Source of the DNA: Cerasicoccus maritimus
Lineage (GTDB): Bacteria > Verrucomicrobiota > Verrucomicrobiia > Opitutales > Cerasicoccaceae
Reading direction: 5' to 3'
NCBI GenBank assembly: GCA_031296935.1
Contig: JAVDPD010000016.1
Span: 59,704-123,703, forward strand
DNA length: 64,000 nucleotides
How positions within the stretch are numbered: position 1 is the first letter of the stretch; each line of letters begins with the position of its first letter. Under the pieces are notes generated by a model, which was not told the DNA's origin, made no database searches, and was given only the letters and a program-made list of their open reading frames with translations. Shown piece after piece: positions 1 through 64,000 of this stretch. The position numbers and the translations under genes were made by a program.

Positions 1-765
1 TGTGAAGAGCTGACTTTGCCAGAAATTGCTGACCTCGCACGTCGGCATGGAGTAGGGCAGGTTGAACTCCGCGCTGTCGGTGGCCAAATCGATATCCCCG
101 CGCATGCGGCCGATGCGCATTGGCTGGAGCAGCGCCCTCAGGCGTTTCTGGGGGGCAGTGATGTGTCCATTGCGGGCTTTAATTCCTCGGCAAAAATCTC
201 GCAGTCCTTTGAGGATGCCTCGCGTGAAATCAAAGCCTTTGCGCCGCTCATGGAACACTTCGGGGCGATGAGCTTGCGCGTGTTTGATGGTGTCCTGGAC
301 TTTGAACAGGGCATGGATGATGTATGGTTCTGGCTCGATGCCTGGGAGGCGCTGCGCGAGGAGTTTGATTGGTGCTTCAGTCTTGCGATTGAAACCCATG
401 ATTCATTGCTCGAACCTGAAGACATCGCCAAGTTTTTTAGTCGTGGGCACCAGCACGTCGGCTTGCTCTGGGACTCGCATCATACTTGGAAAAAAGCTGG
501 CTCCGACCCAATACAGACTTGGCGTGAGGTCCGCCGTTGGACAACGCACATTCATGTAAAGGACAGTATCAGTGAGCCAAGTGCGCGGCATCCCTACACC
601 TACGTTTTGCCGGGTCATGGAGAATTTCCACTGCTGCCGCTACTGAATCAATTGGCGCAGGATGGCTTTGCTGGGCCGGTTAGTTTGGAATGGGAGCGGC
701 TTTGGCATCCATATATGCCGAGTCTCGATGCGGGCTTGGATGCATTGACGGAATTACTCACGTAA
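1..765 (+). CDS. Sugar phosphate isomerase/epimerase family protein (5' end outside window)
   Basis: The frame is open from the first base, so the true start lies upstream; the TTG at 16 is in frame but is probably internal because the reading CEELTLPEIADLARRHG looks like the usual N-terminal helix of the family. Visible features of the xylose isomerase-like TIM-barrel family are LPEIADLARRHGVGQVELR, the strand SLAIETHD, LLWDSHHTW (candidate metal-binding Asp/His) and THIHVKDS, followed by a closing LEWER segment. These proteins isomerise or epimerise sugars, or are lyases, using a divalent metal. The gene heads a plus-strand group with a phosphoribosyltransferase and a formamidase, so a role on a ribose-type product is possible but is inference. 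The substrate cannot be read from sequence. Confidence 0.8.
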   Translation, partial: CEELTLPEIADLARRHGVGQVELRAVGGQIDIPAHAADAHWLEQRPQAFLGGSDVSIAGFNSSAKISQSFEDASREIKAFAPLMEHFGAMSLRVFDGVLDFEQGMDDVWFWLDAWEALREEFDWCFSLAIETHDSLLEPEDIAKFFSRGHQHVGLLWDSHHTWKKAGSDPIQTWREVRRWTTHIHVKDSISEPSARHPYTYVLPGHGEFPLLPLLNQLAQDGFAGPVSLEWERLWHPYMPSLDAGLDALTELLT

Positions 766-847
766 ACTCTCTCCGTTGAGTGATTCAGGGTTCTTTGCCG
801 GATTATCGTTCGATAACTTCTGGAATGGGAATTGCTGACACGGTTGC

Positions 848-1297
848 GTGCAGAAAGAATACCTATCTTGGGCTGACTTTGGTGAGCTCTTATCTCGTTT
901 AACGGCCGCAGTGGCGGTGATTCATCAGGAACGCCCCCTGGATCGCATTGTTGGAATTAGCCGTGGCGGGCTACCCATTGGCGTGAGTCTTTCCCATCGG
1001 CTGGGCGTGCCTTTCACGCCGGTCGAAGTCAAGAGCTACAAGGACGACAACAGTCAGGGCGATATCACGCTGGATACGCCACAGGAGGTCCTGAGCCGCT
1101 GCACCGGCCACGTGCTACTGGTCGATGACCTCGCAGACAGCGGTAAGACCACGGACTTCCTCATGAAGCACCTGCACGAGCTGACGAGCCCGGAGATCAC
1201 CATCGCGACGCTCTACTATAAACGAACCTCAATTGTGAAACCGCAGTGCTTTGTGGAAGAGACGGCCAAGTGGATCGTCTTTCCCTGGGAGGCCTAA
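848..1297 (+). CDS. Phosphoribosyltransferase (xanthine/guanine PRTase-like)
   Basis: This 149-residue protein has the type I PRTase fold. ISRGGLPIG (about residues 37-45) is the strand-loop that grips pyrophosphate, and VDDLADSGKT (92-101) is the PRPP-binding motif with its two acidic residues. The C-terminal KWIVFPWE is typical of xanthine/guanine PRTase-like proteins, which join a nucleobase to PRPP in the cytoplasm. The GTG at 848 is the first possible start after the in-frame stop at 836. The gene sits 82 bases after an isomerase gene and 13 bases before an acetamidase/formamidase. In that company it could convert a free base to its nucleotide before ring opening; the base specificity is not readable from the sequence. 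Confidence 0.85.
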   Translation: MQKEYLSWADFGELLSRLTAAVAVIHQERPLDRIVGISRGGLPIGVSLSHRLGVPFTPVEVKSYKDDNSQGDITLDTPQEVLSRCTGHVLLVDDLADSGKTTDFLMKHLHELTSPEITIATLYYKRTSIVKPQCFVEETAKWIVFPWEA

Positions 1298-1310
1298 CTG
1301 CGAGCTGACT

Positions 1311-2258
1311 ATGGAACATTTTCTTGATCGCTCAGTGGTGGTGAATCGTTGGAACCGCGACTATCCACCCCGGCTGGCTATTCAGCCGGGCGACACAATC
1401 ACTTTCGAGATGCGTGACTCCAGCGACGGGCAAGTCCAGCCCGGCATGTCGGCTGAGGATTTTGAGCAAATCGACAAAACACGCATTCACGCGCTGACGG
1501 GGCCGGTCTACATTGAAGGTGCTGAGCCGGGTGACCGTCTCGTCTTAGACATTTTGGAATACCAGCACGAGGGCTGGGGTTGGAGCGGGCTGGTTGATGG
1601 GCTTGGCCTGCTGGCAGAGGATTTTTCCGGGCCGTATTTGCATACCTGGAAATTGGAAGACGGCGTGACTAAGTCGATGCCCGGGTTGACTATTCCGCTG
1701 CGACCGTTTTGCGGAATCATCGGCGTGCAGCCAGCGGAAGTTGGTGAGTTTCGCACCCGGCCTCCGGGCGCCTTTGGCGGTAACCTGGACGTGCGGCATT
1801 TGGTCGCGGGCAGTCGCCTGCATTTGCCAGTGCAGGTTCCCGGTGCCGGTCTTTGCGCGGGTGATGCGCATGCGGCGCAAGGCGATGGCGAGGTCTGCCT
1901 GAACGGCATGGAAGCGCCGATGACGGTGCGCATGAAAGTCAATTTGCTAAAAGATAGCCCGCTGCCGGGACCTTACCTGGAGTGCCCCGGCGAGCTTGAG
2001 CCTAAGGAGTTTGCCGAGCACGGCTACCATGTATTTATCGAGTCGGATGAAGACCCACGCGAAGCGAGCAAACGCGTGGTCCGCCGCGCGATCGATTACC
2101 TGGTCAAGCGTTTGGGGATTTCCCGGCAGCAAGCTTACATCACTTGTAGTGTGGTGATTCGGCTCAAGATCAGCCAATTGGTCAACGCGCCAACGATGAC
2201 CATTTCGGGCTATTTTCCGGAAGCGGTATTTGATGAACGATCGGAGGTTATGCCATGA
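1311..2258 (+). CDS. Acetamidase/formamidase family protein
   Basis: The 315-residue product matches the FmdA/AmdA family, cytoplasmic enzymes that hydrolyse formamide or short amides to ammonia and the acid. Family marks are an N-terminal beta-rich half with PVYIEGAEPGDRLVLDI, the central GIIGVQPAEVGEF, and GDAHAAQGDGEVCLNGMEAP with the metal-binding Asp/His cluster. The ATG at 1311 is chosen over the upstream GTG at 1251 because the latter lies wholly inside the PRTase gene. The stop overlaps the ATG of the next gene (ATGA), implying translational coupling. Formate or formamide release is a logical partner step to the GTP cyclohydrolase II-like and creatininase-like proteins encoded nearby on the other strand. 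Confidence 0.9.
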   Translation: MEHFLDRSVVVNRWNRDYPPRLAIQPGDTITFEMRDSSDGQVQPGMSAEDFEQIDKTRIHALTGPVYIEGAEPGDRLVLDILEYQHEGWGWSGLVDGLGLLAEDFSGPYLHTWKLEDGVTKSMPGLTIPLRPFCGIIGVQPAEVGEFRTRPPGAFGGNLDVRHLVAGSRLHLPVQVPGAGLCAGDAHAAQGDGEVCLNGMEAPMTVRMKVNLLKDSPLPGPYLECPGELEPKEFAEHGYHVFIESDEDPREASKRVVRRAIDYLVKRLGISRQQAYITCSVVIRLKISQLVNAPTMTISGYFPEAVFDERSEVMP

Positions 2259-3082
2259 TTCGCATTGAAGAGGAAGACTCCTGGCTGCTGCTGGGGCATT
2301 GCGCGCACGCAAACTTGGCGGGAGAGTTTGCCCGCCACTGGAAGAACGAATGCTTTCTGCCGCCCGATCCGTTCGTGCATATTCTCGATGCAGTGTCGCG
2401 TCACGATGACAGCTGGGGAGACGTCGATGCCAACCCTGTCCTGACGCCCGAAGGCAACCCCTCAGCTTTCTCGAGTGAGCTCGTGGGAACCTATGATGCG
2501 TTCGAGGAAATTGATCTAGACGATTACCTGCGTGTACGCGGTGAGGCGACGGAAAAAGCGGCCGCGCGTGATCCCTATGCAGGCATTCTAATTTCCATGC
2601 ACACGGTAAACCTGCTGACCGAGCAGGCGGACTTGAGCACGCTGACGCCCGACGAAGCGAAGATTCACTCTGCGTTTATCGACGGCCAACTGAAGCGTCA
2701 GCAAGAGCTGATTGTCTTACTCAAGGAAACTGGCTTTGTGGAAAGTGCGTTATCGGAAACCGCGCTACGCCGAGGCTTCGAGTTTTTGCAGGCGTGCGAT
2801 AGCCTCTCGCTGTTGGTAGGTGTGGATTTTGTCGAGCCTTCGCAGCTTCGCCATGCGCAGCCGATGCGCGATGGGGAGAAGGCGATTATTAAATTTACGC
2901 CTCAAGGCAACGGCGTGTTCGAGCTCGATCCATTTCCGCTCGATGAAGTCGGGCTGTCGTTCGAGATCCCCTATGTGCGCGTCCCCAAAACGGCGACCGT
3001 AAGTTTAGAAGCATACCAAGCGGCTTACCGAGTCGCAGAACACGTTGCGAAGAAAATAACCTTTATCGCGAAAACCAAATGA
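2255..3082 (+). CDS. DUF3891 family protein
   Basis: The 275-residue protein resembles the DUF3891 family: an N-terminal strand region, then a helical core starting with HILDAVSRHDDSWGD (a His-Asp-Asp cluster near residues 48-52 that could bind metal, as in HD-type hydrolases) and ISMHTVNLL. The C-terminal part is beta-rich and ends in a helix. No signal peptide is visible, so it is likely cytoplasmic. It overlaps the formamidase stop and its own stop overlaps the RidA start, placing it inside the metabolic operon. The biochemical function of the family is not established; a hydrolase role is only inferred from the His/Asp motif and the neighbours. Confidence 0.75.
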   Translation: MIRIEEEDSWLLLGHCAHANLAGEFARHWKNECFLPPDPFVHILDAVSRHDDSWGDVDANPVLTPEGNPSAFSSELVGTYDAFEEIDLDDYLRVRGEATEKAAARDPYAGILISMHTVNLLTEQADLSTLTPDEAKIHSAFIDGQLKRQQELIVLLKETGFVESALSETALRRGFEFLQACDSLSLLVGVDFVEPSQLRHAQPMRDGEKAIIKFTPQGNGVFELDPFPLDEVGLSFEIPYVRVPKTATVSLEAYQAAYRVAEHVAKKITFIAKTK

Positions 3083-3543
3083 GCAGCCCCGAAAGCAAAC
3101 TCGCAGCGTTGAATATCACCCTGCCGCCGCCGCCTCAGCCCGGCGGAAATTACCTACCGTTTCGACGCGAGGGGAACTTGGTTTTTCTTGCTGGCGTGAT
3201 CAGCGCTTCGGCAACGGCGGGCGAGTACCTTGGTCAAGTCGGGGACGAGCTCTCACTGGACGATGGCTATCAGGCCGCCAAACTTTGTGCCCTCAATGCG
3301 CTCGCAGTGATGAAGTCGATTACCGGTTCGTTGGATGATGTGGAAAAAATTCTTTACGTCGGCGGCTACGTAAATGCGATTCCCGCTTATGGCAAAAGCC
3401 CGTCCGTGATCAATGGTGCCTCGGACCTTTTCGTAGAGCTTTTCGGCGAGGATGGGCAGCATGCTCGCGCGGCTGTTGCTGTAGCCGGCTTGCCGAAAAA
3501 CGCCGCAGTTGAAATTCAGGTAAACCTCAAGTTGAAGGCTTAG
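3079..3543 (+). CDS. RidA/YjgF family enamine/imine deaminase
   Basis: This 154-residue protein belongs to the longer RidA subfamily, with LAALNITLPPPPQPGGNY at the N-terminus, LVFLAGVISA in the core, and the conserved helix DDGYQAAKLCALNAL. RidA proteins are trimers that hydrolyse reactive enamine/imine intermediates to keto compounds and ammonia; RutC of the Rut pyrimidine pathway is one example. The C-terminal VAGLPKNAAVEIQVNL places the usual proline-glutamate region next to the trimer active-site cleft. The start overlaps the preceding stop by four bases. The gene ends at 3543, overlapping the stop of the convergent creatininase gene. In this cluster it may process an unstable enamine formed after ring opening (inference). 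Confidence 0.92.
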   Translation: MSSPESKLAALNITLPPPPQPGGNYLPFRREGNLVFLAGVISASATAGEYLGQVGDELSLDDGYQAAKLCALNALAVMKSITGSLDDVEKILYVGGYVNAIPAYGKSPSVINGASDLFVELFGEDGQHARAAVAVAGLPKNAAVEIQVNLKLKA

Positions 3544-4304
3544 CTATCTGCGTCGAGTAGCGATCGGATTTGCCTGTGAAGTAATTCCACAACAGCGCTC
3601 AGCCATTGCTCGCCCTCGGATGCGGTGGCCTTGGTTGCGTCGCCCAATGTGCCGCTGGGCGATAAGTCCGCGGTCTTCCAGGCAAAGGTAGCGGGCGCAT
3701 TTTCTGAAGCAATATTGCCCGCCGGAAAGCGCTCATCCATCCAGTGGCAGTCAGCTTTTTCCATGTCGACTAGCTCCGGCTGGATGGCCAACATCAGCGC
3801 CGTCTCATATTGTCCCGCGTGAATGCCAAATCGCTCTTCGCGCGGATTGAGTCCGGTCTTTGGATACGAGGAAAGAATACTGGCCTTGATGGACATTGAA
3901 TTTTCGATCTCGCAAACCGTTGTGCGTAGGACCGGCGAGTTACCTCCGTGGCTGTTTAAAATTGCGACTCGCCGAAAGCCCCAACGCTCGAGTTGCTTCA
4001 CCGTTGTCAGCACTTGATTGCGGAGAGAGTTTGCGGAGATCGTCAACGTACCGGGAAAGCCATCGTGTTCATTGCTTTTGCCGACCCAAATCGGTGGTGC
4101 GATCCACAATGGATCGTCGTCGGAAAGCTCGCTTAGGATCCGCTGTAGAAAGGCGTTGCCGAGCAGTGAGTCAACGCCCACGGGAAGGTGAGGACCATGT
4201 TGTTCGATGGCTGCCGTCGGTAATAAAACGAGCGCATTGGGATCACTCGCCGCCGCGGCTATCTGCGAAGGTGTCATCGACATCAAGTAGCGCTCTTTAC
4301 TCAT
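3540..4304 (-). CDS. Creatininase family amidohydrolase
   Basis: The 254-residue protein is a creatininase-fold metal hydrolase. Metal-ligand positions are visible: E34 and H36 in AAIEQHGPHLPVGVDS, D45, H119 in NSHGGN, and Glu in HAGQYETALML, where most non-creatininase members have HAGE. NSHGGN rather than NGHYEN argues against true creatininase and for the wider group that includes the archaeal formylaminopyrimidine deformylase ArfB and MftE. It would cleave a cyclic or linear amide in the cytoplasm. It is the last gene of the minus-strand set and overlaps the upstream creatininase-like gene by eight bases. The co-encoded GTP cyclohydrolase II-like protein makes a deformylase-type role attractive but unproven. 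Confidence 0.88.
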   Translation of the reverse strand: MSKERYLMSMTPSQIAAAASDPNALVLLPTAAIEQHGPHLPVGVDSLLGNAFLQRILSELSDDDPLWIAPPIWVGKSNEHDGFPGTLTISANSLRNQVLTTVKQLERWGFRRVAILNSHGGNSPVLRTTVCEIENSMSIKASILSSYPKTGLNPREERFGIHAGQYETALMLAIQPELVDMEKADCHWMDERFPAGNIASENAPATFAWKTADLSPSGTLGDATKATASEGEQWLSAVVELLHRQIRSLLDADS

Positions 4305-4857
4305 CTGAGGACGCCTCCGGTTTGAATGGAGTTATCGGTGGAAACGCCAGCGCTTCGCGGAGCAGTTCCTCTAGTGGCGGATGATTCGCCGTTTCGTTCG
4401 GATCGACGAAGAGATTAAACGCCTGCAAATTCGAGTTCACCCGCAGTTCGCGTGCAATCGTGTCGACCCAATCACCGAGCGATTGGTTGGTGTGGATAAA
4501 CGCAAGCTTCGGCACGTTTGATCGTTGGACTGATGTGGCGATTTCGGCGATGGACTGAGATGCCTGGGAAAGTTCTGCGCCGAATACCACATCGGGAAGG
4601 AAATCCGGAACGCGCTGAAAGGTCGGCAATACACGGATGGAGGCATCGGCCGACAGAGAAGAGAGGGCTTCAGTCGCTGTGCTGAGCCGCTGCCAAAGAA
4701 AGCGCTCGTCGTGGTCCAATGCGCGATCTGCTTGCGCGATCAGTGGGCAAACGGGTAGGATTGCCATCGCGGGACGCGTTGTTGAGTTCAGCTGAAATGC
4801 CGTCCAAGGCAATGCGTGCCATGCATGAAGGTGATCGACTGGAAGCAAACGGGTCAT
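4297..4857 (-). CDS. Creatininase-like protein lacking the metal-binding residues
   Basis: The 186-residue product has no obvious family motif, but its order of segments can be laid over the adjacent creatininase. MAILPVCPLIAQ matches the first beta strand, VLPTFQRVPDFLPD matches the APP...GFPGT region, and PKLAFIHTNQS matches the strand before NSHGGN. The metal ligands of the family are absent in all these places. The ATG at 4857 starts one base past the stop of the amidohydrolase gene and is preferred over an upstream ATG inside that gene. The 3' end overlaps the creatininase start by eight bases. It may be a non-catalytic partner subunit of the active creatininase, as tight coupling suggests; an unrelated fold remains possible. 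Confidence 0.65.
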   Translation of the reverse strand: MTRLLPVDHLHAWHALPWTAFQLNSTTRPAMAILPVCPLIAQADRALDHDERFLWQRLSTATEALSSLSADASIRVLPTFQRVPDFLPDVVFGAELSQASQSIAEIATSVQRSNVPKLAFIHTNQSLGDWVDTIARELRVNSNLQAFNLFVDPNETANHPPLEELLREALAFPPITPFKPEASSDE

Positions 4858-4859
4858 CG

Positions 4860-6083
4860 TTAGCGCTGGTGGATTATTTTTCCATCGCGGACAGTTCGGA
4901 TGATATCCGACGGCTGACATCGGGTTACGATCGTGGCGGCGCAATGATAGGACGTGCGGAGATTCGGCGACGAAAAGTCAAACGCCACAAACGACGCAGG
5001 TGCGCCAACGGTCAGCTCGCCCGGAAGCTCGGTACCCCAGCGGGTTTGTCCGACATTGCTCGTGACCATTTTAAGTATGTCCGTCGGATCAATCCGATCT
5101 TGGTTCCCGCATTGCGAGCGCACGAGTTTGTAGGTGAAATCGAGCTCCGCCAAGAGGTTTGGTCCGTTGAGCATAGCGTTGTCCGTGCCGAGTAAAATGG
5201 GAATATTCGCTTTGAGTAGCTTGGCAACGGGCGGCAGGGGGAGGCCGAGCGTGGCGTTGGCACGCGGGTTAATGGCCACGGGGATTCCGGCCTTGGCGAT
5301 GCGTGCGATCTCTTCGTCGTTCGCTACGGTGAGGTGGACGATTAAATCTGGCTCCAATATTTCTATTGCGCGTTGCAGATCACCGAGTCCGGTGCGCGAG
5401 AAACTAGTATCGCGATACGATTCGTCTTCCAAGCAATGAATCGTCTTCGCGCGATGCTTTGCGACGCAAAGTTCGGCAATGGTTTTCCATGCCGCGTCGG
5501 TTTGGTCGTTCATCGTGCTCTCCGAAAAACCGTCGGACTCTTCGAGCATTTCCGTTAGCTCTGCGATGAATGCTTCGGGCAGTGGCGCGACATTGGCCTC
5601 CAGTTCTGCTTGCGTAAACGGAACGCCGTCGAACTGGCTCAGAATCACGGAACGCACGCCGACGTCTTGCGAAACTTCGCGCAGGCGTCGGCAGCCTTCC
5701 AAGCCTTGCTCGCGGTAATCGATGTGCGCGATCGTGCCCGATGCCGCCATTCCGCACAGGAAGCCTTCCATTGCCTCCATGTGTTCTGCCCGAGACGTTT
5801 TTGCGAGTGACTGATATTTGAATCCGTTGGGGCGAAAGAACGCTTCGGCGAGCGTTAAGTTGGTGGCGGCGTCGGCGAGGAAGCAGTCGCCCACATGCGT
5901 GTGGCCATTGACGAAAGCGGGCGCGATAACGATGCGCTTGCCGATGGGGTGAGGCGCTTTGCCGATGACATTGATCTGCGTGATCTTGCCGTCCTCATAC
6001 TCAAACGACGAGCAAAGCATCGGCTCCAGTTCTGGACCTATGAGGACCACACAGTCTTCGATTCGTCCAACGCCTTCAGTCAT
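4860..6083 (-). CDS. Amidohydrolase family protein (cytosine deaminase/chlorohydrolase-like)
   Basis: The 407-residue protein has the amidohydrolase TIM-barrel signature: the first metal pair H61 and H63 in NGHTHVGD, a later His in TIHCLED, another in LIVHLTVAND, and Asp in LLGTDNAML. A beta-sandwich assembled from both termini is implied by the C-terminal GAPASFVAFD and VRDGKIIHQR. Members of this subgroup deaminate or dehalogenate N-heterocycles such as cytosine, guanine or triazines. It is cytoplasmic with no signal peptide. The gene overlaps the fusion gene upstream by eight bases and is followed almost immediately by the creatininase-like gene. A hydrolytic deamination step in a heterocycle pathway is the most natural role, but the substrate is unknown. 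Confidence 0.9.
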   Translation of the reverse strand: MTEGVGRIEDCVVLIGPELEPMLCSSFEYEDGKITQINVIGKAPHPIGKRIVIAPAFVNGHTHVGDCFLADAATNLTLAEAFFRPNGFKYQSLAKTSRAEHMEAMEGFLCGMAASGTIAHIDYREQGLEGCRRLREVSQDVGVRSVILSQFDGVPFTQAELEANVAPLPEAFIAELTEMLEESDGFSESTMNDQTDAAWKTIAELCVAKHRAKTIHCLEDESYRDTSFSRTGLGDLQRAIEILEPDLIVHLTVANDEEIARIAKAGIPVAINPRANATLGLPLPPVAKLLKANIPILLGTDNAMLNGPNLLAELDFTYKLVRSQCGNQDRIDPTDILKMVTSNVGQTRWGTELPGELTVGAPASFVAFDFSSPNLRTSYHCAATIVTRCQPSDIIRTVRDGKIIHQR

Positions 6084-8097
6084 GGTTCGTCGAGGTTAGC
6101 AGTTGGAAAAAAGCTGGCAGCACCAGTTGCCAGCGGTCTGCTGGCATTAAGCACTGTAGGCCGAGGCTTGTTGAGGATTCGCCGCGCAGTGGTATGGTCA
6201 CCACGGGGAGCCCGGCGAGGCTGGCTGGCGCGGTTTGACGCAGAAGTTCTTCGCGTTGGTCCTCGCTCATCGCATGCTGCGGTGCCGGAGATTCCGAGAC
6301 CGGCAAGAGCACTATGTCGAAGTTTTCAAAGACCGGCTCTAACGCTTCGAACGCCGAGGTGCGAACCGCGTGCGCCTCGGTAACTTCTGCCTCGGTCCAA
6401 GCTTCCGCGCGGAGAATACGTTTCAAGACTGCTGGGTCGTAGTGCTCGCGAAAGTCCGCAATCCATGGTTCGTGCATCGCGTAGGCTTCCTTACTTTGCA
6501 ATACAGAGAAAGCCTTGGCGACGTTCGGATTGAAGAGATCGTGCTGGGCGCTTCTTTGGTCGGCGCAGTCGGGAAAGCGTTTGCTAACGGCGGTAAAAAA
6601 TTGATCGCTCATCGGTCCGATAGCAGCGCAGCGAAGCGTGGATGAATTGGCGGTTGGAGCCAGGTCGAGTAAAGCCAGTGAGGCGTCGACGAACGTGAAA
6701 AGATCGTATGCCATCCAACCCGTGGTGTCGAAGGATGGCGCGAGCGTTACGCAGCCTTCCGTGGCCCAAGTGCTCGGCGTTAGCCGCAAGCCATAAAGTC
6801 CGCAAAACGCGGAGGGCACGCGAATCGAGCCGCCGGTGTCGGTGCCGAATCCGATGTCCACGAGTTGCTTGGCCACTGCCCAGGCGCTGCCACTGCTCGA
6901 CCCGCCGGAAATCAATTCAGGATCGAAGGGATGCGGGCAATTGCCGGTGTGCGGGTTCGCGCCATCGAGCCCGTAAGCAAACTCATTCATCTGCGTTTTA
7001 CCGAGAATGGTCAGGCCCTTTGCTTTGATCGTTTGGACGAGCGGGCCGTCGACGTGCGGCGCTGGGCGGACGAGTTCAAGGAAGAGTGACGATGCATGCG
7101 TGGGAAACCCCGCGAGGTCGAAGTTGTCTTTGATGAGGCAGGTGAGACCTGCGAGAGGTTGACTCGACGAAGTCGCAACTTCGGCAGCTTCGATTGCTTG
7201 AACGCACGGAATGATTTCCGCAAATACGGAGTCCATCGTTGCCTGATCGAACACCTTAACACCTTCGTAGAATTGGTGAATACTGGGGTGCTTGATGGGT
7301 TCCTCGACGACCGGGTTAGTGAGCACGCCTAGGTGATCAATTTCGATTTCTACCACATCACCAGCTTGCAAAAAACGCGGTGGCGTGCGTGCGGTCCCAA
7401 CACCTTCCGGCGTGCCGGTGAGGATGATTGTTCCGGGCATTAGCGTGGTGCTGCCGCTGAGGAACACGATCAGTTCTTCGACGGTAAAAATCAGATCGCA
7501 GGTCGACGAGTCCTGGAAGGTCTCGCCGTTGAGGCGGGAGCTGATGCGCAAGTCGTTGGGATCGGTGAGTTCATCGGCTGTGACGAGCACTGGGCCCAGC
7601 GGGCAGAAGGTGTCAAAGCCCTTGCCTTTGCACCATTGGCCTCCGCTGTAAATCTTCTGCCAATCGCGTGCGCTCACGTCGTTGGCGACGGTGTAGCCGA
7701 CCACGTAGCTGAGCGCGTTGTCCAAGGTGGCGTTCTTGCACGTCTTGCCGATGACAACGGCGAGCTCCGCCTCGAAATCCACACTGTCGCTGCGGAGCGT
7801 TCGCGGTAGCTCGATCGATTCGCCTGTGGCAATGATCGAGGCTGGCGATTTCATTGTAACGACCGGGTGATCGGGATTGGGCTTGTTCATTTCCCGCGCA
7901 TGCTCGCGGTAGTTCAGGCCGATTGCGTAAATGGTGTTGCCGGGGGGGACGGGGGCCAGGATGCGCGCGGCGTTGACTTGCTCTTTGGTGGGCGTGAAGC
8001 CATCGCCAAAACCACCTTCGTAGCGAAAGTAGCAATCGCCTTCGCGCGTGGCAAAAACGGTTTCGCCAGTAGTGGTTTCGATGCGAAATAGCCTCAC
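6076..8097 (-). CDS. Fumarylacetoacetate hydrolase domain fused to an amidase
   Basis: About 673 residues join two full enzymes. The N-terminal half (about 50-270) is a FAH-family domain with GLNYREHAREM, the acidic metal ligands in DFEAELAVVIGK and ANDVSARDWQ, and GTPEGVG. The C-terminal half (about 285-670) is an amidase-signature enzyme with the full Ser-cisSer-Lys triad: Lys in CLIKDNF, cis-Ser in SGGSSSGSA and nucleophilic Ser in GTDTGGSIRVPS. The FAH part would hydrolyse or decarboxylate a dicarbonyl compound and the amidase part would release ammonia. I chose the GTG at 8097 because it overlaps the stop of the preceding gene (GTGA) and starts the family-like MRLFRIETT; an upstream ATG at 8169 lies inside that gene. 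Confidence 0.9.
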   Translation of the reverse strand: MRLFRIETTTGETVFATREGDCYFRYEGGFGDGFTPTKEQVNAARILAPVPPGNTIYAIGLNYREHAREMNKPNPDHPVVTMKSPASIIATGESIELPRTLRSDSVDFEAELAVVIGKTCKNATLDNALSYVVGYTVANDVSARDWQKIYSGGQWCKGKGFDTFCPLGPVLVTADELTDPNDLRISSRLNGETFQDSSTCDLIFTVEELIVFLSGSTTLMPGTIILTGTPEGVGTARTPPRFLQAGDVVEIEIDHLGVLTNPVVEEPIKHPSIHQFYEGVKVFDQATMDSVFAEIIPCVQAIEAAEVATSSSQPLAGLTCLIKDNFDLAGFPTHASSLFLELVRPAPHVDGPLVQTIKAKGLTILGKTQMNEFAYGLDGANPHTGNCPHPFDPELISGGSSSGSAWAVAKQLVDIGFGTDTGGSIRVPSAFCGLYGLRLTPSTWATEGCVTLAPSFDTTGWMAYDLFTFVDASLALLDLAPTANSSTLRCAAIGPMSDQFFTAVSKRFPDCADQRSAQHDLFNPNVAKAFSVLQSKEAYAMHEPWIADFREHYDPAVLKRILRAEAWTEAEVTEAHAVRTSAFEALEPVFENFDIVLLPVSESPAPQHAMSEDQREELLRQTAPASLAGLPVVTIPLRGESSTSLGLQCLMPADRWQLVLPAFFQLLTSTNHD

Positions 8098-9146
8098 TCG
8101 CAGGCGTCCTTTCCAGAGAATGGTTCGTTGAGCGCATAGCCTTCGCCATCCTGGCCTTTGCCCGGCCAATCAATGAGGTTGGCACCAGAGCGCCGTGCGG
8201 CTTCGACGACGATGTGATTCAGGACGCTCTCGTAATAGAAAATCGCGAAGGGTTCGGGGAGGGGCGACATGATTACTTGGGCGGGACTGATGCGGTTAAA
8301 GAGTCCAGCAGTGTCGGCGATTAATTTGCATTCCGCCTCGTAGTCGGTGCCAAATATCCAGCGGTTGGCTGGTGCCAGTGTTTCGGCCTGGAAAGGGCCA
8401 TGCGAGTAGTCGAACACATCGCGTAAGCACGGCGCGGGGCGAAACGTCGTCTCAAGTAGCTTTGCGGCGAGGTTTTGTGAGTAGAGTAGGGTGGGGTTGG
8501 CGAAGTAGAAGTCGACGCCGGAGAGTAGCTCATCGGCCAACTCGCTAAGCGAAAGTTCGGCTGGGAGCTCTTCGGAAAAGGCAGATAAGATGTCAGCAGT
8601 TGGCAACGTTTGCTCACCGAGCTTGGCTGCGATGACCAAGGCTGCTGCTATGGCGCAGACGGGGCCAATGACACGCGGTAGGATTTCGAATTCGTTTTCG
8701 AGCGGATGCCGAATGATCGTCGTGCCTTCGTTGGCTAACGCTTGGAGTAGCTTCGCGCGGTCCCCTTTGCCGGCGTTGATTTGCCCTTCTTCAGTGGAGG
8801 AGGTGACCAGCGTTAGGCCGGCATACTGTTTGCGTTGGGCGAGTGCGATTTGCGCATTGGGCGCGAGCCCTTGGGTGAAGACAACCAAGTGGCGGTCGTC
8901 TTGTGCGGCGGCGTTGTAGAAATGGTTCAGCGGGAGAAACTCGGCGCGAATTGGCGTCCACAAATTCAGCAAACGCACCAAGTAGCGCGCTGCCGCTTCC
9001 GAGCTGCCCAAGCCGGTCGCGACCACGCCTTTGGCTGCCGCTAGTTTATCGAGTGAGGGCAGCACAAGCCCCAGTGTCTGCTCGAGATACTGAGGAATTT
9101 GGGTAAGCCTTTGACTTAAAATTTCGTGACCCAGCGGATCGGGCAT
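8094..9146 (-). CDS. SIS domain protein (GlmS isomerase-like)
   Basis: The 350-residue protein appears to hold two SIS folds. The first has VVATGLGSSEAAARYLVRLL (about residues 41-60), the phosphosugar-binding loop, and the second ends in the diagnostic DVFDYSHGPFQ, similar to the His-Gly-Pro of the glucosamine-6-phosphate synthase isomerase half. SIS proteins isomerise or bind phosphosugars. There is no glutaminase domain, so it is not GlmS; deglycase-type or aldose-ketose isomerisation is possible. It lies three bases after the cyclohydrolase gene and overlaps the fusion gene start. In the cluster it could act on a ribose-phosphate remnant after base removal (inference). Confidence 0.8.
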   Translation of the reverse strand: MPDPLGHEILSQRLTQIPQYLEQTLGLVLPSLDKLAAAKGVVATGLGSSEAAARYLVRLLNLWTPIRAEFLPLNHFYNAAAQDDRHLVVFTQGLAPNAQIALAQRKQYAGLTLVTSSTEEGQINAGKGDRAKLLQALANEGTTIIRHPLENEFEILPRVIGPVCAIAAALVIAAKLGEQTLPTADILSAFSEELPAELSLSELADELLSGVDFYFANPTLLYSQNLAAKLLETTFRPAPCLRDVFDYSHGPFQAETLAPANRWIFGTDYEAECKLIADTAGLFNRISPAQVIMSPLPEPFAIFYYESVLNHIVVEAARRSGANLIDWPGKGQDGEGYALNEPFSGKDACE

Positions 9147-9149
9147 GCA

Positions 9150-10742
9150 TCAGTCCTCGGTCTCCAGGAAGATCCAGTTGACGACGTTGAGGCCACTGCG
9201 GTGAAGGGCTTGGGCGTATTCGTTTTTCTGAACCAGACTGTTGGGGGAATTCATCACCATCTGAATATTCAGGCTGGGGAGGTGACTCTTCAAGACTTGA
9301 AACACGACCTCGTAGTCGCGCTGGTCGAAGGGGATGCCCAGCTTGCGGTAGGAGTCGCGGGTGCCGAGGCTAAGGTTTTGCTCCATGAGCATGCGGTCGA
9401 TGGCAAACGCGCCAAAGCCGGCACCGCGACCATCTTGATAAACGAGCACCACCGCGCCACTGCCGTAGCGCACGATGTGCTGGATGGCGCGGTTGTATTT
9501 TTCCTTGTTGTCGTCGACCTTGACCGGGAAGCGGTTGAGGATCGATTCGCTTTGAATGCGCACAATCGGGCTTTCGTAAGACTTCGGGTTACCGTGCGTG
9601 AGGACGACTAAATCGTCGCCCGTAACGACGTCGTAGTAAACGTGCACACGAAACCAGTAGGGCTCGACCAACAGCGCGCTTAGCGGATTACCGCCCTCGG
9701 TTTTTTCCAGGGCCTTCATTTCGGCGGGGTCGATCTTGAGCATCAACCGGTTGCCGCGGAGCGATTCAAATTTCTTCACCAGCGGATGAACGCCCTGGGT
9801 GTATTCGTCGATCTCATGGTTGCCGAGGATGCCACGCAGTGATTCGTAGGTGACGACAATTTCATCGTCGATCGGACGCACAGGCAGCAGATAGCTGGCC
9901 ATGTAAATAAAGCGCTCGGCCTGTTTTAGGCGGCTGGGCTTAAAGGGGACAACCGGCTCCGGAAGCTTGATTTCAGCCAGCGGAATTTCGTTGGGCCGCG
10001 TCAGCGTATGGCCGGACTCTTTCTTCGACTTGAGGTAGAATAAATTAAAAGGACCGGGCTCGAATTCAATGGCTTCGGCGCGGGCGACCTTGAGGCCATT
10101 GCGCTCCATCGCGGCAACTTTGTCTGGGTTGTTCGTGAGAATGACCCACTCCGCTTCAATGCCGAGGATGTGGACAATGTCGGCAATGTTCTGGTATTGG
10201 CGGTAGTCCTTTTTCAGGCCGAGCAGCTTGTAGGCGTCAAAGGTGGACAGCGTGTCGCCGCTGGCTTGCACAAGCATGCGGTCGCGGGCTTTGGCCGAGT
10301 AGCCGACGCCGCGGCCTTCCTGCAAGAGGTAAAACAAAACGCCCTGGCCACTGTTGGCGATTTTCTCCATAGCACCCTCAAGCTGCTGCACGCAGTCGCA
10401 GTCGCAACCACCTAGTGTTTCGCTGGTTACGCAACTGGAGTGGAGGCGCGTGTGGAGCAAATCAGCATTGACGACATCACCAAAGGTAAGGGCAATGATG
10501 TATCCCTTGTGGATAATATCTTGGAAAATGCAGGCACGAAAATCTCCGAATCTGGTGGGCACGGCCGTGTGTCCTATAAAGACAGTAGCGCCATGGACCG
10601 GGTGGTCGTAGAAATTTCCGCGCTCCAGCTTGGAGGCATATTGGGAATATTCCTGGAGTGTGGCGCCCAGGTCTTTGATCTCAATGGTTTGGGTGTCGCC
10701 AGATTCGGTATGGGTGTGGTTAGCTTGATAAGGGCGACTCAT
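9150..10742 (-). CDS. GTP cyclohydrolase II-like protein with a degenerate second copy
   Basis: The 530-residue protein carries two GTP cyclohydrolase II-type domains. The first (about 70-235) keeps the zinc cysteines C104, C115 and C117 with the spacing of RibA, the QEGRGVGY motif, DYRQY, and the closing TNNPDKV. The second (about 350-525) keeps YQDGRGAGFG, FDQRDY and the shape of the fold, but the zinc Cys positions are occupied by non-cysteine residues around IQSESILNRF. A normal riboflavin RibA has one domain of about 200 residues, and no ribB, ribD or ribH is nearby. A ring-opening step on a purine or pyrimidine nucleotide, as proposed for fungal and bacterial Urc1-type proteins, is inferred. 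This is the promoter-proximal gene of its strand. Confidence 0.88.
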   Translation of the reverse strand: MSRPYQANHTHTESGDTQTIEIKDLGATLQEYSQYASKLERGNFYDHPVHGATVFIGHTAVPTRFGDFRACIFQDIIHKGYIIALTFGDVVNADLLHTRLHSSCVTSETLGGCDCDCVQQLEGAMEKIANSGQGVLFYLLQEGRGVGYSAKARDRMLVQASGDTLSTFDAYKLLGLKKDYRQYQNIADIVHILGIEAEWVILTNNPDKVAAMERNGLKVARAEAIEFEPGPFNLFYLKSKKESGHTLTRPNEIPLAEIKLPEPVVPFKPSRLKQAERFIYMASYLLPVRPIDDEIVVTYESLRGILGNHEIDEYTQGVHPLVKKFESLRGNRLMLKIDPAEMKALEKTEGGNPLSALLVEPYWFRVHVYYDVVTGDDLVVLTHGNPKSYESPIVRIQSESILNRFPVKVDDNKEKYNRAIQHIVRYGSGAVVLVYQDGRGAGFGAFAIDRMLMEQNLSLGTRDSYRKLGIPFDQRDYEVVFQVLKSHLPSLNIQMVMNSPNSLVQKNEYAQALHRSGLNVVNWIFLETED

Positions 10743-10827
10743 GCTTTGAGTTTAAGCAACCATTGTGCCATAAATCAAAGCAGCTAATCCGATTACCTAC
10801 AGTAACTTTGCTCTAGCCCGACTGGGC

Positions 10828-11514
10828 TCATTGCTCGATTTTCCAGATATCGTTATTTCCCACAACTTCTTCACGCGTTAGCAAGGCGACGCTGCCGTCG
10901 AAATGAACCACGTTGGCTTGGCCGTTATGACGATAGGCAATTGCATGTTGCGCGTACTTCTCACTGCCTTCTTCGTATTTTTGGGCACCCCAGCTGGCAA
11001 TTTGCAAATCCAAGGCGTCTGCAAACGCGATAATCTCCGTTGGATTAATGACTTGGACAACGAGCGCCGTGCGCGGCCCTTCGTCGCCCCAGCCCTTTTT
11101 AAGGTTAGTGAAGTTCATGCCATAGCTATGGTTGCCGGCACCGCTGGGGTCTGCTTCCTTGGTGGCTTGATACACAGGGCATTCTGGGATCGCATCATGG
11201 CCCAAGTAGTCGAGAAAGAGTTCATTCTCGTTCCAGTAACCCCGGGTCTCTTTGCCACTATCTGAGATTTCTAAAATCTGTACCGGGGCAAAGTAGCCTT
11301 TCTCAGCTGCATAGGAAATACTGGCCAGCTGCATTTGGCGTAAGTTACTTGCGCATTTGGTTTGATCGGCGCTGGCGCGGGAATTGCCCAACACGGAAAA
11401 TAATATACCCGCCAACACGGCGATGATGCCAAGGACGGCGAGAAGCTCTACCAGCGTGAATGCTTCGCGAGCATCGGATACCGCGCGGGAAGTATGATGA
11501 GATAGGGGAGCCAT
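10828..11514 (-). CDS. Prepilin-like protein with H-X9-DG motif
   Basis: The 228-residue protein has a type IV prepilin N-terminus: a basic leader of about 18 residues, the cleavage and methylation site AFTLVELLAVLGIIAVLAG, and a hydrophobic stretch that forms the pilin helix. The C-terminus carries RHNGQANVVHFDGSV, the H-X9-DG type ending found in the large planctomycete and verrucomicrobial prepilin-like families. The protein is expected in the inner membrane or secreted through a type II-like pathway. It stands alone between two other minus-strand sets. Its function is unknown; these proteins are often abundant paralogues in such genomes. Confidence 0.85.
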   Translation of the reverse strand: MAPLSHHTSRAVSDAREAFTLVELLAVLGIIAVLAGILFSVLGNSRASADQTKCASNLRQMQLASISYAAEKGYFAPVQILEISDSGKETRGYWNENELFLDYLGHDAIPECPVYQATKEADPSGAGNHSYGMNFTNLKKGWGDEGPRTALVVQVINPTEIIAFADALDLQIASWGAQKYEEGSEKYAQHAIAYRHNGQANVVHFDGSVALLTREEVVGNNDIWKIEQ

Positions 11515-11869
11515 GAGCTTGATTGTGATGAGGTGAAAAAGGGATAGGGAAAATGTAGAAAAAATCTGAACTGCTGGCTAATGCGGGTCAGAAGCTCTAT
11601 TATAGGGGAATTATCGGTAAAACTGCCACACATTTAATCATGCGAAGCGTATTTAACTGAGGTTAAGCGGGTCTGGATGTTCGAGAAAAGGGGAGGAAGG
11701 TAGATCGGCCTTAGTTTACGGCGATGGTCTGGTTTTATCTTACATTGATTGGGGTGTGAAGAAAATGAGCGATGTTACGGTCACAATGCTAAATTTGAGT
11801 TACTTTAGGCTCAAAAAAAGCGGGGCCTTTGCTGACCCCGCCTTCACAATGATAGTTTACACAGTGTAG
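11515..11869. other. Noncoding stretch between prepilin and deacetylase genes
   Basis: This 355-base stretch is moderately AT-rich and holds no convincing gene. It would contain the promoter of the prepilin-like gene. A clear terminator for the deacetylase gene lies at 11813-11841. I see no other strong structure in it. Confidence 0.6.
11813..11841 (-). terminator. Rho-independent terminator after deacetylase gene
   Basis: Stem GCGGGG at 11820-11825 pairs with CCCCGC at 11836-11841 around a 10-base loop. The run of seven A at 11813-11819 becomes a U tract on the minus strand, directly after the hairpin. It lies 29 bases past the deacetylase stop. Confidence 0.85.
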
Positions 11870-12550
11870 CTAGCTCTTCTGTGCCTTGAGCAGCTCGGAT
11901 ACCGTGACGAACTGGTAGCCCTGCTCCTTGAGTTGCGGGATGATGGTACGGAGCGCCTCAAGGCTTTTGGGTGACCAGTCATGCATTAGCATGATGGTGC
12001 CGGCTTTGGTTTTCTCGGTCGTGGCGCGTTCGATGATGAGCTCAACGGTCGTGCTTTTGTCCCAATCTTTGACGCCCACATTACAGTCAATCGGCTGAAG
12101 CTGCTGCTCTTCCAGAATGCTCATCAGGGCTGGCGTGTAGAGGATGTAGGGCGCGCGGAAGAGGACGGGGGTGTAGCCGGTGGTTTCCTGAATGATCGCC
12201 TGAGTGTCCATGACCTCCTTCAGTGCTTCTTCATCGGTGAGCTTGTTGAAGTGGGGATGGTTGTAGGAATGATTGCCTGCTTCGTGGCCTTCGGCGAGTA
12301 TGCGCTTGGCCAGCTCCGGGCGGGAGGCGACGCTTTTGCCCTTCCAGAAAAAAGTGGCCTTAACGTCTTCTTCTTTGAAGAGCTTCAGGTATTCCGGCGT
12401 GAGCTGGTTGGGGCCGTCATCAAAGGTCAACGCAATGAGCGGTTGATCCGTATCGACTGACTTGATGCGCTTAAACGTCGAGTCGTTGGCTTGTAAGCTG
12501 ACGGCGGTCAGCAGGCTGAGTGTCGCGATAAGTGTTTGTGGAAACTTCAT
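11870..12550 (-). CDS. Exported polysaccharide deacetylase (CE4/NodB domain)
   Basis: The 226-residue protein has a signal peptide (cut after about residue 21, SLQA-ND) and a complete NodB domain. Motif 1 is TFDDGP (42-47) with catalytic Asp44 and metal Asp45. Motif 2 is HSYNH with metal H94 and H98. Motif 3 is RAP (about 132-134), and the last is LMHDW with catalytic H200. It would remove N- or O-acetyl groups from a polysaccharide (peptidoglycan, chitin-like, or acetylated xylan) in the periplasm or outside. It lies at the end of the carbohydrate gene set, with a clear terminator behind it, and 24 bases after the binding-protein gene, so co-transcription is likely. Confidence 0.92.
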   Translation of the reverse strand: MKFPQTLIATLSLLTAVSLQANDSTFKRIKSVDTDQPLIALTFDDGPNQLTPEYLKLFKEEDVKATFFWKGKSVASRPELAKRILAEGHEAGNHSYNHPHFNKLTDEEALKEVMDTQAIIQETTGYTPVLFRAPYILYTPALMSILEEQQLQPIDCNVGVKDWDKSTTVELIIERATTEKTKAGTIMLMHDWSPKSLEALRTIIPQLKEQGYQFVTVSELLKAQKS

Positions 12551-12574
12551 AACTAAGAGGGTGCGTAAGAAATT

Positions 12575-13090
12575 TTAGTTTACGGGCGTGACGCTCAAAC
12601 CGTCCAGGCGGGCATTGCCTTCGCCAGACAGGATGAAGGCCAGGTTGACCTTGGAGGAGCCCTCGGGAATGGTTACCGTGCGGCTAAATTCCAGGACCTT
12701 GCCGTTGGGGGCGAGGTGGGCTACGTCGATCCAGGCGATTTGGTTGCCGTTGGCATCAAAGCACTGTAGAGCAACCTTGATGATGTCCATAGTGTTATTA
12801 ACGGCGTAGCCCGACACGGTGGCTTTGCCACTGTATTTGAAGGCCATGGAGATGCTGCCGTTTACTTTTTCACCCATGACGGCAATTTTCAGGCCTTTGC
12901 CGGACTTAATGCCTTCGGGGTCGGTGGACAGCTTGATCTCGCCGGATTGGTTCCACTTATACCAGCCGGCGGCTCCGTGTTCGCAGTCGCCATGTGTCAG
13001 GAGGTTGGTCGAAGTGTCTTGCGCCAACAGGCTATTGGCCATCAGGAAGACGAGGAGGGCGCTAAATAAACGATAGTGAGGTGCTTTCAT
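12575..13090 (-). CDS. Exported carbohydrate-binding-like beta-sandwich protein
   Basis: The 171-residue protein has a signal peptide ending near LLAQ-DT. It is followed by one domain with NLLTHGDCEHGAAGWYKW, a pattern typical of CBM4/CBM9/CBM22-like galactose-binding folds, which begin with N-x-x-F-E-G-x-x-x-G-W. The rest alternates hydrophobic strands and ends in NARLDGLSVTPVN, the usual closing strand of these domains. No catalytic motif is present. It lies in line with the Asp-box protein upstream (21 bases) and the deacetylase downstream, so it probably helps bind the same polysaccharide. Ligand specificity is unknown. Confidence 0.7.
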   Translation of the reverse strand: MKAPHYRLFSALLVFLMANSLLAQDTSTNLLTHGDCEHGAAGWYKWNQSGEIKLSTDPEGIKSGKGLKIAVMGEKVNGSISMAFKYSGKATVSGYAVNNTMDIIKVALQCFDANGNQIAWIDVAHLAPNGKVLEFSRTVTIPEGSSKVNLAFILSGEGNARLDGLSVTPVN

Positions 13091-13111
13091 TACAGGCTTG
13101 TTTGGGTGTTT

Positions 13112-15343
13112 TTAAAATGCAGTTGTAGAAAATTCTTGAGCCTTGGGTTCTTGAGGCTGAGCGACACTAGACAGCGGCAGGTAGAAGACACCGTTGCCCG
13201 GGGTGCCGACCACGAGGCGATCACCCGCAAAAGCCAGCTTAAGGCGGTGGCGCTGGGGAATGTGGTTGTCGAGCGCTTGCCAGGTTGCGCCACCATCAGT
13301 GGAGAGCAGCAGTCCCTTGTTGCCGTGCAGGGAGACGGCGAGGCGTTGGCTGTTGTTGAGATCAATGGCCATGGACTCAACACCGCGGTCGAGGACTTGG
13401 GTCCAGCTCACGCCGCTGTCGTCGCTGCGGTAAACCCCGCCGCCTTGCTCCGATACATAATAGACGCCGGTTTCGCTCGGTGAGCTAAAGACCTGCATGA
13501 ACTTGCTCCAGCTGCTGCTCGGGCTGAGGTCTGCGCGCTGCCAGGGGGCGTCGTCGCTGCTGCGGCGATAGACCGCTTTATTCTGCAGGGCGATCATTGA
13601 GCCGTTGCGGTTGCGGGCGAGTTGGTAGCCGGAGTCCCAAATGGAGCTTTGGAAGAAGCCGCCGCTGGGAAGCCCTTCGCTGTCCCAACGCCAGGTGGCG
13701 CCGAGATCGGTGCTGGTCCACACGCCGCCCTTGCCGGGCTTTACGTTGCCGCTGACACCGATGTAGAGCTTGTAGGGGTCGGTTCTGTCGACGGCGATGG
13801 AGTTCACGCGGAAATCGTCTTTGCCCTTGGGCACGCCGCTCATGCCCATGCGCTTGAAGCTCTCGCCGGCGTCGCTGCTCATGTAAACGGTGTCGGCATA
13901 CCAACCGTGCGTTTTGGGGGCCAGCAGGTAAACCATGTCGGTGTCCGACGGCGCAACGACGATGGCTTTGCAATTGTCGAACGAGCCCGTGGTGTGCTGA
14001 AAGGAGGCAGCACCGTCATCGGAGCGGAAGTAGCCGTTGTCGGCCATGCCCATGTGGACGATGTCCGCGTCGTGCGGCATTTGGACGACGGTGTGGATGA
14101 CGGTGTTTTCAATGCCGTCGATGGTCAGCGTCCAGGTTTGCCCGGCATCCCAGCTTTGATAGACGGTGTAATAATCCGTGAAGAACCAGTGCTTCGGGTC
14201 ATTCGGATCGACAACGATGCTTGCGGTGGCGCGGCCAAATTTATCCCACTTGTTCGGTTGGCTGCGGGCAAACCAATCGCCCTGAATGCGCTCGGATTCC
14301 ACTTCGACCCAAGGGCTGTTTACGGAAGTCTTCAAGAAGAACTTGCCGCTGCCGTTGGCTAAAACGAGGAAGTTCGGGCCAGCGCCGATCGCGCGGTAGC
14401 TGTTGCCGGCGGTTGGTTTGGGGCGGGAGTCAGCGAGGTCCAGGCCCTCGGAAGCGTCGATCCACGTGCCGCCGGCGTCATTGGTGTATTTGACGCGCAT
14501 GGAGTCGAAGATGCCATACCAGCGGCGGGGCTCCATTGGGCTTTGAATGATCTCGATGGGGGCTTCGTCGGCGAGCTTGCCCCAGGTGTGGCCGCCGTCA
14601 TCGGAGCGGAAAAGGCCGCCGCCAAGCTCGTGCTTGGTGGTGGAGCCGCCCCAGGCTTGCCGGCTGGACATGTTGCTATTCTGCGCGCAGATGAACAGGT
14701 ATTGGCCGTTGGTTTGATCGATCTTAAAGTCGTTGACGTAGAGGCCGCCGATGCCGATCGATTCCCATGTTTCGCCATCGTCGTGGCTGACAAGTAAGCC
14801 TTCGACGCCGGGCGCCGCATAGATGGTCTGCGGCTCGTCGGGCGAGCGCTGGAGGATGCGGCCGGTGCTGCGGTTGGGGCCGTTGCCAAACACCTGCGTG
14901 CTGTGGACTTCCTTCCAGCTCTGGCCGCCATCGGTGCTTTTATAGATGCCTTGCATCGGCGTCCACTGGTTGCCCACGGCGGCAATGACGATGTCCGGAT
15001 TTTGCGGATCGACCAACATATCACGCACGCAGTCGAGGCTTTGTGGCTCGACGTTGTTGTGCAGCATGCGCCAGTTGCGGCCGCCGTCATCCGAGCGGAA
15101 AATCCCGCCCACGTCGCTGTGCGTGTAGAGAATGTCGGGGTTGACGTCGTTCGTGATGACGTTGAGCAGGTAGCCGCCGCCGCCGATTTTACTCGAACGC
15201 CACGGGCCGTATTCGGCGAGGTTTTCCTGCGGGTCAAAAACTGCCTGCACGACGCCTTCCGCGTCCGGGCGCAAGGGCTCGCCAACGGGCTGTGCCGCTG
15301 CAATGAAAGGGATGAGGAGGGGGAACAACAATGGGCGAAGCAT
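13112..15343 (-). CDS. Exported Asp-box repeat glycoside hydrolase (GH74-like)
   Basis: The 743-residue product starts with a signal peptide (cut near AAAQ). The rest is a double beta-propeller made of at least ten Asp boxes of the form S-x-D-x-G-x-x-W, for example FRSDDGGRNW, YKSTDGGQSW, FRSDDGGHTW and LSTDGGATW. The order of blades and the start LRPDAEGVVQAVFDP match GH74-like xyloglucanases and related BNR proteins. Two Asp residues act as the catalytic pair in GH74, but I could not place them with certainty. The ATG at 15343 is chosen because it begins the signal peptide; an upstream in-frame start would add about 50 unlikely residues. Its neighbour on the 5' side is a paralogue. Predicted activity on a beta-glucan backbone is inference. 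Confidence 0.75.
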   Translation of the reverse strand: MLRPLLFPLLIPFIAAAQPVGEPLRPDAEGVVQAVFDPQENLAEYGPWRSSKIGGGGYLLNVITNDVNPDILYTHSDVGGIFRSDDGGRNWRMLHNNVEPQSLDCVRDMLVDPQNPDIVIAAVGNQWTPMQGIYKSTDGGQSWKEVHSTQVFGNGPNRSTGRILQRSPDEPQTIYAAPGVEGLLVSHDDGETWESIGIGGLYVNDFKIDQTNGQYLFICAQNSNMSSRQAWGGSTTKHELGGGLFRSDDGGHTWGKLADEAPIEIIQSPMEPRRWYGIFDSMRVKYTNDAGGTWIDASEGLDLADSRPKPTAGNSYRAIGAGPNFLVLANGSGKFFLKTSVNSPWVEVESERIQGDWFARSQPNKWDKFGRATASIVVDPNDPKHWFFTDYYTVYQSWDAGQTWTLTIDGIENTVIHTVVQMPHDADIVHMGMADNGYFRSDDGAASFQHTTGSFDNCKAIVVAPSDTDMVYLLAPKTHGWYADTVYMSSDAGESFKRMGMSGVPKGKDDFRVNSIAVDRTDPYKLYIGVSGNVKPGKGGVWTSTDLGATWRWDSEGLPSGGFFQSSIWDSGYQLARNRNGSMIALQNKAVYRRSSDDAPWQRADLSPSSSWSKFMQVFSSPSETGVYYVSEQGGGVYRSDDSGVSWTQVLDRGVESMAIDLNNSQRLAVSLHGNKGLLLSTDGGATWQALDNHIPQRHRLKLAFAGDRLVVGTPGNGVFYLPLSSVAQPQEPKAQEFSTTAF

Positions 15344-15525
15344 TGAATACTTTCGTGTTAAAGGCCCACTTTGGGGCCATGCGTTTAGGAAATCCCATAA
15401 CTTTAACGCAAGTCGTCGCCCATTAGAAACTAGACTTTGAATGTTACTGTAACGTAAGGAAGGGCGCATGGCTCGGAAAAGTGCTTCCTGAACCATGCGC
15501 CATCCTCCCGGAGAACGCGAGCCTA

Positions 15526-18500
15526 TCAGTTGCTCGCTTGGAGCGAGACTTCCTGAGCTATCTCGAGCTCGCCATCACTAACGCAAAAGCGAATCACGTA
15601 ACTGCCCGCCGTGCTCAGCACGACTGAGGCATTGGCGGACGTGGCGTTGGTAAACGTCGCTGCGCCGGGGCCGCTGACCAGCTCCCACTGGTAGCTCAAG
15701 CCGGGGGTGGCGGGAATGCCGTCGTCGGTCGCTGAGCCGTTGAGCGCAATAGCGGCGCCGGTGGAAACATCGGCCGTGGCAATGCTGCCGGAGGTGGCGG
15801 CGGTGAAGTCCGCCGCGGCTTCGGCTGGCCCGGTGCCTGTTGGCGAGGCGCTGCTGGTCGACAGGTAAAGATTGTCGAAGTAAACGCCGTCTTCGCGCAT
15901 CCAGACGTTGACGGTGTATTCGCCCGCGCTGGGGATGGTGATCTTCGCCGCCTTGTAATTATATCGGTTGCTCCACGACCACGCGCCATCGGTCGGCGTA
16001 TCGACGCCATACAGGCCGAACGTTTGGGGGCTGCCATCGAGCCCATAGTGCACCGAATCGTCCACGTTGCTAGCGCCATACAAACGCGCCCAGACGTAGT
16101 AGGTTCCCGGTTCGCTGAAATACAGGGTGTAGTCCAGGCGCGGGCCGGTGGTGGTGTCGCCGGAGTTTTTACCGGTGTTCGATGGGCTGGTCAGCACGCC
16201 GCTGCCGGAGTAGCCGGATTGCGCGGTGGTGAAGGTCCAGCTGTCGCCAGCAAAGTCGCCCGAGCCCGCAATGGAGGCAGCGAAGTTTTCCGCTTCGATG
16301 GCAAACGTCGAGCCGACCGTGTATTCCGGGATGTCAATGTCGGTCGTCGGCGGGGTGTTGGTCAATATGCCGTAGCCAACATCGCCAGCGCCGGTGGGCG
16401 TGGCGCTGCCGGTGGTCAGGTAAAGCTTGTCGAACCACACGCCGTCTTCGCGCATCCAGATGTTGATGGTGTGGCTACCCGCGCTACTGATTGTGATTTT
16501 CGTTTTCACGAAGTTGGCGTAGGTGCTCCACGACCACTCGCCATCGGCGGGCGTGTCGACGCCGTAGCGTCCGTAGGTCTTGGGGCTGCCATCGAGCCCG
16601 ATGTGGATTGAGTCATCGACATTGCTGCCGCCATATAAACGCGCCCACACGGTGTAGGTGCCCGGCGTGGTGAAATACACTTCGTAATTCAAGCGCGGGC
16701 CGATGGTGGTGTCGCCAGAGTTGTTGCCAACATTGCTGTCGCTGGTCATCGCGCCGCTGCCGGTGTAGCCCGGTTGCTGATCGCTAAAAATCCAGCTGTG
16801 CCCGGCAAAGGCGCCCGTACCGTCGGCGATGCTGCTGTAGTTCTCGGCTTCAATCGTCAACGCGCTGCCAAACTCCACATGGTCGCCAACGGGTTGGCTG
16901 TCGAGCACGGTCAAGACCGCCGTGCGCGTGGTCGTGAGGCCGTCGCTGGAGACCGCCGTCAGCAGCACGTTGTAGCGTCCTTCTGCGGTGAAGCGAACGC
17001 TCGTGCGCGCAGCGGTTGGCTGATCGATTTGCGCGCCGCTGGGGGCGTCGACAATGCTCCAGCTCAGTGAAGAAGGCGTATCGTAATCTGCCCAGCTGGC
17101 TTCGAGCACGGCGAGTTGATCCGTGGTATAAACGCCATAGTCGTGCGCCGGTTGAGCGATCTCCAACGTTTCAATCGTCAGCGGAATGTAGAGCGTGCCG
17201 TTGCCTGGCGTGCCGACCACGAGGCGCTCGCCCGCAAAGGCCAGCTTGAGGCGATAGCGTTGGGGCAGACCATTATCGAGCGTGAGCCAAGTCGCGCCGC
17301 CATCTTCGCTGAGCAGGATGCCGCCTGCTTCGTCGAGCGAGACCGCGATGCGGTCATTGAGCGGATCGACGGCCAGGGACTGCACGCCCTGATTGAGCAC
17401 GCGGGTCCACGTTTCGCCATTGTCGCTGCTGCGATGCAGACCATAGTAAGATTCGCCTGCGTAGTAAACGCCGCTCTCGGTGGCGGATGCATGCACCTGC
17501 GTGAATCGCCCGCCATTCAGGCTGATCGTTGCCTGGGCCCAGTTGTCATTGTCGCTGTCGCGGTAGTAAATTTTACCACTGGTCGTGGCGACCATCGAGC
17601 CGTTGAAATTGCGCGCGAGCTGATGGCCGGTATCCCAAATCGACGACTGGAAAAAGCTCGATGAAGACGGTAAACCGGCGCTGTCCCAAGACCACGTGTC
17701 GCCGCCGTCGGCGCTGGCCCACACGCCGCCTCCGGTCGAGGAAACCGCGCCTGCCACGGTGATGTAAATTTTCTGCGGGTCGCTGGAGTCCACGGCGATG
17801 GAGTTAACGAGCCACTCGTCGATATCGTCGCCATTCGTGTCGGGATCCTTGGGCACGTTGGTCATGTTTTGGCGGCCAAAGCTCACGCCGCCATCCGTGC
17901 TTTGGTAAACCGTGTTGGAATACCAGCCGACATACCAGTTATGGTTGCCCACGATGTAAACGGTGTCCGGATCGGACGGCGCCACAGCGATGGCCTTGCA
18001 ATTCGTTGTCGAGCCTGCGCGCGTGGGAAAGGAGTCCGCGCCGTCGGTCGAGCGGTAGTAACCGTTGTCGGCCATCGCCATGTGCACGATGCTGGCGTCG
18101 CTTGGGTCGGTCGCCACATCGTGGATGACGGTGTTTTCAATGCCGTCGATGGTCAGCGTCCAATTGGCGCCGGCGTCCCAGGTTTGGTGGACCGAATAAT
18201 AATCGGTGAAGAACCAGTGGTCTTCGTCGGTCGGGTCGATCACCACCGAGGCCGTGGCGCGGCCAAAGTGATCCCACTCGCCGGCAACGGTCTTCGCATA
18301 CCAGTCGCCTTGATAACGACCCACGTTGCTGACCAAATTCCAGTCTGCACTCAGCGGTTGCTTGATGTAAAACGTGCCGGAACCGCTGCCGACCAGGAGA
18401 AAGTCAGAACCTGCGGCGAGGGCTTGATAACTGCTGCCCCACATGGGCGAGGGAGACGACGAGCTCGTCAACGAGAGGCCGGTCGAATCGTCTGTCCACG

Positions 18501-19377
18501 TCACGCCAAGGTCGTCGGTGTATTCAATGCGGCGCGCGTCGCGGATCGCATACCAGCGACTGGCGTTGGTCGGGCTTTGCACCATTTCGCGCGGCGCGGT
18601 GCTGGCGACGGTTGTCCAAGTGGAGCCGCCGTTGTCCGTGCGAAAAAGGCCGCCAGTGAGCGTCGTGTATTGGCGGGTCGATGTCCACGTATCGATGGTG
18701 GACATCGTCCTCGCTTCCGCACACACAAAGATACGGTTGGCGTTGGCGCGGTCGATCTTCAGGTCGGTCACGTAGTGGTTCTGCAAGTTCAGCGAAGTCC
18801 ACGTGGTGCCGCCATCAGTGCTTTTGTAAACATCGCTGCCGGGCGCGACGTAGATGGTGTCGTCGTCGGCAGGCGAACGCTGCATGATGCGACCGGCGCT
18901 GCGGTTGCCACCGTTGCCATAGACTTGGCAGTCGAGCGTCTTCGTCCAGCTTTGCCCGCCATTGCTGCTGATGTAGATGCCTTGGCGTGGTGCCCAGCGC
19001 GTGCCGCCGGCGGCAATGAGCTTGTCCGGATCATCGGGGTCAACGAGCAGGTCGCGCACGCAGTCGAGACTTTGAGGGCTCACGGAGTTGTGGACCATGT
19101 ACCAGTTGCGGCCGTTGTCATCGGAGCGGAAGATGCCGCCCACGTCGCTGTGCGCGTAGAGGATGTCGGGGTCGGCTTCGTTCATGACTACATTGAGCAT
19201 GTAGCCGCCGCCGCCCATTTTGCTGGAGAGCCAGCGGCCATTGACAGCTTCGTTGTAGTCGGGGTTGAACACTGTATCCACAATGCCGTTGGCGTCGGGA
19301 CGCAGGGGGTTGGTCGCAAGGCAGATCGCGGGGAGTGCGATGCTTGCGAGGAGGGGTAGGACTATTGGTTTGAGCAT
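15526..19377 (-). CDS. Exported modular GH74-like protein with two carbohydrate-binding modules
   Basis: The 1283-residue protein has a signal peptide (cut near CLAT). An Asp-box double propeller (about 23-734) is homologous throughout to the protein encoded just downstream: both share SSKMGGGGYMLNV-type and HSDVGGIFRSDD segments. A PKD/Ig-like linker follows (about 745-835), then two tandem CBM6/35-like modules (about 839-997 and 1026-1180). These repeat the pattern IEAEN, NSGDTT.GPRL, YVWARLYG and WMREDGV. A last Ig/PKD-like domain (about 1196-1283) closes the protein. It should be secreted and hydrolyse a plant or algal polysaccharide while held to it by the modules. It appears to be a duplication of the smaller enzyme with added binding domains. 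Confidence 0.82.
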   Translation of the reverse strand: MLKPIVLPLLASIALPAICLATNPLRPDANGIVDTVFNPDYNEAVNGRWLSSKMGGGGYMLNVVMNEADPDILYAHSDVGGIFRSDDNGRNWYMVHNSVSPQSLDCVRDLLVDPDDPDKLIAAGGTRWAPRQGIYISSNGGQSWTKTLDCQVYGNGGNRSAGRIMQRSPADDDTIYVAPGSDVYKSTDGGTTWTSLNLQNHYVTDLKIDRANANRIFVCAEARTMSTIDTWTSTRQYTTLTGGLFRTDNGGSTWTTVASTAPREMVQSPTNASRWYAIRDARRIEYTDDLGVTWTDDSTGLSLTSSSSPSPMWGSSYQALAAGSDFLLVGSGSGTFYIKQPLSADWNLVSNVGRYQGDWYAKTVAGEWDHFGRATASVVIDPTDEDHWFFTDYYSVHQTWDAGANWTLTIDGIENTVIHDVATDPSDASIVHMAMADNGYYRSTDGADSFPTRAGSTTNCKAIAVAPSDPDTVYIVGNHNWYVGWYSNTVYQSTDGGVSFGRQNMTNVPKDPDTNGDDIDEWLVNSIAVDSSDPQKIYITVAGAVSSTGGGVWASADGGDTWSWDSAGLPSSSSFFQSSIWDTGHQLARNFNGSMVATTSGKIYYRDSDNDNWAQATISLNGGRFTQVHASATESGVYYAGESYYGLHRSSDNGETWTRVLNQGVQSLAVDPLNDRIAVSLDEAGGILLSEDGGATWLTLDNGLPQRYRLKLAFAGERLVVGTPGNGTLYIPLTIETLEIAQPAHDYGVYTTDQLAVLEASWADYDTPSSLSWSIVDAPSGAQIDQPTAARTSVRFTAEGRYNVLLTAVSSDGLTTTRTAVLTVLDSQPVGDHVEFGSALTIEAENYSSIADGTGAFAGHSWIFSDQQPGYTGSGAMTSDSNVGNNSGDTTIGPRLNYEVYFTTPGTYTVWARLYGGSNVDDSIHIGLDGSPKTYGRYGVDTPADGEWSWSTYANFVKTKITISSAGSHTINIWMREDGVWFDKLYLTTGSATPTGAGDVGYGILTNTPPTTDIDIPEYTVGSTFAIEAENFAASIAGSGDFAGDSWTFTTAQSGYSGSGVLTSPSNTGKNSGDTTTGPRLDYTLYFSEPGTYYVWARLYGASNVDDSVHYGLDGSPQTFGLYGVDTPTDGAWSWSNRYNYKAAKITIPSAGEYTVNVWMREDGVYFDNLYLSTSSASPTGTGPAEAAADFTAATSGSIATADVSTGAAIALNGSATDDGIPATPGLSYQWELVSGPGAATFTNATSANASVVLSTAGSYVIRFCVSDGELEIAQEVSLQASN

Positions 19378-19569
19378 AAAGGGGAGAACCGCACGACGGT
19401 GCGCGCAATCGAGCTCATTGGGGGCGGGGCTGATTACTGGTAGAAGTTTTCCAGCAGCTTATTGAATCTGGCGTATCGTTAAAATTTTTTGTCCGTGTTA
19501 CAGTCACAGTCGATCATGCGACTCGCCAACGAATCGGCCGCCTCCATGACTCACCAGCTTTCCGTTCTT

Positions 19570-19587
19570 CCCGATCTTCCTGTTTAA
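19570..19587. repeat. Partial copy of the nested terminator-type element
   Basis: The string from 19571 to 19587 matches the right arm of the nested hairpin at 33791-33848, including CCGATCTTCCTGTTTAA. The left arm is not present here. It lies 20 bases past the beta-glucuronidase stop on the downstream side, so it is probably a decayed copy of a dispersed intergenic element. Confidence 0.5.
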
Positions 19588-19606
19588 AAAGAAGTGGCTG
19601 GCCCCT

Positions 19607-21352
<1,746 letters not shown>

Positions 21353-23446
21353 TTAATTTTGCGAAACTTGCGCGGGGTCGTCGTTGCTCACGTTGACTAG
21401 GTAGGGGGCGGACCACTCAGCGCCGTCCTTAAGCGCGCGAATTTTCAGCGTGTAGGTGCCGGGCGCGAGGTCGCTGATTTTCGCTGCGCCCTTGAGGCCG
21501 CGCACTTCGAGTGTTTGCGTGGCACCGCCGTCTTGCTGGTAGGAGATTTCGTAATCGTCGTTTTCGTCGACCACGCTGTAGCCGACCATGATCGCGTTGG
21601 GCAGCGGGACGGCCGCCAGGATGTAAACCTCGTCCACCGGGCGCTCGGCCGGGATGAGCGCCATCGTGGGCAGCGGTTCGTCGTTGGCTTCGTCGGTAAA
21701 GAGCTCGCGCATTTCGTAGGCCACGGCCTTGGGCTGGCGCCACACATTGTAGACGCCCCACGCGCGGTTTTCAGTGGCCGGCGTGCCGCCGAAGTGGCTG
21801 CGGTAATCGTTGTAACTCCAGATCGCGCAACCGACCACGTAGTCGTAATTTTTCAACGCCACGATCTCTTCCTTGAGCTGCTCGTGGAGCTTGCCTTCGT
21901 CGAGGTGATTGCCCACCTGGCTCTTGCCGAGCTCGGACACAAAGATTGGCTTGTCCGGCCAAATCTTGTGCAGCTTTTCGACCTGGCCCGGGGCGCCGCC
22001 GTAGCTGTTGTGCATCATGATGTCCACCACGTCGTTCGGGTCGATGCCGGGTCCGTTGGCGCCGGTGGCGGTGTTGCTCACGTAAGTCTTGAGGCGGGTT
22101 GGGTCGAGCGTGCCGACGTATTCAATCATCGTGCGAACGTATTCATACACGCGCCAGCTCATCTGCTGGCCCTTGTGCTTTTGCTCGGCGAGCTCGTTGC
22201 CCACGGACCAGCCAATGATCGACGGGTGGTTAAAGTCGCGGTTGATCATTTCCTTGAGCCAGATTTTCGTTTGCTCGTTGTTAGGCCACACCTGCGGGTC
22301 GGTCTTGCTCCACACCGGAATTTCCTCGATGAGCAGGTAGCCCACTTCGTCGCAATAGGCGAGCAGCTCGGGCGTCTGCGCGTGGTGGGCAATGCGGGAG
22401 AAGCGCGCGCCCATCGCCATCATCGCATCGATGTCAAACTTCACCAAATGCTCGGGGTCGGTCTGCCCGTAGGCGCGGTGCGTGGCCACGCGGTTGAAGC
22501 CGCTCACGTGCAACTCTTTGCCGTTGAGCAACAGCTTGGCGTCGACCGTGGCAATCTTGCGAATGCCGAAGCGGTCGCTCTTTTTGCTGATGATGGTTTG
22601 GCCCTGCTGCACACGCGTGAGCAGCTCGTAAAGATACGGGTTATCCAAGTCCCACAGCGTTGTCTCATCGGCGCTCAGCGCGAACTTCAGCTCCACAGTT
22701 TGCGTGGAGCCGGGCTCGAGCGAAATCTTTTTCTGGGCAAGTTTGCCATGCGGCTTTTGGCTCTTCCAACTGACGATGCGCGCAAGCACTTCGCCGTGGA
22801 AAGTGGTGTCGCCGAGATTGCGTAAAACCACGCGCACATCGACCTGCGCCGTGCCGTTTGCGAGGTCGGGCTCGGCAATGATCATCTGCCGCTCCACCTG
22901 CACTTGGCCGCCGCGAATCAACTCCACCTTCTGGTGAATGCCGCCCCACTTCCACCACGCGCCGCGGTTGTAAGTGTTGTCCACGGACACGGCCAAGGTG
23001 TTTGTTTCACCGGCGCGCAGCACCTGGTCGACATCGAATTCAAAGGGCGTGTAGCCGCCGACATGCTCGCCGAGGTATTGGCCGTTGAGCCATACTTTGG
23101 CCGTCTGATATACCGCGCCAAAATGCAGGCGCACAAAGCCGCTTTTCCAGTCCGCTGGCGTGGTGAACTGCGTTACGTAATACGCTGTGCCCTTGAAGTG
23201 CGCGTAGTCGTTTTCCGTGTCCCAACTGCCGGGCACTGCCATGATGGCCCAGCCTGCGGTGTCGTAGCCGGGCTGCGTCCACGCGTCGTTGTTAGCGAGT
23301 GATTTGTCGGTGGAAAACTTCCACACGCCGCCGAGGTTTTGCGTTTGCTCTGCATTGCAAAGTAAGGCGGCGAGCAACAGCCACGCGAACGCCAAGGCGC
23401 GGGCAGGGTGCAAGTGAACGGAAAAGTTTTGCGGCAAGCGTCGCAT
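21353..23446 (-). CDS. Exported glycoside hydrolase family 2 protein
   Basis: The 697-residue protein has a long basic n-region and a hydrophobic segment ending near CNAEQ (signal peptide of about 32 residues). A jelly-roll domain (about 38-180), an Ig-like domain (about 185-300) and a GH2 barrel follow, with the acid/base E418 in SVGNELA and the nucleophile E505 in FVSELGK. A C-terminal beta-sandwich of about 80 residues follows (about 610-690). The glucuronate N-x-K motif of its neighbour is not present, so a beta-galactosidase, mannosidase or other beta-glycosidase is more likely. It would act in the periplasm on oligosaccharides released by the GH74-like enzymes. The gene is the first of the cluster on the minus strand. 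Confidence 0.9.
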   Translation of the reverse strand: MRRLPQNFSVHLHPARALAFAWLLLAALLCNAEQTQNLGGVWKFSTDKSLANNDAWTQPGYDTAGWAIMAVPGSWDTENDYAHFKGTAYYVTQFTTPADWKSGFVRLHFGAVYQTAKVWLNGQYLGEHVGGYTPFEFDVDQVLRAGETNTLAVSVDNTYNRGAWWKWGGIHQKVELIRGGQVQVERQMIIAEPDLANGTAQVDVRVVLRNLGDTTFHGEVLARIVSWKSQKPHGKLAQKKISLEPGSTQTVELKFALSADETTLWDLDNPYLYELLTRVQQGQTIISKKSDRFGIRKIATVDAKLLLNGKELHVSGFNRVATHRAYGQTDPEHLVKFDIDAMMAMGARFSRIAHHAQTPELLAYCDEVGYLLIEEIPVWSKTDPQVWPNNEQTKIWLKEMINRDFNHPSIIGWSVGNELAEQKHKGQQMSWRVYEYVRTMIEYVGTLDPTRLKTYVSNTATGANGPGIDPNDVVDIMMHNSYGGAPGQVEKLHKIWPDKPIFVSELGKSQVGNHLDEGKLHEQLKEEIVALKNYDYVVGCAIWSYNDYRSHFGGTPATENRAWGVYNVWRQPKAVAYEMRELFTDEANDEPLPTMALIPAERPVDEVYILAAVPLPNAIMVGYSVVDENDDYEISYQQDGGATQTLEVRGLKGAAKISDLAPGTYTLKIRALKDGAEWSAPYLVNVSNDDPAQVSQN

Positions 23447-23584
23447 GACAACGGGTGAGGGGATCGGTTCGCGGGTTAATTAAGTCTATGAAGCAAACCA
23501 CAAATTGCCATGCGAACGTTGGCGAAGAAATCTACCTGCCGCTGATACTGTCACATCGTGAGTGGGGATTCCATCTGAATAAAA

Positions 23585-23610
23585 GGTAGCGACCAGCGTC
23601 CTCGCTGGCC
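23585..23610 (+). repeat. REP-like unit, left copy
   Basis: GGTAGCGACCAGCG begins a 26-base unit that contains its own hairpin (CCAGCG TCCT CGCTGG). The inverted partner lies at 23705-23730 with 24 of 26 positions matching. This paired arrangement is typical of REP/BIME-type intergenic repeats. Confidence 0.7.
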
Positions 23611-23704
23611 AAGGGTGGAACCAATAGAAGGAATAGGACCGCGCTAGCACCGTATCCGTGAATGGCGATTTTCTGTTCAACCATCTGTTATCAGCCTACA
23701 TCGT

Positions 23705-23730
23705 GGCCAGCGGGGACGCTGGCCGCTACC
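23705..23730 (-). repeat. REP-like unit, right inverted copy
   Basis: The unit reads GGCCAGCGGGGACGCTGGCC followed by GCTACC and is the reverse complement of 23585-23610 with two mismatches. Its own hairpin is CCAGCG GGGA CGCTGG. The two differing positions sit in the loop and in one stem base. Confidence 0.7.
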
Positions 23731-23836
23731 TCAGTGTGATTGATTCGAACGAAGAGGCAGCGTGGCGGCTTGCTTTGCCTGCTATGACCTTGGGCAAATG
23801 GCAAGCCGCACCCGACCTCGTACAGCTCGATTAGCC

Positions 23837-23855
23837 ATTTGCCCAATGGGCAAAT
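23837..23855. repeat. Near-palindrome ATTTGCCCAATGGGCAAAT
   Basis: The 19-base sequence is palindromic apart from its central base. The same core in the opposite orientation occurs at 58357-58374, downstream of guaA. It may be a small dispersed repeat or operator; function unknown. Confidence 0.6.
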
Positions 23856-23898
23856 CCGGATGCAACGCATCCGCCGGTCCAGCCGGAGGCTGGCTGGG

Positions 23899-24303
23899 TT
23901 AGCGGGGGAAGTAGGTTTCGAAGTGTTGGATGATATCTTTGGGCGGCTTGAGCGGGCGGCCTTCGGGGCTCATGAACGCATGACGTGAGCTGCCGGTGAC
24001 AAGGAGCTCGTCGCTGCGGCGGACCTCGTAACTAATGTTGATGCGCAGCGTGGGCGGCTCATCGATGAAGCAGGTCACGGTGAGGCGATCATCGAAATGG
24101 GCGGACTTTTTATAACTGGCGCTGATGTCGAGCACGGGCAGCAGGTAGCCGCGGGACTCGAGGTCGCGGTAGCTCAGGCCGATGTTGTCGAGCATCTCCA
24201 CACGGCACATTTCGAACCACACGAAGTAGTTGGTGTGGTAAACAATGCCCATCTTGTCGGTTTCAGCGTAACGGACGCGGATGTTGGTGGTGGATGAAAT
24301 CAC
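23899..24303 (-). CDS. YbgC-like acyl-CoA thioesterase
   Basis: The 134-residue protein is a hot-dog-fold thioesterase of the 4-hydroxybenzoyl-CoA group. The signature RYAETDKMGIVYHTNY contains catalytic D16, followed by FVWFEMCRVEML, which fits the central helix. Members hydrolyse short-chain acyl-CoA or acyl-ACP in the cytoplasm; the Tol-Pal associated YbgC is one example, but no tol genes are adjacent here. The start ATG is at 24303. The gene stands alone on the minus strand. Confidence 0.9.
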   Translation of the reverse strand: MISSTTNIRVRYAETDKMGIVYHTNYFVWFEMCRVEMLDNIGLSYRDLESRGYLLPVLDISASYKKSAHFDDRLTVTCFIDEPPTLRINISYEVRRSDELLVTGSSRHAFMSPEGRPLKPPKDIIQHFETYFPR

Positions 24304-24390
24304 GCTGGCAGGATGGCCCCCTCACGCCGTTTGCCAAGCATTTTGACTTGGCGTAGCGAACTTCAGCCGCGAACATGAGTCTTTTTACGA

Positions 24391-24690
24391 ATGCTTATTT
24401 CATCTAAATTGCCGGGTTATGTTAAGTGGCCGCTGCGTTTCCTCGTCTACTTCCTCGGCGTAGTCACGTTTCTGGGGCTCTCGGGGGCCGTGGTGTTCCT
24501 GCTGGTGGGCGCGATGACGAACCCGGATAAAGGTGCGCTCGAGCGCTTCTTCTACGGCTTTCGCCTCGGCGCGGAGCTGGGCGGTAAGGTGTGGGCACCG
24601 GCCATTAGCCTCGTGCTCTGTGTGATGCAGGCCCACAACGAAAAGCAAAAGCGCGCGCAGGCTCAAGTGGAGCAGGACCATGAAATTTAA
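24391..24690 (+). CDS. Small hypothetical membrane protein
   Basis: The 99-residue protein has a strong transmembrane helix near residues 17-42 (FLVYFLGVVTFLGLSGAVVF) and a second hydrophobic stretch near 68-80. The C-terminus is charged and rich in Gln/Lys. I do not recognise a family. The stop overlaps the start of the next gene by about ten bases, suggesting that the two are translated together. No function is inferred. Confidence 0.6.
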   Translation: MLISSKLPGYVKWPLRFLVYFLGVVTFLGLSGAVVFLLVGAMTNPDKGALERFFYGFRLGAELGGKVWAPAISLVLCVMQAHNEKQKRAQAQVEQDHEI

Positions 24691-25273
24691 GCAGCGCCTC
24701 ATCATTTTTGGCTTCGGTGCGTTGATGGGTGCCGTGATCGTTACGGTGATTAAGGCCCAACGCGCGCGCGACAACAAGCCCAACGAGCTCGCGGCCATGA
24801 CTGCCCCGAAGACCGACGTGGAAATCCAGCGCGAGGTCGTGCCCGGCATTCTCCAGGCCTACAAGGAGCGTCAGGTGCCGATGGAGTCGGACTTCATCAA
24901 GGCATCGAAACTTTACCCGCACCCGGACGAAAATACCTACCGCCGCGTGTTGATTCTTCAGGGCCAGGAAGAGCCGCAAACCCTGCGCATTGAGGAAACG
25001 ATCCTGAAAAAGCCACAGGGAGAATTCGTCGACAGCGTGCGCGTGATGTCCGCCGACCGCCTGGTGGTGACCCTCGACCCCGGCGCCAGCAGTAGTGACT
25101 TCTCGCATGCCATCCGCGACTGGGGCTACCGTGTCAAAGAACGCGCCGACAGACCCGACGCCTACGTTGTCACGCTTGGCGCCAAGGAGCCCGGAACTGT
25201 CTCCGAAGCCCTCACGCAGATCAAGGGCGTCTCTCGCGTGGTGAGTGCGCAGCCGCTTTACTTGGATCGTTAG
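24680..25273 (+). CDS. Hypothetical membrane-anchored protein
   Basis: The 197-residue protein has one N-terminal membrane helix (about 7-25, LIIFGFGALMGAVIVTVI), followed by a basic stretch and a soluble mixed alpha/beta part that would face the periplasm. The last 60 residues look like a ferredoxin-like alpha/beta unit (VRVMSADRLVVTLDPG and GVSRVVSAQPLYLD), perhaps an inhibitor- or protease-propeptide-like domain. The gene overlaps its upstream neighbour, and the pair may form one small membrane complex. I recognise no named family. Confidence 0.65.
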   Translation: MKFKQRLIIFGFGALMGAVIVTVIKAQRARDNKPNELAAMTAPKTDVEIQREVVPGILQAYKERQVPMESDFIKASKLYPHPDENTYRRVLILQGQEEPQTLRIEETILKKPQGEFVDSVRVMSADRLVVTLDPGASSSDFSHAIRDWGYRVKERADRPDAYVVTLGAKEPGTVSEALTQIKGVSRVVSAQPLYLDR

Positions 25274-25285
25274 TCGGGTTTCTAA

Positions 25286-25350
25286 AAGCCGCCTTGCTGG
25301 ACACGAAAAGTCACTGCGGCCTGATCGGCCAAGTTAGATGAAAACTGCTC
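25286..25350. repeat. 65-bp dispersed repeat, copy 1
   Basis: The stretch from AAGCCGCC to TGCTC is repeated in opposite orientation at 63918-63982 with two mismatches in 65 positions. It contains GGCCTGATCGGCC, which can form a small hairpin. It lies 13 bases past the stop of the upstream hypothetical gene. A degenerate third piece is seen near 33668-33700. Confidence 0.8.
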
Positions 25351-25500
25351 TTAGCGCTCAGTTGAGCTTTGCCGGGGAGGGGCGTTGAGGTCGAAATTTC
25401 ACCTCCCCCATACATACCCCGGTTTCTATATATCCTATAACCAGTCACGCGCTGGGCGATTTTTGTTGCCTCCGGCAAAGGTCTGCCAAGCAATGGCGGC

Positions 25501-26748
25501 GTGAATTGGATCATCGTTGCTTTTCTCGTTTTGATCATCGCCAAGACTGCGATGGAGCTGCGCCTGTCCGGCCTTAACCGCAAGGAAGTGCGCGCCAACC
25601 AAGACCGCGTTCCCGAGGCCTATCGCGACGTCGTCGACGATGAGACCTACCGCAAGTCCGTCGACTACACGCTGGCCAAGAATGCCCTTGGCAAGAAAGA
25701 GCTGATCTACGACGCCATTATGCTCGCGCTGATCGTCGCCACCGGCTTCCTCGCCTGGCTGTATAACACGCTCACTGGCGCGCTCGGCGAAGGCGTCTGG
25801 GGCCAAGCCGTGGTGATGTTTGCCACGTTGATCATCATCAGCCTGCCGAGCCTGCCCTTTGAGTGGGTCAATACCTTCAAGCTAGAGGCGAAGTTCGGTT
25901 TTAATAAATCAACGGTCGGCCTGTGGATCAAAGACAAGCTGATGGGGCTCGCCCTCGGCGCCGCACTCGGCATCCCCGCGCTGGCGCTCTTGCTGAGCAT
26001 TTTCAACTGGCTGCCGAACAGCTGGTGGTTCTGGGGATTCATTGCGTTTTTTGCGCTACAGCTGATCCTCATGGTGCTGGCGCCGCGCATCATCATGCCG
26101 CTCTTCAATAAGCTCACGCCGATGGAAGAAGGCCCGTTGCGCGACCGCCTGCTGGCTCTCGGCGAACGCACCGGCTTTTGCGCGAAGACCATCCTCGTGA
26201 TGGATGGCAGCAAGCGCTCCGGCCACTCCAACGCCTTCTTCACGGGCTTTGGCAAGTTCCGTAAAATCGTCCTTTATGATACCCTGATCGAGCAGCTGGA
26301 GCCCATCGAGCTCGAGGCCGTGCTTGCGCACGAGATCGGCCACTACAAGCGCGGTCACATTCCGAAGATGCTTGGCATCGCGTTCTTTGCCGGGCTGATC
26401 TGCTTCGGCGTGATGGGTTGGCTGGTGCAGCAGGATGTCTTTTACACAAGCTTTGGTTTCGACCCGGAGTCCGGCATGGCGCCGGTATTGCTGCTCTTCA
26501 TGTTGATCAGCGGCCTGTTCACTTTCTGGCTGAGCCCGCTGTCGAACATCATGTCGCGCAAGCACGAATACGAGGCCGACGCCTATGCGCGCGAGATGAT
26601 GAACAACGACCCAATGCCGCTTGTCACCAGCCTGCACAAGATGCATGAAAAGAACCTCAGCAACCTGACGCCGCACCCGACCTTCAGCTGGTTCTACTAT
26701 TCGCATCCCAACCTCCGCGAACGCGAGGCTGCACTCCGCGCGGGATAG
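25501..26748 (+). CDS. M48 family CAAX prenyl protease-like metallopeptidase
   Basis: The 415-residue protein is a Ste24/HtpX-type integral membrane peptidase. The zinc motif is HEIGH (about residues 276-280, in AVLAHEIGHYKRGH), and the third ligand is the Glu of HEYEADAYAREM (about 356). At least five hydrophobic segments flank the catalytic part: residues 1-15, 70-90, 100-118, 152-172 and 180-200, then a pair after the HEIGH. Such proteases cut membrane or misfolded proteins at the cytoplasmic membrane. The GTG start at 25501 gives the usual short N-terminal helix. Bacterial members lack prenylated substrates, so the real client is unknown. Confidence 0.9.
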   Translation: MNWIIVAFLVLIIAKTAMELRLSGLNRKEVRANQDRVPEAYRDVVDDETYRKSVDYTLAKNALGKKELIYDAIMLALIVATGFLAWLYNTLTGALGEGVWGQAVVMFATLIIISLPSLPFEWVNTFKLEAKFGFNKSTVGLWIKDKLMGLALGAALGIPALALLLSIFNWLPNSWWFWGFIAFFALQLILMVLAPRIIMPLFNKLTPMEEGPLRDRLLALGERTGFCAKTILVMDGSKRSGHSNAFFTGFGKFRKIVLYDTLIEQLEPIELEAVLAHEIGHYKRGHIPKMLGIAFFAGLICFGVMGWLVQQDVFYTSFGFDPESGMAPVLLLFMLISGLFTFWLSPLSNIMSRKHEYEADAYAREMMNNDPMPLVTSLHKMHEKNLSNLTPHPTFSWFYYSHPNLREREAALRAG

Positions 26749-26755
26749 CTTTTAA

Positions 26756-26826
26756 AACGACGAATCACGCGAATGAACACGAATCAACTCCTGAAACATT
26801 CGCGGGCATTCGCGCTATTCGTCGTT
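26756..26826. repeat. 71-bp inverted repeat containing the start and signal peptide of the next gene
   Basis: The left arm 26756-26784 and right arm 26798-26826 are 29 bases each and match in most positions when reverse complemented; both begin or end with the AACGACGAAT word. A 13-base spacer lies between them. The ATG at 26773 is inside the left arm. The word CGCGAATG and the GAAT periodicity resemble the GAAT/ATTC-rich palindromic elements seen between genes in several phyla; that resemblance is from memory, not a search. Confidence 0.8.
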
Positions 26827-27699
26827 CTGTTTTTCGCCAGTTCTTTGTCCGCCGAAACGATCCGCGTCGCGAGTTACAATCTGTATAATTACCTCGATGC
26901 GAACCGCTGGGTGGAAGGCCATTATCGCATGGCTTACCCGAAGCCCGAGGCCGAAAAAGCCGCCGCGCGCAAGGTCATTGCCGCTGTGCATCCGGACATC
27001 CTCACGCTACAGGAGATCGGCGGACCGCTCCACCTCCAAGAGCTACAAACTGACCTAAAAAAAGCGGGCGTCGACTACCCGTATGCCGAGTGCTTGATCG
27101 GCCCGGATGAGGATCGCCGCATCGCAGTCTTGTCGAAGATTCCGTTTGAAGCCGTCGGTCACACCGAACTCGATTTCAAATACTTCGACGGACGCGAGCT
27201 CATCAAGCGCGGGCTGCTGGAGCTGCGTTTCGGCAAAGGCGATACCGCGTGGACGCTGTTCGTGGTGCATTTGAAAAGCCGCTGGACCACCCGCGATGAC
27301 GACCCCGAGTCCGGCAAGCGCCGCACTGGCGAAGCCCATGCCGCGCGCAACTTTATTCGCGAGCAATACCCGCCAGAAACGAATCCGCGCTACCTCGTGG
27401 TGGGCGATTTCAACGACACGAAACGCAGTGCGCCGATCCGTCGTTTTCTCGAAGTCGGCGACACGCAGCTGACGCAACTTTTGCCCGCTGGGGACTCCCG
27501 AGGCGAAGCCTGGACTTTCCATTACCGCGCCGAGGATAAATACGAGCGCGTGGACTTCATCCTCGCCTCGCCCGCGCTGGCGCCCTTCGTCGAAGGCGGC
27601 GAAACGCACATCTACGACAGCCAACCCGAAACTAGCAACGCCAGCGACCACCGCCTGATCTACGTGGACCTGAGCAACCTCCCGCGATCCGGTGGCTAG
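26773..27699 (+). CDS. Exported endonuclease/exonuclease/phosphatase family protein
   Basis: The 308-residue protein has a signal peptide of about 27 residues (cut near SLSA-ET) and an EEP domain. Motifs are RVASYNLYNYLD at the start of the fold, LQEIGG with the metal Glu, the VHLKSRW catalytic His, the VVGDFNDT Asp/Asn pair and the C-terminal SDHRLIYVDL His. Targets could be nucleic acid, phospholipid or a phosphate ester outside the cytoplasm. The N-terminal 18 residues, including part of the signal peptide, are encoded by a palindromic element (26756-26826), which is unusual. The ATG at 26773 is kept because it yields a textbook signal peptide. Confidence 0.87.
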   Translation: MNTNQLLKHSRAFALFVVLFFASSLSAETIRVASYNLYNYLDANRWVEGHYRMAYPKPEAEKAAARKVIAAVHPDILTLQEIGGPLHLQELQTDLKKAGVDYPYAECLIGPDEDRRIAVLSKIPFEAVGHTELDFKYFDGRELIKRGLLELRFGKGDTAWTLFVVHLKSRWTTRDDDPESGKRRTGEAHAARNFIREQYPPETNPRYLVVGDFNDTKRSAPIRRFLEVGDTQLTQLLPAGDSRGEAWTFHYRAEDKYERVDFILASPALAPFVEGGETHIYDSQPETSNASDHRLIYVDLSNLPRSGG

Positions 27700-28001
27700 A
27701 GCCCTCACTGCATCTGCATGTTAAGGCCTCATGCATCCGCATCGAGCGTCCAGGCATCAGCTGGTGTCCAGTAAGGTTTTGCTCCGAATCCAGGCGTGGT
27801 TTGGAGCGACATCCGCAGCTGTGTTGGTCCTTACGTCCACGGACGTAGCGCATCTACGTCCCGGGACGTAACCTCTCTACGTCTATGGACGTATGGCGGC
27901 TACGTCCGTGGGCGTAGGGACCAACACAGGCAGTGGTCAGATGACAGCAAACGCCTGCATTCAGGGCAACAAAGGCCTAGGATCAGGGCTGCAGACGTGC
28001 G
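27700..28001. other. Structured noncoding stretch with a palindrome array
   Basis: The 302 bases have no gene I can support. They are dominated by four 16-base palindromes at a 23-base period (27832-27916), framed by a perfect 12-base inverted repeat (27819-27830 and 27918-27929) and a weaker outer pair (27779-27797 and 27951-27969, 16 of 19 positions). See the separate entry for the array. Confidence 0.7.
27819..27929. repeat. Array of four 16-base palindromes inside a 12-base inverted repeat
   Basis: Units lie at 27832-27847, 27855-27870, 27878-27893 and 27901-27916; each begins TACGTC and ends CGTA. Unit 2, TACGTCCCGGGACGTA, is a perfect palindrome. The three spacers are all seven bases long with unrelated sequence. 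Units 3 and 4 each carry one change that would become a G-U pair in plus-strand RNA. The outer arms are CTGTGTTGGTCC and its exact complement. Confidence 0.85.
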
Positions 28002-28460
28002 TCACTGCGCCTTGGCAGACTTCGGTGCCGCGAAAATGACTTGATATTCGGCCAAGTCCAAGGCGCGCTTGCGGATGCGGCGCATGAACTCAAGTTGGGA
28101 GAGTATCTCGCCTTCGCGCCCGATTTTGAATCGCAACTCTCGGTCCGCGAAGAAAAACTGACGATCAGCCTCATAGGCTAACTCCCATGCTTTTTGGGAA
28201 ATTTCGAGGCGTCGCGCATCGTCATGTTTAAGTGAGTCCAGTAGCTCTTTATAGGTTGCTTCCATCTGCGCCCACCAATCTTTGGAGGTCTCCCCGATGT
28301 TAATGGCCATCTCGGAGTTGCCTTCCAGAAAATCCAACTTTCCCTCGTATTTCTGATCGAGCGGATGAGGGTCTTGGTCACCTTAGCCTTCCATCAAATA
28401 TTGGGCATGGGCTAAAGTAGTGAGGCAAATTAAAAGGAAGACGATGAGTAGGCGAATCAT
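28002..28460 (-). pseudogene. LprI/DUF1311-like exported protein, interrupted by an in-frame stop
   Basis: An ATG at 28460 starts a good signal peptide (MIRLLIVFLLICLTTLAHAQ), but an in-frame TAA at 28385-28383 follows after 25 codons. The same frame then continues to 28002 with DPHPLDQKYEGKLDFLEGNS, then WWAQMEATYKELLDSL and QKAWELAYEADRQF. This is the pattern of the lysozyme-inhibitor LprI N-terminal (DUF1311) family: H-P-x-D, YKELL-type and Q-x-x-W helices. The intact length would be about 152 codons. Without the N-terminus the remaining frame has only weak starts such as the TTG at 28337. A nonsense mutation is the simple reading; a sequencing error or readthrough is possible. Confidence 0.65.
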
Positions 28461-28531
28461 TCGCTCAGGATGACGCGGGCGCTACCTGTTAGGCAAGATG
28501 CATTCAGCCATCACGCTTTTTCGGGGGCATG

Positions 28532-28999
28532 TTAGGTGCGTGCCTTCACCAGTTCCATCTTGTAATTAATCAAGTCTACGCCGCGGATGTTCACGTGGTT
28601 TTTGTAGAGCACATCGAAGCCCTGCTTGGCAAACACCGGTTTCGAGCAAATGGAGGCCTCGACGTGCAGGCGGTCGAGTCCGCGCTCAAAGGCCACCGTA
28701 ATCGCATGCTGGATCAGCGCCGTCGCCACACCCTGGCGCGCGGCCTTCGGATGGACGTAGGCGCAATCGATGTGGCCATCGGGGTCCAGCTCCAGAAATC
28801 CAACGACCTCGCTATCGCGCTCATAAACGAAGGGCTGCTTCCGCTCACAGCGTCGCCGCCAATGCTCGGGATTGGGCTTATTCACGGTCCACGCGTGGCA
28901 TTGCTCAGGTGTGTAAACGGCGCACGCGATCTCGTGCACGGCGCGCGGAAATATCTCCGCAATGGCGAGGTAGTCATCGGGCTGATAGGGGCGAATCAT
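28532..28999 (-). CDS. GNAT family N-acetyltransferase
   Basis: The 155-residue protein has the GNAT fold: IRPYQPDDYLAIAEIF as strand and helix 1, VVGFLELDPDGHIDCAYVHP as strands 3-4, and the acetyl-CoA loop ARQGVATALI (Q/R-x-x-G-x-A), followed by LHVEASICSKPVFAKQGF. It would transfer an acetyl group to an amine of a small molecule or protein in the cytoplasm. I chose the ATG at 28999 over one at 29017, because MIRPYQPDD is the usual family start. No partner genes are adjacent. Confidence 0.88.
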   Translation of the reverse strand: MIRPYQPDDYLAIAEIFPRAVHEIACAVYTPEQCHAWTVNKPNPEHWRRRCERKQPFVYERDSEVVGFLELDPDGHIDCAYVHPKAARQGVATALIQHAITVAFERGLDRLHVEASICSKPVFAKQGFDVLYKNHVNIRGVDLINYKMELVKART

Positions 29000-29054
29000 G
29001 TGGTGGTGGCAATACACGACAATCAGCAGGACTTTATTGAGCTTTGAGCTCGAT

Positions 29055-29573
29055 TCACCTGCTTCCTGTATAGGTTACGTCATCATTATGAAGATTAATG
29101 TCTCGTCTTATCTCAGATAGAAAAATTAGCGCTTTGTTTCTGAAGGTAGAGAATTCCCATGTTTGTTTTCCTTCAAAAGAATCATAGATATAATCGATAA
29201 TCAGGTTATACTCTTCAAAAACTTTATTTGGCGCAAACATGCATAATAGAGCGGCAGTTTCGAGCCTCTGAATATCAAATCCTTCAAGATCCTCATTCGT
29301 TAGATTATTCTGATGCTTTGCTTTTACGATCAGCGCAATAAGAGGGGACGAGACTTGCTTGTATAGTTCTATTTTCTGAATCAATAGGTGATTTTTATGC
29401 TCCAATTCTGAAGTGAGCTGAATTCTGATTTCAGATAATTCGCGGTCGTGCCTAGCTTTATAGCTAGCCATTAGTTTATCGGCCCATATTTTGCCCAACC
29501 AGCTTGAGAGGCCTACAAGTAACACACTTATTCCGCCAATTGAAATTACGATAGTTTTTATGGTTTCGATCAT
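29055..29573 (-). CDS. Hypothetical membrane protein with coiled coil, AT-rich
   Basis: The 172-residue protein has an N-terminal transmembrane helix (about 5-25, TIVISIGGISVLLVGLSSWLG), then a long charged helix likely to be a coiled coil (residues 38-75, HDRELSEIRIQLTSELEHK), and a helical C-terminus. I recognise no named family. Base composition is clearly poorer in G+C than the flanking genes, and codons with A/T third bases dominate, suggesting recent transfer. It stands alone on the minus strand. One weak comparison is small membrane proteins of defence or phage-related islands, but nothing here proves that. Confidence 0.65.
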   Translation of the reverse strand: MIETIKTIVISIGGISVLLVGLSSWLGKIWADKLMASYKARHDRELSEIRIQLTSELEHKNHLLIQKIELYKQVSSPLIALIVKAKHQNNLTNEDLEGFDIQRLETAALLCMFAPNKVFEEYNLIIDYIYDSFEGKQTWEFSTFRNKALIFLSEIRRDINLHNDDVTYTGSR

Positions 29574-29699
29574 GACTTTTGGGGTAATCCTAGAATAATC
29601 AACTTATGTTATTATTCATGTATACTCACAAAGAAGTGACCACCTAAAACTTCTAGTAAATAGCAGCCGGTCTTGTTCGAACCATTTTACATCGCCCCT

Positions 29700-31373
29700 T
29701 TACATCCGCGCGTCTTTGAGCAGAGCACGTTCGGCAGGGAGGAGTTGGTCCGCGTTGACGCCTTCCATAATCGATTGCGATTCCTGCTTGTGGCCGTTGG
29801 CGGCGAGGATGGCGGCGTAGATGGCGCGGTGGCGCGGGCGGACCTCGCTCCAGTTGATCGGCAGCGTGTAGAGTTGCTGGAGGGCGAGGTCCGGCTTGCC
29901 CGCCTTGTAGAGGCCGAGTGAAAAGGTGATGATGTTGGCCAGGTAGGGGCGATCAGCGTCCTGGATCAACTGAGAAGCGGTTTGCAGCGACTGCTCGACA
30001 TGCTCTCCTTTGAGCAGGTTGATGTAGGCGAGGTCATTGGCGACGTCGGTGTCGTTCGGATATTTCTCGGCCATGCGAGCCAGTGCGCTTTGGAGGGCGT
30101 CGATATCTCCAGAACGTTGGGCCAAGCTGATCATTTCCTCAAACGCGCGGCGCTGCGAGGCGGGCAGCAATGCGAGCTTCTCCAAGACCTCTTGCGCGCG
30201 CTCGGTCCAGCCAAGTTTAAGCGCATATTCGTAGGCAAAGGTGAGCATGCTGATGTCCTCATTGGCCTTAATCAACGCCTGTCCCCAGATGAGGTCGCTC
30301 AAGCGGTCGTTGCCAAGCTCCTGCTGGATGCGGGAGCGAAAGAGCACGACGGTAAACGGCTCCAGCGGCAAGCGTGGACGCTCGATGATTTTCTCCAATT
30401 GCTCCCACTGGCCACTGAGCGCCATCGAATCAAGCCAGACTAAAAGGAGGTCTTTACGTTGAACGGCCGCGTCGAGATCGACAATGGTCAGGAAGTCATT
30501 GGGGCGGTTGTGTTGGTTGAGCCAGCGCCCGATTTCAACCAATTCGGCGGGGTCTTCGAGGTTGAAGTTTCCCTTCACCTCGGCGAGGATCTCTTCCATC
30601 GCCTGCTGACGGACTTTGCGGCGAATGGAGATTTCCGCGAGCTTATCCTCGCGCTCAGCCAGCGGGTGCTCGGCTAGATTCTGCGCGGCGGCAAGTTGTT
30701 CCTCGGGCGTTAAGATCGGTGCGTTGAGTAGCTCGCGCGCAGCTTTGAGGCCTATCTCGTCCGTGCGCTGTGCCATTTGCCGTAGCCACGCGATGCCGGT
30801 GGCGCGGACAGCTTCATCTTCGCTGCCCTGACTGAGACTCACGTAAGCAAACTGGACTTTGATCGAAGCTCCGGGCGCGGCGGCAGCCTGCCGAGCGAGC
30901 TCGATGGCGCGCTCTGGCTGTTTATTGATGAGCGCGTGCTCCGCACGGCGGAAAAGGGCATCTGGAGAATGAGGAAAGTCGTGCATGAGCCGCTGAGCGA
31001 TGGCGTTGAGCTGCTCCTCGTCTTGCAACCGCATGACGCTGTCGAACCACTCCAGCAGGTCTTCCTCCTCGCCGCTGAGGGCATAAGTTTTCTCCCAAAG
31101 GCCGGGCGCATCCAGGGGGGAGGCTTGGTTTACAATGCCCGCCAGCGTGCGAGCGACTTCGGGGTTTTCCGGATCGAGCGCGTAGGCGGCTTTGGCGGCT
31201 TCCCACGCTGCGCCGTAGTTTTTCTCCTCCACCTGCGCTTGGGCGTCTTCGGCCAGGTTGATGGCGCGCTTCTGCTTGACCACCTGCCAGAGGAAGGGCG
31301 TGGCGACAACGAGCAGCGCGATCAGGACACCGCCGATGATCGCGAAACGCTTGGCCTTGGGACTGAGTGGCAT
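29700..31373 (-). CDS. Membrane-anchored TPR repeat protein
   Basis: The 557-residue protein has one N-terminal transmembrane helix (about 9-30, FAIIGGVLIALLVVATPFLW), and the rest is helical with several tetratricopeptide-like repeats. The clearest is NYGAAWEAAKAAYALDPENPEVARTL; others cover about 120-165, 420-470 and 480-530. Such proteins act as scaffolds in the inner membrane, often in secretion, cell-wall or polysaccharide assembly. It lies 36 bases past the HemW stop on the same strand. Specific partners cannot be read from the sequence. Confidence 0.8.
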   Translation of the reverse strand: MPLSPKAKRFAIIGGVLIALLVVATPFLWQVVKQKRAINLAEDAQAQVEEKNYGAAWEAAKAAYALDPENPEVARTLAGIVNQASPLDAPGLWEKTYALSGEEEDLLEWFDSVMRLQDEEQLNAIAQRLMHDFPHSPDALFRRAEHALINKQPERAIELARQAAAAPGASIKVQFAYVSLSQGSEDEAVRATGIAWLRQMAQRTDEIGLKAARELLNAPILTPEEQLAAAQNLAEHPLAEREDKLAEISIRRKVRQQAMEEILAEVKGNFNLEDPAELVEIGRWLNQHNRPNDFLTIVDLDAAVQRKDLLLVWLDSMALSGQWEQLEKIIERPRLPLEPFTVVLFRSRIQQELGNDRLSDLIWGQALIKANEDISMLTFAYEYALKLGWTERAQEVLEKLALLPASQRRAFEEMISLAQRSGDIDALQSALARMAEKYPNDTDVANDLAYINLLKGEHVEQSLQTASQLIQDADRPYLANIITFSLGLYKAGKPDLALQQLYTLPINWSEVRPRHRAIYAAILAANGHKQESQSIMEGVNADQLLPAERALLKDARM

Positions 31374-31409
31374 AATGGTTTATTAAATAACGACTTGCGG
31401 GACGCCAAC

Positions 31410-32603
31410 TTAAACCGACGCTTCCAGCACGCGGCCACCCACGGAGTCGGCCAGCAGGCGCCCGGCATCGGTCAGGCGGAGGCGGTCGCCGGTCTGTTCG
31501 ACCACGCCTTCAGCGAAAAGTTCGGCCCAAAGCGCATTGTAGGTCGCCCAGTCTGCGGCGGGAAAACGCGCCCGCAGCGCCGCGAGGTTCACGCCGTCGT
31601 TGAGGCGCAGGCCGAAGATTAACGCATCGGAGGCGACGATGTCGGTGCTCAGTGGGACCACGTCCAAGGCGGAATCAGCGAGCTGCCCGAGTTGGTAATT
31701 TTCCAGTCCGGCGAGCCATTGATTGAGGTCACTCGGGTTGCTCCAGCGCCGGGGGCCCCATTGGCTGGCGGCCGAGGGGCCGACGCCGCGCCATTGCCCC
31801 ATGCGCCAGGTGGAGAGGTTGTGCGCACATGCGTAGCCCGGCTTCGTGAAGTTGGACACCTCGTATTGCGGGTAGCCGGCGGCGGCCAGCATTTCCCAGG
31901 TAAATTGATAGAGCTCGGCCTCCTGCTCAATGTCGCGCTTGAACTCGCCCTTGGACAGCTTGACCCAGAGCTTGGTGTCCTCCTCGAAGGTCAGGCAATA
32001 CGTGGAAATGTGCTCGGGCTGGAGGTCGATCGCGCGCTGGAGGTCGTCACGCCACTGTTCGAGGCTCTGGCCGGGGACGGCGAAAATCAGGTCGAGGTTG
32101 ACGTTGTCGCAACCGCCGTCGCGCAGCTCCTGATAAGCGCGGAGCACTTGCTTGGGGTTGTGGCGTCGGCCGAGCTTTTCGAGCAAAGTCTCGTCAAAGC
32201 TCTGCACGCCCATGGAGATCCGGTTCACGCCAGCCTCGCGCATGGCGGCGATTTTGTCCGCCTTCACGGTCGACGGCGCCATTTCCACGGTCCATTCGGC
32301 AATTGGTCCGGGGGCGCGCTCGCGGACGGCTTGGCAAAGGCGGGCCAGGTCGGGCGCGGCCAGGAGGCCGGGCGTTCCCCCGCCAAAGAAGACAGTCAGG
32401 CCCGCTTGGGCGTCAAGGGCTGGTAAAAAGTCGGCGGCGGCGGTATGGGCGTCCCACTCGGCGCACCAGTGGTCGAGTTCGCGCTCAATGCCTTCTAAAT
32501 AACGTAGGAGGTCCGCGCGGCGTGGGGCCTCCTGATAGAACGCGCAAAAATCACACGTGGTGGCGCAAAAAGGCACGTGCAGGTAGAGTCCTGGGTGAAT
32601 CAC
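31410..32603 (-). CDS. hemW: HemW-like radical SAM protein (coproporphyrinogen dehydrogenase family)
   Basis: The product, about 397 residues, carries the radical SAM cysteine motif CATTCDFC within LYLHVPFCATTCDFCAFYQ and the second motif FFGGGTPGLL. Further family marks are VNRISMGVQSFDE and VNLDLIFAVPGQS, together with the C-terminal HemN-type helical domain. The single C-x3-C-x2-C set with F after the last Cys fits the HemW heme chaperone group better than true HemN. The GTG at 32603 is chosen because it gives the family-like start MIHPGLYLHVPFC; a further ATG at 32669 is in frame and would overlap the divergent promoter region. It is cytoplasmic and binds SAM and heme. The start call is less certain than the identity. 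Confidence 0.88.
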   Translation of the reverse strand: MIHPGLYLHVPFCATTCDFCAFYQEAPRRADLLRYLEGIERELDHWCAEWDAHTAAADFLPALDAQAGLTVFFGGGTPGLLAAPDLARLCQAVRERAPGPIAEWTVEMAPSTVKADKIAAMREAGVNRISMGVQSFDETLLEKLGRRHNPKQVLRAYQELRDGGCDNVNLDLIFAVPGQSLEQWRDDLQRAIDLQPEHISTYCLTFEEDTKLWVKLSKGEFKRDIEQEAELYQFTWEMLAAAGYPQYEVSNFTKPGYACAHNLSTWRMGQWRGVGPSAASQWGPRRWSNPSDLNQWLAGLENYQLGQLADSALDVVPLSTDIVASDALIFGLRLNDGVNLAALRARFPAADWATYNALWAELFAEGVVEQTGDRLRLTDAGRLLADSVGGRVLEASV

Positions 32604-32677
32604 CTTGTCGGACTGACTATTTACGAGTTTTGCTTGCGAACAGTGCACGTACGCTGTTTGTCTTAGCATTAAGTTAA

Positions 32678-33664
32678 ATGAAAGCAAAACTTTACCTGAT
32701 TCTCGCTGCGACCGCCGCCTTGCTTACAGGCTGCGGCCCCTCGATCAATAACCTGACCAGCGAGCGTGTGCCGCAGAATGCCTCCGGCATTTACACGCTT
32801 AGCATGACCGTGACCAGTGACGACGGCGCGATTTCCACCAGCTCCTATGCGCCCAAGGTCGTCATTGATGGCGTGGAGCGCGACATGATCCAGAGCGACG
32901 TCGGCAAGAACATCTTCGAATACGACTACGCGATTCCAGAAGGGCGCACCGAGGCTAAGTATTACTACCTCCTCGATTACAAGCGCGATAACGAGCACTA
33001 CGAGAAGTCGAAGATCTACCTACTCAACGTGACCGACCGCTACGTGACCGCCATCGAGTCCGTGCGTGGCCCCGTGGGCGCGGAGATCCCCGTCGTTGGA
33101 CGCGGCTTCACTGACTTTGACAAGATCGTGATCGGTGGTTTTGAAGCCGACACCACCTATCAGTCGCCGACTTCGTTGACTTTCATTGTGCCGGCCCTCA
33201 AGCCGAATCAAGCCTACCGCGCTGAGCTCGTGAGCGGCAACGGCGTGAAAGATCTGGGCAAGTTCCACGTCGACGCCTCCAAGCTGACCGTGGTGCCGTC
33301 CATCATCCGCCTCAACCCGGGCGAGCGCACCTCCGTTGCTTTCGGTGTCGAATACCCGACCTCCGGCGTCGGCCTGCCGATCAGCGTCATGACGAATGTT
33401 CCAGACAGCGTGATTATGCCCGAAGTGGCGATCCCCGCCGGCGCACGCTCGGTCAGCATTCCGATCGAAGGCGGCAAGAAGGGCTCCGGTCTGCTTTACG
33501 TAACGGCCCCCGGCTACAACGAGCTGCAGGTTCCAGTCTTTGTTGGCATGGGCTCCGGTTCCACGACCGATTGGCAATATCCGCCTGCTGGCAGCTCGGT
33601 CAATGATCAGCCAAAGGAAGTCATTATCGAAGAGGAAACCTCCATCATCGAAATCTTCGACTAG
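32678..33664 (+). CDS. Lipoprotein with IPT/TIG domain
   Basis: The 328-residue protein begins with a lipoprotein signal (LAATAALLTGCG, cleavage before Cys19), so it is anchored to the outer or inner membrane. A central domain (about 123-190, IESVRGPVGAEIPVVGRGF to YRAELVSGNG) matches the IPT/TIG immunoglobulin-like fold. The C-terminal part is beta-rich, then acidic and ends IIEEETSIIEIFD. It diverges from hemW with starts 74 bases apart, or only eight if hemW uses its upstream ATG. The function is probably in binding or in cell-surface structure. It is followed by a nested hairpin terminator. Confidence 0.85.
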   Translation: MKAKLYLILAATAALLTGCGPSINNLTSERVPQNASGIYTLSMTVTSDDGAISTSSYAPKVVIDGVERDMIQSDVGKNIFEYDYAIPEGRTEAKYYYLLDYKRDNEHYEKSKIYLLNVTDRYVTAIESVRGPVGAEIPVVGRGFTDFDKIVIGGFEADTTYQSPTSLTFIVPALKPNQAYRAELVSGNGVKDLGKFHVDASKLTVVPSIIRLNPGERTSVAFGVEYPTSGVGLPISVMTNVPDSVIMPEVAIPAGARSVSIPIEGGKKGSGLLYVTAPGYNELQVPVFVGMGSGSTTDWQYPPAGSSVNDQPKEVIIEEETSIIEIFD

Positions 33665-33703
33665 GGCACATTTCATCTAAGTTGGCCCAAGTGATTCACT
33701 GAG

Positions 33704-33760
33704 GAGTCTGCACGCCAGCTTCGTTGGCGACTCACTCCCATACTTCGCTTGGGTAGACTC
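33704..33760. repeat. Three-way junction-like structured element
   Basis: GAGTCT (33704-33709) pairs with AGACTC (33755-33760). Inside are two short hairpins, CGCCA/TGGCG (33713-33717 and 33725-33729) and CCCA/TGGG (33737-33740 and 33750-33753), each with TTCG in the loop. The preceding bases 33668-33700 resemble the 65-bp dispersed repeat. It is probably an intergenic mobile or processed repeat rather than a gene. Confidence 0.6.
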
Positions 33761-33790
33761 AGGCCGAACCCAGCATGCGGAGGATTTAGC

Positions 33791-33848
33791 AGGAAGATCG
33801 GAAAGAGCGGGAAGCAGCAAGAGACTTCCCGTTTTTTCCGATCTTCCT
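33791..33848 (+). terminator. Nested terminator hairpin
   Basis: The inner stem CGGGAAG (33808-33814) pairs with CTTCCCG (33825-33831) and is followed by TTTTTT (33832-33837). An outer pair, AGGAAGATCGGAAA (33791-33804) with TTTCCGATCTTCCT (33835-33848), is a perfect 14-base stem. The U tract is therefore shared by both structures. It ends transcription from the lipoprotein gene and lies between it and the convergent rho. Confidence 0.85.
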
Positions 33849-33913
33849 GTTTAATATTAGTTTTATTACACCAAGTGATACTGCGAAACGCTCAAATTTT
33901 TTGAGAAGCGGTA

Positions 33914-35071
33914 TTACATATCCAGCAGCCGGAGGAATTCGGCGTTGTTCTTGGTCGTGCCCATGCGCTCAACGAGTGTTTCGGTGGCGTCGAGGGGCTT
34001 CATCGGAGAGAGCGCGCGGCGGAAGAAGCCGACCTTGTCCAGGACGTCCTTGTCGAGGATGAGCTCTTCCTTGCGGGTGCCGGACGCATTGATATTGATC
34101 GCGGGCCAGAAGCGGAGCTCTGCGGCCTTGCGGTCAAGGACCATTTCCATGTTACCCGTGCCCTTGAACTCCTGGAAAATCAGGTCATCCATACGGGAGC
34201 CGGTTTCGATCAGCGCGGAGGCAATGATCGTGAGGCTGCCGCCTTCTTCGGTGTTGCGGGCGGAGGAAAAGAGCTGGCGTGGCTTTTCGAGGGCGCGGAT
34301 GTCCAGACCACCGGTCATCGTGCGGCCGCCGCCTCCCTTGGAGGAGTTGTGAGCCCGGGAAAGGCGGGTAATGCTGTCGAGCAGCAGGATGACGTCCTTG
34401 CCGACTTCCACCTGGCGCTTGGCGCGCTCAATGGCGATTTCGGAAACGCGAATGTGGTTTTCGATATTTTCGTCGTTGGACGACGCGTAAATTTCAGCCC
34501 AGGGCAGGTCGCGCTTGAAGTCGGTGACTTCCTCGGGGCGTTCGTCGACGAGGAGCACCATGACGAGCATTTCCGGGTGGTTTTCGTGCGCGCCTTCGGC
34601 GATGTCTTTTAAAAGGGTGGTCTTACCAGTGCGGGGCGGGGCGACGATGAGGCCGCGTTGACCTTTGCCCACTGGACAAAAGAGGTCGAGCACACGGGTG
34701 GTGAGGCGTCCGTCCTTGCACTCCAGTTTGATCTGGTCTTCGGGGGCGATGGTGGTCAGTTGCTGGAACGGGTAGCAGTCCTTGCGCTTATCGACGGCAA
34801 GGCCATCCACCTTCTCAATATACTTAATTTTGGGGTTGGGGAAGCGGTCGTCGTGGTGGGCGCTAGCGGTGATCCAGTTACCACGCTTGAGCTTGAAGCG
34901 GCGGATCATTTCGCGCGGGACAAAGGGGTCCGTCTTGCGTGGGCGCCCGTTTTTGGCGGGGTCGAGCAACTGCCCGGTCTTGTTGTTAGACGGTTCGAAG
35001 ATGCCTTCTACGATGACGGAGTTATCCGACGTCTCGCTGGTGGCGTTGGTGGTCACTTGAGTTTCGCTCAT
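33914..35071 (-). CDS. rho: Transcription termination factor Rho
   Basis: The 385-residue product is a hexameric RNA-dependent ATPase that ends transcription. The Walker A motif is VAPPRTGKTTLLKD and Walker B is DVILLLDSITRLSRA. The Q-loop region is GGGRTMTGGLD, and the R-loop region is EEFKGTGNMEM. The N-terminal Rho_N helical domain of E. coli is absent: the cold-shock-type RNA-binding part starts within 20 residues (VIVEGIFEP), and its first strand has TGQLLD in place of GFGFLR. In-frame ATGs at 35122 and 35179 would add 17 or 36 residues without restoring that domain. I chose 35071. Confidence 0.95.
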   Translation of the reverse strand: MSETQVTTNATSETSDNSVIVEGIFEPSNNKTGQLLDPAKNGRPRKTDPFVPREMIRRFKLKRGNWITASAHHDDRFPNPKIKYIEKVDGLAVDKRKDCYPFQQLTTIAPEDQIKLECKDGRLTTRVLDLFCPVGKGQRGLIVAPPRTGKTTLLKDIAEGAHENHPEMLVMVLLVDERPEEVTDFKRDLPWAEIYASSNDENIENHIRVSEIAIERAKRQVEVGKDVILLLDSITRLSRAHNSSKGGGGRTMTGGLDIRALEKPRQLFSSARNTEEGGSLTIIASALIETGSRMDDLIFQEFKGTGNMEMVLDRKAAELRFWPAININASGTRKEELILDKDVLDKVGFFRRALSPMKPLDATETLVERMGTTKNNAEFLRLLDM

Positions 35072-35338
35072 AAGTTGAGGCAAAGTAAGACGATAGACGG
35101 AGCCCGGGGAGGGTCGTTTCATAGCAAATGACCACAGAGAATGGTCGTAAGCAGCGGTAACGGGCGAAGGTTTGATCATGCAAACTTGGCCTTTGCGCTA
35201 CAGGGCGGCGCCGCTTTCGCTATCGTGTCACATTTCATGTAGTAGGGCGCCGTCGGGCGCAAGCATTAATTTTTAGCATGGATTTAACGATTGGCGAGTC
35301 ACAGTGATGCGTTATGCTGATGTCCGAAGGTTAGCACT

Positions 35339-35839
35339 ATGCGAATTTACAGTTTAGCCGGGTTTGTTGCGTTGCTGTTGGCAGCGCTGCTCCACGAAAA
35401 GCCATTTCAGGTTGTGCCGCTGTTTTACGGGCAGGTAATGCGTGTAGGCGATGGTGAGACTTACGTAGCGCCTGATTCGCCCAATGGCTTGGGCATGGAC
35501 AGCGATTGGATTGTGATCGCGGAAAACACTTGGACAGTTCCCAACTGTCTTAAGCATGGCATCGGCCTCGAAATTGGCATTCTGAATGTGCCAGACGGCG
35601 TCGACAGCCTGCAATTAGTGGTCGATTATCCGCCGATGACGCTGCCTTCCGGCGCGGTGAGCACCCAGTTGGATCGCTTGCAGCCGATTAATGCGCAGGA
35701 CGGCTTTGGTTGGTTCGATTTCTATTACTTTTTCGACGAAGAATACGAGCGCACCCCCGGCGAATGGCGGTTCCGTCTGTATCATAAAGACAAGCTCCTC
35801 TACGACCAGGCCTTCACAGTGGTGGCCTGTGAGGAGTAG
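35339..35839 (+). CDS. Exported DUF3859-like protein
   Basis: The 166-residue protein has an N-terminal signal-like helix (LAGFVALLLAALLHE). The mature part is beta-rich and ends FDFYYFFDEEYERTPGEWRF then DKLLYDQAFTVV. The spacing of the aromatic-Phe-Asp, the Glu and the PG-x-W with the last strand resembles the DUF3859 family, whose function is unknown. It stands on the plus strand between the divergent rho gene and a convergent exported gene. No functional partner is evident. Confidence 0.65.
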   Translation: MRIYSLAGFVALLLAALLHEKPFQVVPLFYGQVMRVGDGETYVAPDSPNGLGMDSDWIVIAENTWTVPNCLKHGIGLEIGILNVPDGVDSLQLVVDYPPMTLPSGAVSTQLDRLQPINAQDGFGWFDFYYFFDEEYERTPGEWRFRLYHKDKLLYDQAFTVVACEE

Positions 35840-35847
35840 GGAACCTG

Positions 35848-36360
35848 TTAGCGATATACTCCGACCCAGTATTTGCCGACCTTGGCTAGGTAGATTTGCA
35901 CACGTTTGCCAGCGTAGCAGATGGAGTGCTTGTCAATGCTTTCGGCCGTGAGCGGGGTGCCTATTTTCTCGTAATGCTCGTAATCCCTCTCATTGGGGAC
36001 GCAGACCGTGTCGTGGAACTCCTGCTCTTTGCCGTGGATGACATACACCGCATTGATCGCTGTGCCCTCGGGCTTAGGTAAGATTGACCAGGAGTTGTCG
36101 CCCTTAGGAACTTTGTCGCAGGATGCATCGATGTCCTCCAGGGGGCCGTAAACCCGAAAAAGTGAGAAATTCTCTTTATGGGGAACGCCAATGTTGGTGC
36201 CTTGATCTACCTGAAAGCCGTCCCCGAAATCAATGGTAATGAGGCGTCCGTTTTCCAGTTCGCCGTTTCTAATCCAGTTGCCGTAGCCGTATAGGTGCTT
36301 GCCGGCATGGCTGAGAGTGGTAGTGGACAGGCAGAGGAGGGCGACGATGAGGACTTTCAT
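35848..36360 (-). CDS. Exported hypothetical protein
   Basis: The 170-residue protein starts with a good signal peptide (KVLIVALLCLSTTTLSHA-GK) when translated from the ATG at 36360; an upstream in-frame ATG at 36417 would add 19 non-signal residues. The mature part has two pairs of Cys (SCDKVPKGD/TVCVPNERD and ICYAGK) and a beta-rich pattern ending VGKYWVGVYR. I recognise no family. It converges with the DUF3859-like gene, with only eight bases between the stops. Confidence 0.7.
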   Translation of the reverse strand: MKVLIVALLCLSTTTLSHAGKHLYGYGNWIRNGELENGRLITIDFGDGFQVDQGTNIGVPHKENFSLFRVYGPLEDIDASCDKVPKGDNSWSILPKPEGTAINAVYVIHGKEQEFHDTVCVPNERDYEHYEKIGTPLTAESIDKHSICYAGKRVQIYLAKVGKYWVGVYR

Positions 36361-36464
36361 GGGAGAGATATAGCTATGTGCTGTCCCCCATTGCGTCAAA
36401 ATTAGTCCGTTTAGCAATCACATTATAGGTGATTACTAAACTTGGGAACTTCGTAATTGCGTTA

Positions 36465-36698
36465 CTACTGCTGATGGCGGTCGGAATTGGGATCGTAGAG
36501 GTCCCAGCGGTGACGCCGAAACCAAGAGTGTATCGCTGCATGAGTGTCGAGGGCTTCTCCGGTGCGCTTAACTTCATTAGCCTGATGGCGGCGAATGTCT
36601 TCGCGCTGCTCCTTGATAAATCGGAAGAAGCTGGACCGGTTGATGTCGAACCGCTTGTTAGCGTTACGTCGCATTGAACTGTTGGGGTGAGGTGACAT
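36465..36698 (-). CDS. Possible small hypothetical protein
   Basis: The 77-residue frame is rich in Arg, Asn and His and contains NRSSFFRFIKEQREDIRRHQ and AIHSWFRRHRWDLYDPNS. The amphipathic helix followed by a short Trp/Arg tail resembles small uncharacterised proteins in related genomes, but I cannot name a family. A plus-strand frame of equal length lies opposite and looks less protein-like. An ATG at 36674 is an alternative start. No ribosome-binding site stands out, so it is kept at low confidence. Confidence 0.4.
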   Translation of the reverse strand: MSPHPNSSMRRNANKRFDINRSSFFRFIKEQREDIRRHQANEVKRTGEALDTHAAIHSWFRRHRWDLYDPNSDRHQQ

Positions 36699-36952
36699 GG
36701 GGTGTCTAATGTCTGTTGTATAGTTTATCGGCTGAAAATCTAAATTTCTAAGTGGAGTATCTATTAAACGAACGATTATGCGGGATTATTCGTTGGCTTT
36801 TGTAGCAAGGTGCTTTTTTCAAAATGGTGCCTAAGATCGTTCTTTCGCGGGTTTCTGGCTTGCCCTCAGCGGCGTAGCGTGTACTTATATACGCACATTT
36901 TGGGAGGCGAAGGAGAACCCCCGAAAAACCATAAGATTTTCAAAAAAAGCGC

Positions 36953-36980
36953 TTGCATTGAAGCATGTGAAGCGTAGTCT
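36953..36980 (+). promoter_or_regulatory. Candidate promoter of the str operon
   Basis: TTGCAT at 36953-36958 fits a -35 box and TAGTCT at 36975-36980 a weak -10, with a 16-base spacer. An A7 run at 36942-36948 upstream could act as an UP element. About 90 bases of leader would precede rpsL. The call rests on sequence shape only. Confidence 0.45.
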
Positions 36981-37070
36981 CGCCCCCTTTCCCTGAAACC
37001 CGCTGGTTCAGGCACATGTGTGTTTTGACTTCGGCGGGCCTTTTCTTTTACCGGAAAACCCTCTTTTTCA

Positions 37071-37454
37071 ATGCCTACAATCAATCAGCTCGTCCGGAAC
37101 CCACGCGTTCTGCAGAAGACCAAGTCGAAATCGCCGGCCATGGCCAGCAATCCGTTTCGTCGTGGCGTATGCGTGCAGGTCATGACCCGCACCCCGAAGA
37201 AACCGAACTCCGCTATCCGTAAGGTTGCCAAGGTTCGCCTCACCAACGGCTACGAAGTCATCGCCTACATCCCGGACGAAGGTCACAGCCTTCAGGAGCA
37301 CAGTGTTGTTCTCGTTCGTGGTGGTCGCGTGAAGGACCTTCCGGGCGTTCGTTACCACATTGTTCGTGGCGCTCTTGACTGCCAAGGCGTGGAAAAGCGT
37401 CGTCGCAGCCGTTCGAAATACGGTGTGAAGCGCCCCAAGGAAGCTAAAAAGTAA
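37071..37454 (+). CDS. rpsL: Ribosomal protein uS12
   Basis: The 127-residue protein begins [11 protein letters not shown] and contains [19 protein letters not shown], in which the Lys residues of streptomycin resistance (K43 region) are wild type. [15 protein letters not shown] carries the usual Asp/Gly loop. It sits at the decoding centre of the small subunit and is the first gene of the str group, 12 bases before rpsG. Length and sequence are normal. Confidence 0.98.
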
Positions 37455-37466
37455 ACTTTAATTACT

Positions 37467-37940
37467 ATGTCACGTCGTCGTAGAGCCGTTAAGCGGGATG
37501 TCCCCGTTGATCCCCGTTATCAAAGCCAGCTGGTTGCCGGCCTGATTAACCTCGTTATGCAGCGCGGTAAGAAGTCCGTCGCTGAGCGCATCGTTTATGG
37601 CGCATTTGAGCGTGTCTCGGAAAAGCTCGAAAAGGGCGACCCGATTGACTTGCTGCTCGGCGCGTTGGAAAACGTCCGCCCGAAGCTGGAAGTGAAGTCC
37701 CGCCGTGTCGGTGGTGCCACTTACCAAGTGCCGGTTGAAATCACTTACGAGCGTCAGCAAAGCCTCGCTTTCCGCTGGATGGTTGACGCAGCCAAGAAGC
37801 GCAAGGGTGTCCCGATGGGCGAAGCGCTCGCTTCTGAGATCATCGACGCCTACAACAACACCGGCGGTGTTGTTAAGAAGAAGGAAGAGACCCACAAGAT
37901 GGCCCAGGCGAACCGCGCCTTTGCTCATCTTCGCTGGTGA
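37467..37940 (+). CDS. rpsG: Ribosomal protein uS7
   Basis: The 157-residue protein contains [41 protein letters not shown], and the C-terminal [18 protein letters not shown], all standard for uS7. It nucleates the head of the 30S subunit and binds 16S rRNA. Spacing to fusA is 52 bases. Nothing unusual is visible. Confidence 0.98.
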
Positions 37941-37992
37941 TCGCCTTTTTCTGGCTCTCCCAGTTTTTCCTGTTCTTTGACTTCCCTTTCCC

Positions 37993-40158
37993 ATGTCCAC
38001 CACGATCCAGTTGTCTCCAGCGAATGCTTCCGATCGGAAGTACCCGCTTGAGTATACCCGGAACATTGGGATCGCGGCACACATTGACGCAGGGAAGACC
38101 ACTACCACCGAGCGCATTCTGCTTTACTCGGGTGTGGTGCACAAGGCTGGCGAAGTGCATGATGGCACCGCCGTAACTGACTGGATGGAGCAAGAGCGCG
38201 AGCGTGGCATCACGATCACTTCCGCAGCTATCTCATGCCATTGGACCACCAAAACTGGTGACTTCTCCGGCGTTGAGCAGCAGATCAATATCATCGACAC
38301 CCCTGGGCACGTCGATTTTACCGCAGAAGTAGAGCGATCCCTTCGCGTCCTCGATGGCGCAGTCGGCGTATTTTGCGCAGTCGCAGGTGTCCAGCCGCAG
38401 TCCGAGACTGTCTGGCGTCAAATGGACAAATACCACGTCCCCCGCATCGCGTTCATTAATAAGATGGACCGGACGGGGGCCGATTTTTTTGCGGCAATCG
38501 ACTCGATCCGCGAAAAGCTGGGCGCGAATGCCCACCCGATCTGCCTGCCGATCGGCGCTGAAGACCAACTTCGCGGCCTGATCGACCTCGTCCGCATGCA
38601 AGCGGCGGTTTACGATTCGTCCGACGAGACTGGCATTACTTTCAATTGGGAGGAGATTCCCGCTGAAGAACTCGAGCAAGCTGAAGCTCACCGCGAAAAG
38701 TTGATCGAAGCCCTTTGTGACTTCGACGACGCGCTGGCCGAGAAATACCTTGAAGGCAAAACCATTGAAGCTGCGGTGCTCCGCCGCGCGATCCGCAAGG
38801 CAACGATGAGTCTCGACTTCATGGCTGTCATCCCCGGTTCTGCTTTCAAGAACAAGGGTGTCCAGATGTTGATGGACGCTGTGGTCGATTACCTGCCGAG
38901 CCCTGTTGACGTGAAGCCCATGCCGGCGCACGACGAAGATGGCGAGAAGGAAATTGCCCCCGTGATGGCGGACGACGCCGGCAAGACCGCCGGCCTCGCG
39001 TTCAAGCTGATGAACGACAAGTTTACCGGCGGTAAATTGGTTTTCTTCCGCATGTATCGCGGCACGCTCCGCAAGGGCGATCAACTTTACAATCCCCGCA
39101 CCCGCCGCTCGGAGCGCATTTCGCGCCTCATGATCATGAAGGCGGACGCTCGCGAGGATATCGACGTTGCTTATTCGGGCGACATTTGCGCGCTGGTTGG
39201 CGTTAAGGACGTCAAGACCGGCGACACGCTTTGCGCCAAGGACGAAGTCGTCACGCTGATGCCGCCGTCGTTCCCGGATCCGGTTATCTCGATGTCGATC
39301 GAGCCCAACACCAAGGCTGACCAGGACAAGCTCTCCACCGGTTTGCAGCGTTTGGCTGACGAAGATCCGACCTTCAAGGTAACTGCCAACGAAGAAACCG
39401 GCCAGACCATCATTATGGGCATGGGCGAGCTGCACCTTGAAATCATTCGCGACCGTTTGTTCCGCGAGTTCAAGGTCGAAGCCGAAGCTGGCAAACCACA
39501 AATTTCCTACCGCGAAACGATCCTCACCGCAGCCGATGGCGAAGGCAAATTCGTCCGTCAGTCTGGTGGTAAGGGCCAGTATGGCCACGGCATTATCAAG
39601 CTTGAGCCCCAAGAGCAGGGCAAGGGCATTGAAGTCGTCAATGCGATCGTCGGCGGTGCCATTCCGAAGGAGTTCATCAAGCCCTTCAGCGACGGCATTA
39701 AGGAGGCAGCCAATTCAGGCACCATCGCCGGTTACCCGGTGGTGGACTGGAAGGCGACCATCGTCGATGGTTCGTTCCACGAAGTGGACTCTTCTGAAAT
39801 GGCCTTCAAAATGGCAGGCATTTTCGCTTTCCGCGATGCGATGGACAAGGCTTCCCCGGTTCTTCTCGAGCCGATCATGGAAGTTGAAGTCAACGTTCCG
39901 GAAGAATACCAGGGCGATATCGTGGGCGACATCAATCGTCGTCGCGGTCAGATCCAGGGCATTGAATCCAAGGCCAATCTCGCCGTCATCGACGCCAAGG
40001 TGCCGCTGGAAACAATGTTCGGATACGCCACCGACGTGCGTTCCCTTTCCAAGGGGCGTGCAGATTACAGTATGCAACCACTTTGCTTTGAGCAGGTCCC
40101 GAACAGCGTGCTCAAAACAATCACCGAGGGATCGGGTTACGCACCCGCCCGTTCCTAG
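37993..40158 (+). CDS. fusA: Elongation factor G
   Basis: The 721-residue GTPase has G1 [10 protein letters not shown]3 DTPGHVDF and G4 NKMD, followed by domains II-V with the usual [11 protein letters not shown] and the C-terminal region [15 protein letters not shown]. It drives translocation on the ribosome. There is no tuf gene after it; rpsJ starts 41 bases on. Size and order are normal for EF-G of this group. The leader between rpsG and fusA has no long structure. Confidence 0.98.
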
Positions 40159-40199
40159 TTTCAGTTCCTTTACCAATCATCCTCTAACCTTTCACTATC

Positions 40200-40508
40200 A
40201 TGGCAGGTCCAAAAATTCGCATCAAACTCCGCGGTTACGACTATCGCATCATCGATCAGTCTGCAGCTGACATTGTGGACACCGCAAAGCGCTCCGGCGC
40301 TCGCGTCAGCGGTCCCGTCCCTATGCCCACGCGCATTGAAAAAGTAACCGTCAACCGCTCTCCGCACGTTGACAAGAAGTCGATGGATCAATTCGAGCTG
40401 CGCACCCACAAGCGCCTCATCGACATCATCGAGCCGACCGCACAGACGGTTGACGAGCTGAAAAAGCTCAATTTGCCGGCCGGTGTGGACATCAACATCA
40501 CTGTTTAG
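40200..40508 (+). CDS. rpsJ: Ribosomal protein uS10
   Basis: The 102-residue protein contains [20 protein letters not shown] and [17 protein letters not shown], typical of uS10, which also acts as NusE in antitermination. The gene lies directly after fusA. After its stop, 191 bases separate it from rplC, with a hairpin leader there, so rpsJ may be transcribed with the str group rather than with the rest of the S10 operon. Confidence 0.98.
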
Positions 40509-40644
40509 CAAACTTTTTTCACATTTTTGAAGATTTTGCTTAACAAATGGGAAAAATCAGCGATGCTTCCCGGCTTCTCTTCATTAATTTTCCGCATTTT
40601 TAGTTCTTAGAACAACTAACTACACAGTCTAAACCTTCACGCAG

Positions 40645-40663
40645 GTCTCTCGAAAACGGAGAC
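40645..40663 (+). promoter_or_regulatory. Hairpin in the rplC leader
   Basis: GTCTCTCG (40645-40652) pairs with CGGAGAC (40657-40663) around AAAA, with one bulged T. The hairpin lies 36 bases ahead of the rplC ATG in the only sizeable gap of the cluster. It may be an autoregulatory leader structure, but no known L4-binding leader was recognised. Confidence 0.4.
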
Positions 40664-40699
40664 GAAGCTCACGCCAAGTTTCCACCTGCCTCTGTCATT

Positions 40700-41341
<642 letters not shown>

Positions 41342-41368
41342 CTTTAACGTCTGAGAGGAATCATAGAA

Positions 41369-41998
41369 ATGAAGCTCAAAGTATTTACTGCCGACGGCGC
41401 CTCCAGCACTGAGAAGGAGTATGCCATCCCCACTTTCGAAGGCGACAAGGGCCTGCAAGCCCTGAAAGACGTCGTCGTTGCTTACCAGTCCAACCTGCGC
41501 CAGGGCAACGCGAAGTCCAAGACTCGCGGCGAAGTTCGTGGCACGGGCAAGAAGGTTTATCGCCAGAAGGGCACCGGCCATGCACGTCATGGTGACCGCC
41601 AATCCCCGATTTATGTTGGTGGTGGCACGGCGCACGGCCCGAAGCTCCGCGACTGGACCAAGCACGCCAATAAGAAGGTGAAGACCCTGGCCATGCGCCG
41701 CGCGCTCTTCGATAAGGCTACCGACGGTGAACTCTCTGTAATTGAGAAGTTCGAACTCGCCGCCCCGAAGACCAAGGACTTCGACAAGATCATCAGCCAG
41801 ATCAAGCCGGAAGGTAAGATCCTGATCGTTGATCAGCAGTTCGACGACAACACCGCACTTTCCGCGCGCAACCTCGCACGCGTCCACATTACCGACTCCG
41901 CCTCCCTCAACGCTTGGGACCTCGTTCGTTTCGACAACGTAGTCATCAGCGAGAAGGGCATCGAACAAGTGCTCGCCCGCACCGGCGAAGGCAAGTAA
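41369..41998 (+). CDS. rplD: Ribosomal protein uL4
   Basis: The 209-residue protein contains VVVAYQSNLRQGNAKSKTRGE and GTGKKVYRQKGTGHARHGDR, the conserved extended loop that reaches the exit tunnel. In E. coli L4 also represses its own operon by binding the leader. Length and order are normal. Confidence 0.97.
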   Translation: MKLKVFTADGASSTEKEYAIPTFEGDKGLQALKDVVVAYQSNLRQGNAKSKTRGEVRGTGKKVYRQKGTGHARHGDRQSPIYVGGGTAHGPKLRDWTKHANKKVKTLAMRRALFDKATDGELSVIEKFELAAPKTKDFDKIISQIKPEGKILIVDQQFDDNTALSARNLARVHITDSASLNAWDLVRFDNVVISEKGIEQVLARTGEGK

Positions 41999-42029
41999 CC
42001 GCCAACTACGAAATAGATAAGGCGAAATC

Positions 42030-42320
42030 ATGTTTTCACCCAGCAACATCATCAAGGAATACCGCGTGACGGAAAAAGCGGCCGATCTGACCGCTAACAC
42101 CAACAAGTACACGTTCGAAGTATTCCCTTCCGCCAATCGCCGCGAGGTAGCTTCCGCCGTTGAAAAGCTTTTCGACGTGAAGGTCGTGCGCGTGAACATC
42201 ATTAACCAGCGCAGCAAGTCCAAGCGTAACCGCATGGCGCGTGGCCGTTCCGGCTCCACTGCTGCTATGAAGAAGGCTATCGTTACTCTCGCTGAGGGCG
42301 AAAGCATCGAACTGGTCTAA
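42030..42320 (+). CDS. rplW: Ribosomal protein uL23
   Basis: The 96-residue protein has YRVTEKAADLTANTNKYTFEV and ANRREVASAVEKLFDVKVVR, the standard N-terminal fold that forms the signal recognition particle and trigger factor docking site at the exit tunnel. It lies between rplD and rplB as expected. Confidence 0.97.
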   Translation: MFSPSNIIKEYRVTEKAADLTANTNKYTFEVFPSANRREVASAVEKLFDVKVVRVNIINQRSKSKRNRMARGRSGSTAAMKKAIVTLAEGESIELV

Positions 42321-42344
42321 CTTTATTAGGAGCTTAGAAATCCA

Positions 42345-43202
42345 ATGGCTTTAGTTAAAACCAATCCGACCACCCCGAGCCTGCGCTTCCGCGTTCAGAA
42401 CAAGCAAGACCTTGCGCCGAACAATCCGGAGAAGAGCCTCACCCAGTCGATTCACGACAAGAAGGGCCGTAACTGCTACGGCCGCATCACGTCGCGTCAC
42501 CGTGGTGGTGGTCACAAGCGTCTTTACCGTTTGATCGACTTCAAGCGCAACAAGCTCGAGATGGAAGCCGAAGTGCTGACGATCGAATACGATCCCTACC
42601 GCTCGGCCAACATCGCCTTGGTGCAATACACCGACGGCGAAAAGCGCTACATCATCGCTTCCCGTGGCCTGAAGGTCGGCGATAAGATTCTGAACACCAA
42701 CGAAAAGGTGGAGGAATTCGTTTCCGGTCTGTGCATGCGCCTCAAGGACATCCCCCCCGCAACCTTCATTCACTGCATTGAAATGTTGCCAGGGCAGGGT
42801 GCCAAGATCGCTCGCAGCGCAGGTCAGTATGGCCAGTTGATCTCGATCGACAAGGACTATGCTACGCTGAAGATGCCTTCCGGCGAAATCCGCAAGGTCA
42901 ACTCCAACTGCCGCGCTACCATTGGTCGCGTAGGTAATGAAGAGCACGGCGACGAAGTAATTGGTAAGGCCGGCCGCAATCGCTGGAAGGGCAAGCGCCC
43001 GAAGGTCCGCGGTATGGCAATGAACCCGGTCGACCACCCAAATGGTGGTGGTGAAGGCCGTTCGAAGTCCGGTGGTGGTCGCCAGCATCCTTGCTCGCCT
43101 TGGGGCCAGCTCGCCAAGGGCTTCCCGACCCGCAAGAAGTCCAAGACTTCCAACTCGCTTATCGTGGTTCGTCGCAATGGCCGCAAGGTCAAGAAGCGCT
43201 AA
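42345..43202 (+). CDS. rplB: Ribosomal protein uL2
   Basis: The 285-residue protein has [20 protein letters not shown], the central barrel ending SAGQYGQLI, and the C-terminal [18 protein letters not shown], which contains the conserved His of the peptidyl transferase neighbourhood. Length matches bacterial uL2, with no insertions. It is followed by rpsS after 44 bases. Confidence 0.98.
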
Positions 43203-43246
43203 TCGCTCTCTCTTTTCAAAACGTAAATTTATTAAGCAACTAAGCT

Positions 43247-43516
43247 ATGGCACGTTCGATCAAAAAAGGCTTCTTCGTTGACCCGAAGCTGATGGACAAG
43301 GTTGAGGCCGCGCAAAGCGCCGGCTCCAACAAGCCCATCAAGACCTGGTCGCGCCGTTCGACGATCACTCCCGAATTCGTTGGCCTCAACATGTCCGTTC
43401 ACAATGGCAAGGGCTTCATGCCCGTCTACGTGACTGAAAACATGGTTGGCCACAAGTTGGGTGAGTTCGCTCCGACGCGCACCTTCAAGGGTCACCAGGG
43501 CGTCGGCAAGAAGTAA
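43247..43516 (+). CDS. rpsS: Ribosomal protein uS19
   Basis: The 89-residue protein has [35 protein letters not shown] and [15 protein letters not shown], which is complete uS19. In nearly all bacteria rplV follows directly; here an exported-protein gene is inserted 28 bases downstream. Confidence 0.98.
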
Positions 43517-43544
43517 CCCGCTAACCGCTTTCCACGTTAATCCA

Positions 43545-44105
43545 ATGTTCCGTTTCCTCCAGCACGCACTTCTTGTTTCCGGTCTCATGATCGGCGGGTT
43601 GCTGCATGCCGAGACGCAAACGGACGCCCGCTTCGATCTGCGCGTCATTGCGCCGGACTTTGAAGGCCAGTGGGCAGAGATTAAGGTGGAAGAGGAAAAG
43701 CCGGCAGCGCCGATTAATCCACAGGCAATCGCCAAGCCCCAGGAAGAAGTCGTGGTCTATAACGACCTGACTCCTGCCGAGGCCGCCGCGCTACGCTCCA
43801 CGGGCCGTGAAGAAGTTCCCGGTCCGGAGTTTGCCTCCAGCAGCATTTACCCCTCCGGCCAAGCGGTCGTGTTCGGGGTTACTGAAAACAAGGCCGCAGA
43901 TATCGTCATCCTCGACGACGGCCTCGACCAAGGTTTCCGGGTCGGCATGCTTTGCGATGTGCTTCGCGGCGAAGTCGTAGTGGGAACCATCATCTTAGTG
44001 GCAGTCGAAGCAGATCGCTCCGCCGGCCTCATCGTTAATCTTCAACCGGGCCGCACAATCGTATTTGGCGACCTGGCCCGAATCAAGACCGTTCAATTTT
44101 CTTAA
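43545..44105 (+). CDS. Exported hypothetical protein inserted between rpsS and rplV
   Basis: The 186-residue protein starts at the ATG at 43545 with a clear signal peptide (FLQHALLVSGLMIGGLLHA-ET). A longer in-frame start at 43446 would lie inside rpsS. The middle is acidic and Pro-rich. The C-terminal 80 residues form a compact beta domain (FGVTENKAADIVILDDGLDQ, then GMLCDVLRGEVVVGTIILV), similar in pattern to small FlgT-C-like or barrel domains found in exported proteins. It has ribosomal neighbours at 28 and 13 bases, so it must be co-transcribed with them. No ribosomal role is expected from a secreted protein; its codon usage looks like that of its neighbours. Confidence 0.8.
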   Translation: MFRFLQHALLVSGLMIGGLLHAETQTDARFDLRVIAPDFEGQWAEIKVEEEKPAAPINPQAIAKPQEEVVVYNDLTPAEAAALRSTGREEVPGPEFASSSIYPSGQAVVFGVTENKAADIVILDDGLDQGFRVGMLCDVLRGEVVVGTIILVAVEADRSAGLIVNLQPGRTIVFGDLARIKTVQFS

Positions 44106-44118
44106 CAGCATAGTCATC

Positions 44119-44472
44119 ATGGAAGTTTTGGCATTAACCAAATACGCGCGCATGTCGCCCAAGAAGGTTCGTGAAGTCGCCCGCGAAATCCAGGGCCTTC
44201 CCGCCAATGAGGCGATGGACCTCCTCAAGTTCATCCCGCGCAAGTCCGCACGCCTGCTCAGCAAGACGCTGGCCAGCGCTATCGCCAACGCGGAAAACAA
44301 CCACAACCTTTCGTCCGACGATCTCGTGATCAAGAGCGCGATCATCGAAGAAGGTCCCGCCTTCCGTCGTTTCCAGCCGGTAGCCCGCGGTTCCGCTCAC
44401 CCACTCCGTAAACGCACCTCGCACATCCGCATCATCCTCACTGACGAAGTGACGGAAGCGGCCGCCAGCTAA
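44119..44472 (+). CDS. rplV: Ribosomal protein uL22
   Basis: The 117-residue protein begins [20 protein letters not shown] and contains [20 protein letters not shown], followed by [16 protein letters not shown], the beta hairpin reaching the tunnel. I use the ATG at 44119, where the family start lies, rather than an upstream in-frame codon inside the exported-protein gene. Confidence 0.96.
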
Positions 44473-44492
44473 CACCTCAATCGCAATTTCCT

Positions 44493-45128
44493 ATGGGTCA
44501 GAAAGTAAATCCTAAAGGCTTCCGCCTCGCCGTCCGCCGCGACTGGGACAGCCGTTGGTTCGCCGACAAGAAGCAGTTCCCCGAGTTCATCCACGAGGAC
44601 AACAAGATCCGCACGTTCCTCAACGAGCGCCTGCGTTTCGCCTCCGTGCCGAAGATTTACATTGAGCGCGCCGGACAGCGTGTTCGCGTCAAGATCTACA
44701 CCGCCCGTCCGGGCATCGTCATCGGCCGTAAGGGTGCCGAGCTGGACAAGCTCAAGGCTGACCTTTCGAAGCTGGTGGATCGTGACGTGTTGCTCGACAT
44801 CGCTGAAGTGAAGAAGCCCGACCTCGTGGCTCAGCTCGTCGCCGAAAACGTCGCCCTCCAGCTCGAGCGTCGCATTTCCTTCCGCCGCGCCATGAAGAAG
44901 GCCGTTCAAACGACCATGCAAATGGGCGCTGATGGTATTCGTATCCAGTGCGCAGGCCGTCTCGGCGGCGCGGAAATCGCCCGCACCGAGCAGCAGCGTC
45001 AAGGTCGCGTGCCTCTACACACCCTGCGTGAAAACATCGACTACGGCTTTGCCGAAGCGCGCACGGTTTATGGCATCATCGGCATTAAGTGCTGGATCTG
45101 TAACCCAAGCCCCGAAGAAGGCCTCTAA
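44493..45128 (+). CDS. rpsC: Ribosomal protein uS3
   Basis: The 211-residue protein contains [20 protein letters not shown] and the KH domain motif [16 protein letters not shown], followed by [16 protein letters not shown]. It forms part of the mRNA entry and helicase site. It is followed by rplP after 37 bases, and all residues expected of uS3 are present. Confidence 0.98.
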
Positions 45129-45165
45129 GCCTTCGCGCCAAGAGAACACTTAATCATTTAGACCA

Positions 45166-45594
45166 ATGGCTAAACTTCTTCCATCCAAGACCAAGTACCG
45201 CAAGGTGCACAAGGGTCGTATCCGCGGACGCGCTAAGGGCGGCGACACACTCGCCTTCGGTGAATTCGGCATCCAGGCTCTCGGCCGTGGCCGTTTGACC
45301 GCTGCACAGCTCGAAGCCGCACGTGTTACCATCAACCGCTACCTCAAGCGTCGCGGCAAGGTTTGGATCCGCGTCTTCCCGCACAAGCCTGTCACCAAGA
45401 AGCCTCAGGAAACCCGTCAGGGTAAGGGTAAGGGACCGGTTGAATACTGGTGCGCCATCGTTAAGCCCGGCACGATGCTCTTCGAAGTATCCGGCTGTGG
45501 ATCCCAGGCTGCTCGTGAAGCCATGCGTCGCGCTGACGGCAAGCTGCCGTTCCCGTGCCGTTTCGTGAGCCGCGAAGAACTCGAAACTTACTAA
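45166..45594 (+). CDS. rplP: Ribosomal protein uL16
   Basis: The 142-residue protein contains PSKTKYRKVHKGRIRGRAKG, GDTLAFGEFGIQALGRG and PVTKKPQETRQGKGKGPVEYW, which are standard for uL16. It binds near the A-site tRNA. Nothing unusual is seen. Confidence 0.98.
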   Translation: MAKLLPSKTKYRKVHKGRIRGRAKGGDTLAFGEFGIQALGRGRLTAAQLEAARVTINRYLKRRGKVWIRVFPHKPVTKKPQETRQGKGKGPVEYWCAIVKPGTMLFEVSGCGSQAAREAMRRADGKLPFPCRFVSREELETY

Positions 45595-45630
45595 ACTCCG
45601 CTCGAATAGCGCCGACAATATACGCTCGCC

Positions 45631-45828
45631 ATGAAAGCCAAAGAAATTCGTGAACTTTCCCCCGAGGAACTCAACAAGAAGCTCCGCGAAGCCCGCGAAG
45701 AGCTCGTAAATCTCCGCGTGCGCAAGCAAGTTGGCCAAGTCGAAAACCCGGCCCAACTGCGCACGATTCGCCGCGACATCGCCCGCATCGAAACCATCCT
45801 GAAGCAGAAGGCCGCCACCGCCGCCTAA
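45631..45828 (+). CDS. rpmC: Ribosomal protein uL29
   Basis: The 65-residue protein has [19 protein letters not shown] and the second helix [18 protein letters not shown], a helical hairpin that lies near the exit tunnel and helps SRP docking. The order rplP-rpmC-rpsQ is normal. Confidence 0.96.
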
Positions 45829-45848
45829 GCAGCTAACTTATTACCACA

Positions 45849-46139
45849 ATGTCCGAATCAGATACTCAGGCCACGGCTCGTAACAGCCACCGTAAGGACC
45901 TCGTGGGCGTGGTCACCAGCCGCACTGGCGACAAGTCCGTCAAGGTTACTTTCTTCTACAAGATTCCGCACCACCTCTATAAGAAGGAGATTAAGCGCAA
46001 GACTGTAGTCCACGTTCACGACGAAAGCAACGAATGCGCCGTCGGCGACAAGGTGGAAATTATGGAAACACGCCCGCTCAGCAAGCTGAAGCGCTGGCGT
46101 ATCGTTAAGATTTTAGAAAAGGCCCCGATCGTCGGCTAA
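45849..46139 (+). CDS. rpsQ: Ribosomal protein uS17
   Basis: The 96-residue protein contains KDLVGVVTSRTGDKSVKVTF, AVGDKVEIMETRPLSKLK and RWRIVKIL. It is an RNA-binding OB-fold protein of the 30S body. It starts 20 bases after rpmC. Confidence 0.97.
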   Translation: MSESDTQATARNSHRKDLVGVVTSRTGDKSVKVTFFYKIPHHLYKKEIKRKTVVHVHDESNECAVGDKVEIMETRPLSKLKRWRIVKILEKAPIVG

Positions 46140-46183
46140 CGCCGAGCGGAAGCCGCTTTAACCATTAAAGGGAACCCGTTCCA

Positions 46184-46549
46184 ATGATTCAGCCGGAAAG
46201 CAGATTAGAAGTAGCCGACAACACGGGCGCTAAGGAAGTGCTCATGATTCGTCGTCTTGGCCAAGCGAAAGTTACCGCCTCCGTAGGCGACATTATCGTT
46301 TGCGCCGTTAAGGAAAGCAGCCCCGAGGCCACCGTTAAAAAGGGCACTGTGGTCAAGGCAGTGGTTGTGCGCACCAAGGCACCGATCCGTCGCGCCGATG
46401 GCAGCTACCTTCGTTTCGACAAAAACGCGTGCGTCGTCCTCGACGCCAACAGCAACCCGCGCGGCACCCGTATTTTTGGGCCGGTGGCTCGTGAGCTTCG
46501 TTCCAAGAAGTTCATGAAGATCATCTCCCTGGCGCCGGAAGTACTGTAA
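46184..46549 (+). CDS. rplN: Ribosomal protein uL14
   Basis: The 121-residue protein begins [20 protein letters not shown] and contains [20 protein letters not shown] and [20 protein letters not shown], matching uL14 at the subunit interface. It begins the spc-type part of the cluster. The gap to rpsQ is 44 bases. Confidence 0.98.
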
Positions 46550-46570
46550 ACCCACCAGACACATTTAGTC

Positions 46571-46816
46571 ATGAAATTCAAAATCAAGGCAGGTGACGAA
46601 GTCGTCGTAATCGCAGGCGCTCATAAGGGTCAGCGCGGTAAGGTGCTGCAGGTTCTCCGTGAAAAGCAGCGCGTGATCGTCGAAGGCGTTAACATGATCA
46701 AGAAGCACCAGAAGGCCACTCAGGAATCTCCTGAAGGCTCCATCATCGAACGCGAAGGCACCGTTCACTACTCGAACGTGATGCTCGCAGAACGCTACGA
46801 AAAGAAGAGCGCGTAA
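46571..46816 (+). CDS. rplX: Ribosomal protein uL24
   Basis: The 81-residue protein has [20 protein letters not shown] (KOW motif), [19 protein letters not shown] and the short C-terminal strand region. It starts assembly of the large subunit. It is at the short end of the family (usually about 100 residues), having lost part of the C-terminal loop. A 162-base gap with a repeat-like sequence follows. Confidence 0.95.
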
Positions 46817-46819
46817 CTT

Positions 46820-46930
46820 TTTAAATGATGAATTCTGAATGCAGAATGATGAACTCATCAGGATGCAGCGAAAGTAGTTCACATCGACACGACCTTTCAT
46901 ACTTCATAATTCTCAATTCATAATTAATTA
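46820..46930. repeat. AT-rich intergenic repeat-like stretch
   Basis: Between rplX and rplE lie two copies of ATGATGAA near 46824-46852 and the word ATAATTCTCAATTCATAATT near 46906-46925. This style of AATTC/ATAATT repetition is unlike the surrounding coding DNA and probably marks a decayed intergenic element. No gene is present. Confidence 0.4.
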
Positions 46931-46978
46931 ATCTTAGCCAAGACCTGAAGGGCCGGAAATCCTCAGGCTAAAAAACCA

Positions 46979-47563
46979 ATGAGCCAAGAAATCGCATATT
47001 TGAAGAAGCACTATAACGACGTCGTAGTTCCTGAGCTGAAGAAGTCTCAAGGCTATGCCAACGCGCACCAAGTGCCGAAGGTCACCAAGGTCGTTATCAA
47101 TTCTGGCTTCAATGCCACCAAGGACAAGAACTGGGCCGCTGAAGTGCAGAAGGAAATCTCCTCTATTGCCGGTCAGCACGCAGTCATGACCAAGGCCAGC
47201 AAGAGTGTTTCGAACTTTAAGCTCCGTGAAGGCATGCCGATCGGCGTGAAGGTCACCCTGCGCGGCGAGCGCATGTATGACTTCCTGTTCCGCCTGATCG
47301 CAGTTGCTCTGCCGAACATCCGTGACTTCCGCGGCATCTCGCGCAAGCTTGACGGTCAGGGTAACTACACCCTCGGCGTCACCGACAGCACCATCTTCCC
47401 GGAAATTTCCGCTGACACCGGCGGCCGTGAAGCCATTGGTATGGACATCACCATTGTCACCTCGGCAGATAGCGACGACGAAGGCCGCGAGCTGCTCCAA
47501 CTCATGGGCATGCCTTTCCGCAAGCCAACCACCCCTAAGCCTGAGGAAACGCAGGCTGCCTAA
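46979..47563 (+). CDS. rplE: Ribosomal protein uL5
   Basis: The 194-residue protein has [40 protein letters not shown] and [20 protein letters not shown], standard for uL5, which contacts 5S rRNA and P-site tRNA. It is slightly longer than usual, with a C-terminal tail rich in Pro and Lys ([16 protein letters not shown]). Confidence 0.97.
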
Positions 47564-47591
47564 GCACAACCAATCTTTTATTTACTAAGTT

Positions 47592-47897
47592 ATGGCCAAG
47601 AAAAGCGCAGTAGCCCGCAACAAGAAGCGTGAACGCATGGTGGAAAAGTATGCCGCCAAGCGCGCCGAGCTCAAGGCGATCATTAAGAATCCGGAAAGCT
47701 CAGATGAAGAGTTCTTCCAAGCTCAGCGTCAACTCACGCTGCTTCCCCGCAACTCTGCTCCGACCCGTTTGCGTAACCGCTGCTCGGTCACCGGTCGTCC
47801 ACGCGCACATATTCGTAAGTATGGCCTGAGCCGCATCACTTTCCGCGAATTGGCGCTTGCTGGCCACATCCCCGGCGTCACCAAGTCGTCCTGGTAA
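47592..47897 (+). CDS. rpsN: Ribosomal protein uS14
   Basis: The 101-residue protein is the long, zinc-free form: [36 protein letters not shown] and [20 protein letters not shown], with no C-x-x-C zinc ribbon. It supports 30S head assembly and lies between rplE and rpsH as usual. Confidence 0.97.
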
Positions 47898-47941
47898 TTT
47901 CACCCATCAATATCAATCCAATAAACAACACCCTATAAGTC

Positions 47942-48340
47942 ATGGCATCCCACGATACTATAGGAGACTTCCTCACTCTCTTGCGCAACGCCAGCACCGC
48001 TGGTCAGGAATCCTGCACGACGCGCTTCTCCAAGTTGAAGGCTGGCGTCGCCGCCATCCTCAAGGATGAAGGCTATGTTCAGGATTTCGGCATCCGTGAA
48101 GAAGGACCCGGACACAAGTTCATCGACATCGCTCTTAAGTATGTCGACGGCCAACCCGCGATTGTCGGCATCGAGCGTTTCTCGAAGCCCGGTCGTCGTC
48201 TCTATTCCGGATACGAAGAGATCCCCAAGGTTCTCGGCGGTCTCGGCATCTCCATTCTCACCACTTCCAAGGGCATCCTCAAGGATCGCGACGCCCGTCG
48301 CCAGAAGGTTGGCGGCGAGGTGATCTGCAAGGTCTGGTAA
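47942..48340 (+). CDS. rpsH: Ribosomal protein uS8
   Basis: The 132-residue protein begins MASHDTIGDFLTLLRNAST and contains ISKPGRRLYSGYEE-like FSKPGRRLYSGYEEIPKVL, GLGISILTTSKGILKDRDAR and the C-terminal KVGGEVICKVW. It organises the 30S central domain and is the regulator of the spc operon in E. coli. Confidence 0.97.
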   Translation: MASHDTIGDFLTLLRNASTAGQESCTTRFSKLKAGVAAILKDEGYVQDFGIREEGPGHKFIDIALKYVDGQPAIVGIERFSKPGRRLYSGYEEIPKVLGGLGISILTTSKGILKDRDARRQKVGGEVICKVW

Positions 48341-48365
48341 GCCCAACTATAAGGAGATCATTATC

Positions 48366-48905
48366 ATGAGCAGAATTGGTAAACTTCCCGTTCCGATCGC
48401 CGACAAGGTTAAGGTCGCCGTAAATGGCCAGACCGTAAGCGTTGATGGCCCCAAGGGCAAGCTGAGCAGGACTTTCGACAGCGACGTTAAGATCACCGTG
48501 AACGACAGCGTTGTTGTCGTTGAGCCGAGCAATAGCTCCCGTCAGGCCAAGGCCATGTGGGGCACTGCCCGCTCTATCATTAACGGCATGATCATCGGCG
48601 TCACCGCGCCTTATAAGAAGCAGCTCGAAATTGAAGGCGTTGGTTTCAAGGCCAACCTTCAGGGCAACATCCTCGACCTTGCACTTGGCTACTCGCACGA
48701 GATCAAGTATCCGATCCCGGCCGGTGTCACCGTAACGGTCGACAAGAGCGGCACGAAGATCGACGTCGAAGGTGCCGACAAGCAGGCCGTTGGCCAAGTC
48801 GCAGCCGACATCTTCGGCTACTACCCGGTTGAACCTTACAAGGGCAAGGGCGTCCGCATCGTAGGTCGCTACGTCCGTCGCAAGGAAGGTAAGAAGACCG
48901 GCTAA
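48366..48905 (+). CDS. rplF: Ribosomal protein uL6
   Basis: The 179-residue protein has SRIGKLPVPIADKVKVAVNG, LEIEGVGFKANLQGNILDLA and the C-terminal EPYKGKGVRIVGRYVRRKEG, a complete uL6 double domain near the factor-binding site. Confidence 0.98.
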   Translation: MSRIGKLPVPIADKVKVAVNGQTVSVDGPKGKLSRTFDSDVKITVNDSVVVVEPSNSSRQAKAMWGTARSIINGMIIGVTAPYKKQLEIEGVGFKANLQGNILDLALGYSHEIKYPIPAGVTVTVDKSGTKIDVEGADKQAVGQVAADIFGYYPVEPYKGKGVRIVGRYVRRKEGKKTG

Positions 48906-48964
48906 ACCAACTCAGTTGGATCGAGTCATTCTTAATAATTGAAATTTGTAAGACTGGATAAGTC

Positions 48965-49330
48965 ATGAAACTTGCAGAAAAACTTCGTCAAAACCGCCAA
49001 AAACGCCGCTGGCGCATCCGCAAGCGCGTAGTGGGCACGGCCGCACGTCCGCGCCTGACGGTTACCTTCACCAATCAGCACATCCACGCGCAGTTGATCA
49101 ACGACGACGAGGCCAAGACCATCGTCGCGGCTTCCACACTTGCCAAGGATGTTCGCGAGGACAAACTCAAGCCGAATGTAGCCGGCGCCACCGCCTTGGG
49201 TAAGAACCTGGGTGAGAAGGCCAAGGCAGCAGGCGTTGAGGCAATTGTATTTGACCGCGCAGGTCGCCGTTACCATGGCTGCGTTAAGGCTTTCGCCGAC
49301 GCCGTTCGTGAAGCCGGCCTTAACTTCTAA
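48965..49330 (+). CDS. rplR: Ribosomal protein uL18
   Basis: The 121-residue protein contains KRRWRIRKRVVGTAARPRL and the C-terminal RRYHGCVKAFADAVREAGLN, which binds 5S rRNA. The middle strand region is normal. It lies between rplF and rpsE. Confidence 0.97.
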   Translation: MKLAEKLRQNRQKRRWRIRKRVVGTAARPRLTVTFTNQHIHAQLINDDEAKTIVAASTLAKDVREDKLKPNVAGATALGKNLGEKAKAAGVEAIVFDRAGRRYHGCVKAFADAVREAGLNF

Positions 49331-49345
49331 ACGGACCACCGAAAT

Positions 49346-49960
49346 ATGAGCAACATGCCAAACACACAGCAAGGTCGCCAAGGCGGCGGCAATCGCCAGG
49401 GCGGCGAGCGCGGCGGACGTCGTCGCGACCGCAACGACCGCAATCGCGGTCAGCAGCAAGAGCAAGAGGGTCCTGAGTTGATCGAAAAGGTGGTTCACAT
49501 CAACCGTTGCGCTAAGGTCGTTAAGGGCGGTCGTCGCTTCAGCTTTGCAGCGCTCGTCGTTGTCGGCGACGGCAAGGGCAAGGTAGGCCTCGGATACGGT
49601 AAGGCCAAGGAAGTGCCGGAAGCGATCCGCAAGGGCACTGAGCGCGCACGCGCTAGCATGGAAGAAGTTCGCCTGAAGGGCACCACGATTCCGCACGAAG
49701 TATTCGGCGTGAAGGATGGTGGCCGTGTGCTGCTTCGTCCGGCCACCGAAGGTACTGGCGTTATCGCTGGTGGCGGTGTTCGCGCCGTCCTTGAGGCCGC
49801 AGGCATCTCCAACGTCCTCTCCAAGAACCTGGGCTCTAATACGCCCTTTGCCATGGTCAACGCGGCTCTCGACGCACTGCGTCAGCTTCGCTCGGCCGAA
49901 GAAATCTCTCGCCTCAAGGCTAAGGAAACTGAAACGGCTCCGGCGGAGTCTATCGTCTAA
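49346..49960 (+). CDS. rpsE: Ribosomal protein uS5 with Gly/Arg/Gln-rich N-terminal extension
   Basis: The 204-residue protein contains the uS5 core from about residue 45 ([20 protein letters not shown], with [20 protein letters not shown] near the centre). It is preceded by about 44 residues of low complexity ([20 protein letters not shown]) with RGG-like repeats. In E. coli the core begins near residue 15, so this extension adds about 30 residues. The core takes part in fidelity and in the mRNA entry channel. An ATG three codons on (49355) is an alternative start. No rpmD follows. Confidence 0.95.
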
Positions 49961-50012
49961 CACTTTGAACAACTGCTAAATTGGCAGGTCCAACCTCCCA
50001 GCAAGCAACGTC

Positions 50013-50489
50013 ATGAAACTTCATAATTTGAAAAACGTCCCGGGTGCCCGTAGCCGTCGCAAACGCGTCGGTATCGGTGAAGGTTCCGGTCGTGGTAAAA
50101 CCTCCTCGCATGGTCAGAAGGGGCAGAAGGCCCGCTCCGGCGGCAGCATCCGTATCGGATTTGAATCTGGTCACATTCCGCTGTATCGTCGTCTGCCGCA
50201 CCGTGGTTTCAATAACCACAACTTCCGCACTGATTACGCGATTGTTAACCTCAGCGACCTCGAACGCGTTGAAGGTGACATCGTTGATCGCGCGACACTC
50301 GTCAAGGCCGGGCTCATCCGCGCCAAGGCAAAGCTGATCAAGGTCCTAGGCGATGGTGAAATCACCCGCGCTGTAACCGTAACCGCTGACAAGTTCTCGG
50401 GTTCGGCCAAGAGCAAGATCGAAGCCGCTGGCGGCAAGGTCATTGTTGCCGACGAAGCCAAAGCTGAATCTCAGGAATCGGCAGAATAG
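50013..50489 (+). CDS. rplO: Ribosomal protein uL15
   Basis: The 158-residue protein has KLHNLKNVPGARSRRKRVGI and GSGRGKTSSHGQKGQKARSG, the conserved N-terminal RNA-binding loop, and IPLYRRLPHRGFNNHNFRTD. Length and C-terminus are normal. It follows rpsE directly, without the rpmD gene found in many bacteria. Confidence 0.97.
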   Translation: MKLHNLKNVPGARSRRKRVGIGEGSGRGKTSSHGQKGQKARSGGSIRIGFESGHIPLYRRLPHRGFNNHNFRTDYAIVNLSDLERVEGDIVDRATLVKAGLIRAKAKLIKVLGDGEITRAVTVTADKFSGSAKSKIEAAGGKVIVADEAKAESQESAE

Positions 50490-50512
50490 CGCTACGCAGC
50501 ACTTACCGAGGG

Positions 50513-50622
50513 AGAAGGCAGAAGCAAGAAAGCAGGGCGGGGACCTTTCGTAAATGAAAATATCCCCGGTTATCGTAGATTAATATCTCGACACTTCTGC
50601 CATCTGCCTTCTGCCTTTTCTC
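50513..50622. repeat. Inverted repeat between rplO and secY
   Basis: AGAAGGCAGAAG (50513-50524) is matched in inverted sense by CTTCTGCCTT within 50607-50622, where the unit TCTGCC is repeated three times. It fills most of the gap between rplO and secY and may be a decayed intergenic element or a weak attenuator. No gene is present. Confidence 0.45.
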
Positions 50623-50649
50623 TTTTGAAACCCACCCGCTGTCATCCAA

Positions 50650-52158
50650 ATGACCAACGCTTTCGTCAACTGCTTTAAAATCCCCGAACTGAGGACCAAG
50701 ATCCTCTTTACGTTCGGGATGATCTTCATTGCGCGTGTAGGCGCGAACATACCGCTGCCTGGCATCGACCCGCGACCGCTTCAGAATTTCTTTGAAGCGC
50801 AGGCCGACGCTGGTTTGTTCGGGCTTTACAACATGTTTACTGGTGGCGCGCTGCTCAACGGCGCGGTCTTCGCGCTGGGCATCATGCCGTACATCAGCGC
50901 GTCGATTATCCTTCAGCTCATGGGCGCTGTGGTGCCGACCCTCGCGCGTTTGCAGCAGGAGGGCGAAACCGGTCGCCAGAAGATTACGCAGTACACCCGT
51001 TACCTGACGATTGCGATCGCCCTGGTTCAGTCTGTATTGCTGAACCTCACCCTGCTCCGCAACCCGGGCGAGTTCTTCCAGGGCTTTTCGGTTGAGCAGT
51101 ATGGCAGTATCGTTTTGATCGACCCGACCTGGTTCCTGATCACCTCGACCATCTTCCTCACCGCGGGCACTGTCTTGCTGATGTGGATTGGTGAGCAGAT
51201 TACCCAGCGCGGCATTGGCAACGGTATTTCACTTTTGATCACCATCGGCATTCTTGCCGACTTGCCCTCAGCCGTAGGCTTTGCCTATGAAGGCCTCACT
51301 GCTGGCGCTGGCGCTGCTTACAAGATTAGTTGGGCGCAGTTCGCTGCAATGATGATTTTCCTCGTTGCCGTGATCGCCGCAATTGTCTCCGTGACGCAGG
51401 CCACCCGAAAGATCCCGGTCCAATACGCCAAACGTATGGTCGGTCGACGTGTGATGGGCGGTCAAAGTTCTTTCCTGCCACTGAAGGTGAACTACGCCGG
51501 TGTGATGCCGGTCATTTTCGCCAGCGCGATTCTGATGTTCCCGACCTATTTGCTTGGCGCTCTTGCTGGCGCAACAGGTCAGGACTTCTTCCGCGACATT
51601 GGCGCATGGCTCAGCCCAGACCACTGGTTTTACTATGTCTTCTACTCGATGCTGATCCTGGGCTTCTCGTATTTCTGGGTATCCATTATGTTTAAGCCGA
51701 TCCAAATTGCAGACGAACTTAAGCGCAATGGCGGCTACATTCCTGGCGTTCGCCCCGGCGAACCGACTGCGAAGTTCCTCGACTTTGTTATGACCCGCCT
51801 GACTTTGGCTGGCGCACTTTTCCTGACTTTGATTGCAATCCTGCCGCTTATTCTCGGCCAATGGCTGCAGATTCCTTGGAAGGTGACTCAGTTCTTTGGT
51901 GGCACCGGCACGCTGATTGCTGTTGGTGTGACTCTGGATACGATGCGTCAGATCGAAACCTATCTCTTGAATCGTCACTACGACGGCTTCCTGAAGAAGG
52001 GCAAGGCCCGCAACCGTTCTAAGTCCCGCACCCGTCAGTTGGTGGACGTGTCAGAGGTCAAAACCATGAATGTTGGTATGCTCTGGACTGCATGTGGCGT
52101 TCTTTTGGTGGTTGGCCTCGTTTCGTGGATCTTGCTCAAACTCAACGTAGTTTCCTAA
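50650..52158 (+). CDS. secY: Preprotein translocase subunit SecY
   Basis: The 502-residue membrane protein has the ten transmembrane helices of SecY. Landmarks are NIPLPGIDPRP-like ANIPLPGIDPR near residue 36, ALGIMPYISASIILQLMG in TM2, GEQITQRGIGNGISLLITIG, and the long cytoplasmic loops before TM7 and TM9. It forms the plasma membrane protein-conducting channel with SecE and SecG. It is longer than the 443 residues of E. coli, mainly in loops. It is followed by map after 39 bases. Confidence 0.97.
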   Translation: MTNAFVNCFKIPELRTKILFTFGMIFIARVGANIPLPGIDPRPLQNFFEAQADAGLFGLYNMFTGGALLNGAVFALGIMPYISASIILQLMGAVVPTLARLQQEGETGRQKITQYTRYLTIAIALVQSVLLNLTLLRNPGEFFQGFSVEQYGSIVLIDPTWFLITSTIFLTAGTVLLMWIGEQITQRGIGNGISLLITIGILADLPSAVGFAYEGLTAGAGAAYKISWAQFAAMMIFLVAVIAAIVSVTQATRKIPVQYAKRMVGRRVMGGQSSFLPLKVNYAGVMPVIFASAILMFPTYLLGALAGATGQDFFRDIGAWLSPDHWFYYVFYSMLILGFSYFWVSIMFKPIQIADELKRNGGYIPGVRPGEPTAKFLDFVMTRLTLAGALFLTLIAILPLILGQWLQIPWKVTQFFGGTGTLIAVGVTLDTMRQIETYLLNRHYDGFLKKGKARNRSKSRTRQLVDVSEVKTMNVGMLWTACGVLLVVGLVSWILLKLNVVS

Positions 52159-52197
52159 GACGCATTCCACGTCGTTCATTCGTAAGCACTTAAATTC

Positions 52198-52983
52198 ATG
52201 CTCCGCAAACGCAGTTACCGCTCCATCCGTCCCGACGAAGAAGTCGAGGCTGTGCGAGAGTCGTGTGTGATTGCGGCAACCGTTCTGGACAAGCTTTGCC
52301 AGATGGTTGCGCCGGGTGTGACGACATACGATATTGACCAAGAAGGCAAGAAGCTGATCGCGGATATGGGTGCCGAAAGCGCCTGCTACAACTACCGCGT
52401 TGGCGATAAAATTTACCCGGGTCATACCTGCCTGTCAGTCAACGACGAGGTGGTGCATGGTATCGGCAAGATGGGCGTAACGCTCAAAGAAGGCGACAAC
52501 ATCACCGTCGATGTTTGCGTGACATATAACGGTTTCGTGGGCGACAACGCGCGCACAGTTCTCGTGGGTCAGGTCAGCGATGAGATGAAGTTGCTCGTCG
52601 AGCGCACTGAAGAAGCGCTCAAACTCGGCATCGCTCAGGCGAAGGCAGGCAATCGGGTGGGGGATATCTCCAACGCGGTTCAGGCCTACGTCGAAAGCTT
52701 CGGCTACAACGTGGTTCGCAACTTTGTCGGACACGGCGTTGGACGCACGATGCACGAGGACCCTCAAATTCCCAACTTCGGACGCAAGAAGTCTGGCGCT
52801 AAGCTTTTCCCGGGCATGACACTCGCCATCGAACCGATGGTAGTCGCCGGTAGCTACGATTTGGTGGAGGATGAGGATCAATGGACCGCCCGCACGCGTG
52901 ACGGGCAACCGGCGGCCCATTTTGAACACACGGTTCTGGTTACGGAGGACGAACCAGAAATTTTAACAATTCCGAAAAAATAA
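52198..52983 (+). CDS. map: Methionine aminopeptidase type I
   Basis: The 261-residue protein has the five metal ligands of type I enzymes: Asp in ITVDVCVTYN, Asp in GDNARTV, His in FVGHGVGRTMHEDPQI, Glu in IEPMVVAG and Glu in HFEHTVLV. It removes the initiator methionine from nascent chains. There is no adk between secY and map, and no infA or rpmJ after it, unlike many spc operons. Confidence 0.96.
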   Translation: MLRKRSYRSIRPDEEVEAVRESCVIAATVLDKLCQMVAPGVTTYDIDQEGKKLIADMGAESACYNYRVGDKIYPGHTCLSVNDEVVHGIGKMGVTLKEGDNITVDVCVTYNGFVGDNARTVLVGQVSDEMKLLVERTEEALKLGIAQAKAGNRVGDISNAVQAYVESFGYNVVRNFVGHGVGRTMHEDPQIPNFGRKKSGAKLFPGMTLAIEPMVVAGSYDLVEDEDQWTARTRDGQPAAHFEHTVLVTEDEPEILTIPKK

Positions 52984-53056
52984 GCTTTCCAAAGCGGCTG
53001 AATTTGCTATTTTCTCCGCTTTTCCCTGTTTACACACCTAACACCTTTAGCACGTA

Positions 53057-53428
53057 ATGCCACGTTTACTTGGAGTCGACATCCCCAGCGGTAAGAAGAT
53101 TGAATACTCGCTGCAATACATCTATGGCGTCGGACCGACCCGCGCCAAGAAACTGTGCGCACAGACCGGCATCGACCCGGATCGCCGCGCCCATGAACTC
53201 AGCGAAGAAGAGCTCAACAAGTTCGCCGTGCAGATCCAGGAAGACGGCTACCCGGTTGAGGGTGACCTCCGTCGTGAAGTGATCGGTAACCTGAAGCGCC
53301 TGCAGGCAGTTCGCTGCTATCGTGGCCTCCGCCACCAACGCGGTCTTCCGGTTCGTGGTCAGCGCACCCAAACCAATGCTCGCACCCGTAAGGGCGGCCG
53401 CCGCACTGTGGCAGCCAAGAAGAAGTAA
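53057..53428 (+). CDS. rpsM: Ribosomal protein uS13
   Basis: The 123-residue protein has PRLLGVDIPSGKKIEYSLQY, GVGPTRAKKLC and the C-terminal RGLRHQRGLPVRGQRTQTNA, followed by a basic tail. It contacts P-site tRNA and the large subunit. It begins the alpha-type part of the cluster. Confidence 0.98.
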   Translation: MPRLLGVDIPSGKKIEYSLQYIYGVGPTRAKKLCAQTGIDPDRRAHELSEEELNKFAVQIQEDGYPVEGDLRREVIGNLKRLQAVRCYRGLRHQRGLPVRGQRTQTNARTRKGGRRTVAAKKK

Positions 53429-53446
53429 CCTTTTAGTACACACCCG

Positions 53447-54001
53447 ATGAGCGAAGAAGAACAAAAGAAGGCTGAAGAAGCAGCCGTTGCGACCAAGGAG
53501 GTCAAGGACGAAGAAACCCCGGCGACTGCCGAGGGTGAAGCTCCTGCCGCTGAAGGCGAGGAAGAAGAAAAGAAGTCCAGCCAGCCGAGCGCCAAGGACC
53601 TGCTGACCGAAGACCTCGGTATTGGCAAGATCCGTAAGGCCAAGGGCAGCAAGAACATCCATAGCGGTGTTGTGCACATCCTGGCCACTTTCAACAACAC
53701 CAAGGTTACCTTTACGGACACCAATGGCAACGTCATCTCCTGGTCCAGCGCTGGCAAGATGAACTTCCGTGGTTCCCGCAAGTCCACCGCTTACGCGGCA
53801 CAGGTTGTGACTCAGGACGCCGGCAAGGTTGCCCTGTCCCACGGCATGAAGGAAGTTTCCGTCAAGGTTAAGGGCCCGGGCATGGGTCGTGACTCAGCAA
53901 TCCGCGCTCTGCAAAGCCTCGGCCTGATTGTTACCGGCATCACGGACGCAACTCCGGTTCCTCACAACGGCTGCCGCCCTCCCAAGCGTCGCCGCGTTTA
54001 A
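53447..54001 (+). CDS. rpsK: Ribosomal protein uS11 with acidic N-terminal extension
   Basis: The 184-residue protein has the uS11 core from about residue 60: [37 protein letters not shown] and the C-terminal [13 protein letters not shown]. Before it lie about 60 residues of acidic, Ala/Glu-rich sequence ([20 protein letters not shown] and [19 protein letters not shown]). The E. coli protein is 129 residues with no such region. The ATG at 53447 is well placed, 18 bases after rpsM. The extension is probably disordered; its function is unknown. Confidence 0.95.
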
Positions 54002-54082
54002 TTCCTTTCACTTTACTCGCTTTCCGGTGATGGCAATCCGGGAAGCGTATTCATACGAGACTGCCACCAATAGAACACCATT

Positions 54083-54691
54083 ATGGCTCGTTATACCGGA
54101 CCAACCACACGCATCAACCGCCGCTTTGGGCAGGCGATCTACGCCCCCAGCAAGGCATTCGAGCGCAAGCCTTACTTGCCTGGACAGCACGGCCCACGCC
54201 TGCGCCGCAAGACTTCCGATTACGGCATCGGCCTGAACGAGAAGCAGAAGCTTCGCTACATGTTCGGCCTGACCGAAAAGCAGTTCCGCCTCACCTTCGC
54301 CAAGGCGAAGAATCAAAAGGGTGTTACTGGTGAAATCTTCCTGCGTTTGCTGGAAATGCGCCTCGACAACGTTGTCTATCGCCTCGGGTTGGCTAAGACA
54401 CGCCGCGCTTCCCGCCAGTTCGTAAACCACGGCCACATCAAGGTGAACGGCCACAAGGTTGACATCCCCAGCTACTCCGTGAAGCCGGGTGACATCGTGG
54501 AAGTTCGCGACCGCACCTCTTCCCGCCAGCTGGCAACCCGTTGCCTGGAAGAAACGCAATTCCGCACGGTTCCCGCGTGGATGTCGATGGAACGCGACGC
54601 AATTCGCGGCACCATCAGTCGCGAACCGGCAGTCGACGAGATGGAGCAGGATATTAACCTGCAAATCATCGTTGAATACTACAGCCGATAA
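54083..54691 (+). CDS. rpsD: Ribosomal protein uS4
   Basis: The 202-residue protein contains RYTGPTTRINRRFGQ, AFERKPYLPGQHGPRLRRK and the S4 domain RLGLAKTRRASRQFVNHGHI, followed by VNGHKVDIPSYSVKPGDI. It is a primary 16S-binding protein. There is no zinc motif in the N-terminal part. It ends 81 bases before rpoA. Confidence 0.98.
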   Translation: MARYTGPTTRINRRFGQAIYAPSKAFERKPYLPGQHGPRLRRKTSDYGIGLNEKQKLRYMFGLTEKQFRLTFAKAKNQKGVTGEIFLRLLEMRLDNVVYRLGLAKTRRASRQFVNHGHIKVNGHKVDIPSYSVKPGDIVEVRDRTSSRQLATRCLEETQFRTVPAWMSMERDAIRGTISREPAVDEMEQDINLQIIVEYYSR

Positions 54692-54772
54692 TTAATACAT
54701 TACAGGGGAACGCATGGTTCCCCTTTCCCCTTTTCTCGCCCGCGGCCACTAAAATCAATTAAATCGGAAGTA

Positions 54773-55819
54773 ATGAGCACTGTCGAAGAAGCACCAGCCA
54801 CCGACACTAATTTCACCTCGCGCACCAAGCGTCTTGGTAAGTTCGAGCTGCCTAAGCGCCTCGTCAAAGACGAGTCCACGGCAACGGACACCTATGCGCA
54901 ATTCACTGCCGAGCCGTTCGAAACCGGCTACGGCCACACCATTGGCAACAGCCTGCGCCGCATCCTGCTGAGCTCCATTGAAGGCGCTGCCTTCAGCTCG
55001 GTTAAGATCGACAACGTCGACCACGAATTCCAAAGCCTCGAAGGCGTCGTGGAAGACATCACGGATATTGTCCTCAACCTCAAGAAGGTCCTCCTCGTTT
55101 CTCACAAGCGCGAGCCCGTTAAGCTCCTGCTCGACGTGAACAAGGAAGGCGCTGTGACCGCTGGCGACATCAAGCCGGACAGCAATGTCGAAGTCCTCAA
55201 CCCGGACCAAGTCATCTGCACGCTGGACAAGCCGATGCGTTTCCTCGCTGAGTTTGAAGTTCGTGTTGGCCGTGGCTATGCAACTGCCGAGCAGAACAAG
55301 CCGGAAGAGCAGCTCATTGGTCTGATCCCGATTGACTCCCTTTTCAGCCCGGTTCGCCTCGTGAAGTACTACGTGGAGCAAACTCGCGTTGGCCAAATGA
55401 CCGACTACGACAAGCTGATCCTCGAAGTGACCACCGACGGCCGTGTCAGCCCGGACGACGCACTCAAGGAATCCGCTGCGATCCTGCGTCACCACCTAGA
55501 CGTGTTCGACCAGGTCAGCAAGGAAACCGTTGAGTTCGACCACGAGACCAAGGAAATCAGCGAAGAGCAGAACCGCCTGCGCAAGCTGTTGAACATGTCC
55601 GTGAACGAAATCGAACTCTCCGTCCGCGCCGCGAACTGCCTCAACAACGCGAATATCACAACCGTTGGCGAGCTGGCGATGAAGACCGAGCAGGAAATGC
55701 TCAAGTACCGCAACTTCGGTAAGAAGTCGCTCAACGAAATCAAGGCCAAGCTCGAGCAGCTGGGTCTGTCCCTGGGAATGAAGCTCGACGAGCGCCTGCT
55801 CGAAAACATTGGCGAGTAA
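54773..55819 (+). CDS. rpoA: RNA polymerase alpha subunit
   Basis: The 348-residue protein has the dimerisation domain with FETGYGHTIGNSLRRILLSS and VRLVKYYVEQTRVGQ, a linker rich in Glu (about 240-275), and the C-terminal domain VNEIELSVRAANCLNNANIT then YRNFGKKSLNEIKAKLEQLG, which contacts UP elements. It is somewhat longer than the 329 residues of E. coli, with a longer N-terminus (about 20 residues). It is followed by rplQ after 40 bases. Confidence 0.98.
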   Translation: MSTVEEAPATDTNFTSRTKRLGKFELPKRLVKDESTATDTYAQFTAEPFETGYGHTIGNSLRRILLSSIEGAAFSSVKIDNVDHEFQSLEGVVEDITDIVLNLKKVLLVSHKREPVKLLLDVNKEGAVTAGDIKPDSNVEVLNPDQVICTLDKPMRFLAEFEVRVGRGYATAEQNKPEEQLIGLIPIDSLFSPVRLVKYYVEQTRVGQMTDYDKLILEVTTDGRVSPDDALKESAAILRHHLDVFDQVSKETVEFDHETKEISEEQNRLRKLLNMSVNEIELSVRAANCLNNANITTVGELAMKTEQEMLKYRNFGKKSLNEIKAKLEQLGLSLGMKLDERLLENIGE

Positions 55820-55859
55820 ATTCCAACTTTTTTTCAAACACACGTAATTCTTTAGACCA

Positions 55860-56420
55860 ATGCGTCACCGTTCACACCGTCACAGCCTCGGCGTCAAGAA
55901 GGAGCACCGCGAAGCTCTTATGGCCAACCTCGCCGCTGCGCTCTTCCGCCACGGCCGTATCGAAACCACCTTGGCCAAGGCCAAGGCGCTTCGTCCGTTC
56001 GCCGAAAAGATCATCACCCTCGCCAAGAAGGCTGCCGCAACTGACGATGCTGCCCGCAAGCTGCATTATCGCCGCCAGGCTATCGCCAAGGTCCGCGACA
56101 AGGCTGCTGTTAAGCAACTCTTCGACGAGCGTGTCAGCGAATTTGCTGACCGCAAGGGTGGCTACATCCGCATTTACAAGCTGATCCAGCGCGAAAGCGA
56201 CGGCGCGCACATGGGTATCATCGAACTGATCGATGGCAGCGACGAAGGCTACTCCAAGCCGAAGCGTTCCGCCAAGAAGCCTGCCGCCAAGAAGGAAAAG
56301 GCTGAAGTCGAAGCTCCCGTAGCCGCAGAAGAAGCTCCTGCCGCTGAAGAAGCCGCTGCCGAACCCGAAGCAGCTGCTGCGGAAGGCGAAGCGTCGACCG
56401 AAGAGGAGAAGAAGGACTAA
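55860..56420 (+). CDS. rplQ: Ribosomal protein bL17 with acidic C-terminal tail
   Basis: The 186-residue protein has MRHRSHRHSLGVKKEHREAL, ANLAAALFRHGRIETTLAKA and YIRIYKLIQRESDGAHMGII. This core ends near residue 127, matching normal bL17. The last 59 residues are of low complexity: first KRSAKKPAAKKEKAEVEAPV, then Ala/Glu repeats (EEAPAAEEAAAEPEAAAAEG). This mirrors the acidic head of uS11 encoded 2.4 kb earlier. The tail is likely exposed at the exit side of the large subunit. This is the last gene of the ribosomal cluster. Confidence 0.96.
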   Translation: MRHRSHRHSLGVKKEHREALMANLAAALFRHGRIETTLAKAKALRPFAEKIITLAKKAAATDDAARKLHYRRQAIAKVRDKAAVKQLFDERVSEFADRKGGYIRIYKLIQRESDGAHMGIIELIDGSDEGYSKPKRSAKKPAAKKEKAEVEAPVAAEEAPAAEEAAAEPEAAAAEGEASTEEEKKD

Positions 56421-56456
56421 TTCCAGCTCGCAAGAGACTTGAGTTTTTTACGGATC

Positions 56457-56483
56457 GGCGCGCACCTGCCAGCAGGGCGCGCC
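56457..56483 (+). terminator. Probable terminator after rplQ
   Basis: GGCGCGC (56457-56463) pairs with GCGCGCC (56477-56483). Inside, CCTG and CAGG extend the stem past a bulged A to a CCAG loop. The sequence then continues ATCTTGTTT, a short T-rich run. It lies 37 bases after the rplQ stop. Confidence 0.6.
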
Positions 56484-56520
56484 ATCTTGTTTGGATTTTC
56501 CCGGCAGCTCGCAAACCCAC

Positions 56521-56754
56521 ATGATCGATATTGGATTTTCCTGGTTTACTTTGCTCTATGTGGCAGCGGGTTTGCTTACGGTATTTGGCCTTTGGCTCTA
56601 CTATGATTGGCGCGACAAACACCTTTACGACCGAGACCGGGCCCGTGTGGCCTTCCACTGCATCAAATGTGGTCAGGTTTATTCGGCGCGTAAACGTGCA
56701 GAAGTAGCCAAATGCCCTTCTTGTGGTTTCGAAAACCAAAAACTGAAATTTTAA
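56521..56754 (+). CDS. Small membrane protein with zinc ribbon
   Basis: The 77-residue protein has one transmembrane helix (about 6-30, WFTLLYVAAGLLTVFGLWLYY). After a basic stretch comes a C-terminal zinc ribbon with two CxxC pairs, HCIKCGQVY and KCPSCGFEN. The ATG at 56521 gives MIDIGFSWFT; an upstream TTG would add ten residues. It lies between the ribosomal cluster and guaA with 36 bases to guaA, and may be co-transcribed with it. The function is not known; the ribbon could be structural. Confidence 0.75.
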   Translation: MIDIGFSWFTLLYVAAGLLTVFGLWLYYDWRDKHLYDRDRARVAFHCIKCGQVYSARKRAEVAKCPSCGFENQKLKF

Positions 56755-56790
56755 AACTCCTCAACTTTAACTACCTTACCGCTTTTCGAT

Positions 56791-58332
56791 ATGTCCCAGC
56801 AGACACTCGCCGTTCTTGATTTTGGTTCCCAATACACCCAGGTGATTGCTCGTCGCATCCGCGAGTGCAACGTCCTCTCGCGCATTTATCCGTATTCGGT
56901 CTCCATGGAGGAGCTGAAGAAGGATGGCGTTTGCGGCGTTATTTTGTCGGGTGGCCCCAGCAGTGTGCTGGCGAAGGACGCGCCACTGCCGGACAAGAAA
57001 GTCTTCAAGCTCGGCGTGCCGGTGCTCGGCATTTGCTACGGTGTTCAGCTGATGGGCAAGCTTCTCGGCGGCGAAGTTGCGCGTAGTGAGCGTCGTGAAT
57101 ACGGCCGTGGTGCCATGACGGTCAAAAAGAAGGGCAAGCTGCTCAAGGGCCTGCCGAAGACACTTAAAGTCTGGAATTCACATGGTGACAAGCTGACCAA
57201 GATTCCTAAGGGTTTCGAAGTCCTGGCCTACACGGACAACAGCGAAAACTCTGTGATCGCTGACGAGTCTCGCAATTTCTACGGCATTCAGTTCCACCCC
57301 GAAGTGCACCACAGTGAGCGCGGCGTAGACATCCTGAAGAACTTTCTGTTCGGCGTCTGCAAATGCAAGGACGACTGGAAGATGGCCAACTACATTGAGA
57401 TGGCCACGGAGGAAATCCGTAAGCAAGTCGGCGACAAGCGTGTCATCCTCGGCCTCTCTGGCGGCGTTGACTCCTCCGTTGCTGCCGCGTTGATCCACCG
57501 AGCAATCGGCGATCAGCTAACCTGCGTATTCGTGGACAACGGTTTGCTCCGCAAGAATGAGCGTGAGAAGGTCGAAGATCTGTTTAAGGGCCACTTCCAC
57601 ATCGACCTGCGCACGGTCAAGGCCGGCAATCTCTTCCTGAGCAAGCTCAAGGGCGTCACCGATCCGGAGAAGAAGCGCAAGATCATTGGCAAGGTATTCA
57701 TTGATGTCTTCGACGATGCCGTAAAGAAGATCGGCGATGTCGATTTCCTCGCCCAAGGCACGCTTTACCCGGACGTCATTGAGAGTGTTGCGATCGACGG
57801 CAACCCGGCGGCGCTTATCAAGAGCCACCACAATGTCGGCGGCCTGCCCAAGCGCATGAAGCTCAAGCTGCTAGAGCCGCTGCGTGAACTTTTTAAGGAC
57901 GAAGTCCGTAAGCTGGGCGAAGAGCTCGGCCTGCCGAAGGAAATGATCTGGCGCCACCCGTTCCCGGGGCCCGGCCTCGGCGTTCGCGTCATGGGCGAGA
58001 TCAAGCGCAAGTATCTGACCATCCTCAAGGAGTCTGATGCAATCTTCCTCGAAGAAATGAAGCGCACAGGCTACTACGACAAGGTTTGGCAGGCGTTCTG
58101 CGTCTTCCTGCCGGTGCAGACGGTCGGCGTGATGGGTGACGAGCGCACCTACGACTACGTCATTGCGCTGCGCGTGGTGGAATCTCAGGACGCGATGACT
58201 GCGGACTGGGCGCACATTCCGCACGATGTCCTTGGCCTGATTTCCAACCGCATCATCAACGAAGTCGAAGGTGTGAACCGTGTGGTGCTGGACATCAGCT
58301 CCAAGCCACCGAGTACCATCGAGTGGGAATAG
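56791..58332 (+). CDS. guaA: GMP synthase (glutamine-hydrolysing)
   Basis: The 513-residue protein has the class I glutaminase domain, with the catalytic Cys in [10 protein letters not shown] and His/Glu in FHPEVHHSE. The ATP-pyrophosphatase domain follows with [11 protein letters not shown] (PP-loop), and the C-terminal dimerisation domain ends [18 protein letters not shown]. It makes GMP from XMP in the cytoplasm. A GC-rich hairpin (GCAGCG TGC CGCTGC, 58333-58347) follows the stop with no T tract. Confidence 0.98.
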
Positions 58333-58356
58333 GCAGCGTGCCGCTGCACCCGGAGG

Positions 58357-58374
58357 TTTGCCCATTGGGCAAAT
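58357..58374. repeat. Palindrome TTTGCCCATTGGGCAAAT
   Basis: This 18-base sequence is the inverted form of the palindrome at 23837-23855. It lies 25 bases after the guaA stop and may be a dispersed motif. It is too short to assign. Confidence 0.5.
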
Positions 58375-58407
58375 GCTTTGGGGCAGGGGGGGAGCAGAGG
58401 CAGGATG

Positions 58408-58451
58408 TTTAGGTAATCTGCCGAGGGAAGCTATGGCTGAAGTTACCTAAA
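58408..58451 (+). promoter_or_regulatory. Inverted repeat upstream of pyrH
   Basis: TTTAGGTAA (58408-58416) pairs with TTACCTAAA (58443-58451) with a 26-base loop. It lies 61-104 bases ahead of the pyrH ATG, and a weak TTGACG -35-like box follows at 58474. It could be an operator or a leader hairpin; no known regulator site was recognised. Confidence 0.35.
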
Positions 58452-58511
58452 TGTCATGATTTTGGCAAAGTGGTTGACGAACTCCGTAGTTAGTGCCTTA
58501 AAAGCCGTGCT

Positions 58512-59261
58512 ATGGCTGACGCATTATCCGGTGAAACCTCGACCTCCACGAAATACCAGCGTATCGTGCTAAAACTCAGCGGCGAAGCTCTGGGTGACCG
58601 CGCAAGCGGCGATACCATTAGCGGGGAAATCCTCCAGCGCATTGCGATGGAGATCAAAAAAGTCCACGACTTAGGCGTGCAAATCTGCCTTGTGGTTGGT
58701 GGCGGCAATATCTTCCGCGGCAAGCTTGGCGCGGCGAGCGACCAAAAGGTCGACCGCACGACGGGCGACTTTATGGGCATGATGGCGACCATGATCAACG
58801 GCCTTGCGGTGATGGACTGCCTGGAAAAGAACGGCGTGCCCGTCCGTGTGCAAAGCGCGTTGCATATTGAGGAAGTCGCCGAGCCCTTCATTTTACGCCG
58901 TGCGATTCGCCACCTCGAAAAGGGCCGCGTGGTCATCTTTGTGGCTGGCACCGGTAACCCGTATTTCTCTACCGATACCACCGCCGCCCTCCGCGCGAGT
59001 GAGATTGGCGCCGATGTGATCATGAAGGCGACCAAGGTGGACGGCATCTACGACTCCGACCCGGTCAAGAATCCGGACGCCAAAAAGTTCGACAAAATCA
59101 CCTTTATCGACGCGCTAAAGAACCAATACGCGGTGATGGACTCGACCGCCTTCTCACTCTGCCTAGACAACGAAATGCCGATTCTGGTGTTCGATATGAA
59201 CGAGCAGGACAGTATTTTGCGCGCGGTCATGGGCGAACCAATTGGTACGCTGGTTAGCTGA
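58512..59261 (+). CDS. pyrH: UMP kinase
   Basis: The 249-residue protein is a bacterial UMP kinase of the amino-acid kinase fold. It contains [15 protein letters not shown] at the ATP site, [32 protein letters not shown] and [20 protein letters not shown], followed by [20 protein letters not shown]. It phosphorylates UMP in the cytoplasm, with UTP feedback. An N-terminal extension of about 12 residues is slightly longer than usual. Confidence 0.97.
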
Positions 59262-59262
59262 C

Positions 59263-59529
59263 GTGGCATTGCTCGACATCGTGATCTTGGCTGCATTGGT
59301 ACGGCTGAACATGGAGTTTGATTCGCCAATTCCTTGCACCGTCATCTATGCCGTCATCTGCTTGTTCTTTATGTTGATTTCCGGCGTGCCTTTCTTGGCG
59401 TTGCTCATGTGGGGGCTAATCTATGCTGCGGTGGCTTGGCTGCTGTTTTGGGGACTCATCAAGACTAAGAATTCTCCTGCTTGGTGGGCCGTCGCAGTCA
59501 TTGGCGTCATCGGGCTGACGATTATATAA
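59263..59529 (+). CDS. Small hypothetical membrane protein
   Basis: The 88-residue product has three hydrophobic segments (about 3-15, 27-45 and 47-70), with a charged KTKNSPA loop before a last hydrophobic stretch. The GTG at 59263 starts one base after the pyrH stop; an upstream TTG at 59242 would overlap pyrH. I recognise no family, but it is probably an inner-membrane protein translated from the pyrH mRNA. Confidence 0.55.
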   Translation: MALLDIVILAALVRLNMEFDSPIPCTVIYAVICLFFMLISGVPFLALLMWGLIYAAVAWLLFWGLIKTKNSPAWWAVAVIGVIGLTII

Positions 59530-59615
59530 GGCAGCGCAGTGGTGAGATTGCTTAGTTCGAGCGAGTCATGCTTCTGCGCTTTACACCGTGAGTAAACCAG
59601 ATTGGAATTCCTGTC

Positions 59616-60176
59616 ATGGACCCTGATGAAATTTTAATGATCGCCGGCGACAGCATGAAAAAAGCTGTTGACCACACCCTTCACGAATTCAGCACGATTC
59701 ACACTGGCAAGGCATCGCCCGCTATGGTGGAAACCGTGCAGGTTGACGCCTACGGCAGCATGATGGCGCTCAAGGAAGTGGCCGCCATTACGACGCCCGA
59801 CGCCCGCACCATCAGCGTGCAGCCTTGGGACAAGACCGTCCTCAAGAGCGTAGAAGCTGCCTTGCTGAAGGCGAACCTCGGCTTCACGCCAAACATCATG
59901 GGCGACAAGATTTTCTGCCCGCTGCCAGAGCTATCCAAGGAGCGCCGCAAGGAGCTCGTGAAAATGTGCCACAACCTCGCTGAGCAAGGCAAGGTCGGGG
60001 TGCGAGGCGCTCGCCGTGACGCGATGGACGCCATCAAGCAGTCGGAGAAGGACAAAGAGATTTCCGAGGACGACCGCAAGCTCTACGAAAAGGAAGTCCA
60101 GGCTGAGACTGATAAGTTCACCAAGGAAATCGAAGATCACCTGAAGAACAAGGAAGCCGAGCTTCTCAAGGTGTAA
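59616..60176 (+). CDS. frr: Ribosome recycling factor
   Basis: The 186-residue protein has the three-helix bundle with STIHTGKASPAMVETVQVDA, ITTPDARTISVQPWDK and KELVKMCHNLAEQGKVGVRG, followed by ARRDAMDAIKQSEKDKEISE. It splits post-termination ribosomes with EF-G. The order pyrH-frr matches the usual rpsB-tsf-pyrH-frr order, but rpsB and tsf are absent here. Confidence 0.98.
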   Translation: MDPDEILMIAGDSMKKAVDHTLHEFSTIHTGKASPAMVETVQVDAYGSMMALKEVAAITTPDARTISVQPWDKTVLKSVEAALLKANLGFTPNIMGDKIFCPLPELSKERRKELVKMCHNLAEQGKVGVRGARRDAMDAIKQSEKDKEISEDDRKLYEKEVQAETDKFTKEIEDHLKNKEAELLKV

Positions 60177-60280
60177 CAAATGAGGAGTGCGAGGTGCGGA
60201 GAGCGGAATGTATGACCACGTCCGTTTCCGTTTCTGCTTTGTTTTTCGTTTGGTAATAGAAAAGCCAAGCACAAACGCGT

Positions 60281-61423
60281 ATGTCTGAAGCAATCAGCAA
60301 TCGGGAGTCCGCCATCTGCGATGTCAAACGCGTCGTGGTGAAGCTCGGTACGGGCATCTTGACATCGACCGTTGGTCGACTGGATGCGGCGTGTCTGGAG
60401 CAGATCGCTGCGCAAATTGCCGAGCTGCGGACGCAGGGGTTGGAGGTGATTGTGGTCAGCTCTGGCGCTGTAGGCTTGGGCATGGGGCGCCTGGGTCTGA
60501 CGCAGCGTCCCAGCCGTTTGGCGGAGCAGCAGGCCTGCGCTGCCGTTGGGCAGAGTATTCTTACCGAGACTTGGCAGGGCGCTTTTACACCACATGGCAT
60601 CACTGTCGCGCAACTGCTGTTGACACGCGACGATGTCCGCGGGCGACGTCGCCACGTGGCAGTGCGCGATCTGCTCGAAGAGCTGATCGGCCAGGGCATT
60701 GTGCCAATTATCAACGAAAACGACTCCGTCAGCAAAGCGGAGTTGGAGCTGTTGGGCTTTGGCGACAATGATGTGTTGTCATCGCTGGTGGCCAGCCTGG
60801 TGAAGGCGGATTTGCTGGCTATCTTATCGACCGCCCCTGGTGTTATCGACCGCGCGGGCACGGGCGAGGTGATTCCCTACATTGAGCGCATTACCACGGA
60901 GATCGAAGCGCTGGCCGGCGGCTCGGAAAGCGTGACCGGCACTGGCGGCATGGTGACGAAGCTGGAGGCAGCGCGCATTGCCACGATGTCCGGCGCCACG
61001 GTCTTCATTGGCTTTGGCAAGGAGCCCGATATTTTGTGCAAACTGTTGGCGGGCAAAGCGAGCGGGACAATTTTTGCTCCGGGCGAACAGGCGCTCAATG
61101 CGCGACATCGCTGGATTGCGCACTTCCAGGAATCACATGGCGTGCTGACGGTAGATGCCGGGGCAGCCAAGGCTTTGAAAGACAAAGGCAGTAGCCTGCT
61201 CGCGAAGGGCATTACGAGCGCCGAGGGCGAATTTGACGCCGGTGAGGTGGTCAGCGTGGCCGACCCGGATGGTGTGGTTTTTGCGCGTGGCGTGGTTCAC
61301 TTTGATCAGGCGACGCTGCTACCGCTGTTGGGGAAAAGCAATGCGGAGATCGCCGCTGCGCACCCGGAATTAACCCGTATGGAAATCATCCATCGCGACG
61401 AGCTGGTGCTGATGGGGCTTTAG
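60281..61423 (+). CDS. proB: Glutamate 5-kinase
   Basis: The 380-residue protein has an amino-acid kinase domain with VVVKLGTGILTS, VIVVSSGAVGLGMGRLG, NENDSVSKAELELLGFGDND and GTGGMVTKLEAARIA. A C-terminal PUA domain (about 285-380) follows, of the kind found in many ProB enzymes. It makes gamma-glutamyl phosphate, the first step of proline synthesis. The ATG at 60281 is 104 bases after frr. Confidence 0.96.
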   Translation: MSEAISNRESAICDVKRVVVKLGTGILTSTVGRLDAACLEQIAAQIAELRTQGLEVIVVSSGAVGLGMGRLGLTQRPSRLAEQQACAAVGQSILTETWQGAFTPHGITVAQLLLTRDDVRGRRRHVAVRDLLEELIGQGIVPIINENDSVSKAELELLGFGDNDVLSSLVASLVKADLLAILSTAPGVIDRAGTGEVIPYIERITTEIEALAGGSESVTGTGGMVTKLEAARIATMSGATVFIGFGKEPDILCKLLAGKASGTIFAPGEQALNARHRWIAHFQESHGVLTVDAGAAKALKDKGSSLLAKGITSAEGEFDAGEVVSVADPDGVVFARGVVHFDQATLLPLLGKSNAEIAAAHPELTRMEIIHRDELVLMGL

Positions 61424-61428
61424 GCGGG

Positions 61429-62442
61429 CTATGCGGAGAGGTCTGCGCCGAGTTTATTTGCGAAGGCTCGGAAAATCTTTTGACTCGATTTGTAGCGCTT
61501 GGATTTTAGGTATTCTGGGTATTTTTCGATCAAGGCCTGAGCAGAATGATGTTTTTCCTTTAAGATTTTAAATGCGCCTTGGAATTCTCTGTAAAAAGGT
61601 GCCTCGGCTAGCTTCAAATTGAAATACACCGTATTGACTGGCCAGTAATCCCAGTGCGACGGGTCTTGGATGTCAGCACCTGTGATGTAAGATGTTCCAC
61701 CAACGTGGAAAGTTAATTCTTCAGCGCCTGGGCAGGTTTGCATTGAGTAGCCCTCAATATTTGCTGCCGACCAATAATAGTGTAGCGTGTCGTTGTAGGT
61801 CTTACCCTGTTCTGCGCAATACGTTGTAGGGTCGAGTTTATTGCTCTGGAGCAGCGTCGCCATCTCGCTTGATATCGCTTTGCCTACGTCCGGGCTGATG
61901 TTGTATTGAGCGGTTAGCTTGCGATAAAGCTCCTGCTGGATTCGAACGACAAACGTATCCGGAAGTACGCCATCGAGGTGGGCAAATGGCTTGTCGTAGG
62001 GCCCGAGTGCATAGGAATCGGAGGTCATCTCAAGCATGTTTTCCCACCAGCTTTTATCCATGACAAATAGGTCAGCATCCTGGATGCAGAAATCGCCCCT
62101 GCTCACCTTATTGGCCATGGTGATCAGCTCACCATGAGCCAAATAAGTCGGTCTGCCTTTTCGCATGGAAGCCAATAGCTTAATGACTGGCACAGGCGCA
62201 CATTTTTCTTTGAGCCACTCGAATTGCTGGTCCGATATGCCGTTTCCGATTACGTAGGTGTTTACTCGTGGATGACGGTTACAGATTGCTAGGGGAGCTA
62301 GGTGGCAATCCGGGATTGACGCTAAGATGAAGTTGGAGAACGCGCTGCTTGAATCAGCCCGGTAGCTCTTCGCCATCTGTCGACTATTCTGATTGCGCAG
62401 ATATTCGTTCCGCAGATTGATCAGGTGTTTCTTGAAGTCCAT
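61429..62442 (-). CDS. Hypothetical protein, possibly glycosyltransferase-like
   Basis: The 337-residue protein has an N-terminal helix rich in Asn/Arg, then NTYVIGNGISDQQFEWLKEK, and CIQDADLFVMDKSWWENML, which could carry the D-x-D of a GT-A fold. The latter part is helical with Lys-rich ends. No signal peptide is seen. It converges with proB with only five bases between the stops. I do not recognise the family with certainty; a sugar nucleotide transferase is one option. The neighbour on the other side is scpA, whose stop lies 28 bases from this start. Confidence 0.55.
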   Translation of the reverse strand: MDFKKHLINLRNEYLRNQNSRQMAKSYRADSSSAFSNFILASIPDCHLAPLAICNRHPRVNTYVIGNGISDQQFEWLKEKCAPVPVIKLLASMRKGRPTYLAHGELITMANKVSRGDFCIQDADLFVMDKSWWENMLEMTSDSYALGPYDKPFAHLDGVLPDTFVVRIQQELYRKLTAQYNISPDVGKAISSEMATLLQSNKLDPTTYCAEQGKTYNDTLHYYWSAANIEGYSMQTCPGAEELTFHVGGTSYITGADIQDPSHWDYWPVNTVYFNLKLAEAPFYREFQGAFKILKEKHHSAQALIEKYPEYLKSKRYKSSQKIFRAFANKLGADLSA

Positions 62443-62470
62443 GTAGTGAGTAGCTATAAATAACAGAGTA

Positions 62471-63334
62471 TTATCCTGGCAGATCTGAGCCCTCGGGCTT
62501 TTCGTCGAACTCGCTCACGAGATCTTCTTCGTCCTCGAAGATTTCGTCGTCTTCAGGCGTAAGGATGCGTTTTTCGCAGTGAATGTCGCCATAGTTCGCA
62601 TCCTGTTCGACGAGTAGCTTTTTCAGACGGGTCAGTTCGAGCACTGCCAGGAAGGTGGAGACGAGCATGTTGACGCCGTAGGCTTTGCCTTCGAAAAGTT
62701 CCGTGAAATTAAAGCGGTCGCGCGTCTCGATGACGTTGAGGATGTATTCCATGCGGTCAGCGACGGAGACTTGCTCGTCGTTGATCTCACCCGACTTCAT
62801 GCCTTCAGCCAAGCGACGGAGCACCATGTTGAAGGAGTTCCATAGTTCGATTTTATCCGTGGGCTTGAGCGGGCGGGCTTCCTTTTGCTCGTTGGATTCG
62901 CGGTAGTTGCGCGGAATGAGGTCTTGCTGTTGTTCGACTAGGTCTTGCAGCTGATAGGCGGCTTCCTTGAACTTCTTGTATTCGAGGAGCTGCTGGACCA
63001 GCTCCCAACGTGGGTCTGCTTCTTCCTCTTCTTCTGACGCCTGTTTTATTTGCTCATTAGTCGGCAGTAGCATGCGGCTCTTGATGTACATGAGCGTGGC
63101 CGCCATCACGAAAAAGTCGCCAGCAACCTCGAGATTGAGCTGCTCCATGGACTTGAGCACTTCCAGGTATTGGCGGGTCACGCGCTCGATCGGAATATCG
63201 TAGATATCGATCTCGTTCTTGCGGATGAGAAACAAGAGCAGGTCGAGAGGTCCCTCAAAGACCGGTAGGCGGATGGCGAGATCCTGACTGGGTCCCAAGG
63301 CTCCATCTTGTAGTTGTCCGCTGGCTTCTATCAC
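62471..63334 (-). CDS. scpA: Segregation and condensation protein A
   Basis: The 287-residue kleisin protein has RLPVFEGPLDLLLFLIRKNE, DIPIERVTRQYLEVLKSMEQ and GDFFVMAATLMYIKSRMLLP (the N-terminal SMC-binding part), then an acidic linker with EEEEEAD. The C-terminal part holds STFLAVLELTRLKKLLVEQD, and an acidic tail follows. It joins Smc and ScpB in chromosome condensation. scpB is not within the window. Confidence 0.95.
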   Translation of the reverse strand: MIEASGQLQDGALGPSQDLAIRLPVFEGPLDLLLFLIRKNEIDIYDIPIERVTRQYLEVLKSMEQLNLEVAGDFFVMAATLMYIKSRMLLPTNEQIKQASEEEEEADPRWELVQQLLEYKKFKEAAYQLQDLVEQQQDLIPRNYRESNEQKEARPLKPTDKIELWNSFNMVLRRLAEGMKSGEINDEQVSVADRMEYILNVIETRDRFNFTELFEGKAYGVNMLVSTFLAVLELTRLKKLLVEQDANYGDIHCEKRILTPEDDEIFEDEEDLVSEFDEKPEGSDLPG

Positions 63335-63383
63335 GCAGGCAGTGGATAGGATCGGGGCCTAAAATTCAATGGGAAAGCGTAGC

Positions 63384-63842
63384 TTACTCTTCAATTACGA
63401 AGAGGAAGGTTTTGGGACCGCTAATAGTCATCTTTCCACTGGCGGTGTTTCCGTCGTCCACCGCCGCATCGATCTGCTCGATCAGATCGTCATCTACTTG
63501 ATAATCGGCTACGCCAATGGCAAAAATGTAGGTGTCAACGTCCGCCGTCCAATTGCCGCCAATCACCGTTGTGCCAGTGATGACATCTTCGCGGATGTAT
63601 TCATAGAAATCCGCAGACGGGCCACCTGTTCCGATAGGATAATGCCCTTCTTCCAGGCTGTAGCGGTTAATGGCTTCCTTAACCGCACGAAAATCGCTGG
63701 TGAACGCAGCTACGCGCGAACGTTCGCGTACAGCTTTGAATCCAGGTATCGCCATTGCCAACATCACGCCAATAATGATCACCACGACCATTATTTCGAG
63801 CAGGGTAAAAGCTCTGCGCTTTGACTGTTGGGCGAAATGCAT
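63384..63842 (-). CDS. Prepilin-like (type IV pilin/pseudopilin) protein
   Basis: The 152-residue protein has a short leader and the methylation site RAFTLLEIMVVVIIIGVMLA, where the Glu follows the Thr-Leu-Leu, with the hydrophobic helix of type IV pilins. The rest is a small globular domain with IPGFKAVRERSRVAAFTSDF and SADFYEYIREDVITG. It may be a pseudopilin of a type II-like secretion system or a minor pilin. It stands on the minus strand, 49 bases before scpA. Confidence 0.85.
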   Translation of the reverse strand: MHFAQQSKRRAFTLLEIMVVVIIIGVMLAMAIPGFKAVRERSRVAAFTSDFRAVKEAINRYSLEEGHYPIGTGGPSADFYEYIREDVITGTTVIGGNWTADVDTYIFAIGVADYQVDDDLIEQIDAAVDDGNTASGKMTISGPKTFLFVIEE

Positions 63843-63917
63843 CAGGTTCTACAATCAATTAAAGTTCCTTATCTAAGGGTAATTATGTAGGCCTGTCCAG
63901 ATAATTCCCCAGCCTTG

Positions 63918-63982
63918 GAGCACTTTTCATCTAACTTGGCCGATCAGGCCGCAGTGATTTTTCGTGTCCAGCAAGGCGGCTT
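63918..63982. repeat. 65-bp dispersed repeat, copy 2 (inverted)
   Basis: The stretch from GAGCA to GGCTT is the reverse complement of 25286-25350 with two mismatches. It lies 76 bases upstream of the pilin-like gene start and close to the window edge, so it could extend beyond. The two copies are 38.6 kb apart. Confidence 0.8.
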
Positions 63983-64000
63983 GAGCGTAGCGCACTGGAA

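Follow-up and report, generated by a model that had tools for sequence, protein, structure and literature searches.

What is the array of four palindromes that separates two genes of the marine bacterium Cerasicoccus maritimus? We analyzed it in a window of 64,000 nucleotides (the whole stretch under study, on contig C16 of the genome labeled G000). The first-pass annotation had reported 16-bp palindromes with an exact 23-bp period, and these indeed stand at 27832–27847 (TACGTCCACGGACGTA), 27855–27870 (TACGTCCCGGGACGTA, CCGG-centered and equivalent to unit 3 in the family orientation), 27878–27893 (TACGTCTATGGACGTA) and 27901–27916 (TACGTCCGTGGGCGTA). Equally confirmed are the 7-nt spacers of unlike sequence (GCGCATC, ACCTCTC and TGGCGGC) and the perfect 12-base arms at 27819–27830 and 27918–27929. 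The further outer pair proposed at 27779–27797 and 27951–27969 does pair, at 16 of its 19 positions, and is part of weaker 23-bp flanking units. Scored on its outer palindrome bases, the core of four reaches 32 of 32, with the runner-up place in the window at 18 and the top score among 50 mononucleotide shuffles of the window at 20. The reading that we favor, with our confidence evenly balanced for and against it, is that the array may be one copy of a dispersed, polar, intergenic protein-binding scaffold for a putative dimeric factor.

The four palindromes are the core of a larger element of ~223 bp and ten units, spanning 27763–27985 on the minus strand, as the window copy runs opposite to the family orientation. 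It consists of three weaker 23-bp units (27763–27831, placed by register and by consensus over 20 copies, the second with the family consensus gaAtccagGCGTgTGTTGcctca), the four palindromes (consensus over the family TACGYCCNNGGRCGTA plus 7 nt) and three further weaker units (27917–27985), which are the left-hand ones inverted. The weaker units are 8-2-8 dyads whose half-sites are unlike. Our model of this family (family 1), R1, was trained on the 20 copies found, among which six orthologous pairs are not independent; it matches the window at 27766–27983 with an E-value of 8e-43, the window copy being itself one of the training sequences. Across the 20 copies the information content is 1.3–1.5 bits per base in the palindrome units and 0.6–0.8 in the outer units, its mean falling beyond the ten-unit boundary to 0.1–0.3 outside the element. 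On one side, a gene for an Exo_endo_phos family protein (26773–27699, plus strand; open reading frame with a match to Pfam PF03372, E 1.4e-16) ends 64 bp before the element; on the other lies a convergent, LprI-like gene (28002–28337, minus strand; open reading frame with a weak match to PF07007, E 9.1e-6).

A search for further arrays recovered ten complete copies in the window's own genome, the window copy included, on ten contigs with one copy per contig. Among the other genomes, Cerasicoccus frondis NBRC 105381 (G001) has four complete copies and a second Cerasicoccus (G002) six, whereas no family-1 array was found among the scored candidates of a third (G003). The element would thus be dispensable within the genus, a point against the scaffold. 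These counts rest on 150 scored candidates per genome out of 331–573 from the first look, within which every full Cerasicoccus copy has an E-value of 3.2e-30 or better and the next matches are at 0.03 and weaker. All of these weaker Cerasicoccus matches (8 rows at 7 places) are arrays of a second family, described below, and no decayed or partial family-1 copy was seen among the scored candidates of the four Cerasicoccus genomes. Hence, the many degenerate copies with variable spacing that the first-pass annotation associated with a plain dispersed repeat were not found: the scored copies are complete and their spacing is invariant. A search of G000 for single units with at most one mismatch gave 35 forward matches, 34 of them within arrays and one lone, with 12 matches for the backward-pattern control. 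No single-site operator with this palindrome that would mark a regulon was found, which counts against a protein-binding reading.

Further afield, R1 matched five of the 273 genomes of the order (8 candidates scored per genome, with stricter filters): G000, G001, G002, G004 (from a sister genus belonging to the same family) and, weakly, G146 (E 6e-4), the last of which we dismissed as an unrelated tandem repeat by eye. A loose pattern run over the 273 genomes had matches in 30. We likewise set aside TACGTGATATTACGTA, found in four genomes of another family, as by eye it forms one site upstream of one gene and no array; this conserved single palindrome precedes a small secreted-protein-like gene (L100, L101, L103 and L104) and is likely an ordinary operator. 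A viral or plasmid origin was rejected: two patterns had no match in viral contigs, and blastn with the window element had none in plasmids and phages. Among the papers listed in our literature search, none describes a four-palindrome element of this kind.

The geometry of the element is rigid. All 20 Cerasicoccus copies have exactly four palindromes placed exactly 23 bp apart, counting as palindromes the four consecutive units that retain 7–8 of the 8 outer bases; the six flanking units never keep more than 4 of 8. The ends of spacer 2 are either G.....T or the reverse, A.....C, in all 20 and are never mixed (p 6e-6); hence, the family-1 element has polarity, and we assigned the family orientation from the spacer ends. 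With the copies so oriented, CCGG is the center of the third palindrome in 13 of 20, and CATG that of the fourth in 14 of 20. An orientation with respect to the replication strand was considered and left unused: oriented local GC skew is negative at 14 of 20 copies, a weak tendency among copies that are not independent.

The sister genus presents a variant of this geometry, with four arrays of four units at a 22-bp period (a 15-bp dyad plus 7), the fourth being a weak match to the model (E 0.016) that was recognized from its four units. It is as if all sites had changed their step together with one factor. The G004 units retain 3 to 7 of 7 pairs, several of the 16 being imperfect, and 2 of the 16 show the paired change TACC/GGTA. 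No outer units of the Cerasicoccus type are recognizable in these arrays, and two of the copies have 307 bp in common at 94% identity. The imperfect units, the missing outer units and the shared stretch count against the scaffold.

Comparison between species points to selection on the palindromes. Of eight orthologous pairs compared, we pooled six, leaving out two with L014 as repeats of L020/L047; both flanks are similar in three (L011/L046, L016/L048 and L045/L049) and mainly one side in the others (L012/L044, L013/L051 and L020/L047). In these six pairs, 186 of 192 outer palindrome bases are identical (97%), as against 62 of 90 inner spacer bases (Fisher p 1e-10 for this comparison) and 574 of 828 bases of the flanking units (about 69%). 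The family-1 arrays are thus old sites kept by selection, because inert relics would have decayed evenly. The palindrome halves also covary positively: the pair C5/G12 does so with p 8e-5 over 80 units and 0.008 over the 40 of G000, and the center pair is complementary in 55 of 80 palindromes as against 36% expected. Such co-change could reflect selection on symmetry, base pairing within single strands, or a templated repair process acting on imperfect palindromes. Independent half-sites explain it no better than cruciform or hairpin pairing or templated repair does; it so argues against the scaffold, as do the copy sets that differ between species in the manner of mobile repeats.

With regard to placement, the 20 copies have about 9 convergent, 8 tandem and 2 divergent settings and 1 unclear one, approximate numbers based on neighbor orientations taken by hand from the longest open reading frames; family-1 arrays tend to lie away from divergent promoter regions. 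Beside the copy on contig C40 (L020) stands a duplicate of the 3' end of the LprI-like gene, with 340 bp in common at 79.7% identity. This 3' end accompanies two element copies in G000 and one in G002 (L047), an unevenness that suggests rearrangement at the element. The duplicate in G000, together with the 307-bp stretch in G004, makes past duplication of the element with its flanks clear, with transposition as such no more than possible. Related genes at L012, L044, L045 and L049 (that at L012 being HU-HIG/DUF4469 by Pfam), from three species, each carry the element at their 3' end, which suggests joint duplication of gene and element. Separately, a gene for an HTH_3 + cupin-like regulator starts beside the element at L016:1695-2243 (minus strand) and L048:2753-3337 (plus strand), with Pfam E-values of about 6e-13. 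Its position is orthologous in the two species, and the regulator is a possible candidate for a binder of the element.

A second array family shares the 23-bp step. Family 2 is built of 8-2-8 dyads with 5-nt links and other half-sites, namely AACAACCG, AACATAGC or AGTACAGC, AAAGCCTA and GTTTCCTA. Its model, R2, was run on a wide draw of genomes without G001–G004, and these four were searched separately; a hand count gives at least 24 places in G000, at least 16 in G001 and at least 33 in G002, with no match in G003 and G004. Examples in G000 lie at C5:12468, C8:97137 and C14:30637 (most are in L145–L169), and those in G001 include L137–L142. The family-2 arrays are mosaics of half-sites and differ from one another by whole 23-bp units. 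Twelve copies in G000 are near-identical (the printed pairs are mostly 88–96% identical over at least 200 bp, with one gapped pair at 78%), so family 2 has spread recently. One family-2 array of G000 abuts a broken REP-type Y1 transposase gene (L178:2310-2486 and 2521-3098), which is split into two frames and ends near residue 193. An intact relative lies 0.8 kb from a family-2 array in G001 (L180:3279-4205), and a different, IS200-like gene is found 0.7 kb from one in G002. Alongside the intact relative, a 20-residue start fragment at L180:4794-4853 precedes another array. The common 23-bp geometry and the broken transposase abutting a family-2 member make a mobile ancestry possible for the family-1 element as well.

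The main rival to the scaffold is a miniature element maintained by a transposase: a REP/BIME or palindrome-associated repeat moved whole by a Y1 (IS200/REP-associated) transposase that needs the palindromes, an explanation that we regard as possible though somewhat improbable. All four array-bearing genomes have Y1_Tnp and the two tested without arrays have none, a concordance in 6 of 6 genomes that is, however, drawn from few genomes and includes several fragmentary matches. This rival is also favored by the twelve near-identical family-2 copies of G000, the duplicated 3' end of the LprI-like gene and the extragenic, mostly non-divergent placement. In three of the 16 Y1 regions from four genomes (about 2.5 kb on each side), a family-2 array lies no farther than 1.5 kb away, always on a single side, and none has a family-1 (TACGTCC) array. 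REP units are described as solitary, paired or clustered and as usually numbering more than 100 per genome, and RAYT genes as always lying between two inverted REPs (as presented in PMC2817692); PMC3733652 reports that Opitutus terrae is enriched in repeats of the GTAG type. Like REPs and BIMEs, the element is an extragenic palindromic mosaic of regular spacing, mostly away from divergent promoters (about 2 of 20 copies are divergent), in genomes that also have Y1 transposases. Unlike them, it has almost no lone units, its scored candidates include no partial copy, it numbers 4–10 copies per genome (10, 6 and 4) rather than hundreds, it keeps exactly four palindromes throughout, and its outer dyads have unlike half-sites. 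Nor does it show an imperfect 20–40 bp palindrome with GTAG or CGTC as the head at its foot: a G follows palindromes 1–3 in 56 of 60 cases (in the family orientation), producing a GTAG that overlaps the palindrome end rather than heading it, with no hairpin right after. The element is BIME-like in its mosaic organization and yet departs from REPs on these points. With MITEs and IS200/IS605-derived elements it has in common dispersed copies of ~200 bp, copy sets that differ between species and duplicated flanks, including the LprI-like 3' end; but its conserved part is the center and not the ends, no decayed copies were seen among the scored candidates, and no transposon-type terminal inverted repeats or target duplication were recognized. 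The family-1 element has weak, inverted outer units, and by eye neither terminal inverted repeats nor a target duplication were seen in family 2. At the single locus compared (L018), the relatives that lack the element also lack the neighboring gene, leaving no readable boundary and no clean empty site. Selection on the palindromes at orthologous places long after arrival likewise speaks against this rival.

The remaining rivals concern RNA and chromosome partitioning. A structured RNA or RNA scaffold, either as four hairpins or as one long hairpin, is in our estimate very unlikely, even though the predicted folds of the two strands are much stronger than those of shuffled sequences (z −11.0 and −9.7) and the palindrome halves covary, since a strong fold is expected of any inverted repeat. 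The first-pass annotation had taken G-U pairing in the changed units as a hint of RNA hairpins; this hint fails over 20 copies and 80 palindromes, as a selected RNA strand would give an excess of G-U over A-C, and the counts of G-T versus A-C are balanced (25 versus 25 unoriented, 26 versus 24 oriented). The outer arms covary at most weakly within a locus: comparison of complementarity within and between copies gives a p value of 0.03 over the innermost 13 bases, 0.06 over the first unit as a whole, 0.69 over the second unit and 0.07 over the third. There is also no Rfam match in the window at the gathering score and no promoter-like site of the sigma-70 type, to which the scan was limited, in 27500–28400. 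The balanced mismatches, the weak arm covariation and the lack of an Rfam match led us to reject RNA as the leading explanation. Low mutual complementarity of spacers within a locus was also rejected as a sign of selection against a long hairpin, as much of it is probably due to the polarity of the spacer ends. A bidirectional transcription terminator or 3'-end stabilizer between genes is slightly less probable still: it would draw on the stem-forming potential and on the convergent or tandem setting of about 17 of the 20 copies, but the only T-run terminator site lies outside the window element, and termination requires neither four palindromes nor a fixed 23-bp phase. Least probable of all, and indeed very unlikely, is a centromere-like or ParB-family loading site. 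The array palindrome has the frame TNNNTCNNNNGANNNA in common with parS. In F-plasmid parS, ten 16-bp inverted repeats are distributed over twelve 43-bp repeats (as given in PMC6238139), a tandem array of 16-bp palindromes that the present one resembles. However, the palindromes differ from parS, the period is 23 and not 43 bp, the arrays are dispersed over ten contigs in G000 and they have flanking inverted units. Moreover, a separate parS-like pair, TGTTCCACGTGGAACA, is present in all five genomes tested, the array-less G003 included, with its members 48–51 bp apart and two mismatches to the consensus used (48 bp apart at G000:C4:216663-216726), and all four genomes tested have an ordinary parB; on these grounds we rejected a ParB centromere. 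Extra ParB_N matches in G000, G001 and G002 are, at a guess, proteins of the plasmid or phage type.

The element fits none of the known kinds with which it was compared, and we return to the protein-binding scaffold. It draws on the invariant four-by-23-bp layout, the selection on the palindromes, the near-absence of lone units, the absence of decayed copies among those scored, the 22-bp arrays of the sister genus, the balanced mismatch types and the avoidance of divergent regions. A multi-site operator was among the readings of the first-pass annotation, and this DNA-binding reading fits best. Our comparisons establish the architecture, the copy number, the constant spacing, the selection acting on the palindromes, the polarity and the lack of RNA strand bias, while the binding protein, its cooperative assembly and its role are what we infer. 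Under the scaffold model, a dimeric host DNA-binding factor would bind each of the four palindromes, and the constant step of 23 bp, about 2.2 turns of the helix, would set the geometry of neighboring dimers for cooperative assembly. The weaker inverted units on both sides might extend or orient the complex, and the array would be needed whole, such that lone palindromes do not persist. By analogy, its most likely role would be in nucleoid or domain organization, or in insulation between neighboring, mostly non-divergent genes, as proposed for BIMEs. It is possible that this scaffold had a mobile ancestor.

More broadly, and only tentatively, Cerasicoccus and its sister genus might possess a chromosome-wide, previously undescribed system of phased dyad arrays. 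Its families would differ in their half-sites but be alike in geometry, with 8-2-8 dyads joined by 5-nt links for a step of 23 bp or, in the sister genus, a 22-bp variant whose center is shorter. Each array may dock one or a few dimeric factors into a polar nucleoprotein complex that marks or organizes the chromosome. A rigid, polar multi-site element that selection has kept at the same places in several species, and that was not found in a congener, offers a clean handle on a DNA-organizing or element-moving protein. Further, the change of period between the genera, 23 bp in one and 22 bp in the other for all units found, offers a natural experiment on what this geometry is for.
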